A stretch of 64,000 nt of DNA, from contig NZ_CP066783.1 of NCBI RefSeq assembly GCF_019186805.1, positions 3,857,501-3,921,500 on the forward strand, read 5' to 3'. Origin of the DNA: Comamonas fluminis. GTDB lineage: Bacteria; Pseudomonadota; Gammaproteobacteria; Burkholderiales; Burkholderiaceae_C. The notes under the pieces were generated by a model that did no database searches, was not told the origin of the DNA, and saw only the letters and a program-made list of their open reading frames with translations. Of the stretch, positions 1-64,000 are shown piece after piece. The translations under genes and the position numbers were made by a program. Position 1 is the stretch's first letter, and every line of letters starts with the position of its first letter.

Positions 1-566
1 AGACCACGTCGATTGGCAAGCTGACCAAGCACCTGGCCGAAAGCGATCAAACCGTGCTGCTGGCCGCTGCCGACACCTTCCGCGCTGCTGCGCGGGAGCA
101 ACTGGGCGTATGGGCCAACCGCAATACGGTGGAAATCGTCAGCCAGGAAGGGGGCGACCCTGCGGCTGTGAGCTTTGATGCGGTCAGCGCAGGCAAGGCC
201 CGCAAAAAAGATGTGGTGCTGGTGGATACCGCTGGTCGTCTGCCCACCCAGCTGCACCTGATGGAAGAGTTGAAGAAGATCAAGCGCGTGGTCAACAAGG
301 CCGATGGCACGGCGCCGCACGAGGTGCTGCTGGTCATTGACGGCAATACCGGCCAGAACGCACTGGCCCAGGTACGCGCTTTTGATGATGCGCTGCAGCT
401 GACCGGCCTGATCGTGACCAAGCTGGACGGCACGGCCAAGGGCGGCGTGCTGGCCGCGATTGCGCAGGAGCGCCCCATTCCCGTGTACTTCATCGGTGTG
501 GGCGAGAAGATTGAAGATCTGGAAACCTTCAGCGCCAAGGAATTTGCCCAGGCGCTGCTGTCCTGA
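1..566 (+). CDS. ftsY: Signal recognition particle receptor FtsY, C-terminal part (cut by the window start)
   Basis: This is the GTPase half of the SRP receptor, which docks ribosome-SRP complexes at the inner membrane. The reading frame is open from base 3 and gives 187 residues. The visible part starts just after the P-loop glycine-lysine and reads TTSIGKL. It continues with the DTFRAAAREQL motif, the DTAGR G3 motif and the TKLDG G4 motif, and ends in the typical closing stretch with GVGEKIEDL. The N-terminal acidic domain and NG start lie outside the window. A GC-rich hairpin with a T-run follows 76 bases after the stop. Identification is secure; only the length is unknown. Confidence 0.97.
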   Translation, partial: TTSIGKLTKHLAESDQTVLLAAADTFRAAAREQLGVWANRNTVEIVSQEGGDPAAVSFDAVSAGKARKKDVVLVDTAGRLPTQLHLMEELKKIKRVVNKADGTAPHEVLLVIDGNTGQNALAQVRAFDDALQLTGLIVTKLDGTAKGGVLAAIAQERPIPVYFIGVGEKIEDLETFSAKEFAQALLS

Positions 567-642
567 AGCACTATCGATTCAATAGCTGCCAGCGCTTGAT
601 AACTCTTGAAATCAAGCTAAAACAGCCATAAAACCCAATCAA

Positions 643-667
643 GGAGCGCGCAAGGCGCTCCTTTTTT
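643..667 (+). terminator. Rho-independent terminator after ftsY
   Basis: A seven-base stem, GGAGCGC at 643-649 and GCGCTCC at 655-661, is separated by a five-base loop and followed by a T-run. It lies between the convergent ftsY and cutA genes and fits best as the ftsY terminator. Confidence 0.8.
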
Positions 668-682
668 ATTTAAACCCAATGC

Positions 683-1030
683 TCAGGCATGCACTTGCTG
701 CTTGAGCCACTGGGCGTAATCGCCCAGACAGCGCTCGGTGCGCATGGTGATCTGCGGCACCTTATAGCCGTGCTGCTTGCGCAGCAGCTCCGTCAGGCGC
801 GGCAAGGCATCGGGCAAGGTCTTGCAGACCAGCCGCCACTCAGGCGTGGCCTGCAGCACGCCATCCCATTCGTAATAGGAGGTAATGCTTTCGCTTTGCA
901 CGCAGGCCGCCACCTTGGCCGCTACCAGAGAGCGGGCCAGATCATCGGCCTGCGCCGCATCGGCCACGGTGGTGGTCACCACGCAAAGCGTGGCCCATTG
1001 GCTTTCCGGAGGAATGTTTTTGGACGTCAT
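683..1030 (-). CDS. cutA: CutA-like divalent cation tolerance protein
   Basis: The 115-residue protein has the CutA1 fold signature: an N-terminal strand with TLCVVTTTV, the AACVQ segment, the SYYEWDG core and the C-terminal TERCLGDYAQWL helix. CutA proteins are small cytoplasmic trimers linked to copper and other divalent metal tolerance, with a still debated biochemical role. I chose the ATG at 1030 (MTSKN) over the upstream ATG at 1066 because the upstream extension runs into the MITE-like element and resembles no CutA sequence. The gene converges on ftsY and its promoter region is occupied by that element. Confidence 0.9.
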   Translation of the reverse strand: MTSKNIPPESQWATLCVVTTTVADAAQADDLARSLVAAKVAACVQSESITSYYEWDGVLQATPEWRLVCKTLPDALPRLTELLRKQHGYKVPQITMRTERCLGDYAQWLKQQVHA

Positions 1031-1044
1031 GGCGGCACAGTCTA

Positions 1045-1308
1045 GGGTCTGTTGAGAATTGAGCAAGGTCGCGAAGGATTCTGGCCACCTGCCAATCTAG
1101 GCGCGTGACGCCGTGCGGGTGCCCACCCGCACAAGAAGCGCAACGACGAGTGGCGGGCGGCCAGATTCCTTCCCTTCGGGTTGCAGCGACAGGAGGCCGT
1201 CTGCGTTGTTGCATGCCCTCGCAAGGCTTGAGCATTGCTTCGGCCATGCGCCTAGCATCCAGCCTCCTGTCGCTGCAACGCGATCCTCGCCTAAATCTCA
1301 ACAGACCC
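1045..1308. mobile_element. MITE-like element, copy 1
   Basis: A 264-bp non-coding element begins GGGTCTGTTGA and ends with its inverted complement TCAACAGACCC. It is flanked by TA on both sides (1043-1044 and 1309-1310), as in IS5-type insertions. Internally, 18-base arms at 1180-1197 and 1262-1279 are perfectly complementary and enclose a 64-base loop. A diverged copy in the opposite orientation lies at 3848-4122. No protein is credible inside it. It occupies the whole gap between cutA and the following reductase gene. Confidence 0.8.
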
Positions 1309-1362
1309 TAGGCCAGTCGCGCCTGTGGCTTTGTAAAGCAGGCGCACGCCCGGATCAGGTTT

Positions 1363-2367
1363 TTACGCCGGATACAGGCCCAGTTGCTGCGCCCGCAGCC
1401 GGCTCAGGCCCAGCAGCGCGTCGGTATATGGCGTGGCAATGCCGCACATAGCACCCATCTCGCGCACCGCGCCCACCAGGGCGTCCAGCTCCACGGGCTT
1501 GCCCGCTTCCACATCCTGCAGCATGGAAGTCTTGAAGCTGCCCAGCTTGAGCGTGACCTGATGCCTGTCCTGCGGGCTGTCGGCAATCGGCAGGCCAATG
1601 CGGGCGCCGATTTCCTTGGCCTCCAGCATCACTGCGGTGATGAAGTTGCGCACCAGCTCGTCGCCCAGAATTTTGTCCGTGGTGGCCCCCGTGATGGCAC
1701 TGACGGGGTTCATGGTCATATTGCCCCAGAGCTTGTACCAGACGTCGCGCTGGATGTTGGCGGAGGGTTTGACCTCCAGCCCGCCAGTGCGCAGCAAATC
1801 AGCCAGCGCCAGCAGCCGCGCTGTGCCAGCATCGCCAGGCAGGGCCATGGGCTCGCCCACGATGATGCTGTTGCCAAAGTGGCGGCGCACCACGCCAGGC
1901 GCATCCAGCGAGCAACTGGCATGCACCACCGAGCCAATGACCTGCGCGGTGGGAATGGCGCGGGCAATATCGCCCTGTGGGTCCACGGTCTTGAGCTGCA
2001 GGCCGCGCAGGCTGGCATCTACGCCACCGGCCAGAAACCACCAGGGCACGCCATTCATGGCCGTCAGCACCAGAGTCTCCGGGCCAATCAGCGGCGCAAT
2101 CTGGCGGGCCACGTCGGGCATGGCCGGGGCTTTGACTGCGATCACCACCACATCCTGCACGCCCAGCGCTGCCGGGTCTTGCTGTGCATTGATGGCCACG
2201 GTTTCACGCTCGTCGCCATGCACCAGCGTCAGCCCGTTTTTCTGCAGCGTGGCCAGCGTCTGGCCACGCGCAACCGCGCTCAGCTCGCAACCGGCCTTGG
2301 CCAGCGCCACGCCCAGCCAGCCGCCAATGGCGCCTGCGCCGTAGATACATGCTTTTTTCAGAGTCAT
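1363..2367 (-). CDS. 2-dehydropantoate 2-reductase family protein (PanE/ApbA-like)
   Basis: The 334-residue protein carries an N-terminal Rossmann motif, GAGAIGG at about residues 11-17, and the ketopantoate reductase C-terminal domain. The stretch WYKLWGNMTMNP holds the conserved catalytic lysine and asparagine. PanE reduces ketopantoate to pantoate with NADPH in coenzyme A synthesis, but several paralogues of this fold serve other 2-keto acids. The ATG lies one base after the stop of the upstream class II aldolase gene, so the two are almost certainly cotranscribed. That context, with a MarR regulator further upstream, suggests a catabolic dehydrogenase rather than the housekeeping panE. 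The exact substrate cannot be read from the sequence. Confidence 0.85.
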   Translation of the reverse strand: MTLKKACIYGAGAIGGWLGVALAKAGCELSAVARGQTLATLQKNGLTLVHGDERETVAINAQQDPAALGVQDVVVIAVKAPAMPDVARQIAPLIGPETLVLTAMNGVPWWFLAGGVDASLRGLQLKTVDPQGDIARAIPTAQVIGSVVHASCSLDAPGVVRRHFGNSIIVGEPMALPGDAGTARLLALADLLRTGGLEVKPSANIQRDVWYKLWGNMTMNPVSAITGATTDKILGDELVRNFITAVMLEAKEIGARIGLPIADSPQDRHQVTLKLGSFKTSMLQDVEAGKPVELDALVGAVREMGAMCGIATPYTDALLGLSRLRAQQLGLYPA

Positions 2368-2368
2368 T

Positions 2369-3115
2369 TCACAAATCCAGATAGCTGCTGTCGATGCGGT
2401 TTACGCGCCGCACCAGATGGTCAAACACATCGCGGGGGCCGCCATGGTCGTCGTTGAAGGTCAGGGAATCAGTGTTGCAGCGTGCAGCCGTGGCCTCATC
2501 AATCATGCGCGGCGCACCCATGGAAAGGGTGGCCAGTTGCACATCGCAGGCGCGTTGCAGCGTCCACAGCACGGCAAAGGCCTGGGGCAGGCTGCTGCCC
2601 CAGCTCAGCAGGCCATGGTTGCGCAAAATTACGGCCTTGCGGCTGCCAATGCTTTGCAGCAGGCGCGGCCCTTCATCGGCATGAATGGTGATGCCTTCAA
2701 AGTCGTGATAGGCCACCATGCCGTGCAGTTGGGCGCTATAGAAATTGCTTTGGCTCAGCCCGCCCTCCAGACAGGCCACGCCCATGCCCGCCGTGGTGTG
2801 GGTGTGCATTACGCAGTGCGCGCCCTCCAGCCCATCGTGAATGGCAGCGTGCACCACAAAACCGGCGGGGTTCACCGGATGGGGCGAATCGCCCACTTTC
2901 TCGCCACGCACATTGATGCGCACCAGATTGGCTGCCGTGACTTCTTCGTAATGCAGGCCAAAGGGATTGATGAGGAACTGCTTTTCCCCGCCCGTCACGC
3001 TGTCCGGCAGGCGCACAGTGATGTGGTTGTAGATCAGCTCATCCCAGCCCAGCATGGCAAAGATGCGGTAGCAGGCTGCCAGCTCGCGGCGGGCAGCAAT
3101 TTCGTCGGGGTGCAT
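2369..3115 (-). CDS. Class II aldolase/adducin family protein
   Basis: The 248-residue protein matches the class II aldolase/adducin fold. It has a metal-binding HTHTTAG segment, an upstream HAAIH motif, and a later ILRNHGLLSWG motif holding another zinc-ligand histidine. These enzymes use a divalent metal to cleave or epimerise sugar phosphates or related hydroxy-acids; members near reductases often act on aromatic or branched acids. The gene leads a probable two-gene operon with the PanE-like reductase, on the same strand as the MarR regulator at 3182-3712. Substrate unknown. Confidence 0.87.
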   Translation of the reverse strand: MHPDEIAARRELAACYRIFAMLGWDELIYNHITVRLPDSVTGGEKQFLINPFGLHYEEVTAANLVRINVRGEKVGDSPHPVNPAGFVVHAAIHDGLEGAHCVMHTHTTAGMGVACLEGGLSQSNFYSAQLHGMVAYHDFEGITIHADEGPRLLQSIGSRKAVILRNHGLLSWGSSLPQAFAVLWTLQRACDVQLATLSMGAPRMIDEATAARCNTDSLTFNDDHGGPRDVFDHLVRRVNRIDSSYLDL

Positions 3116-3181
3116 CAGTGAGGTCTCCGTTTTTCTATCAAAAAATGAGCATTCAGCGCTTGTTGCATCTTGGCTAGAGGG

Positions 3182-3712
3182 CTAATTCGTCGGAAATGCA
3201 GCCTTGCGCAGCTGCGGCGCCTGCGCATCAATGGCTTCGGCAGCCTGGGTCAGCTTGGTCATGATGGCGGCCAGCGCCTGGCGCTCCTGCTGCGTCAGCG
3301 CATTGAGCAGCGCCGCCTGAAACGGCCGGGCCTGCTGCAGCACGCGGTCAAAGTTGCTGTGCCCCTCCTCACTCAGGCTCAACAAATGGCGGCGTGCATG
3401 CAGCGGGTCGGCCCGGCGCAGCACCCAGCCCCGGTCTATCAGCGGCTGCAGGCTGCGGCTGATCTGGGCCTTGTCCATCAGGCTGATGCGTGCCAGCGCC
3501 CCCGCATGGGTTTCGCCATGCTGCTGCAGCAAGCCCATCAGCCGCCATTCCGTCAGGCCCACCGCTGTGACGGGCGCCACATAGTGCCGCGTGACCTGCG
3601 TCTGCAGCGCATTGGCCAGCGCCACCAGTTTGAAGGTCAGAAACTCGTCCAGCGGCAGGGTCTGGCTGCACACCGATTCATCGGCGGGCGGTGTTGGCAC
3701 AGAGGGTTTCAT
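3182..3712 (-). CDS. MarR family transcriptional regulator
   Basis: The 176-residue protein has a winged-helix MarR domain over about residues 45-150. A recognition-helix region (MDKAQISRSLQPLIDRGWVLRR) is followed by the wing (HARRHLLSLSEEG). MarR proteins are homodimeric repressors released by small, often aromatic ligands. It lies upstream of, and on the same strand as, the aldolase/reductase pair and is the obvious candidate to control it. The 66-base gap to the aldolase ATG could hold an operator; I saw no perfect palindrome there. Confidence 0.88.
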   Translation of the reverse strand: MKPSVPTPPADESVCSQTLPLDEFLTFKLVALANALQTQVTRHYVAPVTAVGLTEWRLMGLLQQHGETHAGALARISLMDKAQISRSLQPLIDRGWVLRRADPLHARRHLLSLSEEGHSNFDRVLQQARPFQAALLNALTQQERQALAAIMTKLTQAAEAIDAQAPQLRKAAFPTN

Positions 3713-3847
3713 GGGGCTCAGAACAAAGGGCGATTCGGAGGAGATCAGCGGACTGCATGGCCCAACTGGTTCACCTGTTTATCAATGCAACGAATCTTTG
3801 CCTATTGTTGACACATCAACATCGGTATCAACCCGAGGGACACTGTA

Positions 3848-4122
3848 GGGACTGTTGATTTTCGAGCGGGGACCGCGTTGCGGCGATAGGAGGCTGGATG
3901 CTAGGCGCAGGGCCGAAGCAAGGCTCAGGCCTTGCAAGGGACGGCAACAAGGCAGACGGCCTCCTATCGCCACAGCCTGAAGGGAAGGACTCTGGCCGCC
4001 AGCCACTCGTTGTTACGCTCCCGTTATGAGGGGACATCGGGTCCCTACCCGCACGGCGTCACGTGCCTAGATTGGCTGGTGGCCAGAATCCTTCGCGACC
4101 CCGATCAAATGTCAACAGACCC
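3848..4122. mobile_element. MITE-like element, copy 2
   Basis: This 275-bp copy lies in the opposite orientation to the element at 1045-1308. Its ends are GGGACTGTTGA and TCAACAGACCC, flanked by TA (3846-3847 and 4123-4124). The paired arms are at 3880-3894 and 3959-3973. They differ from copy 1 at several bases, but the differences keep pairing (see findings). No coding capacity is apparent. It fills most of the gap between the MarR gene and the small gene at 4225. Confidence 0.8.
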
Positions 4123-4224
4123 TAGCCGTTCACCGCTGACATCCCCACCCTGCCCCGCACCCGACAATGGCCTGCGCTCCATGGCGTCGATGCCGCCTTC
4201 AAGTCACTTTGCAAAGGAATGCAC

Positions 4225-4437
4225 ATGAGCTCCAACACCACTGTCGTCAACCTCACCGCCCAGATCACTGCCTTGAGCACCGCCTTGCGCATCGTGATCG
4301 ATGCCAGCCCCAATGCCGCACAAGTGCGCGAGCAGCTCAGCACGGCTCTGGACAAGACCATTCATGACGCGCTGGAAGAAGGCGTCTGGGACAACGCCGA
4401 TGGCGTGAAAACCATCAAGGCTGCGCTGCAGGGTTAA
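4225..4437 (+). CDS. Small hypothetical protein, 70 residues
   Basis: An unrecognised small, soluble, helix-rich protein: MSSNTTVVNL, then a hydrophobic-heptad stretch, then DKTIHDALEEGVWDNADGVKTIKAALQG. I prefer the second ATG at 4225 because the AAAGGA ribosome-binding sequence at 4213-4218 sits six bases before it, but only one base before the ATG at 4219. A strong terminator follows immediately. No function can be assigned. Confidence 0.65.
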   Translation: MSSNTTVVNLTAQITALSTALRIVIDASPNAAQVREQLSTALDKTIHDALEEGVWDNADGVKTIKAALQG

Positions 4438-4463
4438 GACCTTCGCCACAGCGCCCACAAAAA

Positions 4464-4492
4464 AGCCCGCTGCATGCACAGCGGGCTTTTTG
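4464..4492 (+). terminator. Rho-independent terminator
   Basis: The stem AGCCCGCTG (4464-4472) pairs with CAGCGGGCT (4479-4487), followed by T residues. It lies between the small gene and the convergent molybdenum hydroxylase gene. A-residues on the left side suggest it may work in both directions. Confidence 0.85.
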
Positions 4493-4506
4493 CATTCAGC
4501 GCTGAA

Positions 4507-6828
4507 TCAACTGACCTGCCGAATCGGCAGTGCCCTCACCCGCTTGCCGGTGGCCGCAAAAATCGCATTGGCCAGCGCCGGGGCCACGGCTGGCAACGGT
4601 GGCTCGCCCACGCCGCCGGGCGGCACTTCCAGGCTGTCACCCACCAGATGGGTACGGATGACGCCCGGTTGCTGGGCATGGCGCAGCACTTCGTAGTCAT
4701 GGAAGTTGCTTTGCTTGACGCGACCTTTTTCAAAGCTGATCTCGCTGCTCATGGCCAGGCTCAGGCCCATGATGACGCCGCCTTCCATCTGCGCACGAAT
4801 GCGCTCGGGGTTGATCTGCGGGCCGCAGTCCAGCGCGGTATCGGCGGCAATCACTTTGACCTCGCCCTTGGCGTCCACAGCGACTTCCACCACCACGGCG
4901 GAATAGCTCATAAAGCTATAGCAGAAAGCCAGCCCCAGACCATGGCCTTTGGGCAGTTTGCGGCCCCATCGGGCGCCCTTGGTCGCCGCCTCGATCACGG
5001 CGCGCAAACGCCCTGTGTCATACGGGTACACCGTGGGGGATTCGCTGTAGTTCCAGCCGTCGCTCAAATCCTTTTCAGGGTTGAGCTGGCGTGCCGGTCC
5101 AATCAAATCCAGCGCGTACTGCCGGTGGTCTTTGCCCGCGTGGTGGGCCAGTTCCGCAATAAAGCACTGGGCCGCAAACGCGTGGGGAATGTTGTAGACC
5201 GAGCGGAACCAGCCAATGCGGGTGTGGGCCTCAACCTCGGCCGTTTCAATGCGCACATTGGGAATCTGGTAGGGCATGTTGATAGCACCCATGCCCATTT
5301 CCATGCCGCTCTGGCCCTTGGCACCTTCCTGAAACAGCGAGGCAATCGTGGGCGCTGCAGAGCGGTGCAACCAAGTGGCAGGCATGCCCTTGGCATCCAG
5401 CACAGCCTCCAGCCGGTCGGCGGCTACGGCGTGATAGAAGTCGTGCTGAATATCGTCATCCCGCGTCCACACCACCTTCACAGGCGTGCCGGGCATGGAC
5501 TGGGCGATCAATGCAGCTTCCACCGCAAAGTCGGGCTTGGACTTGCGGCCAAACGCGCCCCCCAGCAGCAGCACATTCACCGTGACCTGCTCGGGCTTCA
5601 TGCCCAGAAAGCCTGCCACCAGCTTTTTGCAGGTCTCGGGGTCTTGCACCGAGGTCCAGATATCGCAGCGGCTCTTGTCTGCCGCCACCAGCGCCGTGGC
5701 AACAGGTGGCTCCATAGACGCATGGGCCAGGTGCGGCACGTAGTAATCGGCGGCAATCACGGTCTTGTCACCCGCCGCTTTCATCGCAGCGTCCACATCG
5801 CCGTTTTTGCGCATCACCTTGCCGGGGCTGCTGGCGGCTTTTTCCAGCAGCTTGCGGTATTCCACCGAGTCATAGCTGGCGTGTGGGCCTTCGTCCCAGT
5901 CCAGCTCCAGCGCCTGACGGCCCTGCATGGCCGCCCAGGTATTGCTGGCCACCACGGCCACGCCGCCCAGTGGCTGAAAGGCTGGCGCGCCTTTGTAGCC
6001 AGGGATTTCCAGCACTTTTTTCACGCCCGCCACCTGCTGGGCTTTATCGCCCTTGAAGCTGCGCAGCTTGGCGCCCAGCACCGCCGGACGCGCCACCACG
6101 GCATAGACCATGCCGGGCATATGCTGGTCCATGCCATAGACGGCCTTGCCCTGGCCAATGGCAGCCAGGTCCACCGCAGGCGTCTTGCCTTTGCCGATAT
6201 AACGGAAGTCCGCTTTTTTCTTCAGGCGCAACTGGTCGCCCTTGGGCACGGACTGCTTGGCCGCATCGGCTGCCAGTTCGCCAAAGCCCAGGCGCTTGCC
6301 GCTGGCGGTGTGAATCACCTCATGCTGCACAGCCTTGACCTGCTCCACAGGCACGCCCCAGCGCGCAGCAGCCGCAGCTTCCAGCATCTGGCGCGCAGCA
6401 GCGCCTACGCGGCGCATGGGCATCAGAAAGTGGCGCACGCTGCGCGAGCCGTCCACGTTCTGGTTGCCGTACCTGGCTTCGTCAGCCACGGCCTGTGTAA
6501 TCGTCACGCGGTCCCAGCGAGCTTCCATCTCATCGGCCACGATCATGGGCAGGCTGGTGCGCACGCCAGTGCCCATCTCTGCGCGGTGGGCCACGATGGT
6601 GACCTGCCCGGTGGGCGCAATGCTGACAAAGACCAGCGGGTTGTCTACCGTGCCGCCGGGCATGGAATCTGCACCGTATTTTTTGGGCTCTTTGGCTGCG
6701 TCCTGGGCAAAGACCAGACCGCTGCTGCTCACGCCCAGCGTGAAGACCATTGCCACACTGCCTTGCAGCAGGCCACGGCGCGAGATTTCAGGAGATTGCT
6801 CCGGGGAAAGGATAGTGCTTTGCATCAC
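4507..6828 (-). CDS. Xanthine dehydrogenase family molybdopterin-binding (large) subunit, IorB-like
   Basis: The 773-residue protein is the molybdenum cofactor subunit of a two-subunit periplasmic hydroxylase such as isoquinoline 1-oxidoreductase or a membrane-side aldehyde dehydrogenase. It starts with a Tat signal (SRRGLLQGS at about residues 15-23, then a hydrophobic stretch). It keeps family motifs such as GGAFGRKSKPDF and the C-terminal GVGEPPLPA segment holding the active-site glutamate. Its ATG overlaps the stop of the upstream 2Fe-2S subunit by four bases (ATGA), so the two are translationally coupled. No FAD subunit is nearby, which fits the IorAB type that passes electrons to a cytochrome. 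Substrate unknown. Confidence 0.88.
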   Translation of the reverse strand: MMQSTILSPEQSPEISRRGLLQGSVAMVFTLGVSSSGLVFAQDAAKEPKKYGADSMPGGTVDNPLVFVSIAPTGQVTIVAHRAEMGTGVRTSLPMIVADEMEARWDRVTITQAVADEARYGNQNVDGSRSVRHFLMPMRRVGAAARQMLEAAAAARWGVPVEQVKAVQHEVIHTASGKRLGFGELAADAAKQSVPKGDQLRLKKKADFRYIGKGKTPAVDLAAIGQGKAVYGMDQHMPGMVYAVVARPAVLGAKLRSFKGDKAQQVAGVKKVLEIPGYKGAPAFQPLGGVAVVASNTWAAMQGRQALELDWDEGPHASYDSVEYRKLLEKAASSPGKVMRKNGDVDAAMKAAGDKTVIAADYYVPHLAHASMEPPVATALVAADKSRCDIWTSVQDPETCKKLVAGFLGMKPEQVTVNVLLLGGAFGRKSKPDFAVEAALIAQSMPGTPVKVVWTRDDDIQHDFYHAVAADRLEAVLDAKGMPATWLHRSAAPTIASLFQEGAKGQSGMEMGMGAINMPYQIPNVRIETAEVEAHTRIGWFRSVYNIPHAFAAQCFIAELAHHAGKDHRQYALDLIGPARQLNPEKDLSDGWNYSESPTVYPYDTGRLRAVIEAATKGARWGRKLPKGHGLGLAFCYSFMSYSAVVVEVAVDAKGEVKVIAADTALDCGPQINPERIRAQMEGGVIMGLSLAMSSEISFEKGRVKQSNFHDYEVLRHAQQPGVIRTHLVGDSLEVPPGGVGEPPLPAVAPALANAIFAATGKRVRALPIRQVS

Positions 6829-7295
6829 TTGGCTCCTTGCAAACGCTGGGATGCCAGCTTCACCGCCGCATGAATGCGCGGATAGGTGCCGCAGCGGCAG
6901 ATATTGCCGCTCATGGCTTCGTCAATCTGCTTGTCCGATGGCTTGGGCGTAGTCTTGAGCAAGCCCACCGCCGTCATGATCTGCCCGGCCTGACAGTAGC
7001 CGCACTGGGCCACGCCCAGTTCCACCCAGGCAGCCTGCACGGCCTTGCCTACGCGGTCGTTTTCCATGCCTTCAATGGTGGTGATGGCCTTGCCCTCCAG
7101 GGCCGATATGGGCGTGGTGCAGGAGCGAATGGGCTGGCCATCCATATGCACGGTGCAGGCACCGCACAAAGCCATGCCGCAACCAAACTTGGTGCCGCAC
7201 ATGCCGAGTTCATCGCGCAACACCCATAGCAAAGGCGTTTCCTGCGCCGCATCGGCCGTTCTTGGCTGGCCGTTGATCTTCAGATTCATCGTCAT
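6825..7295 (-). CDS. (2Fe-2S)-binding small subunit of a molybdenum hydroxylase, IorA-like
   Basis: The 156-residue protein has an N-terminal plant-type ferredoxin cluster (CGTKFGCGMALCGAC) and a C-terminal cluster (CGYCQAGQ and CRCGTYPR), the standard pair in xanthine oxidase family small subunits. It would relay electrons from the molybdenum subunit encoded next. I chose the ATG at 7295 because AAGGAA lies seven bases before it; the longer ORF upstream has no family resemblance. With no signal peptide of its own, it is expected to be exported by hitch-hiking on the Tat signal of its partner. Confidence 0.92.
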   Translation of the reverse strand: MTMNLKINGQPRTADAAQETPLLWVLRDELGMCGTKFGCGMALCGACTVHMDGQPIRSCTTPISALEGKAITTIEGMENDRVGKAVQAAWVELGVAQCGYCQAGQIMTAVGLLKTTPKPSDKQIDEAMSGNICRCGTYPRIHAAVKLASQRLQGAK

Positions 7296-7397
7296 GTGGG
7301 GTTTCCTTGATTCGTGGCGGGTGCTTGAGCATACAAACTCCCAGCAGCATCTTGCAACCCAAGGAGACGCATTGCGGGCCAACCCTTAAATTTGGCA

Positions 7398-7440
7398 CAA
7401 AAAAAGCTGCCATCGCTTATGGATAAAGCGCTAGCAGCTC
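7398..7440 (-). terminator. Rho-independent terminator on the minus strand
   Basis: Read on the minus strand, AGCTGC and GCAGCT arms with an inner GCTT/AAGC pair form a hairpin followed by seven T residues. It lies just downstream of the small His/Gly-rich lipoprotein gene and upstream of the hydroxylase operon. It contains a copy of the dispersed motif described in the findings. Confidence 0.7.
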
Positions 7441-7484
7441 TCAAATCAATAGTAATTCAATCGTGACCCAAGGCCACCAGACCA

Positions 7485-7664
7485 TCAACGATGGCCGCGG
7501 TGGCCTCCCCGGTGGCCATGACCACCATGACCGTGCCCATGACCGTGACCATGCCCGCCGTAATAGCCACCACCACCGTGGCCGCCATAACCGCCGTGAC
7601 CATGCATGACGTAGCAGCCCGACAACAACAAGGCAATGGCCGAAGCGCCCAGAATTTTCAACAT
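7485..7664 (-). CDS. Very small His/Gly-rich lipoprotein, 59 residues
   Basis: The ATG at 7664 is preceded by AAAGG with six-base spacing on the minus strand. The product starts MLKILGASAIALLLSGC, a clear lipoprotein signal with the lipobox cysteine at residue 17. Everything after it is Gly and His with a few Tyr and Arg, including a run of alternating HG units, ending GGHRGHR. That composition suggests divalent metal binding at a membrane surface. It is too short for usual ORF cut-offs. A terminator follows at once. Comparable short Gly/His lipoprotein genes are often left unannotated; no specific function is known to me. Confidence 0.7.
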   Translation of the reverse strand: MLKILGASAIALLLSGCYVMHGHGGYGGHGGGGYYGGHGHGHGHGHGGHGHRGGHRGHR

Positions 7665-7889
7665 TGCAAGCCTTTAAAAATCAAAAAAAGAGCCGCAGTC
7701 TAGGGGCGCAAACTCCCCCCAGCAAGCTTCATATGTAAATCTTGGTGTTTTAGGGCGCTTGCACACAGGCAGATTACGTAAGCAGCTATTCAAACAATAG
7801 CAACATCTACATGCCAGATTTACGCCTTACCAAGGCTTCGCATTCGCAATAGCTCACTTACGATAGGCAGCAATTTTTCATCCCACGCC

Positions 7890-9128
7890 ATGCCCTCTAC
7901 CGTTTTGCATCCTCTGGTTCGCGTTCGCACCGTTACTGCCTTTATTCAGCTGCCCAAAGACTCGGGCCAATGGCAGCAGACATTGGCGCAGGCCAAACGC
8001 CAGTGCGACCGCCTGGCCGACGCGCTGGAGCAAGAGGCGGGCTACGCCGTGCAGTCCATTCGCCTGGTCAGCAACCCCTTTGGCGAATATCTGGACACCC
8101 GCAGCGCCGAAAGCGCCCAGCAGGGGCTGGAGCGCATTACCGCCCTGCTGACAGCGCTGAATACCGGCGCACGCCGCATCCGCTTTGCGATTGGCGAGGC
8201 CCGCAGCCGCGCTGAAGTTGCGCTGCTGCCCGCGCTGATCGCCAGCTATGGCGACCTGTGCAATGCCTGCGTGAATGTGGAACTGGATGCCAATGGCTAC
8301 CTGGAAGACGAGTTGCTGCAGGCCAGCGTGCAGGCCGTGCAGCAAATCGCCCTGTGCACACCGCGTGGCGAAGGCAATTTCAACTTCACCGTCAACTTCA
8401 ACTGTGCCAGCGGCATTCCCTACTTCCCTGCGGGCTACCACCGGGGCGATCTGGACAACTGCCTGGTGCTGGGTCTGGAAACGCCAGACCTGCTGGTTAA
8501 CGTGCTGCAAGCGCTGCAGCCCGAACGACAGTCCTTACCCCACCCCGCTTGGATGGCCCGTGCCGCACAGGCCCTGGGCGATGCGCTGAACACCCATGTT
8601 CAGCGCATCAGCGATTGCGTGGCCGCCACGGCGCTAGATGCGGGCTGGCGTGTCATCGGCATGGATACCTCGGCAGCACCCTCCAAGTCCTGCGCCTCCA
8701 TGGTGCAGGTCTATCAGCTGCTTGGCGTGCCGTTTTTCGGCGCTTCCGGCACGGTGGAAGCATCGGCCCTGCTCACGCGCGTTTTCAAATCCGTGCAGCA
8801 CATGCCCCAGATCGGCTTCAGCGGCCTGATGCTGGCTGTCACCGAAGATTCCGGTCTGGCCCAGGCCACGCAAGACGGCCAGTTCGACATTCGCGCCCTG
8901 CTCACCTACAGCAGCGTCTGCGGCATTGGCCTGGATACCGTGCCCGTGCCGGGCGACGCCAGCGCCAGCCAGATTGCCGCCGTCATGCGCGACACCGGCA
9001 CCATGGCCTTCCGCCTGAAAAAGCCGCTGACCGTGCGCCTGTTCCCCGTGCCGGGCCTGAAAGCTGGCGATATCACCGCCTTTGTAAGCGCAGACCTGTG
9101 CAACTGCGCCGTGCTGGCCCTGCCTTGA
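7890..9128 (+). CDS. DUF711 (UPF0210) family protein
   Basis: The 412-residue protein matches the DUF711 family: an N-terminal VRVRTVTAFI strand, central DTSAAPSKSCASM, GVPFFGASGTVEASALLT, and a C-terminal SSVCGIGLDTVPVPGD motif. The structure and function of the family are poorly defined; pyruvate formate-lyase-like fold annotations exist but no activity has been demonstrated that I know of. It is convergent with the DUF2625 gene, ending one base before that gene's stop, and stands alone otherwise. The start is taken at the first ATG; no strong ribosome-binding site is visible. Confidence 0.85.
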   Translation: MPSTVLHPLVRVRTVTAFIQLPKDSGQWQQTLAQAKRQCDRLADALEQEAGYAVQSIRLVSNPFGEYLDTRSAESAQQGLERITALLTALNTGARRIRFAIGEARSRAEVALLPALIASYGDLCNACVNVELDANGYLEDELLQASVQAVQQIALCTPRGEGNFNFTVNFNCASGIPYFPAGYHRGDLDNCLVLGLETPDLLVNVLQALQPERQSLPHPAWMARAAQALGDALNTHVQRISDCVAATALDAGWRVIGMDTSAAPSKSCASMVQVYQLLGVPFFGASGTVEASALLTRVFKSVQHMPQIGFSGLMLAVTEDSGLAQATQDGQFDIRALLTYSSVCGIGLDTVPVPGDASASQIAAVMRDTGTMAFRLKKPLTVRLFPVPGLKAGDITAFVSADLCNCAVLALP

Positions 9129-9770
9129 TCAACCCAGCAGCGCCTGCTGCTCGATATTGAAGGCGTAAATCTCACTCATGGGCAGCGGCCTGCGGTCGCT
9201 GGTTTCCACGCTGCCTTCCTGCGTCCACAGAAATGGGTAAAAACCAAAGCCCTGATCTGGCGCCAGCGCCTGCACATCCTGCTGCCAGCTGGCCCAGCGC
9301 ATATATTCATAGAAATCGGTGATGCGATCACTCAGCGCCCACTGCACAAAGTCGGAGTAGCCGCACTGCAGCGGCGTCCACTGCAGCGACTCGGGGTCCA
9401 AGTAGTAAATATTGCCCATGTCTTCGCCCAGCGCTCCACCATTGATGGCAAAGAAGCCGCCCAGCGCGTCATCGGCCACCAGCAAAAAGCCCTGCGCCCG
9501 CCCCTGATTCCAGTCGCGCAGATTGCGCGGCAGCCGCTCATGACCCGAGCCCAGAATGCGCAGCCAGCCGTGGTCAATCAAAATGCCGCCCGTCTCATGC
9601 GCAATCGCCCCCATGGGCGAGCGTGTGGTCACCTGCAGGCTCAGCAACACCTCATCGGCTTGGTCAGAGGCTGGCAACAGCTCGGCGGGACGCTCGGCCT
9701 CCTCAATCCATTGCCTGACCAGGGGCATGGCGGGGTCATCCATAGAAATCAGCTCCTGCAAACTGCGCAT
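9129..9770 (-). CDS. DUF2625 family protein
   Basis: The 213-residue protein starts MRSLQELISMDDPAMPLV, the conserved opening of DUF2625. It continues with GGILIDHGWLRILGSGHERLPR and FAINGG-type motifs of that family. Function is unknown. The ORF is open further upstream, but the extra 34 residues are not family-like, so I use the ATG at 9770. The candidate mobile segment begins about 106 bases upstream of this start, so the native promoter may have been displaced. Confidence 0.85.
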   Translation of the reverse strand: MRSLQELISMDDPAMPLVRQWIEEAERPAELLPASDQADEVLLSLQVTTRSPMGAIAHETGGILIDHGWLRILGSGHERLPRNLRDWNQGRAQGFLLVADDALGGFFAINGGALGEDMGNIYYLDPESLQWTPLQCGYSDFVQWALSDRITDFYEYMRWASWQQDVQALAPDQGFGFYPFLWTQEGSVETSDRRPLPMSEIYAFNIEQQALLG

Positions 9771-9882
9771 GATGAACTTTCCGAGTTGAGGTGCGTCAAA
9801 TGCTATGCCATCAGAAAGCATCTCCTTGGCAGCAACTGTCAGTCCCTGTAAAAATACGTTGCAGTGCAGCAATTACTGTCGA

Positions 9883-10011
9883 TTCTCACTGAGTCTTGTA
9901 CTCGCCTCCACAAAAAATCAACGGCTTAGCGCTGCGTGAAGAGGCTAGTTTTGTACCCACTTCTCACTGAGTTTTGTACTTTCCGGAATTTTTCTCACTC
10001 AGTTTTGTATT
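9883..10011. repeat. Left-end array of three 20-bp repeats
   Basis: TTCTCACTGAGTCTTGTACT (9883-9902), TTCTCACTGAGTTTTGTACT (9961-9980) and TTCTCACTCAGTTTTGTATT (9992-10011) are direct repeats. A half site, AGTTTTGTAC, lies at 9947-9956. They are inverted relative to the right-end copies and look like transposase binding sites. Confidence 0.8.
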
Positions 10012-10235
10012 TTCCGAAGTCAGCTGCAGAAATCAGCGAATAGTCCTCGCAAACATATGTAAACGCCACATCTCAAATAGCACTACAGCCCATTGTCTGC
10101 AACCCGTAGATGTTCTATGAAGCCGTTGCCTCAATAGTTTTAAAAATGTCTCACGGCGAGCAGTCGCCGCGCAGATTTCACCGCAGATTTTCGACATCAG
10201 CTGCCAAAGTTGCCAGCGCAGATGTCCGGCAATAA

Positions 10236-10276
10236 AGCCCGAGCCGATTCATTCATGAGTCGCTCGGGCTTTTTTG
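10236..10276 (+). terminator. Leader terminator upstream of amiE (probable AmiR antitermination site)
   Basis: AGCCCGAGC (10236-10244) pairs with GCTCGGGCT (10262-10270), followed by a T-run, 142 bases ahead of the amiE start. In Pseudomonas aeruginosa, AmiR binds the leader RNA and prevents termination ahead of amiE. AmiR is encoded in this operon, so a terminator at this place is what that model predicts. The exact ANTAR target hairpins were not identified with confidence. Confidence 0.7.
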
Positions 10277-10417
10277 TTGTCCGTTTTTCGCATTCCCGTT
10301 TTCGGACCGATATCTGGACCGCTGGCGGAGCTTTGCCGACGCTGCCCTGAAATCCTTGCGCTGTAACTGCCAGCCGGTAAGTCATACCTCATTACCTCGT
10401 CAACCAGGAGTACAGCC

Positions 10418-11455
10418 ATGAGACACGGAGATATTTCCAGCAGCAACGATTGCGTAGGCGTAGCGGTAGTCAACTACAAAATGCCACGCCTGCATACCAA
10501 GGCCGAAGTGCTGGACAACTGTCGCAAGATCGCCGACATGCTGGTCGGCATGAAACAAGGCCTTCCAGGCATGGACCTCGTGATCTTTCCAGAATACTCC
10601 ACGCACGGAATCATGTACGACTCCAAGGAGATGTACGAAACTGCGTCCGCTATCCCCGGCGAAGAAACCGCAATCTTCGCGGACGCCTGTCGCAAAGCCA
10701 ATGTATGGGGCATCTTCTCGCTCACCGGAGAGCGCCACGAAGAGCACCCCAACAAGGCTCCATACAACACTCTGATTCTCATGAATAACCAAGGCGAGAT
10801 TGTGCAGAAGTACCGCAAGATCATGCCTTGGGTGCCCATCGAAGGCTGGTATCCGGGCGATTGCACGTATGTAAGCGAAGGCCCCAAGGGCATGAAGATC
10901 AGTCTGATCATCTGCGACGATGGTAACTATCCAGAAATCTGGCGTGACTGTGCCATGCGCGGGGCCGAACTCATCGTGCGCTGCCAAGGCTATATGTACC
11001 CAGCCAAAGAGCAGCAAATTCTGGTTTCCAAGGCGATGGCCTTCATGAACAACACTTATGTCGCCGTAGCCAATGCGGCCGGCTTCGATGGTGTTTATTC
11101 CTACTTCGGTCACTCTGCCATTATTGGCTTCGATGGCCGCACGCTGGGCGAGACCGGCGAGGAGGAGATGGGCATCCAGTACGCCGAACTCTCCAAATCA
11201 CTGATCCGTGATGCACGCAAGAACGGCCAGTCGCAGAACCACTTGTTCAAACTAGTACATCGCGGATACACAGGCACCATCAACTCCGGCGATGGCGACA
11301 AAGGCGTAGCCGCCTGCCCTTACAGCTTCTACTCGCAATGGGTCAACGACCCCGAAGGCACGCGCGAGATGGTCGAGTCATTCACACGAACGACCGTGGG
11401 TACACCAGAGTGCCCAATTGAAGGCATTCCACACGAAGCACCCAAGCACCGCTAA
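10418..11455 (+). CDS. amiE: Aliphatic amidase AmiE
   Basis: This cytoplasmic nitrilase-superfamily enzyme hydrolyses short aliphatic amides such as acetamide to the acid and ammonia. The 345-residue length matches the Pseudomonas enzyme (346). The catalytic triad falls at exactly the known positions: Glu59 in FPEYSTHG, Lys134 in KYRKIMPW and Cys166 in [13 protein letters not shown] lies eight bases before the ATG. It is the first gene of an operon running to amiR and is preceded by a leader terminator. Codon use appears less GC-rich than the flanking chromosome, consistent with acquisition. Confidence 0.98.
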
Positions 11456-11534
11456 AGCATTCATACCTGCTGGCATGGCATCCCTCGGCCCTGCGGGCTG
11501 CCATGCCCTCCGACTCTTTACTTGGAGATAGAAC

Positions 11535-12017
11535 ATGCTAGGTATCGCATTGTTTTTTATTGGTGCCGTGCTGATCGTTAACGGCGTCGGCCTCAGTGGT
11601 CGCATAGAAGCTCGTGACTCCGCCCCCTTCAATCTACTAGTGGGCTTGTTAGCTTTATTTATCAACGCCATTGGCATTCTGCGCGCTGGTGCCGATCCGG
11701 ACTTTTTTGGCGCTGCAGGTGGTCTGCTGTTTGCTTTCACCTACCTGTATTTGGCAGTGGTGCAGTGGTGGGGCCTCAAAGGCGTTGGCCTTGGCTGGTA
11801 TTGCCTGTTTGTGGCAATCAGTGCTCTAGCGTTTGCATCGACGGCCGGGGACATCCGCGTTATCACCATGTGGTTGATTTGGGCAAGCCTGTGGTTCTTC
11901 TTTTTTCTGGCGCTTGGACTAGGTAAGCAACTGCGCTTTCTTGCGGGCTATACGGTACTGGTCGGTATTGCGACTTGCTGGGTGCCGGGCCTGATGATGT
12001 TAATGGGGAAATGGTGA
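11535..12017 (+). CDS. amiS: AmiS/UreI family amide or urea channel
   Basis: The 160-residue membrane protein has six predicted hydrophobic segments and opens MLGIALFFIGAVLIVNG, a hallmark of the AmiS/UreI family. These hexameric inner-membrane channels let urea or short amides through. Segments such as GLLFAFTYLYLAVVQWW carry the aromatic residues that line the UreI pore. It follows amiE by 79 bases with GGAGA before the ATG. In Pseudomonas the gene is last in the operon; here it is second. It ends five bases before the AAA+ gene start. Confidence 0.93.
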   Translation: MLGIALFFIGAVLIVNGVGLSGRIEARDSAPFNLLVGLLALFINAIGILRAGADPDFFGAAGGLLFAFTYLYLAVVQWWGLKGVGLGWYCLFVAISALAFASTAGDIRVITMWLIWASLWFFFFLALGLGKQLRFLAGYTVLVGIATCWVPGLMMLMGKW

Positions 12018-12022
12018 ACAAA

Positions 12023-12865
12023 ATGAACGCAAATATTCCTCTGCAGGCCACTGCAGACAACGACCCTCTGGCTGATTACCGCTTGAACAAAGAGCCGTTT
12101 TACCGCCCCTCTCACAATGAGATCGAGCTCTACGAACAGGCCTATCGGCACCGCATGCCATTAATCCTTAAAGGCCCTACAGGTTGCGGAAAAACCCGAT
12201 TTGTTGAGCGTATGGCGTGGGCGCTAAAACGCCCGCTCATCACACTGGCCTGCAACGAAGATATGACAGCCTCGGATCTCGTGGGTCGTTATCTGCTCGA
12301 TGCCAATGGCACCGCATGGCACGACGGACCTTTGACCATGGCAGTGCGTTATGGAGGCATTTGCTATCTGGACGAAGTTGTAGAAGCACGACAGGACACT
12401 ACCGTCGTCATCCATCCATTGACCGATGCACGCCGCGTACTACCTCTCGACAAGAAAGGTGAGGTTGTGCACGCACATCCTGATTTCCAGCTCGTTGTCT
12501 CCTACAACCCAGGCTACCAAAGCAGCGCAAAAGACATGAAGCCCTCCACGCGCCAACGCTTTGCCGCTCTGGAGTTTGACTACCCTGATGCGGCTACTGA
12601 AGCCGATATCGTCTCGCACGAAACAGGTATTGAGCGAGCCCAAGCCGAGCGACTGGTAGCGCTGGCGCACAGCACTCGCGAACTCAAGAACCGGGGCCTC
12701 GACGAAGGGGCATCCACCCGCATGCTCATCTATGCAGGCTTGCTCATGCGCGACGGAGTCACGCCAGCGGCCAGTTGCGACATGACGATCACGCTGGCTT
12801 TGACAGATGACCCCGACACCACACATGCGCTGAAAAAACTTGTTCAAGCACAGTTCGGCAGTTGA
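12023..12865 (+). CDS. NorQ/NirQ/CbbQ-type MoxR AAA+ ATPase
   Basis: The 280-residue protein (from the ATG at 12023) has Walker A GPTGCGKT, Walker B ICYLDEV, the family NEDMTASDLVGRYLL segment, and a C-terminal GASTRMLIYAGLLM lid motif, all typical of NorQ/NirQ/CbbQ. Such proteins pair with a VWA protein to remodel or insert metal into a target enzyme (nitric oxide reductase, Rubisco). Its partner is encoded next. In Pseudomonas amidase operons a different AAA+ protein, AmiB, takes this slot. I chose 12023 since GGTGA lies five bases upstream; starts at 12011 or 11975 are possible. Its target here is unknown; the amidase or AmiS are inferred candidates. Confidence 0.88.
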   Translation: MNANIPLQATADNDPLADYRLNKEPFYRPSHNEIELYEQAYRHRMPLILKGPTGCGKTRFVERMAWALKRPLITLACNEDMTASDLVGRYLLDANGTAWHDGPLTMAVRYGGICYLDEVVEARQDTTVVIHPLTDARRVLPLDKKGEVVHAHPDFQLVVSYNPGYQSSAKDMKPSTRQRFAALEFDYPDAATEADIVSHETGIERAQAERLVALAHSTRELKNRGLDEGASTRMLIYAGLLMRDGVTPAASCDMTITLALTDDPDTTHALKKLVQAQFGS

Positions 12866-12885
12866 AAGGCTAAAAGGCACAATCC

Positions 12886-14688
12886 ATGCCCCCATCTACC
12901 GCCCTTAACTCCAGTGACATCGGCTCTTCCCCTTGGATCGACAAAGACGACGCCCACACCTTCGAGCGATTGGCTATGTTGGCCTCGGGCTTGGCACTAA
13001 CTCGGGTGCAAGTCCAGCCATTGCAAACGGCCAGCACACCAATAGCGGCCGGAGGGCCTTTTAATGGCGCGACGGTCAAACCAGCCTCTGCGCTACGGGC
13101 CATCTTGTTGCCGCCGACGGACACCACTTCAGGCGGTGCAGCCCGACTGCTGTTACCGCAGCTACCAGACCTAAGCCAGACTGAGCGTACACATCAGCAC
13201 ACAGCAATGGTTGCCCACGCTGCCGCGCACCTACTATATTCACCAACTCGCCAACCCAGCCAGGCCTTGAAGCCCATGGGCATGACCGTCGTCTCGGCCA
13301 TAGAAGATGCCCGAATCGAACGCTTGCTGCTGCGCGACTACCCTGGCGCTTACCACTGGCTCAGCGAGCAAGTCGCAGCAGAGCCTGATGCAAAAAACCT
13401 GAGCTTTCTCGCCTTCATGGCACGGCTCGACCGCATCTTGCTCTTGCCAGCAAGCCAAAGTGGCAATCACTGGATCAACAAGGCACATGAGCTCTTTGAA
13501 AGGACAATACAAGCTCACGGTCTCGAAGATTACAGCGCTTTCCGTGCGATATCTTCCATCTTGGCCAACGACCTTGGCCAGATGCGTGTTCGCATGGATC
13601 CGCAGCACTATGCGGCTCCCACGCTCTACCGCGATGACAACAGCTATCTCTGGGAGCATCCCGAATCCGACGACAACAGCGATGAAGCTTTGTTACTAAC
13701 TCAGACAAGTGCGCGGCCGCAGCAGGCACAATCAAGTCGAGAGCAAGAATCCCCAGAGCAGCCTCAACGCCCCCAGGCCGAAGACTTTGAAATCGCCCGC
13801 TTCCACTACCCAGAATGGGACCATCGAAGCGAGCATATGAAGCCAGACTGGTGCACGGTAATCGAGAAATATCCAGCCTGGCAAGGCCTAAGCGAAGTCA
13901 ATCACTCGCGCCTTCCCAGCAGCACTCGTCTCGAAAACTTGGCCCTACCCAGCGCCCGCCAACTTGACCGCCGCAACCGACTGCGCCGGCAATGGGAAGG
14001 TGAAGATGTAGACCTCAACGCAGCTATTGAAGTACAGGTCGATATGCGCCTGAATCTGAGACCTGACCCTCGTCTTTTCATGCGCGCAGGCAAAGGCCCT
14101 CGACCCACTAGCATGCTGGTTTTGCTCGACATCTCCGAATCGGTCAACGACATTAGCTCACATGGTCAATGCTTGCTGGATCTAGAAAAGCAAGCGGCTC
14201 AGATACTGGCCCAATCCAACACGCGTAACACTGGACGCTTGGCCATTCATGCGTTTTCATCCAACACCCGCGCCGAAATTAACTACTATCGCTTGCTTGA
14301 TTTTGGTCAGCCGCACACCACCACTACCACGGCCATGATCCAGGCTTTACGTGGACGTTTTTCCACTCGTCTGGGGGCGGCCTTACGCCACTCCAGCGGT
14401 CTACTGCGTAGCGAACCCGAAGGCCAGCGCACGCTGCTCGTTGTGACTGATGGTGCACCGTCTGATGTCGATGTGCACGACAAAAAATATCTAATAGAAG
14501 ACGCGCGCCACGCCGTTCAGGAAGCCAAACGAGCCGGTATTCGCGTTTGCTGTTTGGCCGTCGATGCACAAGCCGACACCTATGTCCGCCATATCTTTGG
14601 CTGGCGCGATTACGGTATCGCCGACGACACCCGACAACTGCTACCAAGGCTGACGAATATGAGCGCTCGCTTAGCCGCAGGACGTTAA
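12886..14688 (+). CDS. NorD/CbbO-type von Willebrand factor A domain protein
   Basis: The 600-residue protein has an N-terminal helical region, a low-complexity Gln/Glu linker near residues 270-295, and a C-terminal VWA domain. The metal-ion-dependent adhesion site is intact: DISES at about residue 420, a later TRLGAAL threonine, and VTDGAPSD. This is the layout of NorD and CbbO, adaptors that deliver a MoxR ATPase to its substrate. It follows the ATPase gene by 20 bases with AAAGG ahead of the ATG. Pairing inside an amidase operon is unusual to my knowledge. Subunit and target are inferred only. Confidence 0.87.
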   Translation: MPPSTALNSSDIGSSPWIDKDDAHTFERLAMLASGLALTRVQVQPLQTASTPIAAGGPFNGATVKPASALRAILLPPTDTTSGGAARLLLPQLPDLSQTERTHQHTAMVAHAAAHLLYSPTRQPSQALKPMGMTVVSAIEDARIERLLLRDYPGAYHWLSEQVAAEPDAKNLSFLAFMARLDRILLLPASQSGNHWINKAHELFERTIQAHGLEDYSAFRAISSILANDLGQMRVRMDPQHYAAPTLYRDDNSYLWEHPESDDNSDEALLLTQTSARPQQAQSSREQESPEQPQRPQAEDFEIARFHYPEWDHRSEHMKPDWCTVIEKYPAWQGLSEVNHSRLPSSTRLENLALPSARQLDRRNRLRRQWEGEDVDLNAAIEVQVDMRLNLRPDPRLFMRAGKGPRPTSMLVLLDISESVNDISSHGQCLLDLEKQAAQILAQSNTRNTGRLAIHAFSSNTRAEINYYRLLDFGQPHTTTTTAMIQALRGRFSTRLGAALRHSSGLLRSEPEGQRTLLVVTDGAPSDVDVHDKKYLIEDARHAVQEAKRAGIRVCCLAVDAQADTYVRHIFGWRDYGIADDTRQLLPRLTNMSARLAAGR

Positions 14689-14837
14689 AACGTCGGACAG
14701 AAAATTACAACCCTTGCCTCACCCACGCCTCCACATACGTCGCGTGCGCTAAGCTAGGTTCCGCCCACTAGCATCTTGGGATTACTCCGTAGCCGATCCT
14801 CAGCAATCACTGTTGAAGCATAAACCAGAGAACAACC

Positions 14838-15983
14838 TTGTCCTACACCGACCCCTTGCGCATAGGTATTCTTTTCTCGGAAACCGGTACTACCTCGACC
14901 ATTGGTCGCTCGCAGTTGAAAGGCAGCTTGCTAGCCATTGATGAGATCAATGCCGCCGGCGGCGTGCTCGGACGCGAGCTGATCGCTGTACGCCAAGACC
15001 CAGCTTCCAACCCAGCACGCTACGCACAACTGGCCGAGCAACTGATCGTCCAGGACAAGGTCAACACCGTCTTCGGCTGCTATATGTCAAGCAGCCGCAA
15101 GGCCGTGCTGCCCGTAGTGGAAAAATGGAACAAATTGCTGTTCTACCCCACCCTCTACGAAGGCTTCGAGTTCTCGGCCAACATCATCTACACCGGTGCA
15201 GCCCCGAACCAGAACAGCGTACAGCTGGCTGATTTCATGACCAGCAGCTTTGGCGCGCGCGCCTACCTCATTGGTTCAGACTACATCTACCCCTATGAAT
15301 CCAATCGCATCATGCGCGAGTTGGTACTACAACATCCCGAAGGGGAAATTCTGGGTGAACGCTATCTGCCACTATCGGCAACCGAGCACGACTATCGGGC
15401 CGTTATGGAAGATGTGCGCCAGAAAAGCCCTGACTTCATCTTCTCCACCGTGGTCGGAGACTCCACCTCCCAGCTCTACCGAGCCTATGCTGACGCAGGC
15501 TTCAATCCCAAAGAGATGCCCATTTGCAGCCTTACCACCTCAGAGGCTGAAATCGGGCAAATGGGCTTTGAAGTTGCGGCAGGCCACATCACTTCGGCAC
15601 CGTACTTCCAGTCAATCCAAACCGAAGCCAACCAGCGCTGCCTAGCCCACCTCAAGCGCCTGTTTGGCGACGACTGCCGCCCAAATCTATGCTGGGAAGC
15701 CTCGTACTTCCAAGTACACATGTTTGCCAACGCTTTCCGTCGCTCGGGCAGCGACACTATTAGCGAGTTACTACCGCACCTGCTGGGCAGTGAGTTCGAT
15801 GCACCTCAGGGGTGCGTTCGAATCGACCCCGGAAACCACCACACTTGGGTATACCCACGCATAGGTCGCGCCAATGCGCAAGGTGAGTTCACCATACTGC
15901 GCGAAGCCAAACGCGCTGTCTCGCCCGACCCTTACCTGGTTACCCACTCGCTCGGCGACTGGACAGCCAAACAGGAGGTCTGA
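14838..15983 (+). CDS. amiC: Amide-sensing negative regulator AmiC
   Basis: The 381-residue periplasmic-binding-fold protein resembles Pseudomonas AmiC throughout: IGILFSETG at the start, VFGCYMSSSRKAVLPVVEKW, PTLYEGFE, GAAPNQNS, GSDYIYPYESN and SLTTSEAEI. AmiC lacks a signal peptide, stays in the cytoplasm, holds AmiR inactive and releases it when acetamide binds. The start codon is TTG at 14838; no ATG lies upstream in frame near it, and the homologous N terminus begins here. A 149-base gap separates it from the VWA gene. The stop is two bases before the GTG of amiR. Confidence 0.95.
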   Translation: MSYTDPLRIGILFSETGTTSTIGRSQLKGSLLAIDEINAAGGVLGRELIAVRQDPASNPARYAQLAEQLIVQDKVNTVFGCYMSSSRKAVLPVVEKWNKLLFYPTLYEGFEFSANIIYTGAAPNQNSVQLADFMTSSFGARAYLIGSDYIYPYESNRIMRELVLQHPEGEILGERYLPLSATEHDYRAVMEDVRQKSPDFIFSTVVGDSTSQLYRAYADAGFNPKEMPICSLTTSEAEIGQMGFEVAAGHITSAPYFQSIQTEANQRCLAHLKRLFGDDCRPNLCWEASYFQVHMFANAFRRSGSDTISELLPHLLGSEFDAPQGCVRIDPGNHHTWVYPRIGRANAQGEFTILREAKRAVSPDPYLVTHSLGDWTAKQEV

Positions 15984-15985
15984 GC

Positions 15986-16609
15986 GTGAACCGCCAACAA
16001 CCGCGCGCCACCTCACCGCACCTCAAAGAGCTGCGTCAACTCAAAATCACGCTGATGCACCCCGATGATGCCGACGGTCTGTTGCTGGCACAGCAACTTC
16101 AGCGTATCGGCTGTCAGGTTCGCAGCGTATGGCCACCTGTACAACACCTGCCAGAAGACACCGATATCGTCCTACTGGCCGTGCGCCCCGACTTCCTGCA
16201 CCTTCCCATGAGCTGGGCCCACAGCGAACAAGCACCGGCCTTGGTGGCCGTAGTGAATTACGAGAACCCCACCATCGTTTCTACAGTTCTGGACCTCAAG
16301 GCCCAGGCTGTCTTGCCGTCGCCTATTCGGTCCTTCGGTCTGCTTTCAACTTTGGTAGTTGCACGTCAGAACCATAAAGAAAGCCGCCAGATTCATCTTC
16401 ATGTACACAAGCTGCAAAACAAGCTGCTTGGCCAGCGTCGAGTGACTGATGCCAAAGCCATTCTCATCGCAACCCACCGGGTCAGTGAAGAACGGGCCTA
16501 CGAAATGCTGCGCGAGCAGGCTATGAACAAACGCATCTCGATTGAAGACATTGCCCAAACCATCATCAGCGCAAGTGAATTACTGGGAATGAAAGGGCCG
16601 CGCGAGTAA
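15986..16609 (+). CDS. amiR: ANTAR-domain antiterminator AmiR
   Basis: The 207-residue protein has a pseudo-receiver N-terminal domain, a coiled-coil near residues 120-150, and a C-terminal ANTAR RNA-binding domain with AKAILIATHRVSEERAYEMLREQAM and IEDIAQTII. AmiR binds the amiE leader RNA to prevent termination. The start is GTG at 15986, preceded by AGGAGG with seven-base spacing, and it almost abuts amiC, matching the AmiC-AmiR complex. The IS3-family element begins directly after the stop, so anything formerly downstream has been separated. Confidence 0.95.
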   Translation: MNRQQPRATSPHLKELRQLKITLMHPDDADGLLLAQQLQRIGCQVRSVWPPVQHLPEDTDIVLLAVRPDFLHLPMSWAHSEQAPALVAVVNYENPTIVSTVLDLKAQAVLPSPIRSFGLLSTLVVARQNHKESRQIHLHVHKLQNKLLGQRRVTDAKAILIATHRVSEERAYEMLREQAMNKRISIEDIAQTIISASELLGMKGPRE

Positions 16610-16679
16610 GAGCGCAAGGTAATCCCCCCGTAAATCCTGAGCCCTGAGAAGTAGAGACTCTCACAGGAGAATCTCTACC

Positions 16680-16946
16680 ATGAAGAAATCACGTTTCACC
16701 GACAGCCAGATCATTGATGCGCTCAAGCGAGCAGAAGCCGGTCTGACGGTTCCAGAGCTCTGCCGGGAACTCGGCATCAGCTCGGCAACGTTCTACAAGT
16801 GGCGAGCCAAGTTCGGCGGCATGGATGCCTCGCTCATGGCCCGCATGAAAGAGCTGGAGCAAGAGAACCAGCGACTTCGCAAGATGTACGTCGAGGAGAA
16901 ACTCAAGGCTGAGATCGTCTCGGAGGCTCTCGCAAAAAAGTGGTGA
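16680..16946 (+). CDS. IS3-family transposase OrfA
   Basis: The 88-residue protein begins MKKSRFTDSQIIDALKRAEAG, with the helix-turn-helix VPELCRELGISSATFYKWR followed by a leucine-zipper-like helix. This is the standard IS407-group OrfA, which recognises the IS ends. The A6G run at 16934-16940 near its end is a likely slippery site for a minus-one shift into OrfB, which overlaps by seven bases. Confidence 0.9.
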   Translation: MKKSRFTDSQIIDALKRAEAGLTVPELCRELGISSATFYKWRAKFGGMDASLMARMKELEQENQRLRKMYVEEKLKAEIVSEALAKKW

Positions 16947-17392
16947 AGCCATCTCGCCGACGCGAGATGGCTCTTCAAGCAGTGCAGCAGCACGGCGTGT
17001 CGATCAAGGTGGCCTGCCAGGCGTTTCAGATCAGCCAAGCCTGCTATCGATACGTGGCTCGCCGCAGCATTGAGGACGATGAGATCGCCCAGTGGCTGCT
17101 GCGCCTAACGGACAACAAACGCAATTGGGGCTTTGGCCTTTGCTTCCTGTACCTGCGCAATGTGCGAGGCTTCCGATGGAATCACAAGCGTGTTTACCGT
17201 GTCTACCGAGAGCTGGAACTGAACCTTCGTATCAAGCCCCGCAAACGGTTGGTGCGAGAAAAACCTGAACCACTGACGGTGCCGGAAACCTGCAACGAAG
17301 TCTGGTCGATGGACTTCATGCACGACCAACTTGAGGGCGGGCGCAGCATCCGGCTGCTCAATGTCATCGATGACTTCAACCGCGAGGCGCTA
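16940..17392 (+). pseudogene. IS3-family transposase OrfB, truncated
   Basis: About 150 residues of the DDE transposase remain, including the helix-turn-helix start, the first catalytic aspartate in WSMDFMHD and the second strand NVIDDFNREALG. The frame is then cut by the IS5-family insertion at 17391-17393 and ends in foreign residues. The remaining catalytic Asp and Glu are absent, so it is inactive. Confidence 0.88.
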
Positions 17393-17438
17393 GGGCCCGT
17401 CATCAAATCAACCAGATGACAGCTGCAGCCAGATGAAT

Positions 17439-18654
17439 TGTAGAAGTTCAGACTTGATCTGACAGTGGGCCTTGCCAACAGGTGAGGTTTCCCGTTTTGA
17501 TAAGGGTACGAATCTTTATCAATCCGGGCGCAAAGCGCCCAACGGAGAAACCTCATGAACAGTTTCAACCAAACCATCATCCGGCACAAGGTCGGCCTGC
17601 TCAATCTGGCCAGTGAGCTGGGCAACATCTCCAAGGCATGCAAAGTCATGGGCGTCTCCCGTGACACTTTCTATCGCTATCAGCATGCCCACGAAGAAGG
17701 TGGCGTAGAGGCCCTGATCCAGATATCTCGGCGCAAGCCCAATCCCAAGAACCGGGTTGATGACGCCGTCGAAACGGCCGTCATTGCCTATGCCCCGGAG
17801 CAGCCAGCGCATGGACAGTTACGTGCAAGTAATGAACTACGCCAGCGGGGCATCTTTGTGTCTCCATCCGGTGTGCGCTCCATCTGGATGCGTCATCAAC
17901 TGGCCAGCTTCAAACAGCGTCTGTCCAACCTGGAGGCTGAGGTCGCCAAGACTGGCGCCGTACTCACTGAATCCCAGGTGACAGCCTTGGAAAGAAAGCG
18001 GGAAGATGACCTGGCCTGCGGAGAAATCGAAACCGCTCATCCCGGTTATCTTGGTAGCCAAGACACCTTCTATGTGGGCACGATCAAGGGCGTCGGGCGC
18101 ATCTACCAGCAAACTTTCGTAGATACCTATTCCAAGTGGGCTGCCGCCAAGTTGTACACCACCAAGACGCCGATCACGGGAGCTGACTTGCTCAATGACC
18201 GCGTCCTGCCGTTCCTGGCAGAGCAAGGCATGGGGTTGCTGCGAATCTTGACAGACAGGGGCACAGAGTATTGCGGCAAGGCCGAAACGCACGACTACCA
18301 GCTATATCTGGCAATCAACGACATTGAGCACACTAGGACCAAGGTGCGTCACCCGCAAACCAATGGCATCTGTGAGCGGTTCCACAAAACGATCCTGCAA
18401 GAGTTCTACCAGGTGGCGTTCAGGCGCAAGATCTATCGATCCATTGACGAGCTGCAGATGGATCTGGACGACTGGATCAATTACTACAACGGCCAGCGTA
18501 CGCATCAAGGCAAGATGTGCTGTGGCAGGACACCGATGCAAACGCTGATTGATGCAAAGGAGGTCTGGGACGAGAAGGTAAAAGCACTCAATTAATCTGA
18601 CAGCCGTACCGACCGAAACGGGAGCAACTGTCAGATCAGATCGGAACTTCTACA
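17439..18654 (+). mobile_element. IS481-family element, complete
   Basis: The element is 1216 bp long. It opens TGTAGAAGTTC and closes with the inverted GAACTTCTACA; further partly matching bases around ATCTGACAG extend both terminal repeats. It contains one full transposase gene and is inserted into IS5-family element 1. No target duplication is evident at the junctions, which suggests loss of a few bases of the host element. Confidence 0.9.
17555..18595 (+). CDS. IS481-family transposase
   Basis: The 346-residue transposase has an N-terminal helix-turn-helix (SKACKVMGVSRDTFYRY). The RNase H-like DDE domain has aspartates in FVDTYSKWAAAK and LTDRGTEYC and the glutamate in NGICERFHKT. The length and the HTH-DDE layout are normal for IS481. 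The frame is intact, so it may be active. It stands alone within its terminal repeats. Confidence 0.94.
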   Translation: MNSFNQTIIRHKVGLLNLASELGNISKACKVMGVSRDTFYRYQHAHEEGGVEALIQISRRKPNPKNRVDDAVETAVIAYAPEQPAHGQLRASNELRQRGIFVSPSGVRSIWMRHQLASFKQRLSNLEAEVAKTGAVLTESQVTALERKREDDLACGEIETAHPGYLGSQDTFYVGTIKGVGRIYQQTFVDTYSKWAAAKLYTTKTPITGADLLNDRVLPFLAEQGMGLLRILTDRGTEYCGKAETHDYQLYLAINDIEHTRTKVRHPQTNGICERFHKTILQEFYQVAFRRKIYRSIDELQMDLDDWINYYNGQRTHQGKMCCGRTPMQTLIDAKEVWDEKVKALN

Positions 18655-19363
18655 GCAGCGGCCGTCTTGTCATACCTCGTCGCGATGCACCGATACTGTT
18701 TTAACCGGGCAAAGAAGTTCTCAATCAGATGACGCTCTTTGTATATGTGCCGGTCGTGCTCTCTACTTTCTTTGCGACCGTGGCGACTTGGAATGACAGC
18801 TTGCTTGCCCTTCTCTAACAGGGGTGCAATTACCCGGTCCTGAGCGTCATAGGCTTTGTCTGCGAGCACAGCATTAGCCTGAATGTCTTTCAAAAGCACA
18901 TCTGCGCCTTCCAAGTCTGAGGCTTGACCGGGAGTCAAATGAAAGCCAGTTGGGTTGCCCTGCGCATCAACCGTCGCGTGGATCTTGGTACTCAAGCCTC
19001 CCCGGCTACGTCCGATGGCATGCTTTTGAATCCCCCTTTTGCGCCAGCGCTGTGCTGATGGGCACGCACGATGGTTGCATCGATCATGGTGTATTCGTTG
19101 TCAGCTTGGGCACTGATCGTTTCAAACACACGCTGCCAAATACCAGAACGGCTCCAGCGCATATGCCGTGTATGAATGATACGGAAATCACCAAAGCGCT
19201 CAGGCAGATCCCGCCATGCAATGCCAGAGCGATAGCGGTAAAGCACTGCATCTACAAAAAGGCGGTTGTTTTTACCAGGAGCACCGACGTGTCCAGCCCT
19301 GCCGGGCAGAAGGTCTTTGATGCAATCCCACTGTGTATCTGTCAAGGCGTATCTACGAGTCAC
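18655..19363 (-). pseudogene. IS5-family transposase (element 1), interrupted by IS481
   Basis: On the minus strand the first frame begins MTRRYALTDTQWDCIKDLLPGR at 19363 and the second continues at 18995 with MSTKIHATVDAQGNP. An AAAAG run near the junction would allow the minus-one shift giving the usual IGRSRGG join. The C-terminal RYDKTAA is followed by IS481 sequence. The catalytic D, D and E are present, but the protein is severed from its last dozen residues. Confidence 0.88.
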
Positions 19364-19407
19364 GCTATCAATAACGAAGCAACTATCGAATTCGATGACA
19401 CGCCCTA

Positions 19408-20236
19408 GGGCGTGTTCACATTAATAGTTGACTGCTCATGCAGGCGCTGACAATCCAGCGCCTGCATGTACATCTCTCGCTCTCAATTCAAGCGCATCCG
19501 CCATCTGTTACCTAAGCCCCGTGGCAGTCGTCGTATCAGCCACTATCGCTTGCTCAATGCGCTGGCTTACATGGCCAGTAACGGCTGTAAATGGCGCGCA
19601 CTGCCAACTCGATTTGGCCCATGGCATACGATTTACATGCGTCTGTACCGATGGGCGCACAGCGGCGTCCTGGTGGAAGTACTTGCACATTTACAGCAGG
19701 ACCGACTTAGCCAGTGGTGTGTCCAAGCGTTGAGTCTGGATTCAACCATCGTCAAAGTCCACCCTGATGGCTGCGGGGCTCGCAAAAAAACGGTCCACAA
19801 GCCATAGGCAGGAGCCGGGGTGGCTGGAGCAGCAAGATTCACATGGTGGCCGCCAGTTGTCGAGATGCTTTGGTATGGAGCCTGACAGCAGGCCAAGCCG
19901 GTGATGGCCCCGAAGGCCGTCACCTCATTGAAGTCATTGGCGTCCAAGACGCACCTGTGTATCTGCTGATGGACAGCGCCTACGGCGGCGGTGACTTGCG
20001 AGCTGAGGCACTGGAGCGCAACTTGATACCTGTCGTCCCTGCGCACCCACTGCGCAAACACCCTTGGCAATTGGACAAACGACGATACCGCCAGCGCAAT
20101 GAGATCGAGCGCTTGTTCCGGCGGATCAAGGCTTACCGGCGCATCTTCACGCGCTATGACAAGCTCGATGTTGTGTACGCGACCTTTATCTCAATGGCTT
20201 TGATTTGCGAACACCTGAGGTAATGTGAACACGCCC
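19408..20236 (+). mobile_element. IS5-family (IS427-like) element, complete copy
   Basis: This 829-bp element has perfect terminal repeats GGGCGTGTTCACATTA and its inverse, flanked by TA (19406-19407 and 20237-20238). It abuts IS5-family element 1, sharing the TA between them. A nearly identical copy begins at 61887. Its two frames are joined by an A7 slippery run. Confidence 0.95.
19466..20223 (+). CDS. IS5-family transposase made by minus-one frameshift
   Basis: Frame one (19466-19807) encodes the N-terminal MYISRSQFKRIRHLLP region and the first DDE aspartate in SLDSTIVKVH. Frame two (to 20223) encodes VAASCRDALVWSLTAGQAGD, the second aspartate in MDSAYGGGD and the glutamate in NEIERLFRRIKAYRRI. 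The A7 run at 19784-19790 sits where a minus-one slip restores the conserved IGRSRGGW join. Both frames look intact, so the fused transposase is probably active. Confidence 0.9.
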
Positions 20237-20265
20237 TAGGCCTTCGGTACTTTTGAAGCGCGTCT

Positions 20266-20961
20266 CTAACGCTTTCCCAAGGTCTGTACTACCTGCTTGG
20301 CAGTCGCTTTGGCCGACCCCGGATTTTGTCCGGTGATGAGGCGGCCATCCGCCACCACATACGAGGTAAATGGCAGCAGAGCTTTTTGATAGTGAGCACC
20401 GCGCGCCTTCATTTCTTTCTCTGCGTTATAGGGCATGGACTGTGCCACTCCAGCCAGAATTTCTTCTGCCCACGAAAAACCCGTGACCTGTTTGTCTGCA
20501 ACCAGCAAAGAGCCATCGCTCAGCCGTGTATTGAGCAGGCCGCAGTAGCCATGGCAGACCGATGCAACGATGCGACCTTGCTCCCAGATGCTGCAAGTGA
20601 TTCGCTGCAACCCGACACTGCTGGGAAAATCCCACATCACCGCGTGCCCTCCAGTGAAGTAGATGGCATCGAAATCGCTCGCCAGGATATCGGCAGGTGC
20701 CGCAGTGTTAGCCAGCAAGGCCATGCGCTCTGGGTCATTGAGCCAGGCTTTGGCCGATGCATCGAAGAGCGGCCATTTGAGGGCGCGCGGCTCTAGCGGT
20801 ACGGCGCCGCCTAGTTGGCTAACCAATTGCTGCAGGTAGCCTTGCGCAGCAAACACATCCCAGGCATGGGTCAGCTCCGACAACCATAGCCCTGTGGCGT
20901 GCGAAGAGTCGTCGTAATGCGCGACATTGGTGACGACGTGCAAGATGCGTGGCGTGCTCAT
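20266..20961 (-). CDS. DJ-1/PfpI family protein (type 1 glutamine amidotransferase-like)
   Basis: The 231-residue protein has the DJ-1/PfpI fold with the nucleophile elbow VCHGYCGLL, an upstream GGHAVMWDFP segment and a C-terminal ITGQNPGSA motif. It is closest to the Hsp31-like group, whose members act as glyoxalases or chaperone-like deglycases; activity here is not certain. CAGGAG precedes the ATG by five bases. Its start overlaps the stop of the upstream reductase gene by four bases (ATGA), so the two are coupled. It lies between the IS cluster and the right end of the candidate mobile segment. Confidence 0.85.
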   Translation of the reverse strand: MSTPRILHVVTNVAHYDDSSHATGLWLSELTHAWDVFAAQGYLQQLVSQLGGAVPLEPRALKWPLFDASAKAWLNDPERMALLANTAAPADILASDFDAIYFTGGHAVMWDFPSSVGLQRITCSIWEQGRIVASVCHGYCGLLNTRLSDGSLLVADKQVTGFSWAEEILAGVAQSMPYNAEKEMKARGAHYQKALLPFTSYVVADGRLITGQNPGSAKATAKQVVQTLGKR

Positions 20962-21884
20962 GAAGACTCCTGAGCGATTTGCTTCATGCCCTGTGCGTAG
21001 CTGGTGACAGCAAAGCTGGGAAAGCGGCGCTTGAACTTGGACGAATCAAACACATTGTCGTGTGCGTAGCGTGGAAGCAGCTCACGAAGTTCGCGTACGG
21101 GTTTGGAGACCCATCCAGCAACAACCATCGCCCAGTGGCTTAGCACTTTGTAGTGCGGCTCAACCCCAAAGGTGGTAGCTGCTAATTTCACAAAAGCCTG
21201 ATAGGTCAGCCGCTCATCCCAGCAAGGCAAATGCCAGGTCTGACCATACGCATCTTCTGCATTGCCAATGGCGGCCATGGCTCGGCTTGCATCGGGCGTC
21301 CAAATCAGGGTACGTAGCTTGTCCTCACGCACCGGAATTTTGGCCTTGTGGCCCGCTTTGAGCGGGTCAATTACCAAGGTATTGGTGATACTTTGAGTGT
21401 TTCCGGGGCCATAAAACTCAGGTGCGCGGGCAATGGCGACGGGGATATCGCCGCGTTGCATCTCCGCGAGCACTATCTCCGCCATCAAAGCACGCACATG
21501 CCCCTTGCGCCCCACAGGGGCAAAATTCGTGTCTTCGGTCTGCCGCTGCGCGCTTTGCGGGTACATGTAGGTGTTGTCAAAGTAGACGAATTTGGCACCT
21601 GCTTCCCGCGTGGCATCGAGTGCATTGCGTAGCATGGTAGGAAATTGTCTTTCCCATAACTCGGTGTCTGGTGGCAGACCTGCAGTGAAATACACGACTT
21701 CGCTGCCGCGTACTGCATCCAGGGTTTGCACGGCATTCATCAGGTCAGCAGAGACCAATTCATCGCTATTGTTTACCTTACGTGGATTGCGACTTACCAG
21801 GCGCAGATTCTGCATGTAGTTACGCTTTAATTCACGCGCTAGTTCCACCGCGATTTGGCCATTGGCCCCTAATATGGCTTGCAT
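20958..21884 (-). CDS. NAD(P)-binding SDR-type epimerase/reductase family protein
   Basis: The 308-residue protein has a Rossmann nucleotide-binding start with GANGQIA, an YVVYFTAG-like second strand (EVVYFTAG), and YFDNTYMYP where extended short-chain dehydrogenases carry their active-site region. The substrate cannot be told. It is upstream of, and overlaps by four bases, the DJ-1/PfpI gene; both could handle reactive carbonyl compounds, which is inference only. AAGGGAAG stands before the ATG. Confidence 0.8.
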   Translation of the reverse strand: MQAILGANGQIAVELARELKRNYMQNLRLVSRNPRKVNNSDELVSADLMNAVQTLDAVRGSEVVYFTAGLPPDTELWERQFPTMLRNALDATREAGAKFVYFDNTYMYPQSAQRQTEDTNFAPVGRKGHVRALMAEIVLAEMQRGDIPVAIARAPEFYGPGNTQSITNTLVIDPLKAGHKAKIPVREDKLRTLIWTPDASRAMAAIGNAEDAYGQTWHLPCWDERLTYQAFVKLAATTFGVEPHYKVLSHWAMVVAGWVSKPVRELRELLPRYAHDNVFDSSKFKRRFPSFAVTSYAQGMKQIAQESS

Positions 21885-22748
21885 ATCTTCCCTTGCAGCA
21901 TCTGATGTGATGAGAGGATACGGAGCTTAAGATTCAAGTTGAGTTGAAGGTCAAGCGATAAGACTAATTTCAGGCCGAAAACAAACTCACTGGTTTTCTA
22001 CAGTATTTGGCGTCCCCATCGTGGCGACGGGCCTAAGCACTTTTGCTTGCTTTGGTGCATTAATGAGCGGCCGATTTGCGCAAAAGCGAAGATCAGCTTT
22101 GGGTCGACACGAGCCTGCCAGGGCACGCTGAAGCGGTCCTTCGAGCCAGTGCGTGGCAAACCGCGCAATCGAGCGGCCGGTCCCGAGGGTGAAGCGGCCG
22201 TTCTGGACAAGCAGCCTTCAACGGCTGGTGTTAGCCATTGCTGCCGCTCAAGCACCGAACCGTGAATGGCTCAGATCAGCCTAAAGCAGTTGGCCAGGAA
22301 GTGACTGAGATCTAGCAGGTTACGCGCGACCACCATTGTTGCGAACACTTGGGCAATCACTTGCTCACAACGGGTCAGCAGCAGGCTAGGCCCGCCCAAA
22401 AGCCCATCAGATACCCCATAGCAGCATGCCCAGCAGAACTCGCATGCTGAGCCAGAGTCGCACAATTTGCTTTCGAGTATGGATATCCAGCTCCTGAGAT
22501 AGTCAGCTTGAGCCTGGCACAGCCGCGTCACCACGAAGGCAACAATGGGGAGTACGGACAAAACAACTTCACACATTAAGAATTTCCGGTTTTTTTGAGA
22601 AATTTGCCTAAAAAATAAGCCGATTTAAACCTTTCAAGCATGCGAAATTTATAAAATATTTAATAAAATCATATAGTTACATAAAGTTTGCGATTTATCA
22701 GCAGTACAAAACTCAGTGAGAAAAGTACAAAACTGAGTGAGAACCGAC
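21885..22748. other. Intergenic, probably degenerate stretch ending the mobile segment
   Basis: No convincing gene was found in these 864 bases. Short open frames (for example 22271-22576 on the minus strand) have no recognisable motif and odd composition. Part of the sequence around 22080-22210 looks like decayed coding DNA of unknown origin. The last 180 bases are strikingly AT-rich and lead into the right-end repeats. Confidence 0.6.
22703..22743. repeat. Right-end pair of 20-bp repeats
   Basis: AGTACAAAACTCAGTGAGAA (22703-22722) and AGTACAAAACTGAGTGAGAA (22724-22743) are the inverted counterparts of the three copies at 9883-10011. They are followed by CCGACA, which completes the terminal inverted repeat. 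Confidence 0.8.
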
Positions 22749-22784
22749 AACAATCCCCTCTGTGAAGCACCTACAAAAACCCGG

Positions 22785-22812
22785 GGAACTTTGTCTTTAG
22801 CACTCTCTCTAA
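22785..22812 (+). promoter_or_regulatory. Sigma-E-like promoter of rpoH
   Basis: GGAACTT at 22785-22791 is followed after 16 bases by TCTAA at 22808-22812. This matches the extracytoplasmic sigma-E consensus and its spacing. A sigma-E promoter for rpoH is known in Escherichia coli. The -10 part lies inside the CIRCE operator. Confidence 0.6.
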
Positions 22813-22823
22813 CAGAGTGCTAA
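22797..22823 (+). promoter_or_regulatory. CIRCE operator (HrcA binding site)
   Basis: TTAGCACTC, nine bases, then GAGTGCTAA: a perfect match to the CIRCE consensus bound by the HrcA repressor. It covers the putative -10 and start region of rpoH, 32 bases before the chosen ATG, so HrcA would block transcription and release it on heat shock. Confidence 0.93.
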
Positions 22824-22854
22824 CATGAAGATCATGGAAGAAAGGAAACCTGCA

Positions 22855-23799
22855 ATGAAAACTGCCTCCGGCTCCATTGCTACAGCCTTGGCACCCACGA
22901 ACCCTTGGGCTCTGGTGCCACCGCTGGGCAACCTGGATGCCTATATCTCGGCTGCAAACCGTCTGCCAATGCTCACCCAAGAGGAAGAGCAGGAGTACGC
23001 ACGCAAGCTCAAAGAACACAATGATCTGGACGCCGCCGGGCGTCTGGTGATGTCTCACCTGCGTCTGGTGGTGTCTATCTCCCGCCAGTACCTGGGCTAT
23101 GGCCTGCCTCACGGCGACCTGATTCAGGAAGGCAATGTCGGCCTGATGAAGGCTGTCAAACGCTTCGACCCCGACCAAGGCGTGCGTCTGGTGAGCTACG
23201 CCATGCACTGGATCAAGGCTGAGATCCACGAATACATTCTGAAGAACTGGCGCATGGTCAAGGTCGCTACGACCAAGGCTCAGCGCAAGCTGTTCTTCAA
23301 TCTGCGCTCGATGAAGCATGACATGAAGTCCGATGCCGCCATGGCAGACGGCGATGCTGTCATGCGCGAAACACTGACCGCAGGTGAGATTGACGCCATG
23401 GCGGCCAAGCTCAACGTCAAGCGCGAAGAAGTCATCGAGATGGAAGCCCGCCTGTCGGGTGGCGATGTGCTGCTGGACCCCTCGCCCAGCGATGACGGTG
23501 AGCAGGCCTATGGCCCCATCGCCTATCTGGCCGATGCCAACCACGAACCCACGGCCATGATCGAGTCGCGTCAGCGCGACCATCTGGCGACGGATGGTCT
23601 GTCCATGGCTCTGGAAGGTCTGGATGACCGCAGTCGCCGCATCGTGGAAGAGCGCTGGCTCAAGGTCAACGACGATGGTTCGGGCGGCATGACGCTGCAC
23701 GAGTTGGCTGCCGAGTACGGCGTGAGCGCCGAGCGCATTCGCCAGATCGAAGTGGCCGCCATGAAAAAGATGAAAAAAGCGCTAGCCGAGTTTGCGTAA
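22855..23799 (+). CDS. rpoH: RNA polymerase sigma-32 factor RpoH
   Basis: The heat-shock sigma factor directs RNA polymerase to chaperone and protease genes. The 314-residue protein holds region 2 (HGDLIQEGNVGLMKAVKRFDP), the RpoH box QRKLFFNLR, which separates it from other sigma factors, and region 4 (GVSAERIRQIEVAAMKKMKKAL). I chose the ATG at 22855, with AAAGGAAA upstream, rather than 22825, which falls next to the CIRCE operator. Control appears to be by both sigma-E and HrcA. The mobile-segment right end lies about 35 bases before the promoter. A hairpin terminator follows. Confidence 0.96.
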   Translation: MKTASGSIATALAPTNPWALVPPLGNLDAYISAANRLPMLTQEEEQEYARKLKEHNDLDAAGRLVMSHLRLVVSISRQYLGYGLPHGDLIQEGNVGLMKAVKRFDPDQGVRLVSYAMHWIKAEIHEYILKNWRMVKVATTKAQRKLFFNLRSMKHDMKSDAAMADGDAVMRETLTAGEIDAMAAKLNVKREEVIEMEARLSGGDVLLDPSPSDDGEQAYGPIAYLADANHEPTAMIESRQRDHLATDGLSMALEGLDDRSRRIVEERWLKVNDDGSGGMTLHELAAEYGVSAERIRQIEVAAMKKMKKALAEFA

Positions 23800-23847
23800 A
23801 CGCCAACTTGCGCACCAGCGACTTAAAAGGCTGAAATGCTGAACCTC

Positions 23848-23876
23848 AAACCCGGATAATTTCCGGGTTTTTTATT
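23848..23876 (+). terminator. Rho-independent terminator of rpoH
   Basis: AAACCCGGA (23848-23856) pairs with TCCGGGTTT (23862-23870), followed by a T-rich run. Confidence 0.85.
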
Positions 23877-23941
23877 TTCTGGCGCTGATGTGGCTCGCAC
23901 TGGCGCTGATCCCCATACCGATAAGATTCAAGAGACCTGTC

Positions 23942-24949
23942 ATGCCTATTTACAGCGCCCTCACTTCCCTCAAACTCAAAAATCTGTCCCGCCGCAGTCT
24001 TGTTGCAGCCGGCGCCGCCCTGATGGCTGCATCGATAGCCCCTGCAGCCATGGCGGCTGACAACTGGCCCGACAAGCCCCTGCACCTGATCGTGGGATTT
24101 CCCGCTGGCTCCTCGCCTGATCTGACGGCCCGTGCGCTGGCCGAGCCCCTGGAAAAGAAACTGGGCCAGACCATCATTGTGGAAAACCGCGTGGGTGCTG
24201 GCGGCAATATCGCTGGCGAATATGTGGCCAAGGCCGATGGCTACACCTTCAGCGTGATGATCAACGGCAATATGACCATCGCCAAGATGCTCAACCCCGC
24301 CGTGCGCTATGACCCTATCAAGGACTTGCAGCCCGTGAGCCTGATTGGCGTGGCCCCGCTGGTGCTGGTGGCACCCGCTTCGGCGCCGCAAGGCAAGGCT
24401 TTTATGGATGCCGCCATCAAGGCGGGTGACAAGTGGAGCTATGGCTCGCCCGGCGTGGGCACTGTGGGCCACCTGGGCATGGAACTGCTCAAGAACCGCT
24501 CGGCCATCAAGCCCGTGCATGTGCCCTATACCGGCTATCCGCAGGTTTTCAACGGCATTCAGGGCGGCGACCTGCAACTTTCCATGCTGCCCCCCGCTCT
24601 GGCCATGGCCCAGATTCAGGCCGGCAAGCTGCACGGCATTGGCGTGACCTCTGCGGCCCGCAGCCCGCTGGCCCCTGGCCTGCCCAGCCTCAAGGACCTG
24701 GGCATCCAGAACTTTGACCTGGAAATCTGGAACGCCGTAGCAGCGCCCAAGTCCATGCCCAAGGCCCATGTGGACAAGCTGGCTGCTGCCGTGAGCGAAA
24801 TCGTGCGCACACCCGAGATGCGCCAGAAGCTGTCCATGCAAGGCTGGCAAGCCGTGGGCAGCTCGCCCGAAGGTCTGCGCAACCGCATCCAGCAGGATGT
24901 GAAGGCGCTGGGCACCATTATTCGTGAGCAGCACATCAAGGCGCAGTAA
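23942..24949 (+). CDS. Bug-family (TctC) tripartite tricarboxylate transporter substrate-binding protein
   Basis: The 335-residue periplasmic binding protein carries a Tat-like signal (SRRSLVAAGAALMAASIAPAAMA). It then has the Bug signature: WPDKPLHLIVGFPAGSSPDLTARALAEPL and the following GQTIIVENRVGAGGNIAGEYVAKA. Bug proteins bind small carboxylates, nicotinate, amino acids and similar ligands; ligand not predictable. I chose the ATG at 23942 (MPIYS) since the upstream 18 residues are not family-like and spoil the signal peptide. No TctAB membrane genes are adjacent, as is usual for orphan Bug genes in Comamonadaceae. Confidence 0.92.
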   Translation: MPIYSALTSLKLKNLSRRSLVAAGAALMAASIAPAAMAADNWPDKPLHLIVGFPAGSSPDLTARALAEPLEKKLGQTIIVENRVGAGGNIAGEYVAKADGYTFSVMINGNMTIAKMLNPAVRYDPIKDLQPVSLIGVAPLVLVAPASAPQGKAFMDAAIKAGDKWSYGSPGVGTVGHLGMELLKNRSAIKPVHVPYTGYPQVFNGIQGGDLQLSMLPPALAMAQIQAGKLHGIGVTSAARSPLAPGLPSLKDLGIQNFDLEIWNAVAAPKSMPKAHVDKLAAAVSEIVRTPEMRQKLSMQGWQAVGSSPEGLRNRIQQDVKALGTIIREQHIKAQ

Positions 24950-24957
24950 CTGACGCC

Positions 24958-25045
24958 CCCTGAGCCGCTTTGCGGCTTCCCCCTCTCTCGATGCGTTGCA
25001 TCGGGAGGGGGACGACAGCTTCGCTGCGCGGCGGCGCTTGCTCGC
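24958..25045. repeat. GC-rich compound palindrome in an intergenic gap
   Basis: AGCCGC/GCGGCT (24963-24968 with 24972-24977) is followed by a long stem whose arms are 24979-24994 and 24998-25011. GC-rich intergenic palindromes of this style are common in Comamonas-type genomes. There is no T-run, so a classic terminator is unlikely. Confidence 0.5.
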
Positions 25046-25219
25046 TGTCTATCCGATGGGGCATGCTCCTTTTGGCTGCTGCAGCCTCCCTTGAGCCCCT
25101 TTGGGTATCAGCTGGTGCTACTGCGGCGTCCGCTATCATGCGCCCGACTGGCATGCGTTTACGCTATGCCTTTCGGGCGCATTGCTTTGTCTGGCTGCGT
25201 CAATGTTTACGGAGCCTTC

Positions 25220-25963
25220 ATGGACGCTGGAACCTGGTTTACTCAGCTCAACGCCTGGCAGGTCATGGCATTGGGTCTGGTCTTTTTTGGCGGTATCTAT
25301 GTGCTGGGCGCGCTGGCCATGCTGGGGCTGACGCGCACCCTGGCCGCTGCAGGCATTGGCAAGCCGCTGGATACGCGCCCGCTCAAGCCCGACCAGTTGC
25401 AGCGTGAGTGGCGCCAGTCCTTTCATTCGATTCTGGTGTTCGGTCTGGGCATGATCGTGCCCTGGGGCTTTTTGCAGCTGGGCTGGGCCCACCTCACGCC
25501 CAATGCCAGCGCGGGCCGTATCGCGCTGGAAATCATCGCCCTGCTGATCTGGAACGATGTGCACTTCTGGATCAACCACCGCCTGCTGCATACGCGCCGT
25601 CTAGTGCGCTATCACGGCGACCATCACCGCTCCGTAGTCACCACGCCCTGGTCCACCTACAGCTTTCACCCCATTGAGGCGCTGATGCTGGGCAACATCA
25701 TCCTGCTGCCCATGGTGGTGCATGACTTTTACTTCTGGTCGCTGGCCTCCGTGCCGGTGCTGAGCCTGATGCTCAACCTGATTGGGCACTCCAACTGGGA
25801 CTTTTTCCCCAAGGTTTCAGACACCCACCCGCTGGCTGCCAGCCGTCGCCACCATTTGCACCATGCACGCCCTGCGGGCAACTATGGCTTTGCGCTGGCC
25901 TTTATGGACCAGATCATGGGCACCAAGGTCAAGACCTCCTCCACGCAGCCCTCCAGCCACTGA
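25220..25963 (+). CDS. Fatty acid hydroxylase / sterol desaturase family membrane protein
   Basis: The 247-residue membrane protein has the three histidine clusters that bind a diiron centre: HFWINHRLLHT, HGDHHRS and HHLHHAR. Members hydroxylate or desaturate lipids at the membrane. The ATG at 25220 has ACGGAG six bases ahead; the longer upstream frame lacks homology. The next gene, a second membrane desaturase-like protein, begins directly after the stop codon. With the ketoacyl synthase fusion that follows, this looks like a lipid-modifying operon. Substrate unknown. Confidence 0.88.
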   Translation: MDAGTWFTQLNAWQVMALGLVFFGGIYVLGALAMLGLTRTLAAAGIGKPLDTRPLKPDQLQREWRQSFHSILVFGLGMIVPWGFLQLGWAHLTPNASAGRIALEIIALLIWNDVHFWINHRLLHTRRLVRYHGDHHRSVVTTPWSTYSFHPIEALMLGNIILLPMVVHDFYFWSLASVPVLSLMLNLIGHSNWDFFPKVSDTHPLAASRRHHLHHARPAGNYGFALAFMDQIMGTKVKTSSTQPSSH

Positions 25964-26896
25964 ATGAGCAAGCACCCGAGTCAGCGCTTCTTGCCCACGC
26001 TGCGCCATTGGCGCGACTGGCAATCGGTGTTCTATATGGTGATCCTGCCGCTTATCGTCTGGTGGCAGTGGACGCATGGCTTCAGCTTCATTTTGTATAG
26101 CATTGAGCTGTTTCTGACACTAGGCGTGGGCGTGATTCACCACAACCACACCCATGTTCGCATGTGGTGGGGCCGCTGGACCAATCGCGCCACCGACTAC
26201 TGGCTGACGCTGCTGCAGGGCCATCCCACTTTTGTGTTCTGGCCCGCCCATGTGGCCAATCATCACCGCTTTCGCCACGGCCCGCGCGACATCGCACGCA
26301 CCTACCGGCCTGAGTTTGGCGGCGATACCAACCACCTCTGGGGCTATCTGATTCACCCGGTTCAGGCGGGCTTGAAGCTCTATCCGCTGTTCTTTCGCTG
26401 GCTGAACAACCTGCGCATTCACTGGCCCGGCGCCTTTCGCTACTGCATGGGGCAGTACGCGCTGTGGCTGGGTAGCTGGGGCTTTTTTCTGTGGCTGGAC
26501 TGGCAAAAAGCGCTGATCTTCATCATCGTGCCGCAACTGCACGGCCTGCACTGGCTGCTGGCCACCAACTACCTGCAGCACGCCCATGCCGATGGCCGGC
26601 CGCTGACCAGAGCGCAACGCAATACCCCGGGTATCGAGTTGAACTACGCCCGCAACTTCGAGGGGCTGGTCAACCCGCTTCTTTTTAATATTGGCCTGCA
26701 CACCGCGCACCATGAGTGCCCGCATGCGCACTGGTCCGAGCTGACAAACTTGCATGCTCAGACCTATCGCCAGCGAGTCACTCCCGCCCTCAATGAAGGC
26801 GGACTGCTGCCTTATATGGGGCGCGTGTTTGTATTGGGTCTGGTCTGGCCCGCGGCAAGAACCCAGCCGCAGATGCCGCCAGATGCTGTGAAATAG
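25964..26896 (+). CDS. Membrane fatty-acid-desaturase-like protein
   Basis: The 310-residue protein has several membrane segments and histidine boxes of the acyl desaturase type: HHNHTH, HVANHHRFRH and HTAHHECPHAHW. These would hold a diiron site at the cytoplasmic face. The ATG immediately follows the TGA of the hydroxylase gene, so expression is coupled. Desaturases of this type insert double bonds into acyl chains attached to CoA, carrier protein or lipids. The exact position or substrate is not apparent. The ketoacyl synthase fusion gene starts 19 bases after the stop. Confidence 0.85.
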   Translation: MSKHPSQRFLPTLRHWRDWQSVFYMVILPLIVWWQWTHGFSFILYSIELFLTLGVGVIHHNHTHVRMWWGRWTNRATDYWLTLLQGHPTFVFWPAHVANHHRFRHGPRDIARTYRPEFGGDTNHLWGYLIHPVQAGLKLYPLFFRWLNNLRIHWPGAFRYCMGQYALWLGSWGFFLWLDWQKALIFIIVPQLHGLHWLLATNYLQHAHADGRPLTRAQRNTPGIELNYARNFEGLVNPLLFNIGLHTAHHECPHAHWSELTNLHAQTYRQRVTPALNEGGLLPYMGRVFVLGLVWPAARTQPQMPPDAVK

Positions 26897-26915
26897 AAAT
26901 TACTCCTGAGAACAT

Positions 26916-28847
26916 ATGCCTGTTGCCTATTCAAACGTCTATCTGCAATCCGCTGGCATGTTTCTGCCCGGCGCTCCCGTGGACAACGCTGGTATGGATG
27001 CATATGTCGCGCCGCTGAATCGCATCTCCGAGCGCATCAAGCGCCGCATCCTGGCCGAGAACGGCATCCAGACACGCCACTACGCCATTGACGGCGAAGG
27101 CCAGACCGTCTTCAGCAATACGCAGATGGCCAAGGGTGCTATCGAAGACACGCTGGCGCAGGCGGGCAAGACGCTGGCCGACATTGGCTATCTGTCCAGC
27201 GGCTCGTCGGGTGGTGATTCGCTCATGCCCGGCTTTGCCAGCATGATTCAGGGCGAGATGGCCGCGCCGCCCATGGAGACACTGTCTGTGCACGGCGTCT
27301 GCGCCGCCAGCGTGGGCGCCATGCAGGCCGCCGCCATGGCGGTGGAAAGCGGCGCACATGCACTGGCCCTGTCTGTGGCCAGCGAAATGCCTTCGCGCCT
27401 TTTCAAGCGCTCGCGCTTTGCCACGCAGGGTTATGACACCGACTTTGATGCGCACTTCCTGCGCTGGATGCTGTCTGACGGCGCAGGCGCCGTGCTGCTG
27501 GGCGGCCCCAAGGCCTTGCCACAGGCCAACGGCCTGCGCCTGAAACTGAAGTGGACGCACCAGCGCAGCTTTGCGGGCGACTACCCGGTCTGCATGCAAC
27601 TGGGCCTGACGGCAGACCGCAGCAAAAGCCATCTGGACTTCCCCGCCTGGGCCGATGCCGAAGCCGCAGGTGCGCTGTCGCTGCGCCAGGACATTCGCCT
27701 GCTGCCGCATCTTTTTGACGTCTGCATTCACGAATACGCCGACCTGGCCCACAAAGGCTGGGTGCCCGAGCGCGGCATTGACCACTTTCTGTGCCACTAC
27801 TCGTCGGAGCGCTTCATCCCCGTGGTGGACGATCTGCTGAACAAGGCGCAGCTTGCCATCCCGCGTGATCGCTGGTGGAGCAATCTGGCCTGGCGCGGCA
27901 ACACAGGCGCTGCGTCCATCTTCATCATGCTGTCGGAGTTCCTGCAAAAAGAAGGTCAACGCCTTAAAGCGGGTGACACCGTGCTGTGCTTTATCCCCGA
28001 ATCGGGCCGCTTTACCGCTGGCTATATGCTATGGAAAGTAGAGCTAGATACCCCTGTAAAACCTAGACTTGAGGCACATTTCCCTCAAAAAACGGCGACT
28101 CACGACTCCATCGCCAACGATGCGCTGCCCGATGTCTCCACCATCGCCGCACCGCACGACCCGGCCACTGCGCCCCAGCAGCTGGCACCGCTACTGACTG
28201 AGCTGGCCAGCATCTGGCAGGACTACCGCTCACGCGTATGGCGCACACCGCTGCTGCACCGCATTCGCACGCGCCAGTTGCAAACCGGCGACTATGTACG
28301 CTGGATGAGCCACTGGATTCCCCAGGTACGCGAAGGCAGCCTGTGGATGCGCGAAGGCGCGGCATCGCTGACGGGCGACTACGCGCAACTGGCCAGCCTG
28401 ATTGACCTGCATGCAGGCGAAGAGCAAAACGACTTCAAAATCCTGCACAGCGACTATCTGAAGGCGGGCGGCACCGAGACCGATATCAGCAAACTGCGCC
28501 GCAACCCCGGTGGAGAGGCACTGAACGCCTATCTGCATGGCCTGGCAGCCACACCCAACCCCATTGGCCTGCTGGGCGCCATCTACATCATTGAAGGCAC
28601 GGGCCAGCGCATTGTGCCCAGCCTGCTGCCGCTGCTGCGTGCCGCCCTGCCCTTGCCGCCTGATGCCTTCCGCTTTCTGGAATACCACGGCGCCAATGAT
28701 GAAAACCACCTGGAGCGCTGGCTGATGGCCGTACAAATGGCCCTGGCACTGGACAGCGAAGGCACAGCCCAGCAAGCCATACTGCAGACGGCACGCAACA
28801 CGGCGGCCATGTATCTGATGCAGTTCCAGCATGTGCTGGCCGAATAA
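26916..28847 (+). CDS. Ketoacyl synthase III-like protein fused to a heme-oxygenase-like (diiron) domain
   Basis: In this 643-residue protein, residues 1 to about 370 form a thiolase-fold KAS III-like domain with a complete Cys-His-Asn triad: Cys129 in HGVCAAS, His294 in LCHYSSE and Asn329 in RGNTGAAS. After a linker (about 380-425), the C-terminal 215 residues resemble the heme-oxygenase-like, iron-containing redox enzyme family. Candidate iron ligands appear in DLHAGEEQNDF, YIIEGTG and HGANDENHLERW. Such diiron domains oxidise fatty acids or amines (UndA, for example). The fusion suggests a condensation product is passed to an oxygenase. It sits behind a lipid hydroxylase and a desaturase. 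Function inferred. Confidence 0.82.
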   Translation: MPVAYSNVYLQSAGMFLPGAPVDNAGMDAYVAPLNRISERIKRRILAENGIQTRHYAIDGEGQTVFSNTQMAKGAIEDTLAQAGKTLADIGYLSSGSSGGDSLMPGFASMIQGEMAAPPMETLSVHGVCAASVGAMQAAAMAVESGAHALALSVASEMPSRLFKRSRFATQGYDTDFDAHFLRWMLSDGAGAVLLGGPKALPQANGLRLKLKWTHQRSFAGDYPVCMQLGLTADRSKSHLDFPAWADAEAAGALSLRQDIRLLPHLFDVCIHEYADLAHKGWVPERGIDHFLCHYSSERFIPVVDDLLNKAQLAIPRDRWWSNLAWRGNTGAASIFIMLSEFLQKEGQRLKAGDTVLCFIPESGRFTAGYMLWKVELDTPVKPRLEAHFPQKTATHDSIANDALPDVSTIAAPHDPATAPQQLAPLLTELASIWQDYRSRVWRTPLLHRIRTRQLQTGDYVRWMSHWIPQVREGSLWMREGAASLTGDYAQLASLIDLHAGEEQNDFKILHSDYLKAGGTETDISKLRRNPGGEALNAYLHGLAATPNPIGLLGAIYIIEGTGQRIVPSLLPLLRAALPLPPDAFRFLEYHGANDENHLERWLMAVQMALALDSEGTAQQAILQTARNTAAMYLMQFQHVLAE

Positions 28848-28868
28848 AAAAGAGGGATGGAACGCGGG

Positions 28869-29798
28869 ATGAAAGACGATTTCAAGGACCAAGTCTGGGA
28901 CGAGCGCGACCCCAGCCCCTGGCTGGCCCTCTACCTGGACCAGAGCACGCCCCTGCCCGACGAGGTAAAAGCCGCCTGGCTGCGCGACTGCAGCAGCGGC
29001 TCGCGCCAGTACTTTCTGCCCGCCATGCGGCCACTGGCGCGGCTGTCGATGATTCTGATTCAGGCGCTGAAGATCTTTTTGCCAAGGCGCTGGGCTCACT
29101 CCATTTTCTTGCACAGGCTGCTGGCCTTTGGCATGAAGCGCTTTCTCTCGCCCGAGGCCAACTGGCTCATCATGCGGCACTTTCATCTGGGCTCGCAGGT
29201 GCTGCAGTTTGTCGCCGCCAACTCTCCCACCAAGGTCAGCACCTCCCCACTGTTCCCACAGGAAATTGACGACGTGAAGGACGAGCTATTTCTCAAGCAC
29301 GACCTCAACCTCTTTAACTTTGTGATTCGCCTGAACAAGGCGCTGCGCGAAAACAATCAGGAACTGGTTCCCGTGCCAGAGCCCGATTTTTCGATGATTC
29401 ACGAGCCAGACCTGAAGCTGGAAGACATGCCCCATGGCCGCTTCAACGTCATCGACCTGCAAAGCGCCATTGAGCTGTACACGCCCATCTACCAGTTGCT
29501 GCTGACCGACAACGACTTCTGGCGCGCCAGCAACTCGCTGCAGCTCGATGAGACGCTGGCGATCTACTGCGCCAAGATTCTGGCCTCGCCCGAGCATCTG
29601 GTCATGCTCAACAACAAGCACCCCATGGTGCCACTGTCCACCCTATACGCGGCTTACCGCCTTGTGCTGCATGGGCTGTCTACCGAGATGCTGCACGCAC
29701 TGCTGACCCGCATGGCCAGTGGCGAGCACCCTATCCCCGCACGCGAGCTGGCCAAGATGCACAAGGCCGCCGAAGTGGTGATGGACCAGCAAAACTGA
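28869..29798 (+). CDS. Conserved-looking protein of unknown function, 309 residues
   Basis: I do not recognise the family firmly. The protein opens MKDDFKDQVWDERDPSPWLALYLD. It has a basic hydrophobic segment (LARLSMILIQALKIFLPRRWAHSIFL, about residues 60-85) that could touch the membrane, and several His and Asp residues farther on (MRHFHLGSQ, HDLNLFNF). It follows the synthase/diiron fusion by 21 bases and is likely in the same operon, so it may help handle the lipid product. An ATG at 28857 is possible, but the AGAGGG ribosome-binding sequence suits 28869 better. Confidence 0.75.
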   Translation: MKDDFKDQVWDERDPSPWLALYLDQSTPLPDEVKAAWLRDCSSGSRQYFLPAMRPLARLSMILIQALKIFLPRRWAHSIFLHRLLAFGMKRFLSPEANWLIMRHFHLGSQVLQFVAANSPTKVSTSPLFPQEIDDVKDELFLKHDLNLFNFVIRLNKALRENNQELVPVPEPDFSMIHEPDLKLEDMPHGRFNVIDLQSAIELYTPIYQLLLTDNDFWRASNSLQLDETLAIYCAKILASPEHLVMLNNKHPMVPLSTLYAAYRLVLHGLSTEMLHALLTRMASGEHPIPARELAKMHKAAEVVMDQQN

Positions 29799-29813
29799 GA
29801 GAGGCAGCCCTGT

Positions 29814-30455
29814 ATGAGCGAGACCGACAAACGCATCACCGGCATTCGCTTTGATGAACAAAACCTCTGGCTAACACTGGCCGATGGCCGCAGCTTCAGC
29901 GAGCCCATCAAGCGCCATATCCGCCTGGAAAAAGCCACGCCAGAGCAGCGCCTGCAATGGGAGTTGACGGATGATGACCATGGTCTCAATTGGCCCGCGT
30001 TGTGGAAGCCTTCAGACACCGGCATGGTCAGCGTCTGGGATATCGAGCAAGACCTGCTCTACAACCAGGCCCTGGGTGCCCTGCAGGCGGTGAAGTGGGA
30101 TACCACGCTCATCACGCCCGCGCAGCATGAACTGGTCGCCCTGTGGCGCATGGAAGCCGATATCAACAACGGCGGCTTCATGCAGTTTCTGTGCAACTGG
30201 GGCGTACCCAATCTTGAGATGGCACTGCAAGCCCTGCAAAAGCTGGGGGCCATGCAGACCCATGAATGCCTGCAGCAGATGTTTGCCGTCATCGCGCGTT
30301 TTGAAGACTCGCCAGACGTCACCAGCCTGGATGAGTTGCCCGCCCTGCTGACCAAGGCCGAGAACGACAGGCTACAAGAACTGGATGAAGCCTTCTGGGA
30401 CTACCCCAACCGCCTGCCCAAACTGGTGGTATTGCATTACGGACCAGCGGTATGA
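29814..30455 (+). CDS. DUF2442 plus DUF4375 two-domain protein
   Basis: The 213-residue protein has an N-terminal DUF2442-like domain (ITGIRFDEQNLWLTLADGRSFSEPI, then RLEKATPEQRLQWEL). The C-terminal half resembles DUF4375 (EADINNGGFMQFLCNWG, then LPALLTKAENDRLQELDEAFWDY). Neither domain has a settled role; DUF4375 is related to DMP19-like proteins. It overlaps the following Imm22 gene by four bases, so they are coupled. A second DUF4375 protein is encoded at 52715-53287. Confidence 0.75.
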   Translation: MSETDKRITGIRFDEQNLWLTLADGRSFSEPIKRHIRLEKATPEQRLQWELTDDDHGLNWPALWKPSDTGMVSVWDIEQDLLYNQALGALQAVKWDTTLITPAQHELVALWRMEADINNGGFMQFLCNWGVPNLEMALQALQKLGAMQTHECLQQMFAVIARFEDSPDVTSLDELPALLTKAENDRLQELDEAFWDYPNRLPKLVVLHYGPAV

Positions 30456-31030
30456 GCCATTCTAAAAATCACTCGCTGGAGTTTCGCAAGGCCCTGGTTC
30501 ATGAAGCCGTGCATCGTACACCCACTGGCGGGTTCCCCGAACTGGAGCGACGCCATCAACTGCTACCCGGCACCTTGTTTGACTGGGTCAAGGAACTGGG
30601 ACCCAAACCACCGCCTGCGCCGTTTTCGGCCCTGCACTTCTGGATTGGCAATACGCCACTTGATGAAGCCAGCTTTGGCCGTTACTTCGCGCATGCCGAA
30701 AATTACTGGAGTCTGGAGCCCGAAGACCTGGAAGACTCGCCCGAGAACCTGACGGGCTGCGGCTTTTGCCAAGACATTCAAAGCCGCTATCTGTACGACG
30801 AAGATCTGCTGCTGGTGATCTGGCTGCCAGCGCCAGTCCCTGTGGAAGAAATCGTGGGTCACAGCACTCTGGAGAGCGACGAATCACTGGCCCAGATCGT
30901 GCAGACCTGTGCAATGCGCGGTATCCACCAGGCCAATGCCATGTTTGTCTACGCCGACCCGACTCAGTCCATTCCTGAACCCGGCAAGCTCTACAACGGC
31001 CTGCCCTATATCGGACTGTTTGACGACTGA
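30452..31030 (+). CDS. Imm22-like immunity protein with an N-terminal transposase-type HTH
   Basis: Of 192 residues, the first 50 (LEFRKALVHEAVHRTPTGGFPELERRHQLLPGTLFDWVKELG) look like the helix-turn-helix of IS3-type OrfA proteins. The rest, ALHFWIGNTPLDEASFGRYF, then TGCGFCQDIQSRYLYDEDLLLVIWLP, resembles immunity protein 22. Imm22 proteins are predicted to neutralise polymorphic toxins. No toxin gene is nearby. The gene overlaps the DUF2442/DUF4375 gene and precedes an unknown gene, all on one strand. Confidence 0.7.
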   Translation: MSHSKNHSLEFRKALVHEAVHRTPTGGFPELERRHQLLPGTLFDWVKELGPKPPPAPFSALHFWIGNTPLDEASFGRYFAHAENYWSLEPEDLEDSPENLTGCGFCQDIQSRYLYDEDLLLVIWLPAPVPVEEIVGHSTLESDESLAQIVQTCAMRGIHQANAMFVYADPTQSIPEPGKLYNGLPYIGLFDD

Positions 31031-31041
31031 AACTGCCTGCT

Positions 31042-32187
31042 GTGAACCCCTTCTTTGACCCGATCCTGCAGCAGTTTCCCGACTGCCATATTGACCACAA
31101 GGACGCCGCCAGCGTGCACATCACCAGTCCATGTGTCGATGGCGTCATGGCGGTCGAGATCATGGTTCACCATCAGGCCTCGGGCGGTTTCTCGGCCACC
31201 CGCTATGAAGATGGCATGGTGCTGCAAGCGGGGGATCTTGCCCATGCATGGGTCACGCTGCGCGATGCGCGGCAGCAGTTTCTGCACCACGAAGTGATCT
31301 GCACCCCAGATCGCCTGCTGCAACTGCTCGCCGAATGGCGCGCAAAGCCCGAGCCTGCACCCAGCGTCATTGAGGTCACCCCCATCCAAGCGGCTGAGGT
31401 CACCACCTGGGATTCAGGCATTCAGCCGGTCATCCATCACACCATCGACCTCAGCCTGCTGAACGGCCTGCCTGACCCCTCTGCGGCTGCCGCACAGCTG
31501 CAGGAAGACCTGGCAAAGCTTGCCCCTGTGCGAGCTGTGCAGTCCTGGCCCCGCGATGAGCGCGGGCGGCTGGCAGCCCGCACCACCATCATTCTGGCCA
31601 GCTATGGCCCTGCCAGCCGCAAGCGGCAGCCCTGCTTGCTGATGCGATCGAATATGCAGTCGCAAATGCCAGGCTGGCAGCTGCTGCTGTCGCAGGAATT
31701 TCTCGGCAACCAGCGCCATCAGTGGAGTGATGCGCCGTGGCTATGGACCTCAAAATCCGCCCCAGCCCTTAGCAAACAAGCGCAATCAGCTATCAAACTG
31801 ATATCAGAAGGCAAGATCAGCGAAGCCTGTGATCTTTGCGATGTGCAGTTGGGTGACAACTTGCGAAAGCTGGCTGCCGGAATGCGCTGGCAGCGGTTTG
31901 AGCCCGTTCCACAAGCCTGGGCTGATGAACTGCGTGCCGCTTTGCTGCAACTGGCTCCCTGGCGACTGGCTGCGGGCCTGCAGCGCATTCAGCAGCAGCT
32001 GAGCCAGAGCAGCCGCAAACCACCAAAGCCCGGAAGCTGGCAGCGCAAGCTGTTCTGGTTTTCGGGCCAGCGCCAGCAAGTGCGCTGGGGTCTGGGGGCC
32101 GGGCTGGATGCCCAAGGCAGACCTTGGCTAGACTTGATTGCCACGGCTTCCAATGAGCATCTGCCGGAGCCTGACCGGAAGCAGTAG
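31042..32187 (+). CDS. Hypothetical protein, 381 residues
   Basis: An unrecognised soluble protein. It begins at a GTG (31042), eleven bases after the Imm22 stop; a start further inside cannot be excluded. Features visible: an N-terminal beta-rich part (SVHITSPCVDGVMAVEIMVHHQ) and a Pro/Val linker near residues 105-125. A middle domain (WPRDERGRLAARTTIILASYGP) precedes a C-terminal Arg/Gln-rich helical region ending in WGLGAGLDAQGRPWLDLIATA. It is convergent with the GGDEF/EAL gene. It may belong to the same small-protein group as the preceding genes. Confidence 0.65.
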   Translation: MNPFFDPILQQFPDCHIDHKDAASVHITSPCVDGVMAVEIMVHHQASGGFSATRYEDGMVLQAGDLAHAWVTLRDARQQFLHHEVICTPDRLLQLLAEWRAKPEPAPSVIEVTPIQAAEVTTWDSGIQPVIHHTIDLSLLNGLPDPSAAAAQLQEDLAKLAPVRAVQSWPRDERGRLAARTTIILASYGPASRKRQPCLLMRSNMQSQMPGWQLLLSQEFLGNQRHQWSDAPWLWTSKSAPALSKQAQSAIKLISEGKISEACDLCDVQLGDNLRKLAAGMRWQRFEPVPQAWADELRAALLQLAPWRLAAGLQRIQQQLSQSSRKPPKPGSWQRKLFWFSGQRQQVRWGLGAGLDAQGRPWLDLIATASNEHLPEPDRKQ

Positions 32188-32208
32188 CCCCCGTTCTTGC
32201 GCTGTGTT

Positions 32209-33990
32209 TTACGCCGCAGCCAGCCAACTCTGAATTTGCTCGGCAGGCATGGCCTGCGAGTGCAGCCAGCCCTGAAAAAACTCGCAGCCCACATCGCGCA
32301 GCAGCTGCAGCTGATCTGGCTGCTCCACACCTTCGGCGACGACCTCCAGATCCAGCGCATGCACCATTTGCACAATGCCGCCCATCAGCCGGTCACGGCT
32401 GGGTGAGGGAAAGAGAAACTCGCGCCCCAGCTTGACGCGCTGCAGCGGCAGGTATTGCAGATAGGCCAGCGATGAGTGCCCGGTGCCAAAGTCGTCCAGC
32501 GCAATCGTCACGCCCAGCTGGGCCAGATCCTCCAGCACTTGCCGTCCCTGATCGGGGTTAATCATGGCCTGCGATTCGGTCACTTCCAGCTCCAGCCACT
32601 GCGGTGGCACCTGGTGTTTTTGCAAACAGCTTCTGACCTGATCGACCAGATTCACCTGCCGCAGCTGATAGGCCGAGAGATTGACCGCCACGCGCAGCGG
32701 CGTGCCGCACTTGAGCCAGATATCAATCTGCTTGCACGCTGCATCCAGCACATAGTTGCCCAGCGCCACAATCTGGCCCGAAGCTTCAGCCACCGGAATA
32801 AAGCGCGCAGGGCTGACATTGCCCAGCACCGGGTCATGCCAGCGCAGCAAGGCCTCTACGCCCACCACTCTGGCACTTTTCACATCTACCTGAGGCTGGT
32901 AGTGCAGTTGCAGGCCGCCGTAGCTCAGCGCCATGCGCAGCCGCTCTGCCAGCAGCACGCGCTCAGCCATTTCCTTGCCCATGCGTGCTTCAAAAAACAC
33001 GGCGTGCCCCCGACCCTGCGCCTTGGCGCTGTACATGGCCATGTCGGCAAAGCGCATGAGGTCATCGCCTGTCTGTGCATTGTCGGGATATAGCGCAATG
33101 CCGATGCTGGTGCCGAAGTCCAGCGCCAGCCCGTCGTGCTTGAAGGGCATGGCAAACGCAGAAAGTATCTGATCTGCCCAGAAGCGTGCACGCTCTGCAT
33201 GCTCACCCGCCAGCAGCACCACAAATTCATCGCCCCCCAGCCGCGCCAGAATGCCTTCGCTGCGCAGTTGTGATTTCAGGCGTCTGGACACTTCCCGCAG
33301 CAGTTGATCGCCCGCCGCATGACCGTAACCGTCATTGATGGCCTTGAAGTTATCCAGATCAAGCTGCAGCACGGCCAGCGAATCCCCCGTGGCCTGCGCA
33401 ATCTTGAGCTGCTCCTGCAGCTCCTGCGTGAAATGCCAGCGGTTATTCAGCCCAGTCAGGGTGTCGCGTGAGGCCTGAAATTTCAGGCGCTGCTGCATCT
33501 GATTGATTTCCGTCACATCGCGCACAAAGGCTACGGCCATGCCGCTGCGCTCATTGCCAAAGTGCCCCAGCGCAATATCCACCGGCACGCGGCTGCCCTG
33601 CTTGCGCTGCAGCCACAGCGCGCCACCCAGGCCCATGGGGCGACGCGATGGCCCGGAAAAGTAGCTGCGCAGATAGTGCGCATGTGTGGCGCGCAAATCG
33701 TCGGTCAGCAAGATGTCCAGACTCTGGCCTTCCAGCTCGCTGCGCTCGTACCCTGAAATGGCCAGCATGGCTGCATTCGCTGCCACGATGCAGCCGTCAT
33801 GCCCCACCAGCAAGATGCCGTCTGGCGCAGCATCCAGCGCATCGCGCTCACGCGAGGTAAGCCAGGAACGGGGTTTCAGACTTTCGCCCTTGTCCCAGGC
33901 TGAAAGCGCCTGCGTCAGCCGGGTCTGGCATTCAACCAGTTCTGCAGTGGAAACAGATTCGGTCAGGGAAGAAAAAGGGCACTGGGCCAT
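32209..33990 (-). CDS. PAS-GGDEF-EAL protein (cyclic-di-GMP turnover)
   Basis: The 593-residue protein has a PAS domain over about residues 50-165 (DAAPDGILLVGHDG). A GGDEF domain follows with an intact active site, RLGGDEFVVL, then an EAL domain with VEALLRW, LEVTESQ, DDFGTGHSS and VAEGVE. So both synthesis and breakdown of cyclic-di-GMP are conceivable. The KID motif of EAL domains reads KLG here. No membrane segment is seen, so the PAS domain likely senses a cytoplasmic cue. AGGAG lies seven bases before the ATG at 33990; a longer frame upstream lacks such support. Confidence 0.92.
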   Translation of the reverse strand: MAQCPFSSLTESVSTAELVECQTRLTQALSAWDKGESLKPRSWLTSRERDALDAAPDGILLVGHDGCIVAANAAMLAISGYERSELEGQSLDILLTDDLRATHAHYLRSYFSGPSRRPMGLGGALWLQRKQGSRVPVDIALGHFGNERSGMAVAFVRDVTEINQMQQRLKFQASRDTLTGLNNRWHFTQELQEQLKIAQATGDSLAVLQLDLDNFKAINDGYGHAAGDQLLREVSRRLKSQLRSEGILARLGGDEFVVLLAGEHAERARFWADQILSAFAMPFKHDGLALDFGTSIGIALYPDNAQTGDDLMRFADMAMYSAKAQGRGHAVFFEARMGKEMAERVLLAERLRMALSYGGLQLHYQPQVDVKSARVVGVEALLRWHDPVLGNVSPARFIPVAEASGQIVALGNYVLDAACKQIDIWLKCGTPLRVAVNLSAYQLRQVNLVDQVRSCLQKHQVPPQWLELEVTESQAMINPDQGRQVLEDLAQLGVTIALDDFGTGHSSLAYLQYLPLQRVKLGREFLFPSPSRDRLMGGIVQMVHALDLEVVAEGVEQPDQLQLLRDVGCEFFQGWLHSQAMPAEQIQSWLAAA

Positions 33991-34210
33991 ATGCGCACTC
34001 CTAGCAGCACTGTGGCGTTGTGCGTGCGCTGCACCTCTCATGCAGCACATCAAAGACCAGTTGCCGAACTTCAGCGCCGACTTTCTGACCCCACCCAGTG
34101 TCTCAAGGCGCCCACTATGCGCAGTGCAACACGCCCACTGTTTGCGCTATATCAAACACAGGAATGCAGCAAGGGGTAGTACTAGCTTGCGACCACTCGC
34201 TAACCGACGC

Positions 34211-34816
34211 TCAGCCCAGCAGTGCTTTCACGTCCTGCGCTAGCAGCTGCGGGCCAGCGCCATAGCGTTCATAGACGCGCAAACGCCCTTGTGTATCAAA
34301 CAGATAGGTGCCTGCGGAGTGGTCCAGCGTGTAAGTACCTTCGGTCTTGCCCGGCACTTTCTTGAAGAAGATCTTGAAGTCCTTGGCCACGGCAGCCAGC
34401 TCTTCAGGCGTGCCGGTCAGGCCCACAAAGCTTTCGTCGAAATTGGCCAGATAGGCTTTGAGCACTTGCGGCGTATCGCGCTCAGGGTCCAGCGAGATGA
34501 AGACAGGCTGCAGCTTGCTGCCATCCGCCCCCAGCGCCTGCTTGACCTCCACAAACTCCTGCAGCGTGGTGGGGCAGACATCAGGGCACTGGGTATAGCC
34601 AAAGAACACGGCAACCACTTTGCCGGAAAAGTCCTTGAGGCTGCGCTGCTGGCCATTCACATCCTTGAGCGGGATGTCCTTGGCGTAGTCAGCCCCCGTC
34701 ACATCCACGCCCTGAAACTTGGGCTTGCTTTCGTCCTTGCAGGCAGTCAATACAAAGGGGGCCGTACCGGCCAGAGTCACTGCGCCCAGAATGCGCAGCA
34801 CAGCTCGTTTATCCAT
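34211..34816 (-). CDS. SCO1/SenC/PrrC family copper chaperone for cytochrome oxidase
   Basis: The 201-residue lipoprotein-type protein (LTAC lipobox at about residue 26) has a thioredoxin-like fold with the copper-binding CPDVCPTT motif and a distal histidine in LDHSAGTYLF. SCO proteins deliver copper to the CuA site of subunit II. The gene is last in a minus-strand row with ctaB, matching the usual end of the betaproteobacterial cta locus. The ATG at 34816 follows the ctaB stop closely; an upstream in-frame TTG at 34822 is less likely. Confidence 0.93.
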   Translation of the reverse strand: MDKRAVLRILGAVTLAGTAPFVLTACKDESKPKFQGVDVTGADYAKDIPLKDVNGQQRSLKDFSGKVVAVFFGYTQCPDVCPTTLQEFVEVKQALGADGSKLQPVFISLDPERDTPQVLKAYLANFDESFVGLTGTPEELAAVAKDFKIFFKKVPGKTEGTYTLDHSAGTYLFDTQGRLRVYERYGAGPQLLAQDVKALLG

Positions 34817-34822
34817 GATCAA

Positions 34823-35746
34823 TCAGACGAGGTAGTGGTCCACCAGCAGCGCAGCGAATAGCAGGCTCAGGTGGATCAGAGAAAAACGGAAGGTTTTGCG
34901 TGCCAGCGCATCCGAGTAGCTGCGCAGCAGTGCCCAACCATAACCGCAAAAGCCCAACCCCAGAACCACTGCGGCAAAGAGGTAGAAGTAGCCGCTCATG
35001 CCCACCACAAACGGCAGCAGGCAGGTGGCAAACAACACCACGGTGTAGAGAAACACCTGCAGCCGCGTGAAAGCATTGCCATGGGTGACGGGCAGCATGG
35101 GCAGGCCGGAGCGACGGTAATCCTCCACCCGGTACAGGGCCAGCGCCCAGAAGTGCGGCGGCGTCCAGACAAAGATGATGAGAAACAGCAGCCAGGCCTC
35201 ATGCCCGACATGGCCCGTCATGGCTGCCCAGCCCAGCACCGGCGGCATAGCCCCCGATGCGCCGCCAATCACGATGTTCTGTGGCGTCAGCGGCTTGAGA
35301 ATCAGGGTGTAGATCACCGCATAGCCAATGAAGGTGGCCAGCGTCAGCCACATCGTCAGCGCATTCACGGTCAGCAGCAGGATGACCGAGCCTGCCGCAC
35401 AAAGCAGTGCCGAGAACACCAGCGCCTGCCGGTTGGACAATTCGCCCCGTGCCGTGGGCCGCCATGCTGTGCGCTTCATGCGCGCATCAATACCGCGCTC
35501 TACCAGACAGTTGAAGGCCGCTGCAGCCGCTGCCACCAGCCAGATGCCAGCGCTGGCCATCAGCATCAGCGACCAGTCCTTCCAGCCAGGAACACCTGGC
35601 ACGGCCAGCACCATGCCGATGAAGGCACAGAACACAATGAGCTGCACCACGCGGGGCTTGGTCAGCGCGTAGTACTGCGACCAGCGCGATGACTGAACCG
35701 CCGTGGTTTGAGAAGCGGTTTGCGCATTCATGAGATCTGCCTGCAT
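34823..35746 (-). CDS. ctaB: Protoheme IX farnesyltransferase (heme O synthase) CtaB
   Basis: The 307-residue membrane protein of the UbiA superfamily attaches a farnesyl chain to protoheme to make heme O. Typical motifs are [21 protein letters not shown], the aspartate-containing region [26 protein letters not shown] and the second loop [27 protein letters not shown]. Eight or so membrane segments are evident. AGGG stands before the ATG at 35746. The next enzyme in heme A synthesis, CtaA, is usually encoded directly beside it but is absent here. Confidence 0.95.
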
Positions 35747-35823
35747 ATCACCCTCTCTTTGCTGACTATGAATTTGCTAGCTGTCTGCGCTTGCTGATAA
35801 ATGGCTTCAGCACTATTTCACTG

Positions 35824-36576
35824 TTATTTCGCAGTGGCCTCACCACGCCCGGCCTCATCCCATGAAGAAGAGGCGCGCAGCAGCCGCTCCAGATCACGCT
35901 TGGCCTTGCCTGCGGATGCCTTGTCCAGACTGGCGGGAAAGCGCAGCATCCAGTGCCCTTGCGGGTCCACCAGATACAGGTGCTCATCCAGCGCATGACC
36001 AGCCTCTGGCTTGAGCCAGTTGCTGATGGCAGCAGTTGGCAGGCGCAGCGCTGTGGCCTGATTCAAGGCTGGACGAATGCTGTCGGGTACAGGCTGCTCA
36101 TCGTTAACCAGCCAGACCCAGTCCAGCCGGTCTTTCTCGCGCCCCAGCGTCTCACGCAACTGGCGCTGCAGATAGAGGTGATCCTGGCAACGCTGCTCGC
36201 AAGCGGCATGGCTGGTGCTAATCAGCAGCCACTGCCCTTTGAGGCTTTGCAGACTTACGCTGCGCCCGTCCAGCGTCTGCGCCTGCACATCAGGCAGACT
36301 GGGCTGGTCTGCAATCAGCTCGCCAAAGCTGCGCTGCTGTGTGGGCCGCAGCACGTAATAGGTGAAGTAAGAAGCCACCACGGGCGCCGCGCACACCAGC
36401 AGCACCGCCAGCATCTTCCAGCGGCCACTGCGCGTGCGCTCCTGGCGCACATGGCTTTGTGTGGGGTCTGGCTGGCTGTGCACCGAAAAGCTCAGCGGCT
36501 CATCGTCATGACTGGACGGCTGCTTTGCCAGCGCGGTGCGGGAGGTAAAAGCGTCGGACGAGTTGAAACCAGACAT
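35824..36576 (-). CDS. SCO-like membrane-anchored thioredoxin-fold protein of the cta locus
   Basis: From the ATG at 36576 the protein has 250 residues. A hydrophilic N terminus is followed by one membrane segment (MLAVLLVCAAPVVASYFTYYVL, about residues 54-75). A periplasmic thioredoxin-like domain then carries CEQRC and a distal DEHLYLVDPQG, the same Cys-x3-Cys and His pattern as SCO. Proteins of this kind sit between SURF1 and heme A synthase genes in Comamonadaceae and are presumed to help cytochrome oxidase assembly. The gene start overlaps the 3' end of the SURF1 gene by about 70 bases. Confidence 0.8.
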   Translation of the reverse strand: MSGFNSSDAFTSRTALAKQPSSHDDEPLSFSVHSQPDPTQSHVRQERTRSGRWKMLAVLLVCAAPVVASYFTYYVLRPTQQRSFGELIADQPSLPDVQAQTLDGRSVSLQSLKGQWLLISTSHAACEQRCQDHLYLQRQLRETLGREKDRLDWVWLVNDEQPVPDSIRPALNQATALRLPTAAISNWLKPEAGHALDEHLYLVDPQGHWMLRFPASLDKASAGKAKRDLERLLRASSSWDEAGRGEATAK

Positions 36577-37333
36577 AGAGCAGCACCACCAATACACTGA
36601 GTCCGAACCACTGAAACGCATAGCCATAGTGCTTTTCCACACCGGCATTAATCTGCGGCCAGTCGCGCAGCAGGCCTTCACCTTCTGTGGCTGGCCCGGT
36701 CTGCACCAGGCTCAGCCCCAGCAGCGGCAAGCCGCTTTGCTGCGCCCACTGGGCTATGTCTGCATTCTGTCGGATGCGCGACTTTTGCCCATCAGGGTCT
36801 GCCCCGGAATTACCGCCTGATTCCAGCTCCATGAGTTTGGAGGGAGGCGCTTCCAGCCGCCCTTCAATGCTGACAATGCCGCTGGCCGTCTGTACAGGCG
36901 GCAGCGCCATGCGGTCCTGAAAATTGCGCGGCACCCAGCCACGCTGAACGACGATGACTTTGCCCTCGTTCGGCGCCAGCAAACGCAGTGGTGTGAGCAC
37001 ATAAAAACCCACCTTGCCCTGCATCTGCCGGTTGTCCAGATAAATGGTCTGATCGGTCAGCCACTGGCCTTGCAGCTGGGCGGGGCGGTGCAGCAAATGT
37101 TGCCGCAGCACGGCGCTGATGCTTTCCGTGACCGGCGGCACCTGCGCTGCAAGCTCGGCGTTATGCCAGGGCGCCAGCGCCTGCTGGCGGGCAATGGCGT
37201 CAAAAATTTCCTGCTTCTGCGCCGCACGCCCCAACTGCCAGAAGCCCAGCGACGCGGTGATGGCCACACAGACCAGCGCTGCCAGAGTGATCAGTACAAA
37301 CCGCCAGAGGTCTGGAATTCGAGAAGAGCGCAC
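36506..37333 (-). CDS. SURF1 family cytochrome oxidase assembly protein
   Basis: The 275-residue protein has an N-terminal membrane helix, the SURF1 motif SLGFWQLGRAAQKQ, a central QRGWVPRN and a C-terminal HYGYAFQWFGLSVLVVLLYVWF helix. SURF1 helps insert heme A into subunit I. The start is GTG at 37333; no nearby ATG fits. It is divergently placed to the small twin-membrane protein gene at 37348. Confidence 0.93.
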   Translation of the reverse strand: MRSSRIPDLWRFVLITLAALVCVAITASLGFWQLGRAAQKQEIFDAIARQQALAPWHNAELAAQVPPVTESISAVLRQHLLHRPAQLQGQWLTDQTIYLDNRQMQGKVGFYVLTPLRLLAPNEGKVIVVQRGWVPRNFQDRMALPPVQTASGIVSIEGRLEAPPSKLMELESGGNSGADPDGQKSRIRQNADIAQWAQQSGLPLLGLSLVQTGPATEGEGLLRDWPQINAGVEKHYGYAFQWFGLSVLVVLLYVWFQLVRRFYLPHRAGKAAVQS

Positions 37334-37347
37334 CAGATAATCCGTTC

Positions 37348-37578
37348 ATGAAATTCGTGATCATTCTCGCCTTTCTGGCGATTCTTGCGAGCCTGGGCAG
37401 CGCCCTGTTCTTCATGATGCGCAAGCCCGATGGCGCGGATGACGACGGTCAGCGCAGCAAAAAAATGTTCCGCGCTTTAGCCGTGCGCGTGGCGCTGTCG
37501 GTGGTGCTGTTCATCTGTGTTCTGCTGGCTGCCAAGATGGGTTATATCCAGCCCACAGGCTGGCAGCCGGGTCAGTAG
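37348..37578 (+). CDS. DUF2909-type twin-transmembrane small protein
   Basis: This 76-residue protein has two hydrophobic helices (residues about 2-23 and 46-64) joined by a short, charged loop, KPDGADDDGQRSKK. This matches the twin-transmembrane DUF2909 proteins that accompany cytochrome oxidase genes in betaproteobacteria. Role unknown, presumably oxidase assembly. It is transcribed away from the SURF1 gene and ends at a large hairpin shared with the convergent ctaE. Confidence 0.85.
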   Translation: MKFVIILAFLAILASLGSALFFMMRKPDGADDDGQRSKKMFRALAVRVALSVVLFICVLLAAKMGYIQPTGWQPGQ

Positions 37579-37604
37579 TTTGGTCGCTGCACGCTCTCAA
37601 AAAC

Positions 37605-37684
37605 AAAGCGCCTTGCACTTGTTCATTCTGGACTTCAGCATCAATAAGTACTGAAGTCCTTGAATAACAAGCGCAAGGCGCTTT
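37605..37684. terminator. Large nested hairpin between convergent genes
   Basis: Three nested stems: outer AAAGCGCCTTGC (37605-37616) with its complement ending at 37684, a middle CTTGTT/AACAAG pair, and inner GGACTTCAG (37630-37638) with CTGAAGTCC (37651-37659). Lying between the DUF2909 gene and ctaE, it should end transcription from both sides. Confidence 0.65.
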
Positions 37685-37699
37685 CGATTTGATAGTGGC

Positions 37700-38581
37700 T
37701 TACATCCAGTACACCAGGATGTAGAGGAAGACCCAGACCACGTCCACAAAGTGCCAGTACCAGGCAGCGCCCTCAAAGCCGAAATGGTGCTTGTCGGTGA
37801 AGTCGCCCTTCATCAGACGAATGGTGATGAAGAACAGCATCAGCATGCCCACCAGAACGTGAAAGCCGTGAAAGCCGGTCAGCATGTAGAAGGTGGAGCC
37901 AAACACGCCCGAATTCAGCTTGAGGTTGTATTCGGTGTAGAGGTGGTGGTACTCATAGCCCTGCACAAACAGGAAGATGACGCCCAGAGCCACCGTCATC
38001 CACATGAAGCTGATGCAGCGTGCACGGTTGTTGGCCTGCAGCGCGTGGTGGGCGATGGTCAGCGTGACGCCCGATGTCAGCAGCAGCGCCGTGTTGATAG
38101 TGGGCAGCCAGAAGGGACCCACGGTCTTGAACGGCTCCACAATGCCTGCGGGTGATGCTGTTGCACCGGGGCTGACACTGGGCCACACTGCCTGAAAGTT
38201 GGGCCACAGCACCTCGTTGGCCAGACTGCCCAGCGCGGGAACCGAGTGCGCGCGCGCCCACCACAATGCGGTGAAGAATGCGCCGAAGAGCATGACTTCC
38301 GAGAAGATGAACCAGCTCATGCTCCAGCGGTAGGACAGGTCAATCTTGCGGCTGTTGAGCCCGGCCTCGCTTTCCCGTGCCGCATCGCGGAACCAGACGA
38401 ACAGAATCGACAGCCACCAGACCATGCCAAAGAACAGGGAATACATGCCCCATTCATGGCCGTTGATCCAGGTGCCCGCACCGAGAATCATGAAGAACAG
38501 TCCGATGGCCGCCATAACAGGATGGCTGGATTCGGCTGGCACATAGTAGTAAGGGGTTGCGCCCTGAGGGGTTGCACTCAT
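37700..38581 (-). CDS. ctaE: Cytochrome c oxidase subunit III
   Basis: The 293-residue, seven-helix membrane subunit of the aa3 oxidase. Typical stretches: YYYVPAESSHPVMAA near the start, SMSWFIFSEVMLFGAFFTALWWAR, FLFVQGYEYHH and GFHGFHVLVGM, ending WYWHFVDVVWVFLYILVYW. AGGAG stands seven bases before the ATG at 38581. It follows the DUF2970 gene on the same strand. Confidence 0.97.
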   Translation of the reverse strand: MSATPQGATPYYYVPAESSHPVMAAIGLFFMILGAGTWINGHEWGMYSLFFGMVWWLSILFVWFRDAARESEAGLNSRKIDLSYRWSMSWFIFSEVMLFGAFFTALWWARAHSVPALGSLANEVLWPNFQAVWPSVSPGATASPAGIVEPFKTVGPFWLPTINTALLLTSGVTLTIAHHALQANNRARCISFMWMTVALGVIFLFVQGYEYHHLYTEYNLKLNSGVFGSTFYMLTGFHGFHVLVGMLMLFFITIRLMKGDFTDKHHFGFEGAAWYWHFVDVVWVFLYILVYWM

Positions 38582-38670
38582 CACTCGGCTCCTGACACTG
38601 TTGATCGTTGTTTTGACCGACGCTCCACTATCGCTTGCACTTCACTCGCTGCACCTGTCTTCAGCCAAGG

Positions 38671-38868
38671 CTATACGACAAGATTGACGACCCATATCAA
38701 TGCTAATACCAAGGCAAAAATTGCCACCAGCCCCACACCAATCACATGCAGAGGAGTGATGCGGGCAAAGTCCTGCTCGTACTCCTTGCCCTTTCTCACG
38801 CCCAGCATGGCCCAGCAAACGGCCACGATGGTTCGCCACAGCGTGGGCTTTTTTTCCACCGGCGTCAT
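38671..38868 (-). CDS. DUF2970 small membrane protein
   Basis: This 65-residue protein ends in one hydrophobic helix (VIGVGLVAIFALVLALIWVVNLVV), with a conserved-looking start of TLWRTIVAVCWAMLGVRKGKEYEQDF. DUF2970 members sit between ctaG and subunit III genes in betaproteobacteria. Its start overlaps the ctaG stop by four bases, so they are cotranslated. Role unknown, probably oxidase assembly or stability. Confidence 0.88.
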   Translation of the reverse strand: MTPVEKKPTLWRTIVAVCWAMLGVRKGKEYEQDFARITPLHVIGVGLVAIFALVLALIWVVNLVV

Positions 38869-39479
38869 GAGGCCTCACCCAGCTTCACCACAGGGGCTGC
38901 CGCGGTTGCGGATGCGCCCTTGGCCTTTCCATCCACTTCAAAAAATGTGTAGGAAAGCGTGATGGTCTTGACGTCTTTGGAGATGCGCGGGTCGATATAG
39001 AAAACCACCGGCCACTCGCGTTTTTCACCGGGCTCCAGCGTGTATTGCGAAAAGCAGAAGCATTCAAGCTTGTTGAAAAACGCCGTGGCCTGGCGCGGCG
39101 CATAACTGGGAATGGCCTGAGCCGCCATGCGCCTGTTCTGCACGTTCTGAAATTCGTACATCACTGTCGCCATCTCACCGGGGTGCACCTGCATGGAGCG
39201 CACTGCAGGTTTGAAATCCCACAGGCTGCGCACATTGGAATCAAACTCCACCGTGATGGTGCGGCTGGTATCCACCTGCGAATTGGCCGGCAGCTTTGCA
39301 CTCTTGCCCGCTGTGCCGCCACCGGGCACTTGGCGTTCAGACAAGGACAGGATGTTGATGCCCGTGGCCTCGCAAATCTGCTGGTACAGCGGCACCAGCA
39401 GATAGCCGAACGCAAACATACCCAGCGCCACTGCCGTCAGCTTGCCGACCATCTTGACGTTCTCGCGGGCGATGCTCAC
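38865..39479 (-). CDS. ctaG: Cytochrome c oxidase assembly protein CtaG (Cox11)
   Basis: The 204-residue membrane-anchored copper chaperone that loads the CuB site of subunit I. It has one N-terminal helix (LTAVALGMFAFGYLLVPLYQQIC) and the Cox11 copper motif ECFCFSQ, followed by LEPGEKREWPVVFYIDP. It overlaps the DUF2970 gene by four bases and follows the small assembly protein gene. Confidence 0.96.
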   Translation of the reverse strand: MSIARENVKMVGKLTAVALGMFAFGYLLVPLYQQICEATGINILSLSERQVPGGGTAGKSAKLPANSQVDTSRTITVEFDSNVRSLWDFKPAVRSMQVHPGEMATVMYEFQNVQNRRMAAQAIPSYAPRQATAFFNKLECFCFSQYTLEPGEKREWPVVFYIDPRISKDVKTITLSYTFFEVDGKAKGASATAAAPVVKLGEAS

Positions 39480-39515
39480 ATGCCTCTCCTGTCTTCCTTT
39501 TCAATGGCCTGCTGC

Positions 39516-39626
39516 TCAGTGCAGCCAGGCCATCTTCAGCACAAATCCCACCAGAAACACCAGTGCGGTAGAGGCCAGAATCAGCCCCAGTCGCACATTG
39601 GCTTTGCGTTGCTCTTGCGTTGTCAT
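39516..39626 (-). CDS. Cytochrome oxidase small assembly protein, 36 residues
   Basis: On the minus strand the ATG at 39626 opens a frame for MTTQEQRKANVRLG followed by a hydrophobic helix and a short end, KMAWLH. Genes of this size and pattern lie between subunit I and ctaG in many betaproteobacteria and are annotated as small oxidase assembly proteins. It is too short for usual ORF filters. It lies 12 bases after the ctaD stop and 36 bases before ctaG. Confidence 0.75.
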   Translation of the reverse strand: MTTQEQRKANVRLGLILASTALVFLVGFVLKMAWLH

Positions 39627-39638
39627 TCAGGCCTCCGA

Positions 39639-41285
39639 TCAGCCAATCACGCGGGTAGCGGTTTCATCCAGCTTGGGCGGATTTTCAAAGGTGTGGAATG
39701 GCGCGGGCGATGGCACTTCCCACTCCAGACCTTCTGCGGCTTCCCAGGGCTTTTGCGGTGCTTTCTCACCACGGCCACGCATGGCGGGCCACACGACAAA
39801 GAGGAAGAAGTACACCTGCATCAGACCAAAGCCAAAGCCGCCGATGGACGCCACCATGTTGAAGTCGGCGAACTGCATGGGGTAGTCGGCATAACGGCGT
39901 GGCATGCCTGCCAGACCCAGGAAGTGCATGGGGAAGAAGGTGACGTTGAAGAAGATCAGCGAACCCCAGAAGTGGATACGGCCACGGGTTTCCGAATACA
40001 TCACGCCGGTCCACTTGGGTGCCCAGTAGTAGTAACCGGCAAACATGGAAAACAGCGAGCCAGCCACCAGCACATAGTGGAAGTGCGCCACCACGTAATA
40101 GGTGTCCTGCAGCTGAATGTCGATGGGCGCCATGGACAGAATCAGGCCCGTAAAGCCACCCATGGTGAACACGAAGATGAAGCCCACAGCAAACAGCATG
40201 GGGGTTTCAAACGTCATGGAGCCGCGCCACATGGTGGCTGTCCAGTTGAACACCTTCACCGCCGTTGGCACCGAGATCAGCATGGTCGCGTACATGAAGA
40301 ACAGCTGACCCGTGACCGGCATGCCGGTGGTGAACATGTGGTGCGCCCACACGATGAAAGACAGGATGGCAATGGCCGCCACGGCATAGACCATGGAGGT
40401 GTAGCCAAACAGCTTCTTGCGGCTGAAGGCAGGCACGATCTGGCTGACGATGCCGAAGGCCGGCAAGATCATGATGTACACCTCGGGGTGACCGAAGAAC
40501 CAGAAGATGTGCTGGTACATCACCGGGTCACCGCCGCCTGCGGGGTTAAAGAAGCTGGTGCCGAAGTGGCGGTCTGTCAGCGTCATGGTGATGGCACCTG
40601 CCAGCACGGGCATCACGGCAATCAGCAGGTAAGCGGTGATGAGCCAGGTCCAAGCGAACATGGGCATCTTCATCAGCGTCATGCCGGGCGCGCGCATGTT
40701 CAAGATGGTCACGATGATGTTGATCGCACCCATGATGGAGCTGGCGCCCATGACGTGCATGGCAAAGATGCTGGTGTCCATGGAGGGGCCCATCTGCAGC
40801 GTCAGCGGCGCATACAGCGTCCAGCCGGCAGCGGGGGCGCCGCCGGGCATGAAGAACGAGCCCACCAGCATGATGCCCGCAGGAATCAGGAGCCAGAAGC
40901 TGAAGTTGTTCATGCGCGCAAACGCCATGTCCGAGGCACCGATCTGCAGCGGCAGCATCCAGTTCGCGAAGCCTACAAAGGCCGGCATGATGGCGCCGAA
41001 CACCATGATCAGGCCGTGCATGGTGGTGAGCTGATTGAACAACTCGGGGTTGACGATCTGCAGCCCGGGCTGAAACAGCTCGGCACGAATCAGCATGGCC
41101 AGAATCCCGCCCACCATCAGCATGGTGAACGAAAACAGCAGGTACATCGTGCCGATGTCCTTGTGGTTGGTGGCAAACAGCCAGCGCCGCCAGCCCGTGG
41201 GGGTGGCGTGGTGATGGTGGTCGTCGTGCCCGTGATCGTGACTGTGGTCCTCAGGCGTGTGGACGGGAGGAAGTACGGCGCTCAT
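39639..41285 (-). CDS. ctaD: Cytochrome c oxidase subunit I
   Basis: The 548-residue catalytic subunit holds low-spin heme a and the heme a3-CuB centre. It shows the heme-copper motifs: WWLPL-type membrane start ([15 protein letters not shown]), [17 protein letters not shown] with the CuB histidine cross-linked to Tyr, [11 protein letters not shown] with the next two CuB histidines, and VVAHFHYVL with the heme ligands. A His-rich N terminus ([14 protein letters not shown]) is present. It is the second gene of the cta operon after ctaC. Confidence 0.98.
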
Positions 41286-41320
41286 ATTCGTTCTCCAATC
41301 GTTCTTCTGTACCCGCGGGC

Positions 41321-42910
41321 TTATTGCGCCGCCACGATGTCAACACGGCGCGCCTGCTTGTCTGCGCCATCACTGCCAGCGGTCAGGGTTTGCGGTTTGC
41401 GCATTTCGATGCGGTCTGCCGCAATGCCACTTTCCATCAGCAGCTTGGCCACAGCCTGTGCACGCTCCTTGGCCAGCTCTGCGTTTTTGTCCGCGCTGCC
41501 AGTGGCATCCACAAAGCCGGACAGGGCAATTTTTTCGTCCTTATGCGCCTTCCAGTATTCGGCGGCCTTCTTCACCTCAGCCTGCGCCGCGTCATCCAGT
41601 GCGCTCTTGCCTGTGTCAAAGAACACTTGGTAAGGCCCAGCCTTAGGAGCGATGGCCTGTGGAGCGGGCGCCGCTTCTGGCGCTGCAGCAGGAGGCGCTT
41701 CTGGTGCCGCAGCAGGTGCAGCGCTGCCACCACCTTCGGGGAATTTGCCACCGCGTGCCGCCACAAATTGGGCAGGCTGCACCAGCTGACCTGTCTTGTT
41801 GCTCCAGTGGTTCTTGGCAAAGGTCACCACAGCAGCCAGATCGGTGTCGCTCAGCTGCTTCCAGGAAGGCATCGCTCCGTTGGCGCGACCTTCCAGCACG
41901 GCATGCATCATGTCTGCCGTGGGGCCCAGCACCACAGCGCTGCCATCGAGCGGCTTGATGGGCCCAGCGCCCTTGCCATTAGCCTGGTGGCAGGCGGCGC
42001 AGTTGGAGGCATAGACTTTCTCACCACGCGCCAGCAAATCAGCCAGCACCCAGACCTTGCTGGGGTCATCGGCCTTGGCGGCCAGCTTCTTTTGCTCAGC
42101 TTCTACCCAGGCGGTGTAATCCTGTGTGGAGAGAACCTTCACATGAATAGGCATATAGGCGTGCTCTTTGCCGCACAGCTCGGCGCACTGGCCGTAGTAG
42201 TCGCCCGTTTTTTCTGCCTTGAACCAGGTGTCGCGCACAAAACCGGGAATCGCATCCTGCTTGATACCAAAGGCAGGCACCATAAAGGAGTGAATCACGT
42301 CGTTCGCGGTGGTAATCACACGCACCTTTTTGCCAACGGGCACTACCAGCGGGTTATCTACCTTGAACAGATAGTCCACAGGCGCCTGGCTCACATCGCC
42401 GGAGTTGGACATCTGGCGCTGCGCGGTATCCAGTGTGGAGATATAGCTCAGGCCTGCGCCTTCACCAGTCAGATAGTCATAACCCCATTTCCACTGATAG
42501 CCCGTGGCCTTGATGGTGAGGTCTGCATTCGTGGTGTCCTTTTGCGCCACCAGCACCTTGGTGGCTGGCAGTGCGATCAGGATCACGATGATGAAAGGAA
42601 TGATGGTCCAGGCAATTTCCACCTTGACCGATTCATGAAAGTTCGCAGCCTGAGCGCCCTTGGATTTGCGGTGCTTCCAGATCGAATAGAACATCACCCC
42701 GAAAACGCCGATGAAGATCACCGTGCAGATGATGAGCATCATCCAGTGCAGCCAGTGCTGCTCCACCGCAATGCGGGTGACTGGCGGGTGCAGATTGAGC
42801 TGGTTGACGGCAGGGCCTCCCGGCAGATCCTTTGCGGCATGCGCCAGGGAACTGCCCCATGCAGTCAGGGCCAAACTCCAGGGAACTAGCTTGGTGGAAA
42901 TGTTTTTCAT
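41321..42910 (-). CDS. ctaC: Cytochrome c oxidase subunit II with fused cytochrome c and OmpA domains
   Basis: The 529-residue protein is much longer than the usual 250-370. It has a signal peptide, two membrane helices (about residues 55-80 and 100-120) and a CuA domain with [13 protein letters not shown] cytochrome c domain follows with heme site CAACH and a later MPSW methionine. An Ala/Pro linker leads to an OmpA-like domain ([18 protein letters not shown] and [26 protein letters not shown]) that would bind peptidoglycan. I take the ATG at 42910; a GTG at 42919 is possible. It is the first gene of the cta operon. Confidence 0.95.
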
Positions 42911-43384
42911 CGTTTTCACTTACCTCTAAGCCTCTGTTTGTCCACTCGCTCACAGCTCTTGCTCTCCATTCGGCCAGAGAGCTGTGACACTCACACTACC
43001 TTGCGAACTGCATCACAGCATGCCCCAGAATTTGATAGCAATGTCTGCGCGCATTCACTAATACAGCTCCGGAAATAACGCTGCGCCGCCTGCTCCTCAA
43101 AGCAGGCGGCGCAGCGCAGGAATGCGGCAGCACTGCCCGTGGTGGGCTTGTGGTGAAGATCAAACTCGCGAACCAGCCGCCATTGAACCCGCTGGCCAGC
43201 TCCCTTGGCAAAGCGAAACACCCGACATCTCCCCGGGCAGTATGTGGCTGCCCATGCTGCGCCTGCGCCGGAGGCCAGAAGGCCCGATACGCTGGCGGCT
43301 GTCTATCGAAGAATTCAGGAAATTGTAGGGAGCTTTGTGTTCAATCAATGACAGGAAAACGACACTTGCGCTATCGCAAACCCG
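42911..43384. other. Intergenic stretch upstream of ctaC
   Basis: I see no gene in these 474 bases. Small frames on both strands have no motifs. A GC-rich inverted repeat lies near 43083-43110. The cta operon promoter is expected in the part nearest to 42911, but I cannot place it with confidence. Confidence 0.5.
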
Positions 43385-44293
43385 CTAGCGCAAACCGGCG
43401 TTGCGCGGTTGCTTGAGCATGGCTTTCATGTCTTGCAGAGAGACTGAGCTGCTGGACTCCAGACGCAGCTTGGGCTGCGGCTTGTAGGCGTGACCATAGA
43501 CAATTTCAAAGGTCAGAGACAACTGACCATCGGCCTGCTTGTCAGACCATTTTTCGGCCATTTTCTGCACCAGTTGCTGCTTCCATGCGCGGCCGCGCAA
43601 CCCGGCAAAACGGGCGGGGTGCAAGTTGCGCCCCAGCTCGCGCAGCTCTTGCAGCAGGCGCTCGGGCGTGGCAAAGGTCAGCGTGATGCGCTCCATATCC
43701 ATCACCGGCTCGGCAAAGCCGGAATGCACCAGCATGTCGCCCCAGTCATGCATATCCGTAAAGCTGTGGCCCGCAGGCCCCCAGCCCAGCTCCGCATACA
43801 GGCGGTGCAGCTGCATCACCGTGTCTGGGCCCAGGGCCGAGAACATCACATAGCCATCCACCTTGAGCGCCTTGTGCCAGCTCTCGATCAGGGTCTGCGG
43901 GTCACCCGCTGTATGCAGCAGCATATTGGCCCAGAGCATGTCCATGGTGCCCGCGGCGGGCTCCGCCACTTCCATGCCAGCGCCCTTCCAGCGCGCAAGC
44001 TGCCACCAGCGGCTGACCAGCTTTTCCTGTGCCAGCGCCTGGCGCTGCGCCACGGGTTCGTAAATCGTGCAATCCGCCTGTGGGTAACGCTCGCGCAGCA
44101 GCTGATGTGCCTGCATGCCACCGCGCACAGGCTCCCAGTGGCACCATTGCTCTGGCGCTTTGACGATCCAGTCCAGGCGCTGCTGCATGCGATTGGCCAC
44201 CTCTTCGTGCAACCAAGGCGATTCCGCTGGAGCGCAGTTATGCCAATGGTTTGCAGCTACGGAATCAATAGTGGGAGGCAGAGCGTGGGACAT
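43385..44293 (-). CDS. BioC-like SAM-dependent methyltransferase
   Basis: The 302-residue protein has the class I methyltransferase core in somewhat weakened form, with MLWANMLLHTAGDPQTLIESWHKALKVDGYVMFSALGPDTVMQL. This is the pattern of BioC, malonyl-ACP O-methyltransferase of biotin synthesis. Glycine motif I is unclear (HWEPVRGGMQAHQLL). No other bio genes are near, so the role is uncertain. I chose the ATG at 44293 (MSHALPPTIDSVAANHWHN), since the longer frame reads into the divergent comF promoter region. Confidence 0.8.
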   Translation of the reverse strand: MSHALPPTIDSVAANHWHNCAPAESPWLHEEVANRMQQRLDWIVKAPEQWCHWEPVRGGMQAHQLLRERYPQADCTIYEPVAQRQALAQEKLVSRWWQLARWKGAGMEVAEPAAGTMDMLWANMLLHTAGDPQTLIESWHKALKVDGYVMFSALGPDTVMQLHRLYAELGWGPAGHSFTDMHDWGDMLVHSGFAEPVMDMERITLTFATPERLLQELRELGRNLHPARFAGLRGRAWKQQLVQKMAEKWSDKQADGQLSLTFEIVYGHAYKPQPKLRLESSSSVSLQDMKAMLKQPRNAGLR

Positions 44294-44393
44294 GGGCGAA
44301 CAAGGCTGGCAGAGCACACCGCACGCCCGGCAAGCTGCGCCTGGGCCGCGGTGCACCAAAACGGTAACAATGCGGCGCGAGTATATTGACACT

Positions 44394-45140
44394 ATGCCCA
44401 ACCTTGCTGCGACATGGCTATCGCGCATGCCCGCCTCGCTTCAGGCGCTGCGGGCCGTGCAAGCCATCCCCAGCCAGTGCGCAATTTGCGGCCGCTGGCC
44501 AGGGCCCCGCATCTGCACAGATTGCCACAGGCGCTGGGGTGCAGAGCAGCAACGCTGCCGCCGCTGCGCCCTGCCCTTGCAGGCCCGCACAGGCATCTGC
44601 GGCGCATGCCTAAAGCAGCCACCCAGTTTGCAGCGCTGCACCGCTGTGCTGGACTACGGCTACCCATGGCAGGGGCTGATTACGCGCTACAAATTTGATG
44701 GTGATCTGGGCCTGGTGCACAGCCTGGCGCGCTTGATGAGCGCGCACCCTGAGACGCTGCAATGCCTGCAGGACTGTGATGCGCTGCTGCCCATGCCCTC
44801 ATCGGCGCAGCGCATTCGTGAGCGCGGCTTTGACCATATGGCCTTGCTGGCAAAGGTCCTGGCCCGGCAGTCAGCCTGCCGCGTGCCACTGCTGACGCAA
44901 GTCGTTCAGCGCCAGCATGTGGAGCTGCCGCAGCACAACGCCAGCCGGCCGCAGCGCCTGCGGCAACTGCGCGGCGTATTCAGCCTGCGAGACTCTGCTG
45001 CTGCGCAGGTCACGGGCCAGCATCTGCTGGTGCTCGATGATGTGATGACCACCGGCGCAACGCTGGATGCGCTGGCGCAGTGCCTGCACAAGGCCGGTGC
45101 GGCATCGGTCTCTGCACTGGTGCTGGCCCGCACGGGCTGA
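44394..45140 (+). CDS. comF: ComF family phosphoribosyltransferase-like protein
   Basis: The 248-residue protein has an N-terminal zinc-ribbon-like set of cysteines (CAICGRWPGPRICTDCH, CRRCALPL, CGACL). A phosphoribosyltransferase domain follows with the PRPP loop LLVLDDVMTTGAT, and an earlier RIRERGFDHMALLAK segment is typical of ComF/GntX. ComF helps DNA uptake in competent bacteria. It is divergent from the BioC-like gene, with 100 bases between starts. Confidence 0.92.
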   Translation: MPNLAATWLSRMPASLQALRAVQAIPSQCAICGRWPGPRICTDCHRRWGAEQQRCRRCALPLQARTGICGACLKQPPSLQRCTAVLDYGYPWQGLITRYKFDGDLGLVHSLARLMSAHPETLQCLQDCDALLPMPSSAQRIRERGFDHMALLAKVLARQSACRVPLLTQVVQRQHVELPQHNASRPQRLRQLRGVFSLRDSAAAQVTGQHLLVLDDVMTTGATLDALAQCLHKAGAASVSALVLARTG

Positions 45141-45231
45141 CAGCCATTTCCCCTGCTTGACCCATGCTGCCCAGTCTGGAACTGCGGCAGATAGCTGCAC
45201 CGCCCAAGCCTGCCCTGCACAATAGCGCCCC

Positions 45232-45726
45232 ATGTTTCATATCGTTCTGGTGGCCCCCGAGATCCCACCCAACACGGGCAACGTCATTCGACTGGCGGCC
45301 AATACCGGCTGCAGCCTGCATCTGATCGAGCCTCTGGGCTTTTCCATGGAAGACCGCCACATGCGCCGTGCCGGTCTGGACTACCACGAGTACGCCAATG
45401 TGGCCCGCCATGCAAACTGGGATGCGTTCATGCAGACCTGCAATCCCCAGCGCGACCGCATGTTTGCCATGACAACCCATAGCAGCAGCCCGGCGCACGC
45501 TATCAAATTTCAAGCTGGTGACTGGCTGGTATTTGGCTCTGAAAGCAAGGGCCTGCCGCCTGATGTCCGCGCCCAGTTTCCCAACGAGCAGCGCCTGCGC
45601 CTGCCCATGCTGGCGTCCCAGCGCAGCCTGAATCTGTCCAATGCCGTGGCAGTGACGGTGTTTGAAGCCTGGCGCCAGCAGGATTTTGCCGGTGCCGCAC
45701 TGGCAGAGCCTGTACCTGCACCCTGA
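45232..45726 (+). CDS. trmL: tRNA (cytidine/uridine(34)-2'-O)-methyltransferase TrmL
   Basis: The 164-residue SPOUT methyltransferase opens MFHIVLVAPEIPPNTGNVIRLAANTGC and carries knot motifs LVFGSESKGLPPDV and RLPMLASQRSLNLSNAVAV. TrmL methylates the ribose at wobble position 34 of certain leucine tRNAs. Length matches the family (about 155-165). It follows comF by 91 bases. Confidence 0.96.
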   Translation: MFHIVLVAPEIPPNTGNVIRLAANTGCSLHLIEPLGFSMEDRHMRRAGLDYHEYANVARHANWDAFMQTCNPQRDRMFAMTTHSSSPAHAIKFQAGDWLVFGSESKGLPPDVRAQFPNEQRLRLPMLASQRSLNLSNAVAVTVFEAWRQQDFAGAALAEPVPAP

Positions 45727-45879
45727 AACCATATTCACATCACCAATAGAACGATGAGTTGTGATTAAAGGGATTTTTCTTTCGATTCGATAGACCTACA
45801 GTACAACCCATGGACTTGAACAAGCGCGGCGATGTCCGCCCGCAAAGCAAGCCTGCCCACTGATACTGAAGGACTCATC

Positions 45880-46218
45880 ATGAAATTCGCTCGTCACATC
45901 GCCAGCCGTTTTGCTTTTGCCGCCGCCCTGACTGCATCCGCCTTTGCCGCACAGGCCGCGGGCTTTGACTTCACCAACAACCATTTCCCTCCCCAGGACC
46001 AAAGCCAGTCCACTTTGACCCGTGCTGAAGTCAAGGCCCAGGTGCTGGATGCCATCTCCAAGGGCCAGATGCTGTCGCAAGGCCAGTCTTATCTGCCACT
46101 GTCGGCCCAACAGCAACAGCAACAGCAGCAACCCGCCTCCGCCCTGAGCCGCGAGCAAGTGCGCCGCGAAACCATGGCCGCTGAAAAGGCCGGTCTGCTC
46201 GACAACTACGGCGCATGA
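45880..46218 (+). CDS. DUF4148 family secreted protein
   Basis: This 112-residue protein starts at the ATG at 45880 with AAGGA six bases ahead. A signal peptide ends after FAAQAAG, then LTRAEVKAQVLDAISKGQM, the DUF4148 signature, follows. A run of eight glutamines comes before a second SREQVRRETMAAEKAGLL repeat. Members are small periplasmic proteins of unknown role, common in Burkholderiales. A terminator follows. Confidence 0.85.
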   Translation: MKFARHIASRFAFAAALTASAFAAQAAGFDFTNNHFPPQDQSQSTLTRAEVKAQVLDAISKGQMLSQGQSYLPLSAQQQQQQQQPASALSREQVRRETMAAEKAGLLDNYGA

Positions 46219-46260
46219 GTAGTGCCCCGGCACCATCGGCAGCCCACTGCCGTTCCAGCA

Positions 46261-46294
46261 AAAAAGCCTCAAGGTCAGACCCTGAGGCTTTTTT
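46261..46294 (+). terminator. Rho-independent terminator
   Basis: AAAAAGCCTCA (46261-46271) pairs with TGAGGCTTTTTT (46283-46294). The A-run and T-run on either side let it serve both the DUF4148 gene and the convergent MaoC gene. Confidence 0.85.
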
Positions 46295-46316
46295 CATGGA
46301 AAGAACAGACTCAGCT

Positions 46317-46781
46317 TCAGGCCTTGGCCCCATAGCTGCGCGCCAGCGACTCGGCCACGCACACCGGTTTGTCGCCCCCTTCGCGCTCTACCGTCACCAG
46401 CCAGGTCATCTGCACACCTTCTGGCTCGATGCGTTCTGCCGCCTGCAGGGTCAAACGTGCGCGCAAGCGACTGTTGACGGGCACCGGCGCCATGAAGCGC
46501 ACTTTGTTCAGGCCATAGTTCACCCCCATCTTCGCGCCTTCGATGGCGAAGGTTTCCTCAAAAAAGCGCGGCAGCAGTGACAGAGTCAGAAAGCCGTGGG
46601 CAATGGGTGCACCAAATGGGCCTTTGGCTGCGCGTTCTGGATCGGTGTGAATCCATTGCTGGTCGCCCGTGGCATCGGCAAACAGCTGAATCTGCGCCTG
46701 GGTAATGGTCAGCCAGTCGCTGACTGCCACTTCCTGCCCTATGCAGGACAGCACTTCGGAATAGGAATGAAAGGTTTTCAT
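46317..46781 (-). CDS. MaoC-like hotdog-fold dehydratase
   Basis: The 154-residue protein has the hotdog hydratase 2 motif LFADATGDQQWIHTDPERA with the catalytic Asp and His, then GPFGAPIAHGFLTLSLLPRF. Such proteins hydrate enoyl-CoA esters. The ATG at 46781 (MKTFHSYSEV) is the natural start; the longer frame lacks homology. It stands alone, converging on the DUF4148 gene. Confidence 0.9.
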   Translation of the reverse strand: MKTFHSYSEVLSCIGQEVAVSDWLTITQAQIQLFADATGDQQWIHTDPERAAKGPFGAPIAHGFLTLSLLPRFFEETFAIEGAKMGVNYGLNKVRFMAPVPVNSRLRARLTLQAAERIEPEGVQMTWLVTVEREGGDKPVCVAESLARSYGAKA

Positions 46782-46914
46782 GCCTGCCACTGTAGAAGCA
46801 GCCTGCGCACCGCCTTGTCTGGCGCGGGACAAGGGTTAGCCCATAGAAATCAAGCTAAAAACAAGCTGCAGCCTTGGTATATCAAGCGCTACCAGCTATC
46901 TTTTTTGATAAGAC

Positions 46915-47547
46915 TCAGGCTTCTGAAGAGCGCTGCACAAAGAACAGGCCCGCACCCACCGCCATCAGCAGGCCGCCAAATACACGGTTCTGGTTGCGCA
47001 TGGCACGCGCACTGCGCATCAGGCCGCGCAGCGCACTGGCCCCCGCCGCGTAGCTGTGCATGACTGTGGTGTCCACCGCCAGCATGGTGATGGCGAGGAT
47101 GGCCAGTTGCGGTGCCAGAGGCCGGCTGGTGGTCATGAACTGGGGCAGCACGGCCACCATGAAGATGATGCCCTTGGGGTTGGTGGCATTGGTCAGAAAG
47201 CCGGTCAGCACCCGCTTTTTCAGGCTGACCTCTGGTGCGGCCTCCTGCGTCATCAGCGGCGAGCCACCAGAGCGCCACTGGTTGAAGCCCAGATAGATCA
47301 GATAGCAGGCGCCCACCACCTTGACGACATTGAAGGCCCACTCAGACGCCATCAGCAGCGAACCCACGCCAGCGCCTGCAATCAGCAAGATGGCCAGCAG
47401 ACCCAGTTGCAAACCCATGATGGTGGCGCTGGTCTTGCGCACCCCGTAAGACAGGCCATGGCTCATGGACAGCACAGCCCCGGACCCCGGCGATACCGCA
47501 ATGATCCAGGACGCCACAAAAAATGCGAACCACGTATGCCAATCCAT
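46915..47547 (-). CDS. LysE family amino acid exporter
   Basis: The 210-residue membrane protein has about six helices and the LysE/RhtB start WFAFFVASWIIAVSPGSGAVLSMSHGLSYG, plus GFLTNATNPKGIIFMVAVLPQF. Family members export amino acids or homoserine lactones; substrate unknown. AGAGG precedes the ATG at 47547 by six bases. Confidence 0.92.
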   Translation of the reverse strand: MDWHTWFAFFVASWIIAVSPGSGAVLSMSHGLSYGVRKTSATIMGLQLGLLAILLIAGAGVGSLLMASEWAFNVVKVVGACYLIYLGFNQWRSGGSPLMTQEAAPEVSLKKRVLTGFLTNATNPKGIIFMVAVLPQFMTTSRPLAPQLAILAITMLAVDTTVMHSYAAGASALRGLMRSARAMRNQNRVFGGLLMAVGAGLFFVQRSSEA

Positions 47548-47743
47548 CACAAACCTCTGCCGTACCAGCCATCGAACAAGGCAGATATCTTAAAAGTTGC
47601 GCGCAAGGCTTGCAGACGCAGCTGGGACAAGCCGATATAAGCAATCAGTAACGATTCATTGAAATTTCTGGCCTGTCAAAAAGCTGACGCTTGTTACAAA
47701 GTGCCAAAATGGACCGCATTCGGGTTAATACCAAGCATCCTTC

Positions 47744-49636
47744 ATGGAACACAGCACCCCCATCTGGCTGAGCTACGGCTTTATCTACCTCACCGCCGCC
47801 GTTCTGGCCGTTCCCATTGCCCGCGCTCTTGGCCTGGGCGCCATCATTGGCTATCTGGGTGCAGGCATTGCCATGGGCCCCTGGGGCTTTGGTCTGGTCA
47901 AGAACGTGGACGACATCCTGCACTTTGCCGAGTTTGGCGTGGTGCTGATGCTGTTCGTTATCGGCCTTGAATTGCAGCCCAAGCGGCTGTGGGAACTGCG
48001 GCGCCCCATTTTTGGCTGGGGCATGGCGCAGATGCTGGTCTGCACCGGCATTTTGTTTGTTGCCGCCTGGGGCTTTGGCTTTTCCTGGCGCGTGAGCCTG
48101 ATTGCCGGCATGGGCCTGGCGCTGTCATCCACCGCCATCTGCCTGCAGGTGATGGCTGAGCGCAACCTCATGCGCACCCCCAGCGGGCAGGCCGCGTTTT
48201 CGATTTTGTTGTTTCAGGACGTAGCCGCCATCCCCATCTTGGCGCTGATTCCCATTCTGGGCGCCTACAAAGCCGCCCACGCCACACACACCGATGGCCA
48301 TATCTGGATTGCCATCTTCAAGACCGTGGGCACGATTGCCGCAGTCATCATTGGCGGTCGTCTGCTGCTGCAGCCCGTGCTGCGCTGGATTGCCCGCAGC
48401 AAGACTCCCGAAATCTTTACCGCCACATCGCTGCTGCTGGTGGTGGGCATTGCCATGCTGATGACGCAGGTGGGCCTGTCCATGGCGCTGGGTGCTTTTC
48501 TGGCCGGCGTGCTGCTGGCCGACAGCGAATACCGCAGCGAACTGGAAACCAATATCGAGCCATTCAAGGGCCTGCTGCTGGGCCTGTTCTTCATGGCCGT
48601 GGGCATGAGCATTGACTTTGGCGTCATCCTCAAATCGCCCTGGGCCATGGCCGCCATGGTGGTGGGTTTCATCAGCCTCAAGGCGCTGATGATTTTGGGC
48701 CTGGCCAAGTTCATGAAACTGCCCTGGCGCGAGCGACCTGTCTTCACGCTGATGCTGGCCCAGGGCGGTGAGTTCGCCTTTGTGGTGTTCCAGACAGCTG
48801 CGCAGTACAAGGTGTTTCGCCACAGCATCTCATCCATGCTGGTGGCTGCTGTGGCGCTTTCCATGCTGCTGGGGCCGCTGCTGCTGGTGGCGCTGGACAA
48901 GCTGCTGCTGCGCCGCTTCTCCACCATCAAGGAAGAAGACGGCCAGAGCACCAAGGCCAAGGAGATTTCCGAGCAGCAGGAGTCGCCCATCATCATTGCG
49001 GGCTTTGGCCGCTATGGCCAGATCGTGGCCCGCGTGCTGCTGGCCCAAGGTCAGCGCCCCACCATTCTGGATCACAGCGTGGAAATGCTGGAAGCCGCCC
49101 AGACCTATGGCTACCGCGTCTTCTATGGCGATGCCACCCGTATCGACCTGCTGCGCATTGCCGGGGCTGCATCGGCCCGCGTGCTGGTGATTGCCGTGGA
49201 TTCGCCTGAGCAATCCATCAAGATTGCCACTCAGGTGCGCAAACACTTCCCCAACCTCGAAGTCGTCGCCCGCGCCCGCGATCTGGACCACTGGTTCCGT
49301 CTGCGCGATGCGGGGGTCACTCATGCAGAGCGCGAGGTTTTCGAGTCCAGTCTGCTCTCCGCACAGTCCGTGCTGGAGCTGATCGGCGAGAGCCCTGCCG
49401 AAGCCAAACGCATGACGGAGCGCTTTCGCGAGCACAACCTGGCGCTGGCCGAGCGCATGTACCCCCACTACAAAGACCAGAACCAGCTGATTGCCGTGGC
49501 CAAGCAAGGCCGCCAGCAACTGGTGGAGCAAATGGCCAAGGAACGAGCTGCCCTGCTGGAAAAACACGACAGCGAGGAACCACAAGCCGCTGCAGCTACG
49601 CAAGACCACAGCCCTGCTGGCTCACAGCAGCCGTGA
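47744..49636 (+). CDS. Kef-type potassium/proton antiporter (CPA2 family)
   Basis: The 630-residue protein has about 12 membrane segments of the cation:proton antiporter-2 type (ALGLGAIIGYLGAGIAMGPWGFGL, FEFGVVLMLFVIGLEL-like stretch). A cytoplasmic RCK/TrkA-N domain follows with a Rossmann start, IIIAGFGRYGQIVARVL, and a C-terminal tail rich in Gln and Ala. It is of KefB/KefC type; glutathione-adduct gating is known for those proteins, but whether it applies here is uncertain. No KefF/KefG partner is near. Confidence 0.9.
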   Translation: MEHSTPIWLSYGFIYLTAAVLAVPIARALGLGAIIGYLGAGIAMGPWGFGLVKNVDDILHFAEFGVVLMLFVIGLELQPKRLWELRRPIFGWGMAQMLVCTGILFVAAWGFGFSWRVSLIAGMGLALSSTAICLQVMAERNLMRTPSGQAAFSILLFQDVAAIPILALIPILGAYKAAHATHTDGHIWIAIFKTVGTIAAVIIGGRLLLQPVLRWIARSKTPEIFTATSLLLVVGIAMLMTQVGLSMALGAFLAGVLLADSEYRSELETNIEPFKGLLLGLFFMAVGMSIDFGVILKSPWAMAAMVVGFISLKALMILGLAKFMKLPWRERPVFTLMLAQGGEFAFVVFQTAAQYKVFRHSISSMLVAAVALSMLLGPLLLVALDKLLLRRFSTIKEEDGQSTKAKEISEQQESPIIIAGFGRYGQIVARVLLAQGQRPTILDHSVEMLEAAQTYGYRVFYGDATRIDLLRIAGAASARVLVIAVDSPEQSIKIATQVRKHFPNLEVVARARDLDHWFRLRDAGVTHAEREVFESSLLSAQSVLELIGESPAEAKRMTERFREHNLALAERMYPHYKDQNQLIAVAKQGRQQLVEQMAKERAALLEKHDSEEPQAAAATQDHSPAGSQQP

Positions 49637-49652
49637 TACGCTGCGCGCCATC

Positions 49653-50105
49653 ATGTTCAACCCCAGTCAAGCCGACGTACGGCGATTTTTTTGCGGTGTT
49701 CGCGCCAAGATGATCAGCGGCGCACCCATGGAGGCCATCGAGACGCTGGCCAGTCTGTGGATCGACGAGCACCCCGAGTATTTTGCGGAGCTGGCAGACG
49801 CCGATGCCGCCGTGGCCCGTAACTACGATGCAGAGCCAGAGCGCACCAATCCGTTTCTGCACCTGTCCATGCACCTGTCCATCAGCGAGCAATGCAGTGT
49901 GGATTCACCGCGCGGCATTCGCCAGGCGGTAGAGCTGCTGACCAAGAAGCGCGACCTGCACGACGCCCACCACGCCGCCATGGAATGCCTGGGCCAGATG
50001 CTGTGGGAAAGCCAGCGCGCTGGCCGCCCCCCTGATGGCGAAGCCTATGTGGCCGGCGTGCAGCGCCTGGCCACTACGGATGGCAGCTTCAAAAGCGCCA
50101 GCTGA
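49653..50105 (+). CDS. DUF1841 family protein
   Basis: The 150-residue protein opens MFNPSQADVRRFFCGVR and contains NPFLHLSMHLSISEQ and HDAHHAAMECLGQMLWE, the DUF1841 pattern. The His-rich motif hints at metal binding, but no role is known. I chose the ATG at 49653, 16 bases after the antiporter stop; the longer frame overlaps the antiporter gene. A terminator follows. Confidence 0.88.
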   Translation: MFNPSQADVRRFFCGVRAKMISGAPMEAIETLASLWIDEHPEYFAELADADAAVARNYDAEPERTNPFLHLSMHLSISEQCSVDSPRGIRQAVELLTKKRDLHDAHHAAMECLGQMLWESQRAGRPPDGEAYVAGVQRLATTDGSFKSAS

Positions 50106-50142
50106 AAGCCAGCACATCCTGGGATCAAACATCTTAAAAAGC

Positions 50143-50169
50143 AAAAAGCCCGTTTTCACGGGCTTTTTT
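50143..50169. terminator. Rho-independent terminator
   Basis: AAAAAGCCCGT pairs with ACGGGCTTTTTT across a four-base loop. It lies between the convergent DUF1841 and cytochrome c4 genes and can act for both. Confidence 0.85.
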
Positions 50170-50186
50170 GTGGGCGGGTGCCGACC

Positions 50187-50849
50187 TTATTTCTGGCCGA
50201 AACGGAAGTGGGGCTGCGCCACCACCTGCATCTCGCTGTCCAGCGTGCCAATGTACTTGGCCAGTTGCTGCAGCTCATCATTCTTGAACTGTTTCGCAAT
50301 ACCGGCCATCACGCCGTTGCTGCGACCAATCAGCGGATTGTTCTCGGTCTTGTATGACTGCAGAGCGCGGAAGACGTAGTCCGAATACTGGCCCGCCACC
50401 TTGGGGTAGGAAGGATCGATGGGTTTGGAGAAGCCTTCACCGTGACAAGAGAAGCAGGCGCCCTTTTGCAGCAGTGCGGTGACTGCGGCATTGGCCTCCT
50501 TGGGCTTGCCATCCTTGGTCTTGCCATGGCCTGCATAGAACGCAGCCACATCGGCCATGTCCTGATCGCTGAGCGAATCAGCAATGCCGCGCATGGTGGG
50601 GTGTTTACGCTCGCCCTTCTTGTAGGCGTTCAGGGCCGAGACGATATAAACCTCGTTCTGCCCACCAATCATGGGCACCTTGTACACCTCAGGAAAGCTG
50701 GCCTGATAGCCGGGAATACCGTGGCAGCCGATACACATGGCGACTTTGCCTTCGCCCGCCTTTGCATCGCCCTTGACGGCCTGTGCATTTGCCATGCCGG
50801 TCACTGATGCGACAACAACTGCCAATACCGTGGTCCAAGTTTTTATCAT
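50187..50849 (-). CDS. Diheme cytochrome c4-like protein
   Basis: The 220-residue periplasmic protein has a signal peptide (TWTTVLAVVVASVTGMANAQA) and two cytochrome c domains with heme sites CIGCH and CFSCH, each followed by a methionine ligand region (HPTMRGIAD, NGVMAGIAK). The layout is that of cytochrome c4, which shuttles electrons to terminal oxidases. The ATG at 50849 is preferred because the extra 32 residues upstream would bury the signal peptide. Divergent from the MoxR gene. Confidence 0.92.
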   Translation of the reverse strand: MIKTWTTVLAVVVASVTGMANAQAVKGDAKAGEGKVAMCIGCHGIPGYQASFPEVYKVPMIGGQNEVYIVSALNAYKKGERKHPTMRGIADSLSDQDMADVAAFYAGHGKTKDGKPKEANAAVTALLQKGACFSCHGEGFSKPIDPSYPKVAGQYSDYVFRALQSYKTENNPLIGRSNGVMAGIAKQFKNDELQQLAKYIGTLDSEMQVVAQPHFRFGQK

Positions 50850-50965
50850 TTTGCGCGCACAATCCTTCAAGAGTTCAGACGGGTGCTCAAATGCCTTGCT
50901 GCAGTGCAAATGATTATGGCAGGCAGAATTTGGCACGCTTATCAATACTTACGCTGATACCGCCC

Positions 50966-51808
50966 ATGAAGTTTCAAGGTTCCGACAAATACGTTGCCAC
51001 GCAAGATCTGATGCTGGCTGTGAACGCCGCCGCTACCCTGCAGCGCCCCCTGCTCATCAAGGGTGAGCCAGGCACTGGCAAGACCATGCTGGCCGAGGAA
51101 GTGGCCGCGGCGCTGAAGATGCCGCTGCTGCAGTGGCACATCAAGTCCACGACCAAGGCCCAGCAAGGCCTGTACGAATACGACGCCGTCAGCCGCCTGC
51201 GCGACAGCCAGCTGGGCGACGAGCGCGTCAAGGACATCACCAACTACATCGTCAAGGGCGTGCTCTGGCAGGCCTTCATGGCCGATGAACCCGTGGTGCT
51301 GCTGATCGACGAGATCGACAAGGCCGACATCGAATTCCCCAACGACCTGTTGCGCGAAATCGACCGCATGGAGTTCTATTGCTACGAGACCCACGAGATG
51401 ATTCGCGCCAAGCACCGCCCGCTGGTGTTCATCACGTCGAACAACGAAAAAGAACTGCCCGACGCCTTTCTGCGCCGCTGCTTCTTCCACTACATCAAGT
51501 TCCCTGACGCCGACACCATGCGCCAGATCGTGGACGTGCACTTTCCCAAGCTGCAGGGCGAGTTGCTCAGCGCCGCCATGAAGGTGTTCTACGACGTGCG
51601 CAATCTGCCGGGCCTCAAGAAAAAGCCTTCCACCTCCGAGCTGATCGACTGGCTCAAGCTGCTGGTGGCTGAGGACATTCCCGCTTCCTCCCTGCAGTCC
51701 GAAGATGGCAAAGTCAGCGTGCCGCCCATGGTGGGCGCGCTACTGAAGAACGAACAGGACATGAGCCTGTTTGAAAAGCTGGTCTTCATGAACCAGCGCA
51801 ACCGCTGA
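50966..51808 (+). CDS. MoxR-type AAA+ ATPase (chromosomal)
   Basis: The 280-residue AAA+ protein begins MKFQGSDKYVATQDL. It has Walker A GEPGTGKT, Walker B VVLLIDEIDKAD, sensor-like ITSNNEKELPDAFLRR and a C-terminal lid. It is of the MoxR class and belongs with the VWA protein at 53468-54655, from which it is separated by three genes. Such pairs serve as metal-insertion or assembly chaperones. The ATG at 50966 is used; the longer frame upstream overlaps the divergent cytochrome gene. Confidence 0.93.
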   Translation: MKFQGSDKYVATQDLMLAVNAAATLQRPLLIKGEPGTGKTMLAEEVAAALKMPLLQWHIKSTTKAQQGLYEYDAVSRLRDSQLGDERVKDITNYIVKGVLWQAFMADEPVVLLIDEIDKADIEFPNDLLREIDRMEFYCYETHEMIRAKHRPLVFITSNNEKELPDAFLRRCFFHYIKFPDADTMRQIVDVHFPKLQGELLSAAMKVFYDVRNLPGLKKKPSTSELIDWLKLLVAEDIPASSLQSEDGKVSVPPMVGALLKNEQDMSLFEKLVFMNQRNR

Positions 51809-51837
51809 AGCCATCGATATACGGAGGAGCCTGCCCC

Positions 51838-52068
51838 ATGAGCACTGCACAACAACTGTTGCTGGAAGGCAGCTCCGACGCGATGGGTTTTGTAGGTGGC
51901 GCCCTGCTAGGCTGGGGTCTGGCCCATGTACTGGGCTTTGACCTGTTTGCCACAGGCTATGGCGCAGGCAGCATTGCAGCGATTGTCATGGTGGGCCTGG
52001 GCGGTGGCCTTGGCCTGCAACTGGCACGCCGCTGGCGCCGAAGCCGCCTCAGTCGCGCCACCCGGTAA
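51838..52068 (+). CDS. Small glycine-rich membrane protein, 76 residues
   Basis: Two hydrophobic, glycine-zipper-like helices (GFVGGALLGWGLAHVLG and GYGAGSIAAIVMVGLGGGLGLQLA) are followed by an Arg-rich tail, RRWRRSRLSRATR, expected on the cytoplasmic side. GGAG stands before the ATG. It lies between the MoxR gene and an acetyltransferase gene. Function unknown. Confidence 0.75.
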   Translation: MSTAQQLLLEGSSDAMGFVGGALLGWGLAHVLGFDLFATGYGAGSIAAIVMVGLGGGLGLQLARRWRRSRLSRATR

Positions 52069-52090
52069 ATGCTGAAAATCAGAGAGAGTT

Positions 52091-52693
52091 ATGGCCTTTG
52101 TAGAACCCGTCACCCTGCGTGACCGCGGCGTGCGACTGGAGCCGCTGGCACTGACACATGAAGCAGGTCTTGCCGCCGCCGCCGCGGATGGTGAGCTGTG
52201 GAAACTGCGCATCACCTCGGTGCCCGAGCCGCAGGAAACCCGCAGCTATATCGAAGCCGCTTTGCTGGGTCGTGAGCAAGGTCATCGCTTTGCCTTTGCC
52301 GTGCTCGATGACGACAGCGGCAAGGTACTGGGCACCACCAGCTATCACGACATCGTGCCCGCCATACGCAGGCTGGAGATTGGCTACACCTGGTACGCCA
52401 AAAGCATGCAGCGCACCCACGTCAACACCTCGGCCAAGCTGCTGATGATGGCGCACGCCTTTGGCACGCTGGGCTGCCATGTGGTGGGCTGGCGCACGGA
52501 CAATTTCAACTTCGCCAGCCAGCGCGCCATTGAGCGGCTGGGCGCCAAGAAAGACGGCGTGCTGCGCGGCCATGCGCTGCGCCGCGACGGTACGATCCGC
52601 GACACGGTGATGTATTCCATGCGCAGTGGTGAGTGGCCCGAAGCGCGTGCGCAACTGCTCTATCTTTTAGAGCAGCACACGCTTACCAAATAA
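52091..52693 (+). CDS. GNAT family N-acetyltransferase (RimJ/RimL-like)
   Basis: The 200-residue protein has the GNAT core of the RimJ type: an EPVTLRDRGVRLEPL start, VLGTTSYHDIVPAIRRLEIGYTWY, and WRTDNFNFASQRAIERLGAKKDGVLRGHALRRDGTIRDTVMYSM. RimJ-type enzymes acetylate protein N termini or small molecules; substrate unknown. It is convergent with the DUF4375 gene. Confidence 0.88.
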   Translation: MAFVEPVTLRDRGVRLEPLALTHEAGLAAAAADGELWKLRITSVPEPQETRSYIEAALLGREQGHRFAFAVLDDDSGKVLGTTSYHDIVPAIRRLEIGYTWYAKSMQRTHVNTSAKLLMMAHAFGTLGCHVVGWRTDNFNFASQRAIERLGAKKDGVLRGHALRRDGTIRDTVMYSMRSGEWPEARAQLLYLLEQHTLTK

Positions 52694-52714
52694 GCGCTAC
52701 AGACCCCAAACACC

Positions 52715-53287
52715 TCAAACCGATTTCGCTGCGCAGGCTGCGTACAGCAGCTCCAGCAGGTCTTCTGGCGAATTCTTGGCATCAATGAGCGCCATGACGG
52801 GTTCATCAAGCGCTTCCCACCAGTCGTCATCCCCCATGGCATCCATGCAGGCCGCTCTGTCCTTCATCTCCTGCGGGGGCTGGCCGTCTGGAAACTTCTG
52901 CACCACCGGCTCCAGAATCGCCGCCAGCCGCACCGCGCCCATTTCCTTCAAGGCCAGGATCAGTTCAGGCGATGTCACCCCCGATGGGTTGAAAAAATAC
53001 TGACCCACCCCGCCATTCATGACCTGCGTGTAGAAATAGCCTGTCAGATAGTGCATCTGCTCGTTGCGCGGCAATGTGGCGTAGCCTTCGGCCTCGGCCT
53101 TCTCATCAAGCTGGAAGGAATAGGCAAACATCCATGAATAGAACTCCGAGCCCTTCCAGTCACTGACATCCTTGGTACGAAACTTGAAGGCGCGCTTGCA
53201 TCCCTCGCAGGCCGTAGCTTCGGCCGACGAGCGGTGGCCGCAGTAATCACAGTCAATCTTCAAGCCCGGGTAGTGCAGCGCAGTCAT
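52715..53287 (-). CDS. DUF4375 protein with N-terminal zinc ribbon
   Basis: The 190-residue protein starts with a four-cysteine zinc ribbon (CDYCGHRSSAEATACEGC). It continues with a DUF4375/DMP19-like domain (YLTGYFYTQVMNGGVGQYFFNPSG, then EALDEPVMALIDAKNSPEDLLELL). Function unknown. It lies between the GNAT and VWA genes, transcribed against both, and so splits the MoxR/VWA pair. Confidence 0.8.
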   Translation of the reverse strand: MTALHYPGLKIDCDYCGHRSSAEATACEGCKRAFKFRTKDVSDWKGSEFYSWMFAYSFQLDEKAEAEGYATLPRNEQMHYLTGYFYTQVMNGGVGQYFFNPSGVTSPELILALKEMGAVRLAAILEPVVQKFPDGQPPQEMKDRAACMDAMGDDDWWEALDEPVMALIDAKNSPEDLLELLYAACAAKSV

Positions 53288-53467
53288 TCAGCATCCTTGT
53301 CTTCATTGCAGGCCTTCAGCATAGCGGCACGCGCCAATGCCCCCAGCTGTCGCCCACTCAACTGCTGCGCCTTGACGGGCTTGCAGCGCATCGCACAAGA
53401 TCGAGAGCCGCCACAATCTGCCTGAAAATGCAGTGGCCCTTTTCCCGCAAGCAACCACGACCCGCCC

Positions 53468-54655
53468 ATGCTGATCGACTTCTTCTACACCCTGCGCGCA
53501 GCCAAGCTGCCCGTCTCCGTCAAGGAGTTTCTGGCCCTGCTGGAGGCGCTGGACGCAGGCATCATCGGCCCCAAGAGTGAAGACCGCTGGAGCCTGGATG
53601 ACTTCTATCACCTGGGCCGCACCATCCTGGTCAAGGACGAGAAGCACTACGACAAGTACGACCGCGCTTTTTCCGCTTATTTCAAAGGCGTGGAAATGCT
53701 GGCCGACCTGACCAAGGAAATTCCGCAGGACTGGCTGCAAAAGCTGCTGGAGCGCGAACTCAGCCCCGAGGACAAGGCCAAGATTGAGGCCATGGGCTGG
53801 GATGAGCTGATGGAGACGCTCAAGAAGCGCCTGGAAGAGCAGAAAGAGCGCCACGAAGGCGGCAACAAATGGATTGGCACAGGCGGCACCAGCCCCTTTG
53901 GCCACGGCGGCTACAACCCGGCAGGCATTCGCATTGGCGGGCCGGGGCGCAACAAGAGCGCCGTCAAGGTGTGGGAGCAGCGCGCCTACCGCGACTATGA
54001 CGACCAGCAGGAACTAGGCACACGCAATATCAAGGTGGCCCTGCGCCGCCTGCGCAAGTTTGCGCGCCAGGGCAGCGAGCTGGAGCTGGACCTGCCGGAC
54101 ACCATTCGCGCTACCGCTGCCAATGCGGGCTACTTGGATATCAAGATGATTCCCGAGCGGCACAACAATGTGAAAGTGCTGCTGCTGATGGATGTGGGCG
54201 GCACCATGGACGAGCACATTCAGCGCGTGGAAGAGCTTTTCTCTGCTGTGAAAAGCGAACTCAAACACCTGGAGTTCTATTACTTCCACAACTGCGTCTA
54301 TGACTTCATGTGGAAAAACAACCGCCGCCGCTTTGCCGAGAAGTTTTCTACGTGGGACATCATCCGTAAATACAACAAGGACTACAAACTGATCTTTGTA
54401 GGAGATGCCACCATGAGCCCCTATGAAATCCTGCAGCCGGGCGGCTCGGTCGAGTACATGAACGAAGAACCCGGCGCCGAGTGGCTGCAGCGCCTGACCA
54501 ATGCTTTCCCGCGTTTTGCCTGGATCAACCCCGAGCCGCAGGGCGTGTGGCAATACCGCCAGAGCATCAGCATCATTCAGCAGCTGATGGGCGACCGTAT
54601 GTACCCCTTGTCTCTGAAAGGCTTGGAAGACGCCATGCGCATGCTGTCAAAATAG
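53468..54655 (+). CDS. VWA domain protein (CoxE-like) paired with MoxR
   Basis: The 395-residue protein begins MLIDFFYTLRAAKLPVSVKEFLALLEAL. It has a charged middle segment and a Gly-rich patch (GTGGTSPFGHGGYNPAGIRIGGPG, about residues 138-161), then a VWA-like domain in which the metal site reads MDVGGTMD instead of DxSxS. Such CoxE-type proteins work with MoxR ATPases; the partner here is encoded at 50966-51808. The tamA gene begins four bases after the stop. Confidence 0.9.
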   Translation: MLIDFFYTLRAAKLPVSVKEFLALLEALDAGIIGPKSEDRWSLDDFYHLGRTILVKDEKHYDKYDRAFSAYFKGVEMLADLTKEIPQDWLQKLLERELSPEDKAKIEAMGWDELMETLKKRLEEQKERHEGGNKWIGTGGTSPFGHGGYNPAGIRIGGPGRNKSAVKVWEQRAYRDYDDQQELGTRNIKVALRRLRKFARQGSELELDLPDTIRATAANAGYLDIKMIPERHNNVKVLLLMDVGGTMDEHIQRVEELFSAVKSELKHLEFYYFHNCVYDFMWKNNRRRFAEKFSTWDIIRKYNKDYKLIFVGDATMSPYEILQPGGSVEYMNEEPGAEWLQRLTNAFPRFAWINPEPQGVWQYRQSISIIQQLMGDRMYPLSLKGLEDAMRMLSK

Positions 54656-54659
54656 CAGC

Positions 54660-56573
54660 ATGCCCCAGAACCTGCCCTTGAAAAAGCCGGCCTTGAGGCC
54701 GGCTTTGCTTTTGGGAGCCGCCTTGCTCCTCAGCGGTTGCAGCCTGCTTCCCTCCAAAGACAAAGAAGCCGATGCCATGGGCATCGACACCAGTGGCCCT
54801 CCTGCCTTCACACTGGAGGTTGAAGCCCCCAAAGACATGCGCGAGCTGCTGGAAAAGCACCTGGAGCTCAAGCGCTTTCGCTATCAGCCCGATCTGCAGC
54901 GGCGCGAACTCACGCGTCTGCTGGGCGCCACTGACGCCAACGTGCGCGAGCTGATCGGCACCATGGGCTATTTCAGCCCCACCGTCACCGTCGAGCTGAC
55001 TGACACCCCCGAAGAAGGCGCCGAAGCGCCGCGCAAGGTGGTGGTCAAGGTGGACCCCGGCCCGCCCACCATCATCGAGCAGTCTGAAGTGAAATTCGTG
55101 GGGCCGAATGCCGAAGACGAACTGGGCCGATCTCAGCGCCTGACCATCGAAGAAACCTGGCCGCTGCATGTGGGCGAGCATTTCACGCAAAGCGCCTGGG
55201 GCGGAGCCAAGAGTGGTGGCCTCAAGGAATTGCAAAAGCGTCGCTACCCACTGGCACGCATTGAGCACAGCCTGGCCGATATTGACGCCGACACCAGCAA
55301 GGCCCGCATCAACGTGGCCTACGCCCCCGGCCCGGCCTACACCTTCGGTTCGTTGCAAATTGATGGAGCCCAGCGCTACGACCCCGTGCGCACCGCCCGC
55401 ATTGCACGCCTGCCCGAAGGCAAGGAATACGACCAGCAAAGCCTGCTGGATGCACAGCAGCGCCTGGTCAGCAGCGGCTATTACGACTCGGTCTTTCTGA
55501 CCCTTGCCGATGCCCCCCAGCCAAGCGAGAGCGTGGCGGCCGATGATGAAAAGCGCAAGGCCATGGCCAGCGAGGTGACTTCGCCCGTCATTGCCAAGGT
55601 GCGCGAGGCCAAGCTGCAGAAATGGGTTTTTGGTGTGGGTGCCAGCACCGATACCGGGCCACGGCTTTCCATAGACCATATCTACAACAAGGTGCCCGGA
55701 CTGGACTGGCGCGCCGTCAGCAAGCTGCAGCTGGATACCAAGAACCCGCTGATCTCCACCCAGATCACCGGCCTGCCCGGTGAAGACATGTGGCGCTGGT
55801 TTGTGGGCGGCAAAGTCGAGCGAGCCCCCGCTGGTGACTTCAAGACCAACAGCGCCCAGCTGCGTTTTGGCCGCTCCAAGGCCGAAGAGCATATTGAGCG
55901 CAATATGTATCTGCAGTACGACTTCGCCAAGACACAGGGGCCGGACGCACCGCCCAGCGCCTCGTCGCTGCTGGGCAACTATGGCTGGACGGGGCGCTAC
56001 TTCGACAGCCAGATATCGCCCTCCTCAGGCTTTGGCTTTGCCTTTGAGGTCGGCGCGGGCACCACACTGACCCCTCAGCGCACGCCATTTGGCCGGGCCA
56101 CTGGCCGCTATCTGACACTGATTCCTATTGGCGAGCGTGACGAGGAAACCAAGCGCCGCAGCCGCTTGTCGCTGCGCGCCTCAGCAGGCGCCATCATGGC
56201 CAAGAAAGATGCCGACCTGCCCATGACACTGATGTTCCTCACCGGCGGCGACAACACCGTGCGTGGCTACGGCTATCAGAAGATCGGCTCGCGCGCCGAT
56301 AACGGTCTGATCATCGGCGGGCGTTATCTGGCCACGGGCAGCGTGGAATGGCAGCGTCCCATCACCATCAAGGGCAATACCCGCGACTTCGAGCACGCTG
56401 TCTTCATGGACGCGGGCACAGTGGGTGACGAGCTCAATCACATGTACATGCGCGTCGGCGTGGGCACCGGCATCCGCTGGAAGAGCCCTGTCGGCCCGAT
56501 TCAGGCTGACCTTGCCTATGGCTTGCAGGAAAAGCAGTTACGCCTGCACCTGCGTCTGGGCTTCACGTTCTAA
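54660..56573 (+). CDS. tamA: Outer-membrane assembly protein TamA (Omp85 family)
   Basis: The 637-residue protein has POTRA-like repeats (about residues 50-260, for example GYFSPTVTVELTDTPEEG and YDQQSLLDAQQRLVSSGYYDSVF). It ends in a C-terminal beta-barrel carrying the Omp85 signature GGDNTVRGYGYQKIG and a closing LRLHLRLGFTF strand. It works with TamB to insert proteins or move lipids between membranes. The N terminus has a lipobox-like LLLSGCS, unlike Escherichia coli TamA. It is followed two bases later by tamB. Confidence 0.92.
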   Translation: MPQNLPLKKPALRPALLLGAALLLSGCSLLPSKDKEADAMGIDTSGPPAFTLEVEAPKDMRELLEKHLELKRFRYQPDLQRRELTRLLGATDANVRELIGTMGYFSPTVTVELTDTPEEGAEAPRKVVVKVDPGPPTIIEQSEVKFVGPNAEDELGRSQRLTIEETWPLHVGEHFTQSAWGGAKSGGLKELQKRRYPLARIEHSLADIDADTSKARINVAYAPGPAYTFGSLQIDGAQRYDPVRTARIARLPEGKEYDQQSLLDAQQRLVSSGYYDSVFLTLADAPQPSESVAADDEKRKAMASEVTSPVIAKVREAKLQKWVFGVGASTDTGPRLSIDHIYNKVPGLDWRAVSKLQLDTKNPLISTQITGLPGEDMWRWFVGGKVERAPAGDFKTNSAQLRFGRSKAEEHIERNMYLQYDFAKTQGPDAPPSASSLLGNYGWTGRYFDSQISPSSGFGFAFEVGAGTTLTPQRTPFGRATGRYLTLIPIGERDEETKRRSRLSLRASAGAIMAKKDADLPMTLMFLTGGDNTVRGYGYQKIGSRADNGLIIGGRYLATGSVEWQRPITIKGNTRDFEHAVFMDAGTVGDELNHMYMRVGVGTGIRWKSPVGPIQADLAYGLQEKQLRLHLRLGFTF

Positions 56574-56575
56574 AC

Positions 56576-59500
56576 ATGTCGGATCACAAGAATTCAGAGG
56601 GCGCAGCGCCCTCCACACCTGCCGCGCAGCCTGCGCCCCGCAAACGCCGCCGCTGGCTGCGCGCGCTGGGCTGGCTGTTCCTCACCCTCGTCCTGGTGGT
56701 CGTGCTGGCCGTGGGCGGCCTGCTGTGGTGGATTGGCCGCGATGATTCGCTGTCTGTCACCTTGCAGAAAGTGGCTGGCTGGCTGCCTGTGGAGCAAAGC
56801 CTTTCCGCCAAAGATGTCACAGGCTCGGTCAAAAACGGCGGCCATATCGGCTGGCTGCAATGGCAAAGCCCGACCATGAAGGTTGAAGTCAAGCAAGCCA
56901 AGATCGGCTGGCAGTTCCGCCCCCTGATTTTTTCGCGTGCGCTCAAGCTGGGTAATGTGCACATCGAATCGGTAGAGATCTCCAGCACACCAGACCCCGA
57001 CAAAAAGCCCAGTGAGCCACTGCAGTCGCTGACGCTGCCCGTCAAGATCGAGCTGCCTTTTCAGGTCGATCGCGTGATCTGGAATGGCCCGCCCGAAGCC
57101 ATTGTCGAAAACATCAACGGTATTTATGAGTACACCGGCAGCCACCATGAGCTGCAGATCAACAGCCTGCATGTTGCGGATGGCGACTACCAGGCGCTGG
57201 CACGCATACAGGGTGCGGCCCCCATGCAGACCAGCGTGGAGCTGCAAGGCAAGCTGAAAACGCCCAACCCGCTGCAAGCCAAAAGCGAAAACTCCACCGG
57301 CAAGCCAGCCGATTTGATTGATGTGCTGGCCAACGCACAGATCAAGGGCACGCTGGCCACGGAAGCGGCAGAGCTCAAAATCACCGCCCATGCTGAAGCC
57401 GCCATTCAAGCTGCCGATTCTCAAAATCAGGAGCAGGCATCGCAAGAAAGCAAGCCATCTGAAGCCAAGCCTGCCAAAAACCCAGCTACAGACAAGCGCA
57501 AGCCGCTAGAAAAATCAGAGCGGCCAGCCGCCTATGCGCCCCCCATGCTGGCCGATATTCAGGCCGCTATTGCCCCCTGGAAGCCTCAGCCCCTGCTGTC
57601 GGCCCAGGCCATGCTCAAAAATCTGGACGTTGCAGCCTTCTGGCCACAAGGCCCGCGCACAGCCTTGTCTGGTGAACTGCAAGCCGGCCCCGGCCCTGTG
57701 CAGCAGGCCGACTCTGCAAGCACCGTCGGCCAATCCCCCGAGCCCGGCACACCCAGCCAGCCATCCTGGGCACTGCGCACGCAGTTCAGCAACACCCTGC
57801 CCGGCCCGTGGGACAAGCAGCGCCTGCCGGTGCAAAATCTGCAGGCCCAGGTCCGTTTCAACAACGGCCAGTGGCTGGTGGACGAAGCCTTGATCGATAT
57901 TGGCAAAGGCCAGATCAATCTGGGTGGCAACTTCATCCCCTCGGCGCAGATCTTTGAGGGTGAGCTGAAGGTCAAGCAGCTCAACCCTGCAGACCTGTAC
58001 AGCAGCCTGGAAGCGGCTCCGCTGGACGGCAGTCTTGAAGCCCATACGCTGACGCCCCCTGTGCCCGTCAATCCGGCAGAAGCCGACGAAAAGCCAGCCA
58101 TGGCCGTTGCGTTCTCTGCGGATCTGCATGCCGCTGGAAAGCCCACAGGCAAGGCCTTGCGCATTCAGACGCTGGCCACCAAAGGCCAGTGGCAGACACC
58201 GCTGCTGCAGCTGGAGACACTGAAGCTGGATGCGCTGCAAGCCAATATCGACGCCAAAGCCATCGAATTCAACACCGAAACACAGCAGGCCAAGGCCCAG
58301 CTCAAAGCCATGCTGCCCGGTGCCCAGCTGCAACTGGCGGGCCATATGGCGCCCAAGGATGGTCAGGGCAATGCCACGCTGCAGCTCAGCTCTCTGAACG
58401 CTTTGACGCAGTGGCTGGGACGACTGCCCGGCATGAAAAACCCGCTGGGCGGAGCCAGACTCGATGGCGCCGCCCAGGCCCAGCTGGACTGGCGCGGCGG
58501 CTGGGGCGGATTGCTGCAGCGGCTCAACGCCGCCCCCGGCGCAGCCCTGCCTGCCAGCGGCCTGCAGCTCAACGCCGCAGTGCAAAGCGATCAGATTCGC
58601 TATCAGGCAGCAGACGCTGCCGCAGACCAGGCCCTGCGCCTGAGCGGCATGCAGCTCAAGCTGAACGGCAGCCCCGAAAACGCCAGGCTGACACTGGCCG
58701 CTCTGGCACAGCAGGCAGACAAGTCGGTTCAGCTTGATACCGCTCTGCAGGCAGGTCTGGCCAGTGGCAAGGGCGCCGCCCCGCTGGACTGGCAAGCCAG
58801 TCTGGAAAAACTGCAGGCGCAGCTCAAGCTGGGCAAAGACAAGCCCGGCCCCTGGGCGCTGCAATTGCAGCCCGGCGCCCCGGTGCAGATCACGCAGCAC
58901 ACATCGGGCAAGACCGTGCTGAACACCGCCTGGCAAATCAGCGCAGGCAAGCTACAGATCACACCTCCGCGCGGCAATAGCAATGCAGCAGGCCAGAGCA
59001 GCACCCTGCCTGCAGCGCTGCTGGAATGGGATGGCAGCAACTTCACCAAGGCGGGCAACGGCCAGTTCGGCCTGCGCAGCACTGGGCGGGCTCAGGGCAT
59101 TCCGCTGGCCTGGGTGGATGCCTTCAGCCTGGGGGACGATGAGCCACCACTGCAGGCGGCAGGCCTGTCTGGTGATCTGAGCTTCAATGGCCGCTGGGAT
59201 GTGGACACCATGGGCCGCAACCTCAAGGCCGAGTTGCTGGTCGAACGCGCTGCGGGTGACTTGCGTCTGGCTGTGGACGACGGCGGCAGCGGCACCACCG
59301 TGATTCAGACCACCGGCCCCACCGCCAAGAGCGCTGGCGGCACCCGCACACGCACCATCAACGGTGCAGGCATGCGTGCACGCATCAAGCAGGCAAAACT
59401 GTCAGTGCGCGCAGAAGGCAGCAATGTCACCACCCAGCTGATCTGGGACAGCGAACGCGCAGGCACTGCGCAGGCGGATCTGCGCACCCAGCTCAGCTAT

Positions 59501-60928
59501 GGCAAAGATGGCTGGATGCTGCCGCCCAATGCACCGCTGAGTGGCAAGGTCCACGCCAGCATGCCGGACATCGGCATCTGGGGCCTGTTTGCGCCACCGG
59601 GCTGGCGCGTGAAGGGAACGCTGGCAGCAGATGCCACGATTTCCGGCACCCTCAATGACCCGCAATGGCAGGGCAATATCAATGCAGATGCACTCAATAT
59701 TGCGTCGCTGCTCGACGGCGTGGATCTGCAAGATGGCGTGCTGCGCGCCAAGCTGCAAGGCACGCGTCTGGATATCACCGAGTTCCGCATCAAAGGCGGC
59801 AAGGGCAGCAACACCCGCATCCTGGGCTATAGCGGCAACCTGACCTCCGCCCCCACCGAAGGCGGCTCGCTGGTGGGCAGCGGCTATGCCCAGTTCACCC
59901 CACCGGGCCAGAGTGGTGAGCCGGGCCTGAGCATGCATCTGCAGGCCAAGGCCAGCAAGCTGCAGGTGCTGGTGCGCGCCGATCGCCAGGTCAGCGTCTC
60001 GGGTGATCTGACAGCCAGCCTGCTGCAAGGCCAGTTCACGCTGCGCGGCGATCTGACGGTTGATCGCGCCTCCATCATCCTGCCCGAGGAATCTGCGCCA
60101 TCGCTGGACAAGGATGTGGTCGTGCACTCTGCCGCATCGCGCAAGGCTGCGGAAGAAGCGCGCCTGAAGCAGGAGCGAGCCGACCGCAAGGAACAAGCCC
60201 GCGCCACGCCGCGCAAGCTGCCAGACATCCTGGTCAAGCTCAATATGGGCCGGGACTTTGCGCTGCAGGGCTTTGGCATCACAACCCGCCTGCGCGGCAA
60301 TCTGGAAGTCAAGGGCGCCAGCTATCTCGGCGGGCCACCCAGCGTGACCGGCGAGATCCGCACCGAGCAGGGCCGCTACCGTGCCTGGGGCCAGTCGCTG
60401 GATGTGGACAACGGCCTGATCCGCTTCAACGGCCCCATGGCCAACCCTTCGCTGGACATCCTGGCCCTGCGCCCCAACATCACGGTCAAGGCCGGTGTAC
60501 AGGTGCTTGGCACAGCCAGCGCACCCCGTGTGCTGCTGTACTCAGACCCCGATCTGCCAGATGCCGAAAAGCTCTCCTGGGTCGTCATGGGCCGTGACCC
60601 TACAACCGGCGGCGCCAGCAGCGCACTGCTGCAGCAAGCTGCCATGGCGCTGCTGGCAGGCGGCAACAGCAGCAGCGGCAAGATCGCTGGCAGCCTGGGC
60701 CTGGACGAAGTAGGTTTCAAGGGCGGCAGTGACGGCGACGCCGCAGGTGCCGCCCTGACCATGGGCAAGCGCCTCTCGGACAAGCTTTACCTGACATACG
60801 AGCAAAGCCTGTCCGGAGCCATGGGCATCATCTACATCTTCTACGACCTGTCGCGCAACCTCACGCTGCGCGCCCAGACCGGCGTCACCAGCGCGCTGGA
60901 CTTGGTCTACACCGTGCGAAAGGACTAA
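56576..60928 (+). CDS. tamB: Translocation and assembly module protein TamB
   Basis: The 1450-residue protein has one N-terminal membrane helix (LGWLFLTLVLVVVLAVGGLLWWIG, about residues 32-55). A very long beta-rich repeat region, expected to form an AsmA-like groove across the periplasm, follows, and then a C-terminal DUF490/TamB domain ending NLTLRAQTGVTSALDLVYTVRKD. TamB spans the periplasm and contacts TamA. An insertion rich in Lys, Glu and Ser (about 285-320) is low-complexity. The ATG lies two bases after the tamA stop, so both are made together. Confidence 0.95.
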   Translation: MSDHKNSEGAAPSTPAAQPAPRKRRRWLRALGWLFLTLVLVVVLAVGGLLWWIGRDDSLSVTLQKVAGWLPVEQSLSAKDVTGSVKNGGHIGWLQWQSPTMKVEVKQAKIGWQFRPLIFSRALKLGNVHIESVEISSTPDPDKKPSEPLQSLTLPVKIELPFQVDRVIWNGPPEAIVENINGIYEYTGSHHELQINSLHVADGDYQALARIQGAAPMQTSVELQGKLKTPNPLQAKSENSTGKPADLIDVLANAQIKGTLATEAAELKITAHAEAAIQAADSQNQEQASQESKPSEAKPAKNPATDKRKPLEKSERPAAYAPPMLADIQAAIAPWKPQPLLSAQAMLKNLDVAAFWPQGPRTALSGELQAGPGPVQQADSASTVGQSPEPGTPSQPSWALRTQFSNTLPGPWDKQRLPVQNLQAQVRFNNGQWLVDEALIDIGKGQINLGGNFIPSAQIFEGELKVKQLNPADLYSSLEAAPLDGSLEAHTLTPPVPVNPAEADEKPAMAVAFSADLHAAGKPTGKALRIQTLATKGQWQTPLLQLETLKLDALQANIDAKAIEFNTETQQAKAQLKAMLPGAQLQLAGHMAPKDGQGNATLQLSSLNALTQWLGRLPGMKNPLGGARLDGAAQAQLDWRGGWGGLLQRLNAAPGAALPASGLQLNAAVQSDQIRYQAADAAADQALRLSGMQLKLNGSPENARLTLAALAQQADKSVQLDTALQAGLASGKGAAPLDWQASLEKLQAQLKLGKDKPGPWALQLQPGAPVQITQHTSGKTVLNTAWQISAGKLQITPPRGNSNAAGQSSTLPAALLEWDGSNFTKAGNGQFGLRSTGRAQGIPLAWVDAFSLGDDEPPLQAAGLSGDLSFNGRWDVDTMGRNLKAELLVERAAGDLRLAVDDGGSGTTVIQTTGPTAKSAGGTRTRTINGAGMRARIKQAKLSVRAEGSNVTTQLIWDSERAGTAQADLRTQLSYGKDGWMLPPNAPLSGKVHASMPDIGIWGLFAPPGWRVKGTLAADATISGTLNDPQWQGNINADALNIASLLDGVDLQDGVLRAKLQGTRLDITEFRIKGGKGSNTRILGYSGNLTSAPTEGGSLVGSGYAQFTPPGQSGEPGLSMHLQAKASKLQVLVRADRQVSVSGDLTASLLQGQFTLRGDLTVDRASIILPEESAPSLDKDVVVHSAASRKAAEEARLKQERADRKEQARATPRKLPDILVKLNMGRDFALQGFGITTRLRGNLEVKGASYLGGPPSVTGEIRTEQGRYRAWGQSLDVDNGLIRFNGPMANPSLDILALRPNITVKAGVQVLGTASAPRVLLYSDPDLPDAEKLSWVVMGRDPTTGGASSALLQQAAMALLAGGNSSSGKIAGSLGLDEVGFKGGSDGDAAGAALTMGKRLSDKLYLTYEQSLSGAMGIIYIFYDLSRNLTLRAQTGVTSALDLVYTVRKD

Positions 60929-60985
60929 GCATGAAAACCGCCTCTAGTCCATGTACAGAAAGCGCAAGCAGCTATCTTTTCTGAT

Positions 60986-61294
60986 ATGCCAGCAACACGC
61001 ACAGCGCAGCAAATCGCAGCCGGCCTGCTCATCTCTGCCATTCAAAAAGAATGGATAGCAGAGATGGGCGAGCCCGCCGCCGCGCATAGCGAAGAGGCCA
61101 TGGATCGCGCCCATGAAATGCTGCAGGCAGCAGCGCAGAATCGACTGCCCGAGTTGCTGCAAGATCGCAGCATTGCGGAGTTTCTGGGCTGCGACTGGGT
61201 AGCGACACACACCCAAGTGATACCCACCATCCAGGCGCTAAATCAGCACATCCAGGATCAACATCCTTGTGCCAAGCCCGGTGAGGCTGGCTAA
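60986..61294 (+). CDS. Hypothetical protein, 102 residues
   Basis: A small soluble, helix-rich protein with no recognised family: MPATRTAQQIAAGLLISAIQKEWIAEMGEPAAAH, then LPELLQDRSIAEFLGCDWVATHTQVIP. No ribosome-binding sequence is obvious. It lies between tamB and the tRNA-Arg gene. Confidence 0.55.
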   Translation: MPATRTAQQIAAGLLISAIQKEWIAEMGEPAAAHSEEAMDRAHEMLQAAAQNRLPELLQDRSIAEFLGCDWVATHTQVIPTIQALNQHIQDQHPCAKPGEAG

Positions 61295-61315
61295 GGCAGT
61301 TAGAATCCAGCGTCC

Positions 61316-61390
61316 CTCTCCATAGTTCAATGGATAGAACGAGTGCCTCCTAAGCGCTAGATACAGGTTCGATTCCTGTTGGAGGGACCA
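61316..61390 (+). tRNA. tRNA-Arg (anticodon CCT)
   Basis: Full cloverleaf with encoded CCA end. The acceptor stem is CTCTCCA with TGGAGGG (one wobble pair). The D stem is GTTC/GAAC, the anticodon arm AGTGC/GCGCT with loop CTCCTAA, and the T arm ACAGG/CCTGT with TTCGATT. It reads codon AGG. A relic of a tyrosine recombinase begins about 110 bases downstream, as if the 3' end once served as an integration site. Confidence 0.95.
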
Positions 61391-61395
61391 AATTC

Positions 61396-61429
61396 AAGGC
61401 CAGAAGGTGTATCACCTTCCGGCCTTTTT
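61396..61429 (+). terminator. Rho-independent terminator after tRNA-Arg
   Basis: AAGGCC (61396-61401) with GGCCTT (61421-61426), plus an inner GAAGGTG/CACCTTC stem, then a T-run. Confidence 0.9.
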
Positions 61430-61497
61430 CTTTGTTCCTTCCTCAAGTCAAACATCGAGATAGGAAAGACAGTCAATCGGGTTGAAGACGCGGCCAA

Positions 61498-61887
61498 GAC
61501 AAGGGAACCAAGACGGGCAACACCCGCACGGTGGAGCTGACTGCCAATGCCCCGGAAGCATTGCACCGTCAAAAAGCAGACAGCCACAAGAATGCCATTT
61601 ATGTGTTTGAGACAGAGCAGGGCAAGCTTTTTGGATCCACGGACACTCCACTGGATGCATAGTGGCGCCCCGCTGTCAGCGCGCTGGGCCTGCGCTACCG
61701 CGATGCCCCGCAAACCCGCCACACCTTTGCGACCATGTGCCTGATGGCGGGCACCACGCCGAGATGGGTTGCCATGCAGATGGGGCACTCCATAGAGATG
61801 TTTTTCCGCGTGTACAGTCGATGGACTAAAGGTGCTGACTAGGGCGCCGAGCGCCGCAAACTGGATGCATTCATTGCGGGTAGCTAG
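61498..61887 (+). pseudogene. Tyrosine recombinase (integrase) C-terminal relic
   Basis: One frame reads TKTGNTRTVELTAN, a stop at 61660-61662, YRDAPQTRHTFATMCLMAG, VAMQMGHSIEMFFRVYSRW, another stop at 61840-61842, and AERRKLDAFIAGS. The RHTFA, MGHS and Tyr (VYSRW) motifs are those of phage/ICE integrases. The N-terminal part is absent, and two in-frame stops show it is dead. The final stop is formed by the TA target site plus the first base of the IS5-family element. Confidence 0.85.
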
Positions 61888-61944
61888 GGCGTGTTCACAT
61901 TAATAGTTGACTGCTCATGCAGGCGCTGACAATCCAGCGCCTGC

Positions 61945-62286
61945 ATGTACATCTCTCGCTCTCAATTCAAGCGCATCCGCCATCTGTTACCTAAGCCCCG
62001 TGGCAGTCGTCGTATCAGCCACTATCGCTTGCTCAATGCGCTGGCTTACATGGCCAGTAACGGCTGTAAATGGCGCGCACTGCCAACTCGATTTGGCCCA
62101 TGGCATACGATTTACATGCGTCTGTACCGATGGGCGCACAGCGGCGTTCTGGTGGAAGTACTTTCACATTTACAGCAGGACCGACTTAGCCAGTGGTGTG
62201 TCCAAGCGTTGAGTCTGGATTCAACCATCGTCAAAGTCCACCCTGATGGCTGCGGGGCTCGCAAAAAAACGGTCCACAAGCCATAG
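61945..62286 (+). pseudogene. IS5-family transposase, first frame (copy split by IS3)
   Basis: It carries the same MYISRSQFKRIRHLLP start and A7 slippery run as the copy at 19466. Its second frame is broken after EVIG by the IS3-family insertion at 62421, and the remainder (GVQDAPVYLLMDS onward) lies at 63779-64000. The element copy cannot make a whole transposase. Confidence 0.88.
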
Positions 62287-62489
62287 GCAGGAGCCGGGGT
62301 GGCTGGAGCAGCAAGATTCACATGGTGGCCGCCAGCTGTCGAGATGCTTTGGTATGGAGCCTGACAGCAGGCCAAGCCGGTGATGGCCCCGAAGGCCGTC
62401 ACCTCATTGAAGTCATTGGCTGAGATAGCCCCCTGAATCTCCGGACACGGTCCATCGTTTATCTTTGAGACAGGCATAGGACTGTGCGT

Positions 62490-62876
62490 ATGACTAGACA
62501 TACAGAGACGATTGAGGTCATCACCCGAGACCAGCGCAGGCGACGCTGGTCGGCTACCGAGAAGGCGGCCTTGGTTCGCAAAACTTATGAGCCAGGCATG
62601 AGCATGTCGCTCGTAGCCCGCCAGGAGGGTGTGTCAGCGAGCTTGCTATTCACTTGGCGGCGCCTGGATCGTGAAGGCGCGCTGGTGGCCGTGAGCGCAG
62701 GCGAAGCGGTTGTGCCAGCTTCGGAACTGGCCGCAGCTCGCGCCGAGATCGCCAAGCTGCAACGTGTGCTGGGCAAAAAGACCTTGGAGAACGAGATACT
62801 CAAGGAAGCCGTGGAGCTCGCCGCCGCAAAAAAGTGGATTGCGCGCTCGCCCTTGTTGCCGGGGGACGACCAATGA
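62490..62876 (+). CDS. IS3-family transposase OrfA (IS2-like)
   Basis: The protein begins [29 protein letters not shown]. It has the helix-turn-helix [20 protein letters not shown] and a leucine-rich helix ([32 protein letters not shown]). The A6G run at 62828-62834 is a likely minus-one slippery site into OrfB. A GTG at 62484 is an alternative start; AGGAC suits 62490. Confidence 0.9.
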
Positions 62877-63736
62877 AGTCGGTCTGCTCAGTGCTGGGCG
62901 TGGCGCGCTCGAATCTGTATGTGCGCCATCGCAGGCCCAGTGACTGGCGAGATGGCCGCAGTGGCCGTGCGCCAGCCCAGGATGAGGCATTGCTGGTCGA
63001 TATTCGCCGCCACATTGCCGAGTTGCCCAGCTATGGCTATCGCCGCGCCGGTGCGCTGCTCAATCGAGAGCGACGTTCGCAAGGTCAACAGGTGCTGAAC
63101 CACAAGCGCATCTATCGGGTCATGGCGCAGCATCGACTGCTGTTGCCCAAGGCGCCCAAGCGCCGGCATTCGAGCCGTGTTCACGATGGCCAGGTCAGTG
63201 TGCCGATGAGCAACATGCGCTGGTGCTCTGACGGCTTTGAGATCAAGTGCGATTCGGGCGAGACGGTCACAGCCACCTTCGCCAAGGACTGCTGCGACCG
63301 GGAGATCCTGGCCTGGCGAGCTTGGAAGGGCAAGGGGCTTGCGGGAGAGCCGGTGCGCGATATGCTGGTGGAAGCCGTGGAGCGGCGCTTTGGCACGGTT
63401 GAAGCCGTGCCCCTGGAGCATGAATTGGAGTTCCTCACCGACAACGGCAGCGCCTACATCGCGCACGAGACGCGTAGCATTGCTAGATCGCTGGGCTTGA
63501 AGCCGATCAACACGCCCGTGTGTAGCCCGCAGAGCAACGGCATGGCCGAGAGCTTCGTGAATACCTTCAAGCGGGACTACATGAGCCGTATGGACCTGCG
63601 TGACGCGCCGACGGTGCTGGTGCAATTGCCGGATGCGTTCGAGCACTTCAACGAAATCCACCCGCATTCGAGTTTGAAGATGATGTCGCCCAGGGAGTTC
63701 CGACGACGGCAGAATCGCCCCGCCCATCAGGGCTAA
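62834..63736 (+). CDS. IS3-family transposase OrfB (IS2-like, DDE integrase)
   Basis: This frame opens at GTG 62834 (an ATG at 62873 also fits [18 protein letters not shown]) and is probably made as an OrfAB fusion by frameshifting. The integrase core shows the catalytic aspartates in [14 protein letters not shown] and [12 protein letters not shown] and the glutamate in [15 protein letters not shown]. It is intact at 300 residues, so the element may be mobile. Confidence 0.92.
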
Positions 63737-64000
63737 CTTAGCGACTGGATGGTGTCCGGAACTACGGGGGCAAGATCATTGGCGTCCAAGACGCACCTGT
63801 GTATCTGCTGATGGACAGCGTCTACGGCGGCGGTGACTTGCGAGCTGAGGCACTGGAGCGCAACTTGATACCTGTCGTCCCTGCGCACCCACTGCGCAAA
63901 CACCCTTGGCAATTGGACAAACGACGATACCGCCAGCGCAATGAGATCGAGCGCTTGTTCCGGCGGATCAAGGCTTACCGGCGCGTCTTCACGCGCTATG

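Follow-up and report, generated by a model that had tools for sequence, protein, structure and literature searches.

A transposase-less Tn7-like transposon upstream of rpoH in Comamonas, and the CIRCE operator as a putative attachment site of its relatives

CASTs insert in one orientation and duplicate 5 bp of their target, as do several of the elements described here, and those of type I-F3 (Tn6677/VchCAST, PseCAST) have the nearest TnsB among solved structures. In the profile comparison with these structures, PseTnsAB, which we take to belong to an I-F CAST, came closest (4.9e-92), followed by the TnsB of Tn6677 (1.4e-74), while the TnsB of Tn7 was distant (1.2e-16). The I-F3 CASTs insert at guaC, yciA, ffs or rsmJ, whereas many of the present elements lie beside the heat-shock operator CIRCE; the autonomous relatives named below have two TniQ proteins, and the copy studied here has no tns genes. 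An excerpt of a study of I-F3 CASTs (PMC10201428) gives the IHF consensus and its role between the first two TnsB sites of the left end, a position at which our elements also have such a site. With Tn7 they share TnsA, TnsB and TnsC, a TniQ-domain selector, several TnsB sites arrayed at each end and insertion in a set orientation next to a conserved site of the chromosome, but they are found upstream of an operator and not at glmS. The Tn5053/Tn402 elements (TniABQ) have the same TniB and TniQ Pfam families and TGT ends; according to the part of PMC11406308 that treats them, most Tn5053 transposons encode a single TniQ and insert at resolution sites, whereas the G455 element described below has TnsA (PF08722) and two TniQ. 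The same source describes, in the part available, two TniQ in Tn7017, an I-F3 CAST with a parE-targeting TniQ, one of them for the chromosomal site and the second serving a CRISPR-Cas system; none was seen here. The attachment sites named in the excerpted part of a review are glmS, yhiN, comM, parE, tRNA genes, guaC, yciA, ffs, rsmJ and plasmid resolution sites, with no operator among them, and in our literature search homing of Tn7-like elements to CIRCE did not come up. This placement is the new point of the present analysis.

The window, i.e., the whole 64-kb stretch of Comamonas fluminis DNA that was analysed, contains a 12.9-kb segment bounded by TGTCG termini, directly before rpoH, which encodes the heat-shock sigma factor (Table 1). 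A sequence-only reading had described inverted ends with three repeats on the left and two on the right and an interior unlike its flanks. Both descriptions agree with the window and with a whole-genome repeat search: the GC content is 54.8% in the segment against 61.6% in the left and 60.3% in the right flank, and the 20-bp repeat (≤2 mismatches) has five copies in the genome, all in the segment ends and not scattered singly, as the reading had said would speak against it, with no match for a reversed control pattern. The repeats had also been called exactly inverted across the segment, which holds for the sites at 9961 and 22703, perfect inverted copies of each other. The arrays of TnsB-type sites are asymmetric, at offsets 0/78/109 on the left and 0/21 on the right, in the window and in its relatives, and 9 of the 11 left ends compared share the offset of the IHF-consensus site, where shuffled sequences would give 0.035 of 11.

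Table 1. Features of the segment and its flanks (window coordinates).
Feature	Position	Strand	Basis
DUF2625-type protein, chromosomal left flank	9129..9872	-	NCBIfam PRK11408 family; DUF name from the sequence-only reading
Left end: TGTCGA and TnsB-type sites 9883-9902, 9961-9980, 9992-10011 (offsets 0/78/109)	9877..10011	+	repeat search
IHF-consensus site AATCAACGGCTTA, between left-end sites 1 and 2	9916..9928	+	consensus match
Aliphatic amidase, cargo	10418..11455	+	NCBIfam PRK13286 aliphatic amidase, 726 bits
AmiS/UreI transporter, cargo	11535..12017	+	PF02293
CbbQ/NorQ-type AAA ATPase, cargo	11975..12865	+	PF07728, PF08406
VWA-domain protein, cargo	12886..14688	+	PF00092
Amide-binding protein, cargo, presumably AmiC-like from the operon layout	14838..15983	+	PF13433
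AmiR antiterminator, cargo	15986..16609	+	PF21332 and PF03861
IS3-type transposase remnant	16940..17419	+	NF033516, partial, below cut-off
IS481-family element, 28-bp inverted repeats, 89% complementary	17439..18654	+	NF033577
IS5-family transposase, two ORFs	18636..19363	-	NF033580 for ORF 18992-19363; second ORF by position only
IS5-family element, perfect 20-bp inverted repeats	19404..20240	+	NF033580 below cut-off, ORF 19466-19807
DJ-1/PfpI family protein, cargo	20266..20961	-	PF01965
NAD-dependent epimerase-like protein, cargo	20958..21884	-	PF01370
Right end: TnsB-type sites 22703-22722 and 22724-22743 (21 bp apart) and CGACA terminus closing at 22749	22703..22749	-	repeat search
Palindrome TTAGCACTC-N9-GAGTGCTAA, which we take to be CIRCE, 47 bp from right end; putative attachment site	22797..22823	.	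sequence match
rpoH, chromosomal right flank, start 22825 or 22855	22825..23799	+	TIGR02392, 394 bits

Judged from profile matches, the cargo is an aliphatic-amidase operon together with IS debris. Relatives of the operon on plasmids were only 60-80% identical, none of them spanning 80% of it, and PADLOC returned nothing of note on the window. Scans with Pfam/NCBIfam-type profiles assigned none of the scanned proteins of the segment to a Tni, Tns or Ist family, and the transposases there amount to the IS3 remnant, one IS481 and two IS5-type genes, in accordance with the earlier statement that no IstA/IstB, TniA/B or TnsA-C was recognised and that only small IS elements contribute transposases. 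Multi-site TGT ends, catabolic cargo and the lack of a transposase of its own are properties of the segment, as had been claimed. We classify the window element as non-autonomous because no TnsA, TnsB, TnsC or TniQ was found in the window. At the thresholds applied, a cognate TnsB did not turn up elsewhere in the genome either; the single TniA match there, 26% identical, lies with a TniQ on the smaller contig and is not among the proteins of the tree.

Complete elements with a transposase and the same ends were found in other genomes, as the sequence-only reading had proposed to look for. The repeat and the TGTCG end, sought as it suggested in other Comamonadaceae, recur there in both layouts, the left end as 0/+78/+109 with an IHF-consensus site after site 1 and the right end as 0/+21. 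The same left-end spacing was seen in L021, L027, L029, G306 and G670 and, as far as the compared ends go, this architecture is conserved across genera. At the same place as the window element, a congeneric species (G455) has a 61.8-kb autonomous relative encoding TnsA-TnsB(TniA)-TnsC(TniB)-TniQ-TniQ, flanked by an exact 5-bp target duplication (ACAAA); 77 bp separate its right end from the rpoH CIRCE. Its left end, which carries a 1-bp indel and was located via a 303-bp copy, is 93.6% identical to that of the window over 141 bp. TnsA (PF08722), TniB and both TniQ scored above the Pfam cut-offs; the Pfam match of TnsB (rve) was below cut-off, and this protein was called by its profile match to solved TnsB and by D288/D372/E408. 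A repeat scan of the element found no repeated 24-mers 50-75 bp apart and no CRISPR-like repeat array, nor was a Cas protein noticed in it. The same layout recurs in another family of the order (G670), with the duplication CTCAG and 60 bp between the right end and the rpoH CIRCE.

Two tandem TniQ genes are present in G455, G670, G128, G268 and G746, and further 5-bp duplications were read in G306 (GCCGA), G128 (CTAAT), the groES copy of G268 (GCAGA), G746 (GGCTG) and, across two contigs, G187 (CTCGC). Delimited elements with no Tni gene seen inside also occur: G325, L094, G456 and the 303-bp version, the last of which has an exact duplication (ACAGG) and an altered right terminus (CCGAAA). In G325 and L094 only 4 of the 5 letters of the duplication match, in G456 and in the rpoH copy of G268 it is absent, and in G030 none was found. 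Searches for the left end of the G254 element and for clean ends in G677 gave none, the TnsA-like protein of G306 had no Pfam match, and the further TnsABC-TniQ-type loci that these genomes contain (L149-L159) were likewise negative when scanned for such ends. Inverted TGTCG/TGTTG termini sought by simple identity gave only noise, and short-end searches of plasmids nothing useful. The segment is not a new transposon family. Among the three options formerly offered, a non-autonomous element moved in trans fits best, with some decay. Tn7-like was also among the families named, and correctly so; IS21 was another, and is not retained since the relatives with these ends carry TnsA-TnsB-TnsC-TniQ-TniQ.

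The position beside CIRCE had not been anticipated. Nineteen right ends were found by repeat sequence alone, scored with a site matrix built from sites of these same loci and after leaving out four records that duplicate contigs of other loci (L083, L101, L107, L125). Eleven of them are located upstream of rpoH, 44-69 bp short of its CIRCE and with the right end gene-proximal (in L025 the CIRCE has one mismatch), and the remaining eight lie away from CIRCE; in this sequence-only set no left end was found next to rpoH. The reversed-pattern control for the search with the repeat gave two matches (G260, G305) against 16. CIRCE itself (≤2 mismatches) has two sites per genome in 22/25 and 23/24 genomes, and one or three in the others. 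At about two sites per genome, the probability of 11 of 19 in one orientation lies far below chance level by a rough, post hoc estimate, to be read as an order of magnitude only, whose distance range was set with the data in view and which counts related genomes as independent. A set of the genus collected through rpoH (53 genomes, all with a match) was kept out of this tally and the following one; there, the right end lies upstream of rpoH in 7 of the 30 loci shown, the window included (one degenerate, one 133 bp away).

In a second lineage, with TGCGGA ends, a CIRCE stands 53-77 bp away from 7 of the 12 ends and not near the other 5, counting matches at ≤3 mismatches with the known G128 left end dropped, and the misses may include left ends or chance matches; the reversed pattern gave 4 matches (G085, G124, G272, G292) against 13. 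Apart from the lineage of the window element, two TnsB lineages have members 53-77 bp from CIRCE, and where the gene was read it was groES, of the chaperone genes groES-groEL. Distances vary from 44 to 77 bp, with one of 133 bp, more than a single fixed spacing would allow. Most of the TniA relatives compared are elsewhere: 20 of the 23 TniA-positive family genomes with CIRCE located (out of 44 positive) have theirs away from CIRCE, the exceptions being G254, G128 and G268, as do 13 of 16 outside the family, except G677, G746 and G670.

The window segment is very probably a transposase-less, non-autonomous Tn7-like transposon, which the machinery of an autonomous relative would have inserted near a TniQ-marked CIRCE. 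Against this reading stand the missing or imperfect duplications, the right ends and TniA relatives away from CIRCE, the variable distances, two relatives of the same TnsB clade (G030, G306) that lie at a different palindrome, the negative search for a cognate TnsB in the genome, the sub-threshold Pfam match of the G455 TnsB and the altered terminus of the 303-bp copy. End architecture, place, orientation, autonomous relatives and the empty site described below are read directly from the DNA; from them we infer mobilisation in trans, the action of IHF and CIRCE as the sequence that TniQ reads. TnsB (TniA) of the relative would bind the three left-end and two right-end sites, IHF would bend the left end between sites 1 and 2, and TnsA and TnsB would excise the element. 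TnsC (TniB) would then connect them to one of the two TniQ proteins, that which marks CIRCE, and the element would enter about 45-75 bp upstream of the operator, outside the CIRCE-adjacent stretch, with the right end towards the gene and a 5-bp duplication.

With less assurance, though on balance in favour, we propose that a clade of Tn7-like transposons in Burkholderiales, as we take the order of the hosts to be, uses CIRCE as its chromosomal attachment site. One TniQ would read the operator, or HrcA bound to it, and not coding sequence, so that each genome would offer two safe harbours, the CIRCE before rpoH and that before groES, between which elements could switch, stack and carry along transposase-less passengers such as the window element. 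Members found at another palindrome, in front of a GntR/YtrA-type operon, suggest that the clade reads operators more generally. The case for such homing rests on position and phylogeny. If true, CIRCE, which ranks among the best-conserved regulatory DNA elements of bacteria, would here be an attachment site, an operator common to two heat-shock genes would represent a novel type of landing pad, and homing would be predicted in other CIRCE-bearing bacteria. It would also offer an explanation for the gene islands that Comamonas and Acidovorax carry in front of rpoH, and natural TnsABC-TniQ-TniQ systems become available for studying how TniQ reads DNA.

A possible but less favoured reading keeps the same Tn7-like element and lets TniQ recognise the promoter of rpoH or the 5' part of its coding sequence (those of groES in other lineages), with CIRCE a mere neighbour. 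Known TnsD reads the glmS coding sequence, according to the part of PMC11406308 concerned, and distance cannot separate the two readings because the NPW codons of rpoH follow CIRCE at a near-constant spacing (99-103 bp where measured). However, rpoH and groES are unrelated, the sole common upstream sequence noticed by eye is CIRCE, and one TnsB clade alternates between rpoH (G455, G670) and groES (G254). It is improbable that the position arises without a target selector, from selection or local DNA features such as few tolerated gaps or HrcA-bound DNA: selection would demand an intact CIRCE and gene, and the insertions do spare both, but the 11 of 19 ends that share a single orientation at one of the roughly two CIRCE sites of each genome argue against it at the rough estimate given above, and so do the tandem TniQ pairs of the five elements listed, which resemble known dual selectors. 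An IS21-family composite or IS21-driven segment is the most remote of the readings and was rejected. TGT ends with multiple sites each would suit it and the genome does have an IstB fragment at another location (C2:858505), but the IstB matches of the genome are not near any repeat, no IstA/IstB was among the proteins scanned inside, and the delimited relatives with these ends encode TnsA/TnsB/TnsC/TniQ.

Comparison with an empty site bears on the history of the window copy. In G441, the DUF2625 homologue (72% identical) is directly beside rpoH and ends within 46 bp of its CIRCE, and the same junction sequence is found in a second relative, G427; the two genes are thus not always separated; constant separation had been named as the outcome that would refute a transposon. 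Whether 9876 joins 22750 precisely had been put forward as a check: it does not, and about 4 bp of the target (ACTG) are missing relative to G441. The letters flanking the copy (ATTAC and ACAAT) form no 5-bp duplication, and for this reason we file it as a probable hybrid derivative and not as an intact member, with the left end probably from one of two stacked insertions and the right end from the other. That the segment never moved as a unit, being the remnant of recombination or deletion between at least two stacked Tn7-like insertions with cargo partly from each, has about an even chance and is compatible with the Tn7-like reading preferred above. Besides the missing duplication and 4 bp, stacked or adjacent ends elsewhere (two right ends in G456; L105, L108, L026) and an end sequence repeated outside the G455 right end point to it. 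On the other hand, drift after an old insertion could likewise blur a duplication, and rpoH elements with other cargo (G455, G670) are clean units.

The segment upstream of rpoH is a non-autonomous Tn7-like element, which bears out the transposon proposed in the sequence-only reading. It begins with TGTCGA and ends with CGACA, with three 20-bp sites at the left end (offsets 0, 78 and 109) and two at the right end (offsets 0 and 21). With up to two mismatches allowed, these five sites are the sole copies in the 4.9-Mb genome, so the repeats are confined to the two ends of the segment and not scattered. The GC content is 54.8%, against 61.6% and 60.3% in the flanks. The cargo comprises an aliphatic-amidase operon (amidase, AmiS/UreI, NorQ-type ATPase, VWA protein, AmiC-like protein and AmiR), a DJ-1/PfpI protein and an epimerase, together with mobile debris (an IS3 remnant, an IS481 element and two IS5-type genes). 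Not one of its scanned proteins was a Tns, Tni or Ist protein.

Ends of this kind were found in other genomes of the family. The window repeat, with one mismatch allowed, is present in 10 of 399 family genomes, our own included (reversed pattern: two matches). A degenerate pattern, searched in one genome per species, returned 49 stretches, and the 14 with paired end architecture occur only in Comamonas, Acidovorax, Paracidovorax, Curvibacter and Hydrogenophaga, all of them genera of Comamonadaceae. The spacing (78/31 at the left end, 21 at the right end) is kept in relatives despite diverged sequence, and a perfect IHF consensus stands at offset 39 in 9 of the 11 left ends compared (0.035 of 11 expected). 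This predicted IHF site is placed as in the left end of VchCAST, where IHF is bound between the first two TnsB sites, according to the part of PMC10201428 consulted.

A search for TnsB (TniA) in 53 genomes of the genus led to G455, which holds the full element with a transposase and the same ends that had been sought. Its left end is 93.6% identical to that of the window across 141 bp, and it encodes TnsA, TniB and two TniQ proteins (each above the Pfam cut-off) in addition to TniA. At rpoH, the same arrangement is found in G670, a genome of a different family within the order, whose TniA is 47% identical to that of G455. The tns operons of the two run in opposite directions, so operon orientation is not fixed. 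Residues D288, D372 and E408 are kept in all six aligned TnsB proteins, with a D-x35-E spacing. Against solved structures, a profile of the six matched PseTnsAB (4.9e-92) and Tn6677 TnsB (1.4e-74), and more weakly 7svw, another TnsB (1.1e-31), and Tn7 TnsB (1.2e-16). The strain's own smaller contig (~52 kb) carries a TniA (26% identical) and a TniQ, which presumably resemble a Tn5053/Tn402-type transposon.

No Tni gene was seen in several delimited elements: those of the window, G325, L094 and G456, the one that G268 has at rpoH and, in C. testosteroni, a copy of 303 bp. As the last is too short to hold a transposase, window-type ends can probably be mobilised in trans. Matches to this copy, mainly to its ends, occur in 8 of 53 genus genomes.

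Elements and features by location (G, genomes compared, G000 being our own; L, fetched loci; cargo named by eye from translations)
Feature	Location	Size	Duplication	Remarks
Window segment	9877-22749			
IS481 copy	window 17439-18654		none obvious	inverted repeats
IS5 copy	window 19404-20240		none obvious	inverted repeats
G455 element	4897963-4959721	61,759 bp	ACAAA (exact)	right end 77 bp from rpoH CIRCE
G670 element		42.2 kb	CTCAG	60 bp from CIRCE
G670 tns operon	L315 2929-8359			directed to rpoH-proximal end, reverse of G455
G325 element		8.6 kb		EF-G-like protein, regulators
L094 element		6.4 kb		large sensor-kinase-like protein
G456 element		8.1 kb		amidase with ABC transporter, also adjoining C. 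testosteroni left end
G268 rpoH copy		9.7 kb		IS481 remnant inside
C. testosteroni copy		303 bp	ACAGG (exact, both sides)	right terminus altered to CCGAAA
C. testosteroni SWCO2 tandem mini-elements	L108 1600-2200	about 0.2 and 0.3 kb		TGTCG-type ends
G306 relative	L160 10.3-10.8 kb	19.9 kb	GCCGA	87 bp from GGTGTGCTACATCAGCAACACACC
G030 relative	L163 0.7-1.2 kb			78 bp from GGTGTGCTACATCAGCAACACACC
G226 right end	L023 13940			TGTCG type
Hydrogenophaga right end	L116 6951			TGTCG type
G128 TGCGGA element			CTAAT	tns genes
G268 TGCGGA element			GCAGA	tns genes
G746 element			GGCTG	58 bp from groES CIRCE
TniA and TniQ	G000:C1:25894-28726			TniQ in 508-aa frame
IstB-like match	G000:C2:858505-858708			169-aa frame; best of four PF01695 matches in own genome

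The unexpected feature is where the window element and its relatives insert. Two sequence-only searches (repeat and degenerate pattern) gave 19 right ends after removal of duplicate records. Eleven of these face rpoH, and the palindrome TTAGCACTC-N9-GAGTGCTAA that precedes the gene lies 44-69 bp downstream of them (in one case with a single mismatch); the other eight lie elsewhere. This palindrome is the CIRCE operator. In two sets of genomes, exactly two CIRCE (at most two mismatches) were counted in 22 of 25 genomes of the one and 23 of 24 of the other, and the copies read in context lie upstream of rpoH or groES. The cargo varies from insertion to insertion. Tn7-like elements carry TnsB-site arrays, and most CASTs insert 50-60 bp from the recognised site (PMC8649781, in part). 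Attachment sites named in the portions consulted include glmS, yhiN, comM, parE, tRNA genes, guaC, yciA, ffs, rsmJ and plasmid resolution sites (PMC11406308), comM and glmS (PMC10293859), and rsmJ, cobO and others (PMC12452197). Among the matches listed, the titles and abstract openings of open-licence papers suggested no Tn7-like attachment site at CIRCE, rpoH or groES.

Other targets are used as well. The delimited relative in G306 encodes TniA and TniQ, and its right end lies near another palindrome, GGTGTGCTACATCAGCAACACACC, upstream of what by eye is a GntR/YtrA-like regulator with an ABC operon, the same operon that follows the G030 end. Right ends in G226 and Hydrogenophaga share a further target, each lying about 140 bp upstream of an AP2-like gene, which in G226 is followed by an integrase-family protein; this is possibly a mobile-element target.

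The TGCGGA ends of a second TnsB lineage, searched separately with up to three mismatches, were matched in 12 of 398 genomes of the family, against four matches for the reversed control. Seven of the 12 matches lie 53-77 bp from a CIRCE, the left end of G128 excluded, and groES is the gene there in all six cases whose gene was read. Two of the CIRCE-adjacent ends belong to the delimited elements of G128 and G268, whereas in G085, G253, G027 and G004 a stretch of about 20 kb around the ends showed no TniA. The G746 element is more distant again, as is G677, whose TnsA gene lies 1.3 kb from the groES CIRCE and for which no clean ends were found. Within the TGTCG clade, the groES CIRCE of G254 has a right end at 77 bp. 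When 24 TnsB proteins were placed in an unrooted tree, a split supported at 0.97 put every CIRCE-associated protein on the same side, together with G030, G306 and six TnsB without target assignment, and rpoH, groES and GntR-type operator targets alternate within the TGTCG subclade. The tree and this alternation fit a selector that would read a short operator; alternatively, the selector may read the genes adjoining CIRCE.

The history of the window copy was approached through the empty site in G441, a genome of the same genus. There, CIRCE lies within 46 bp of a DUF2625 homologue (72% identity) and the flanks run on without interruption, so the segment does not always part DUF2625 from rpoH. 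The junction in G427 is identical, and no DUF2625 match was found in the 3.5 kb fetched. Relative to G441, the window lacks about four bases between the flanks and has no target duplication; the proposed check of whether 9876 joins 22750 precisely thus came out negative. Loci of this kind often show stacked or adjacent ends (G456 with two right ends; also L105, L108 and L026), so that the likeliest history of the window copy would be two insertions close together and a later loss of the part between them.
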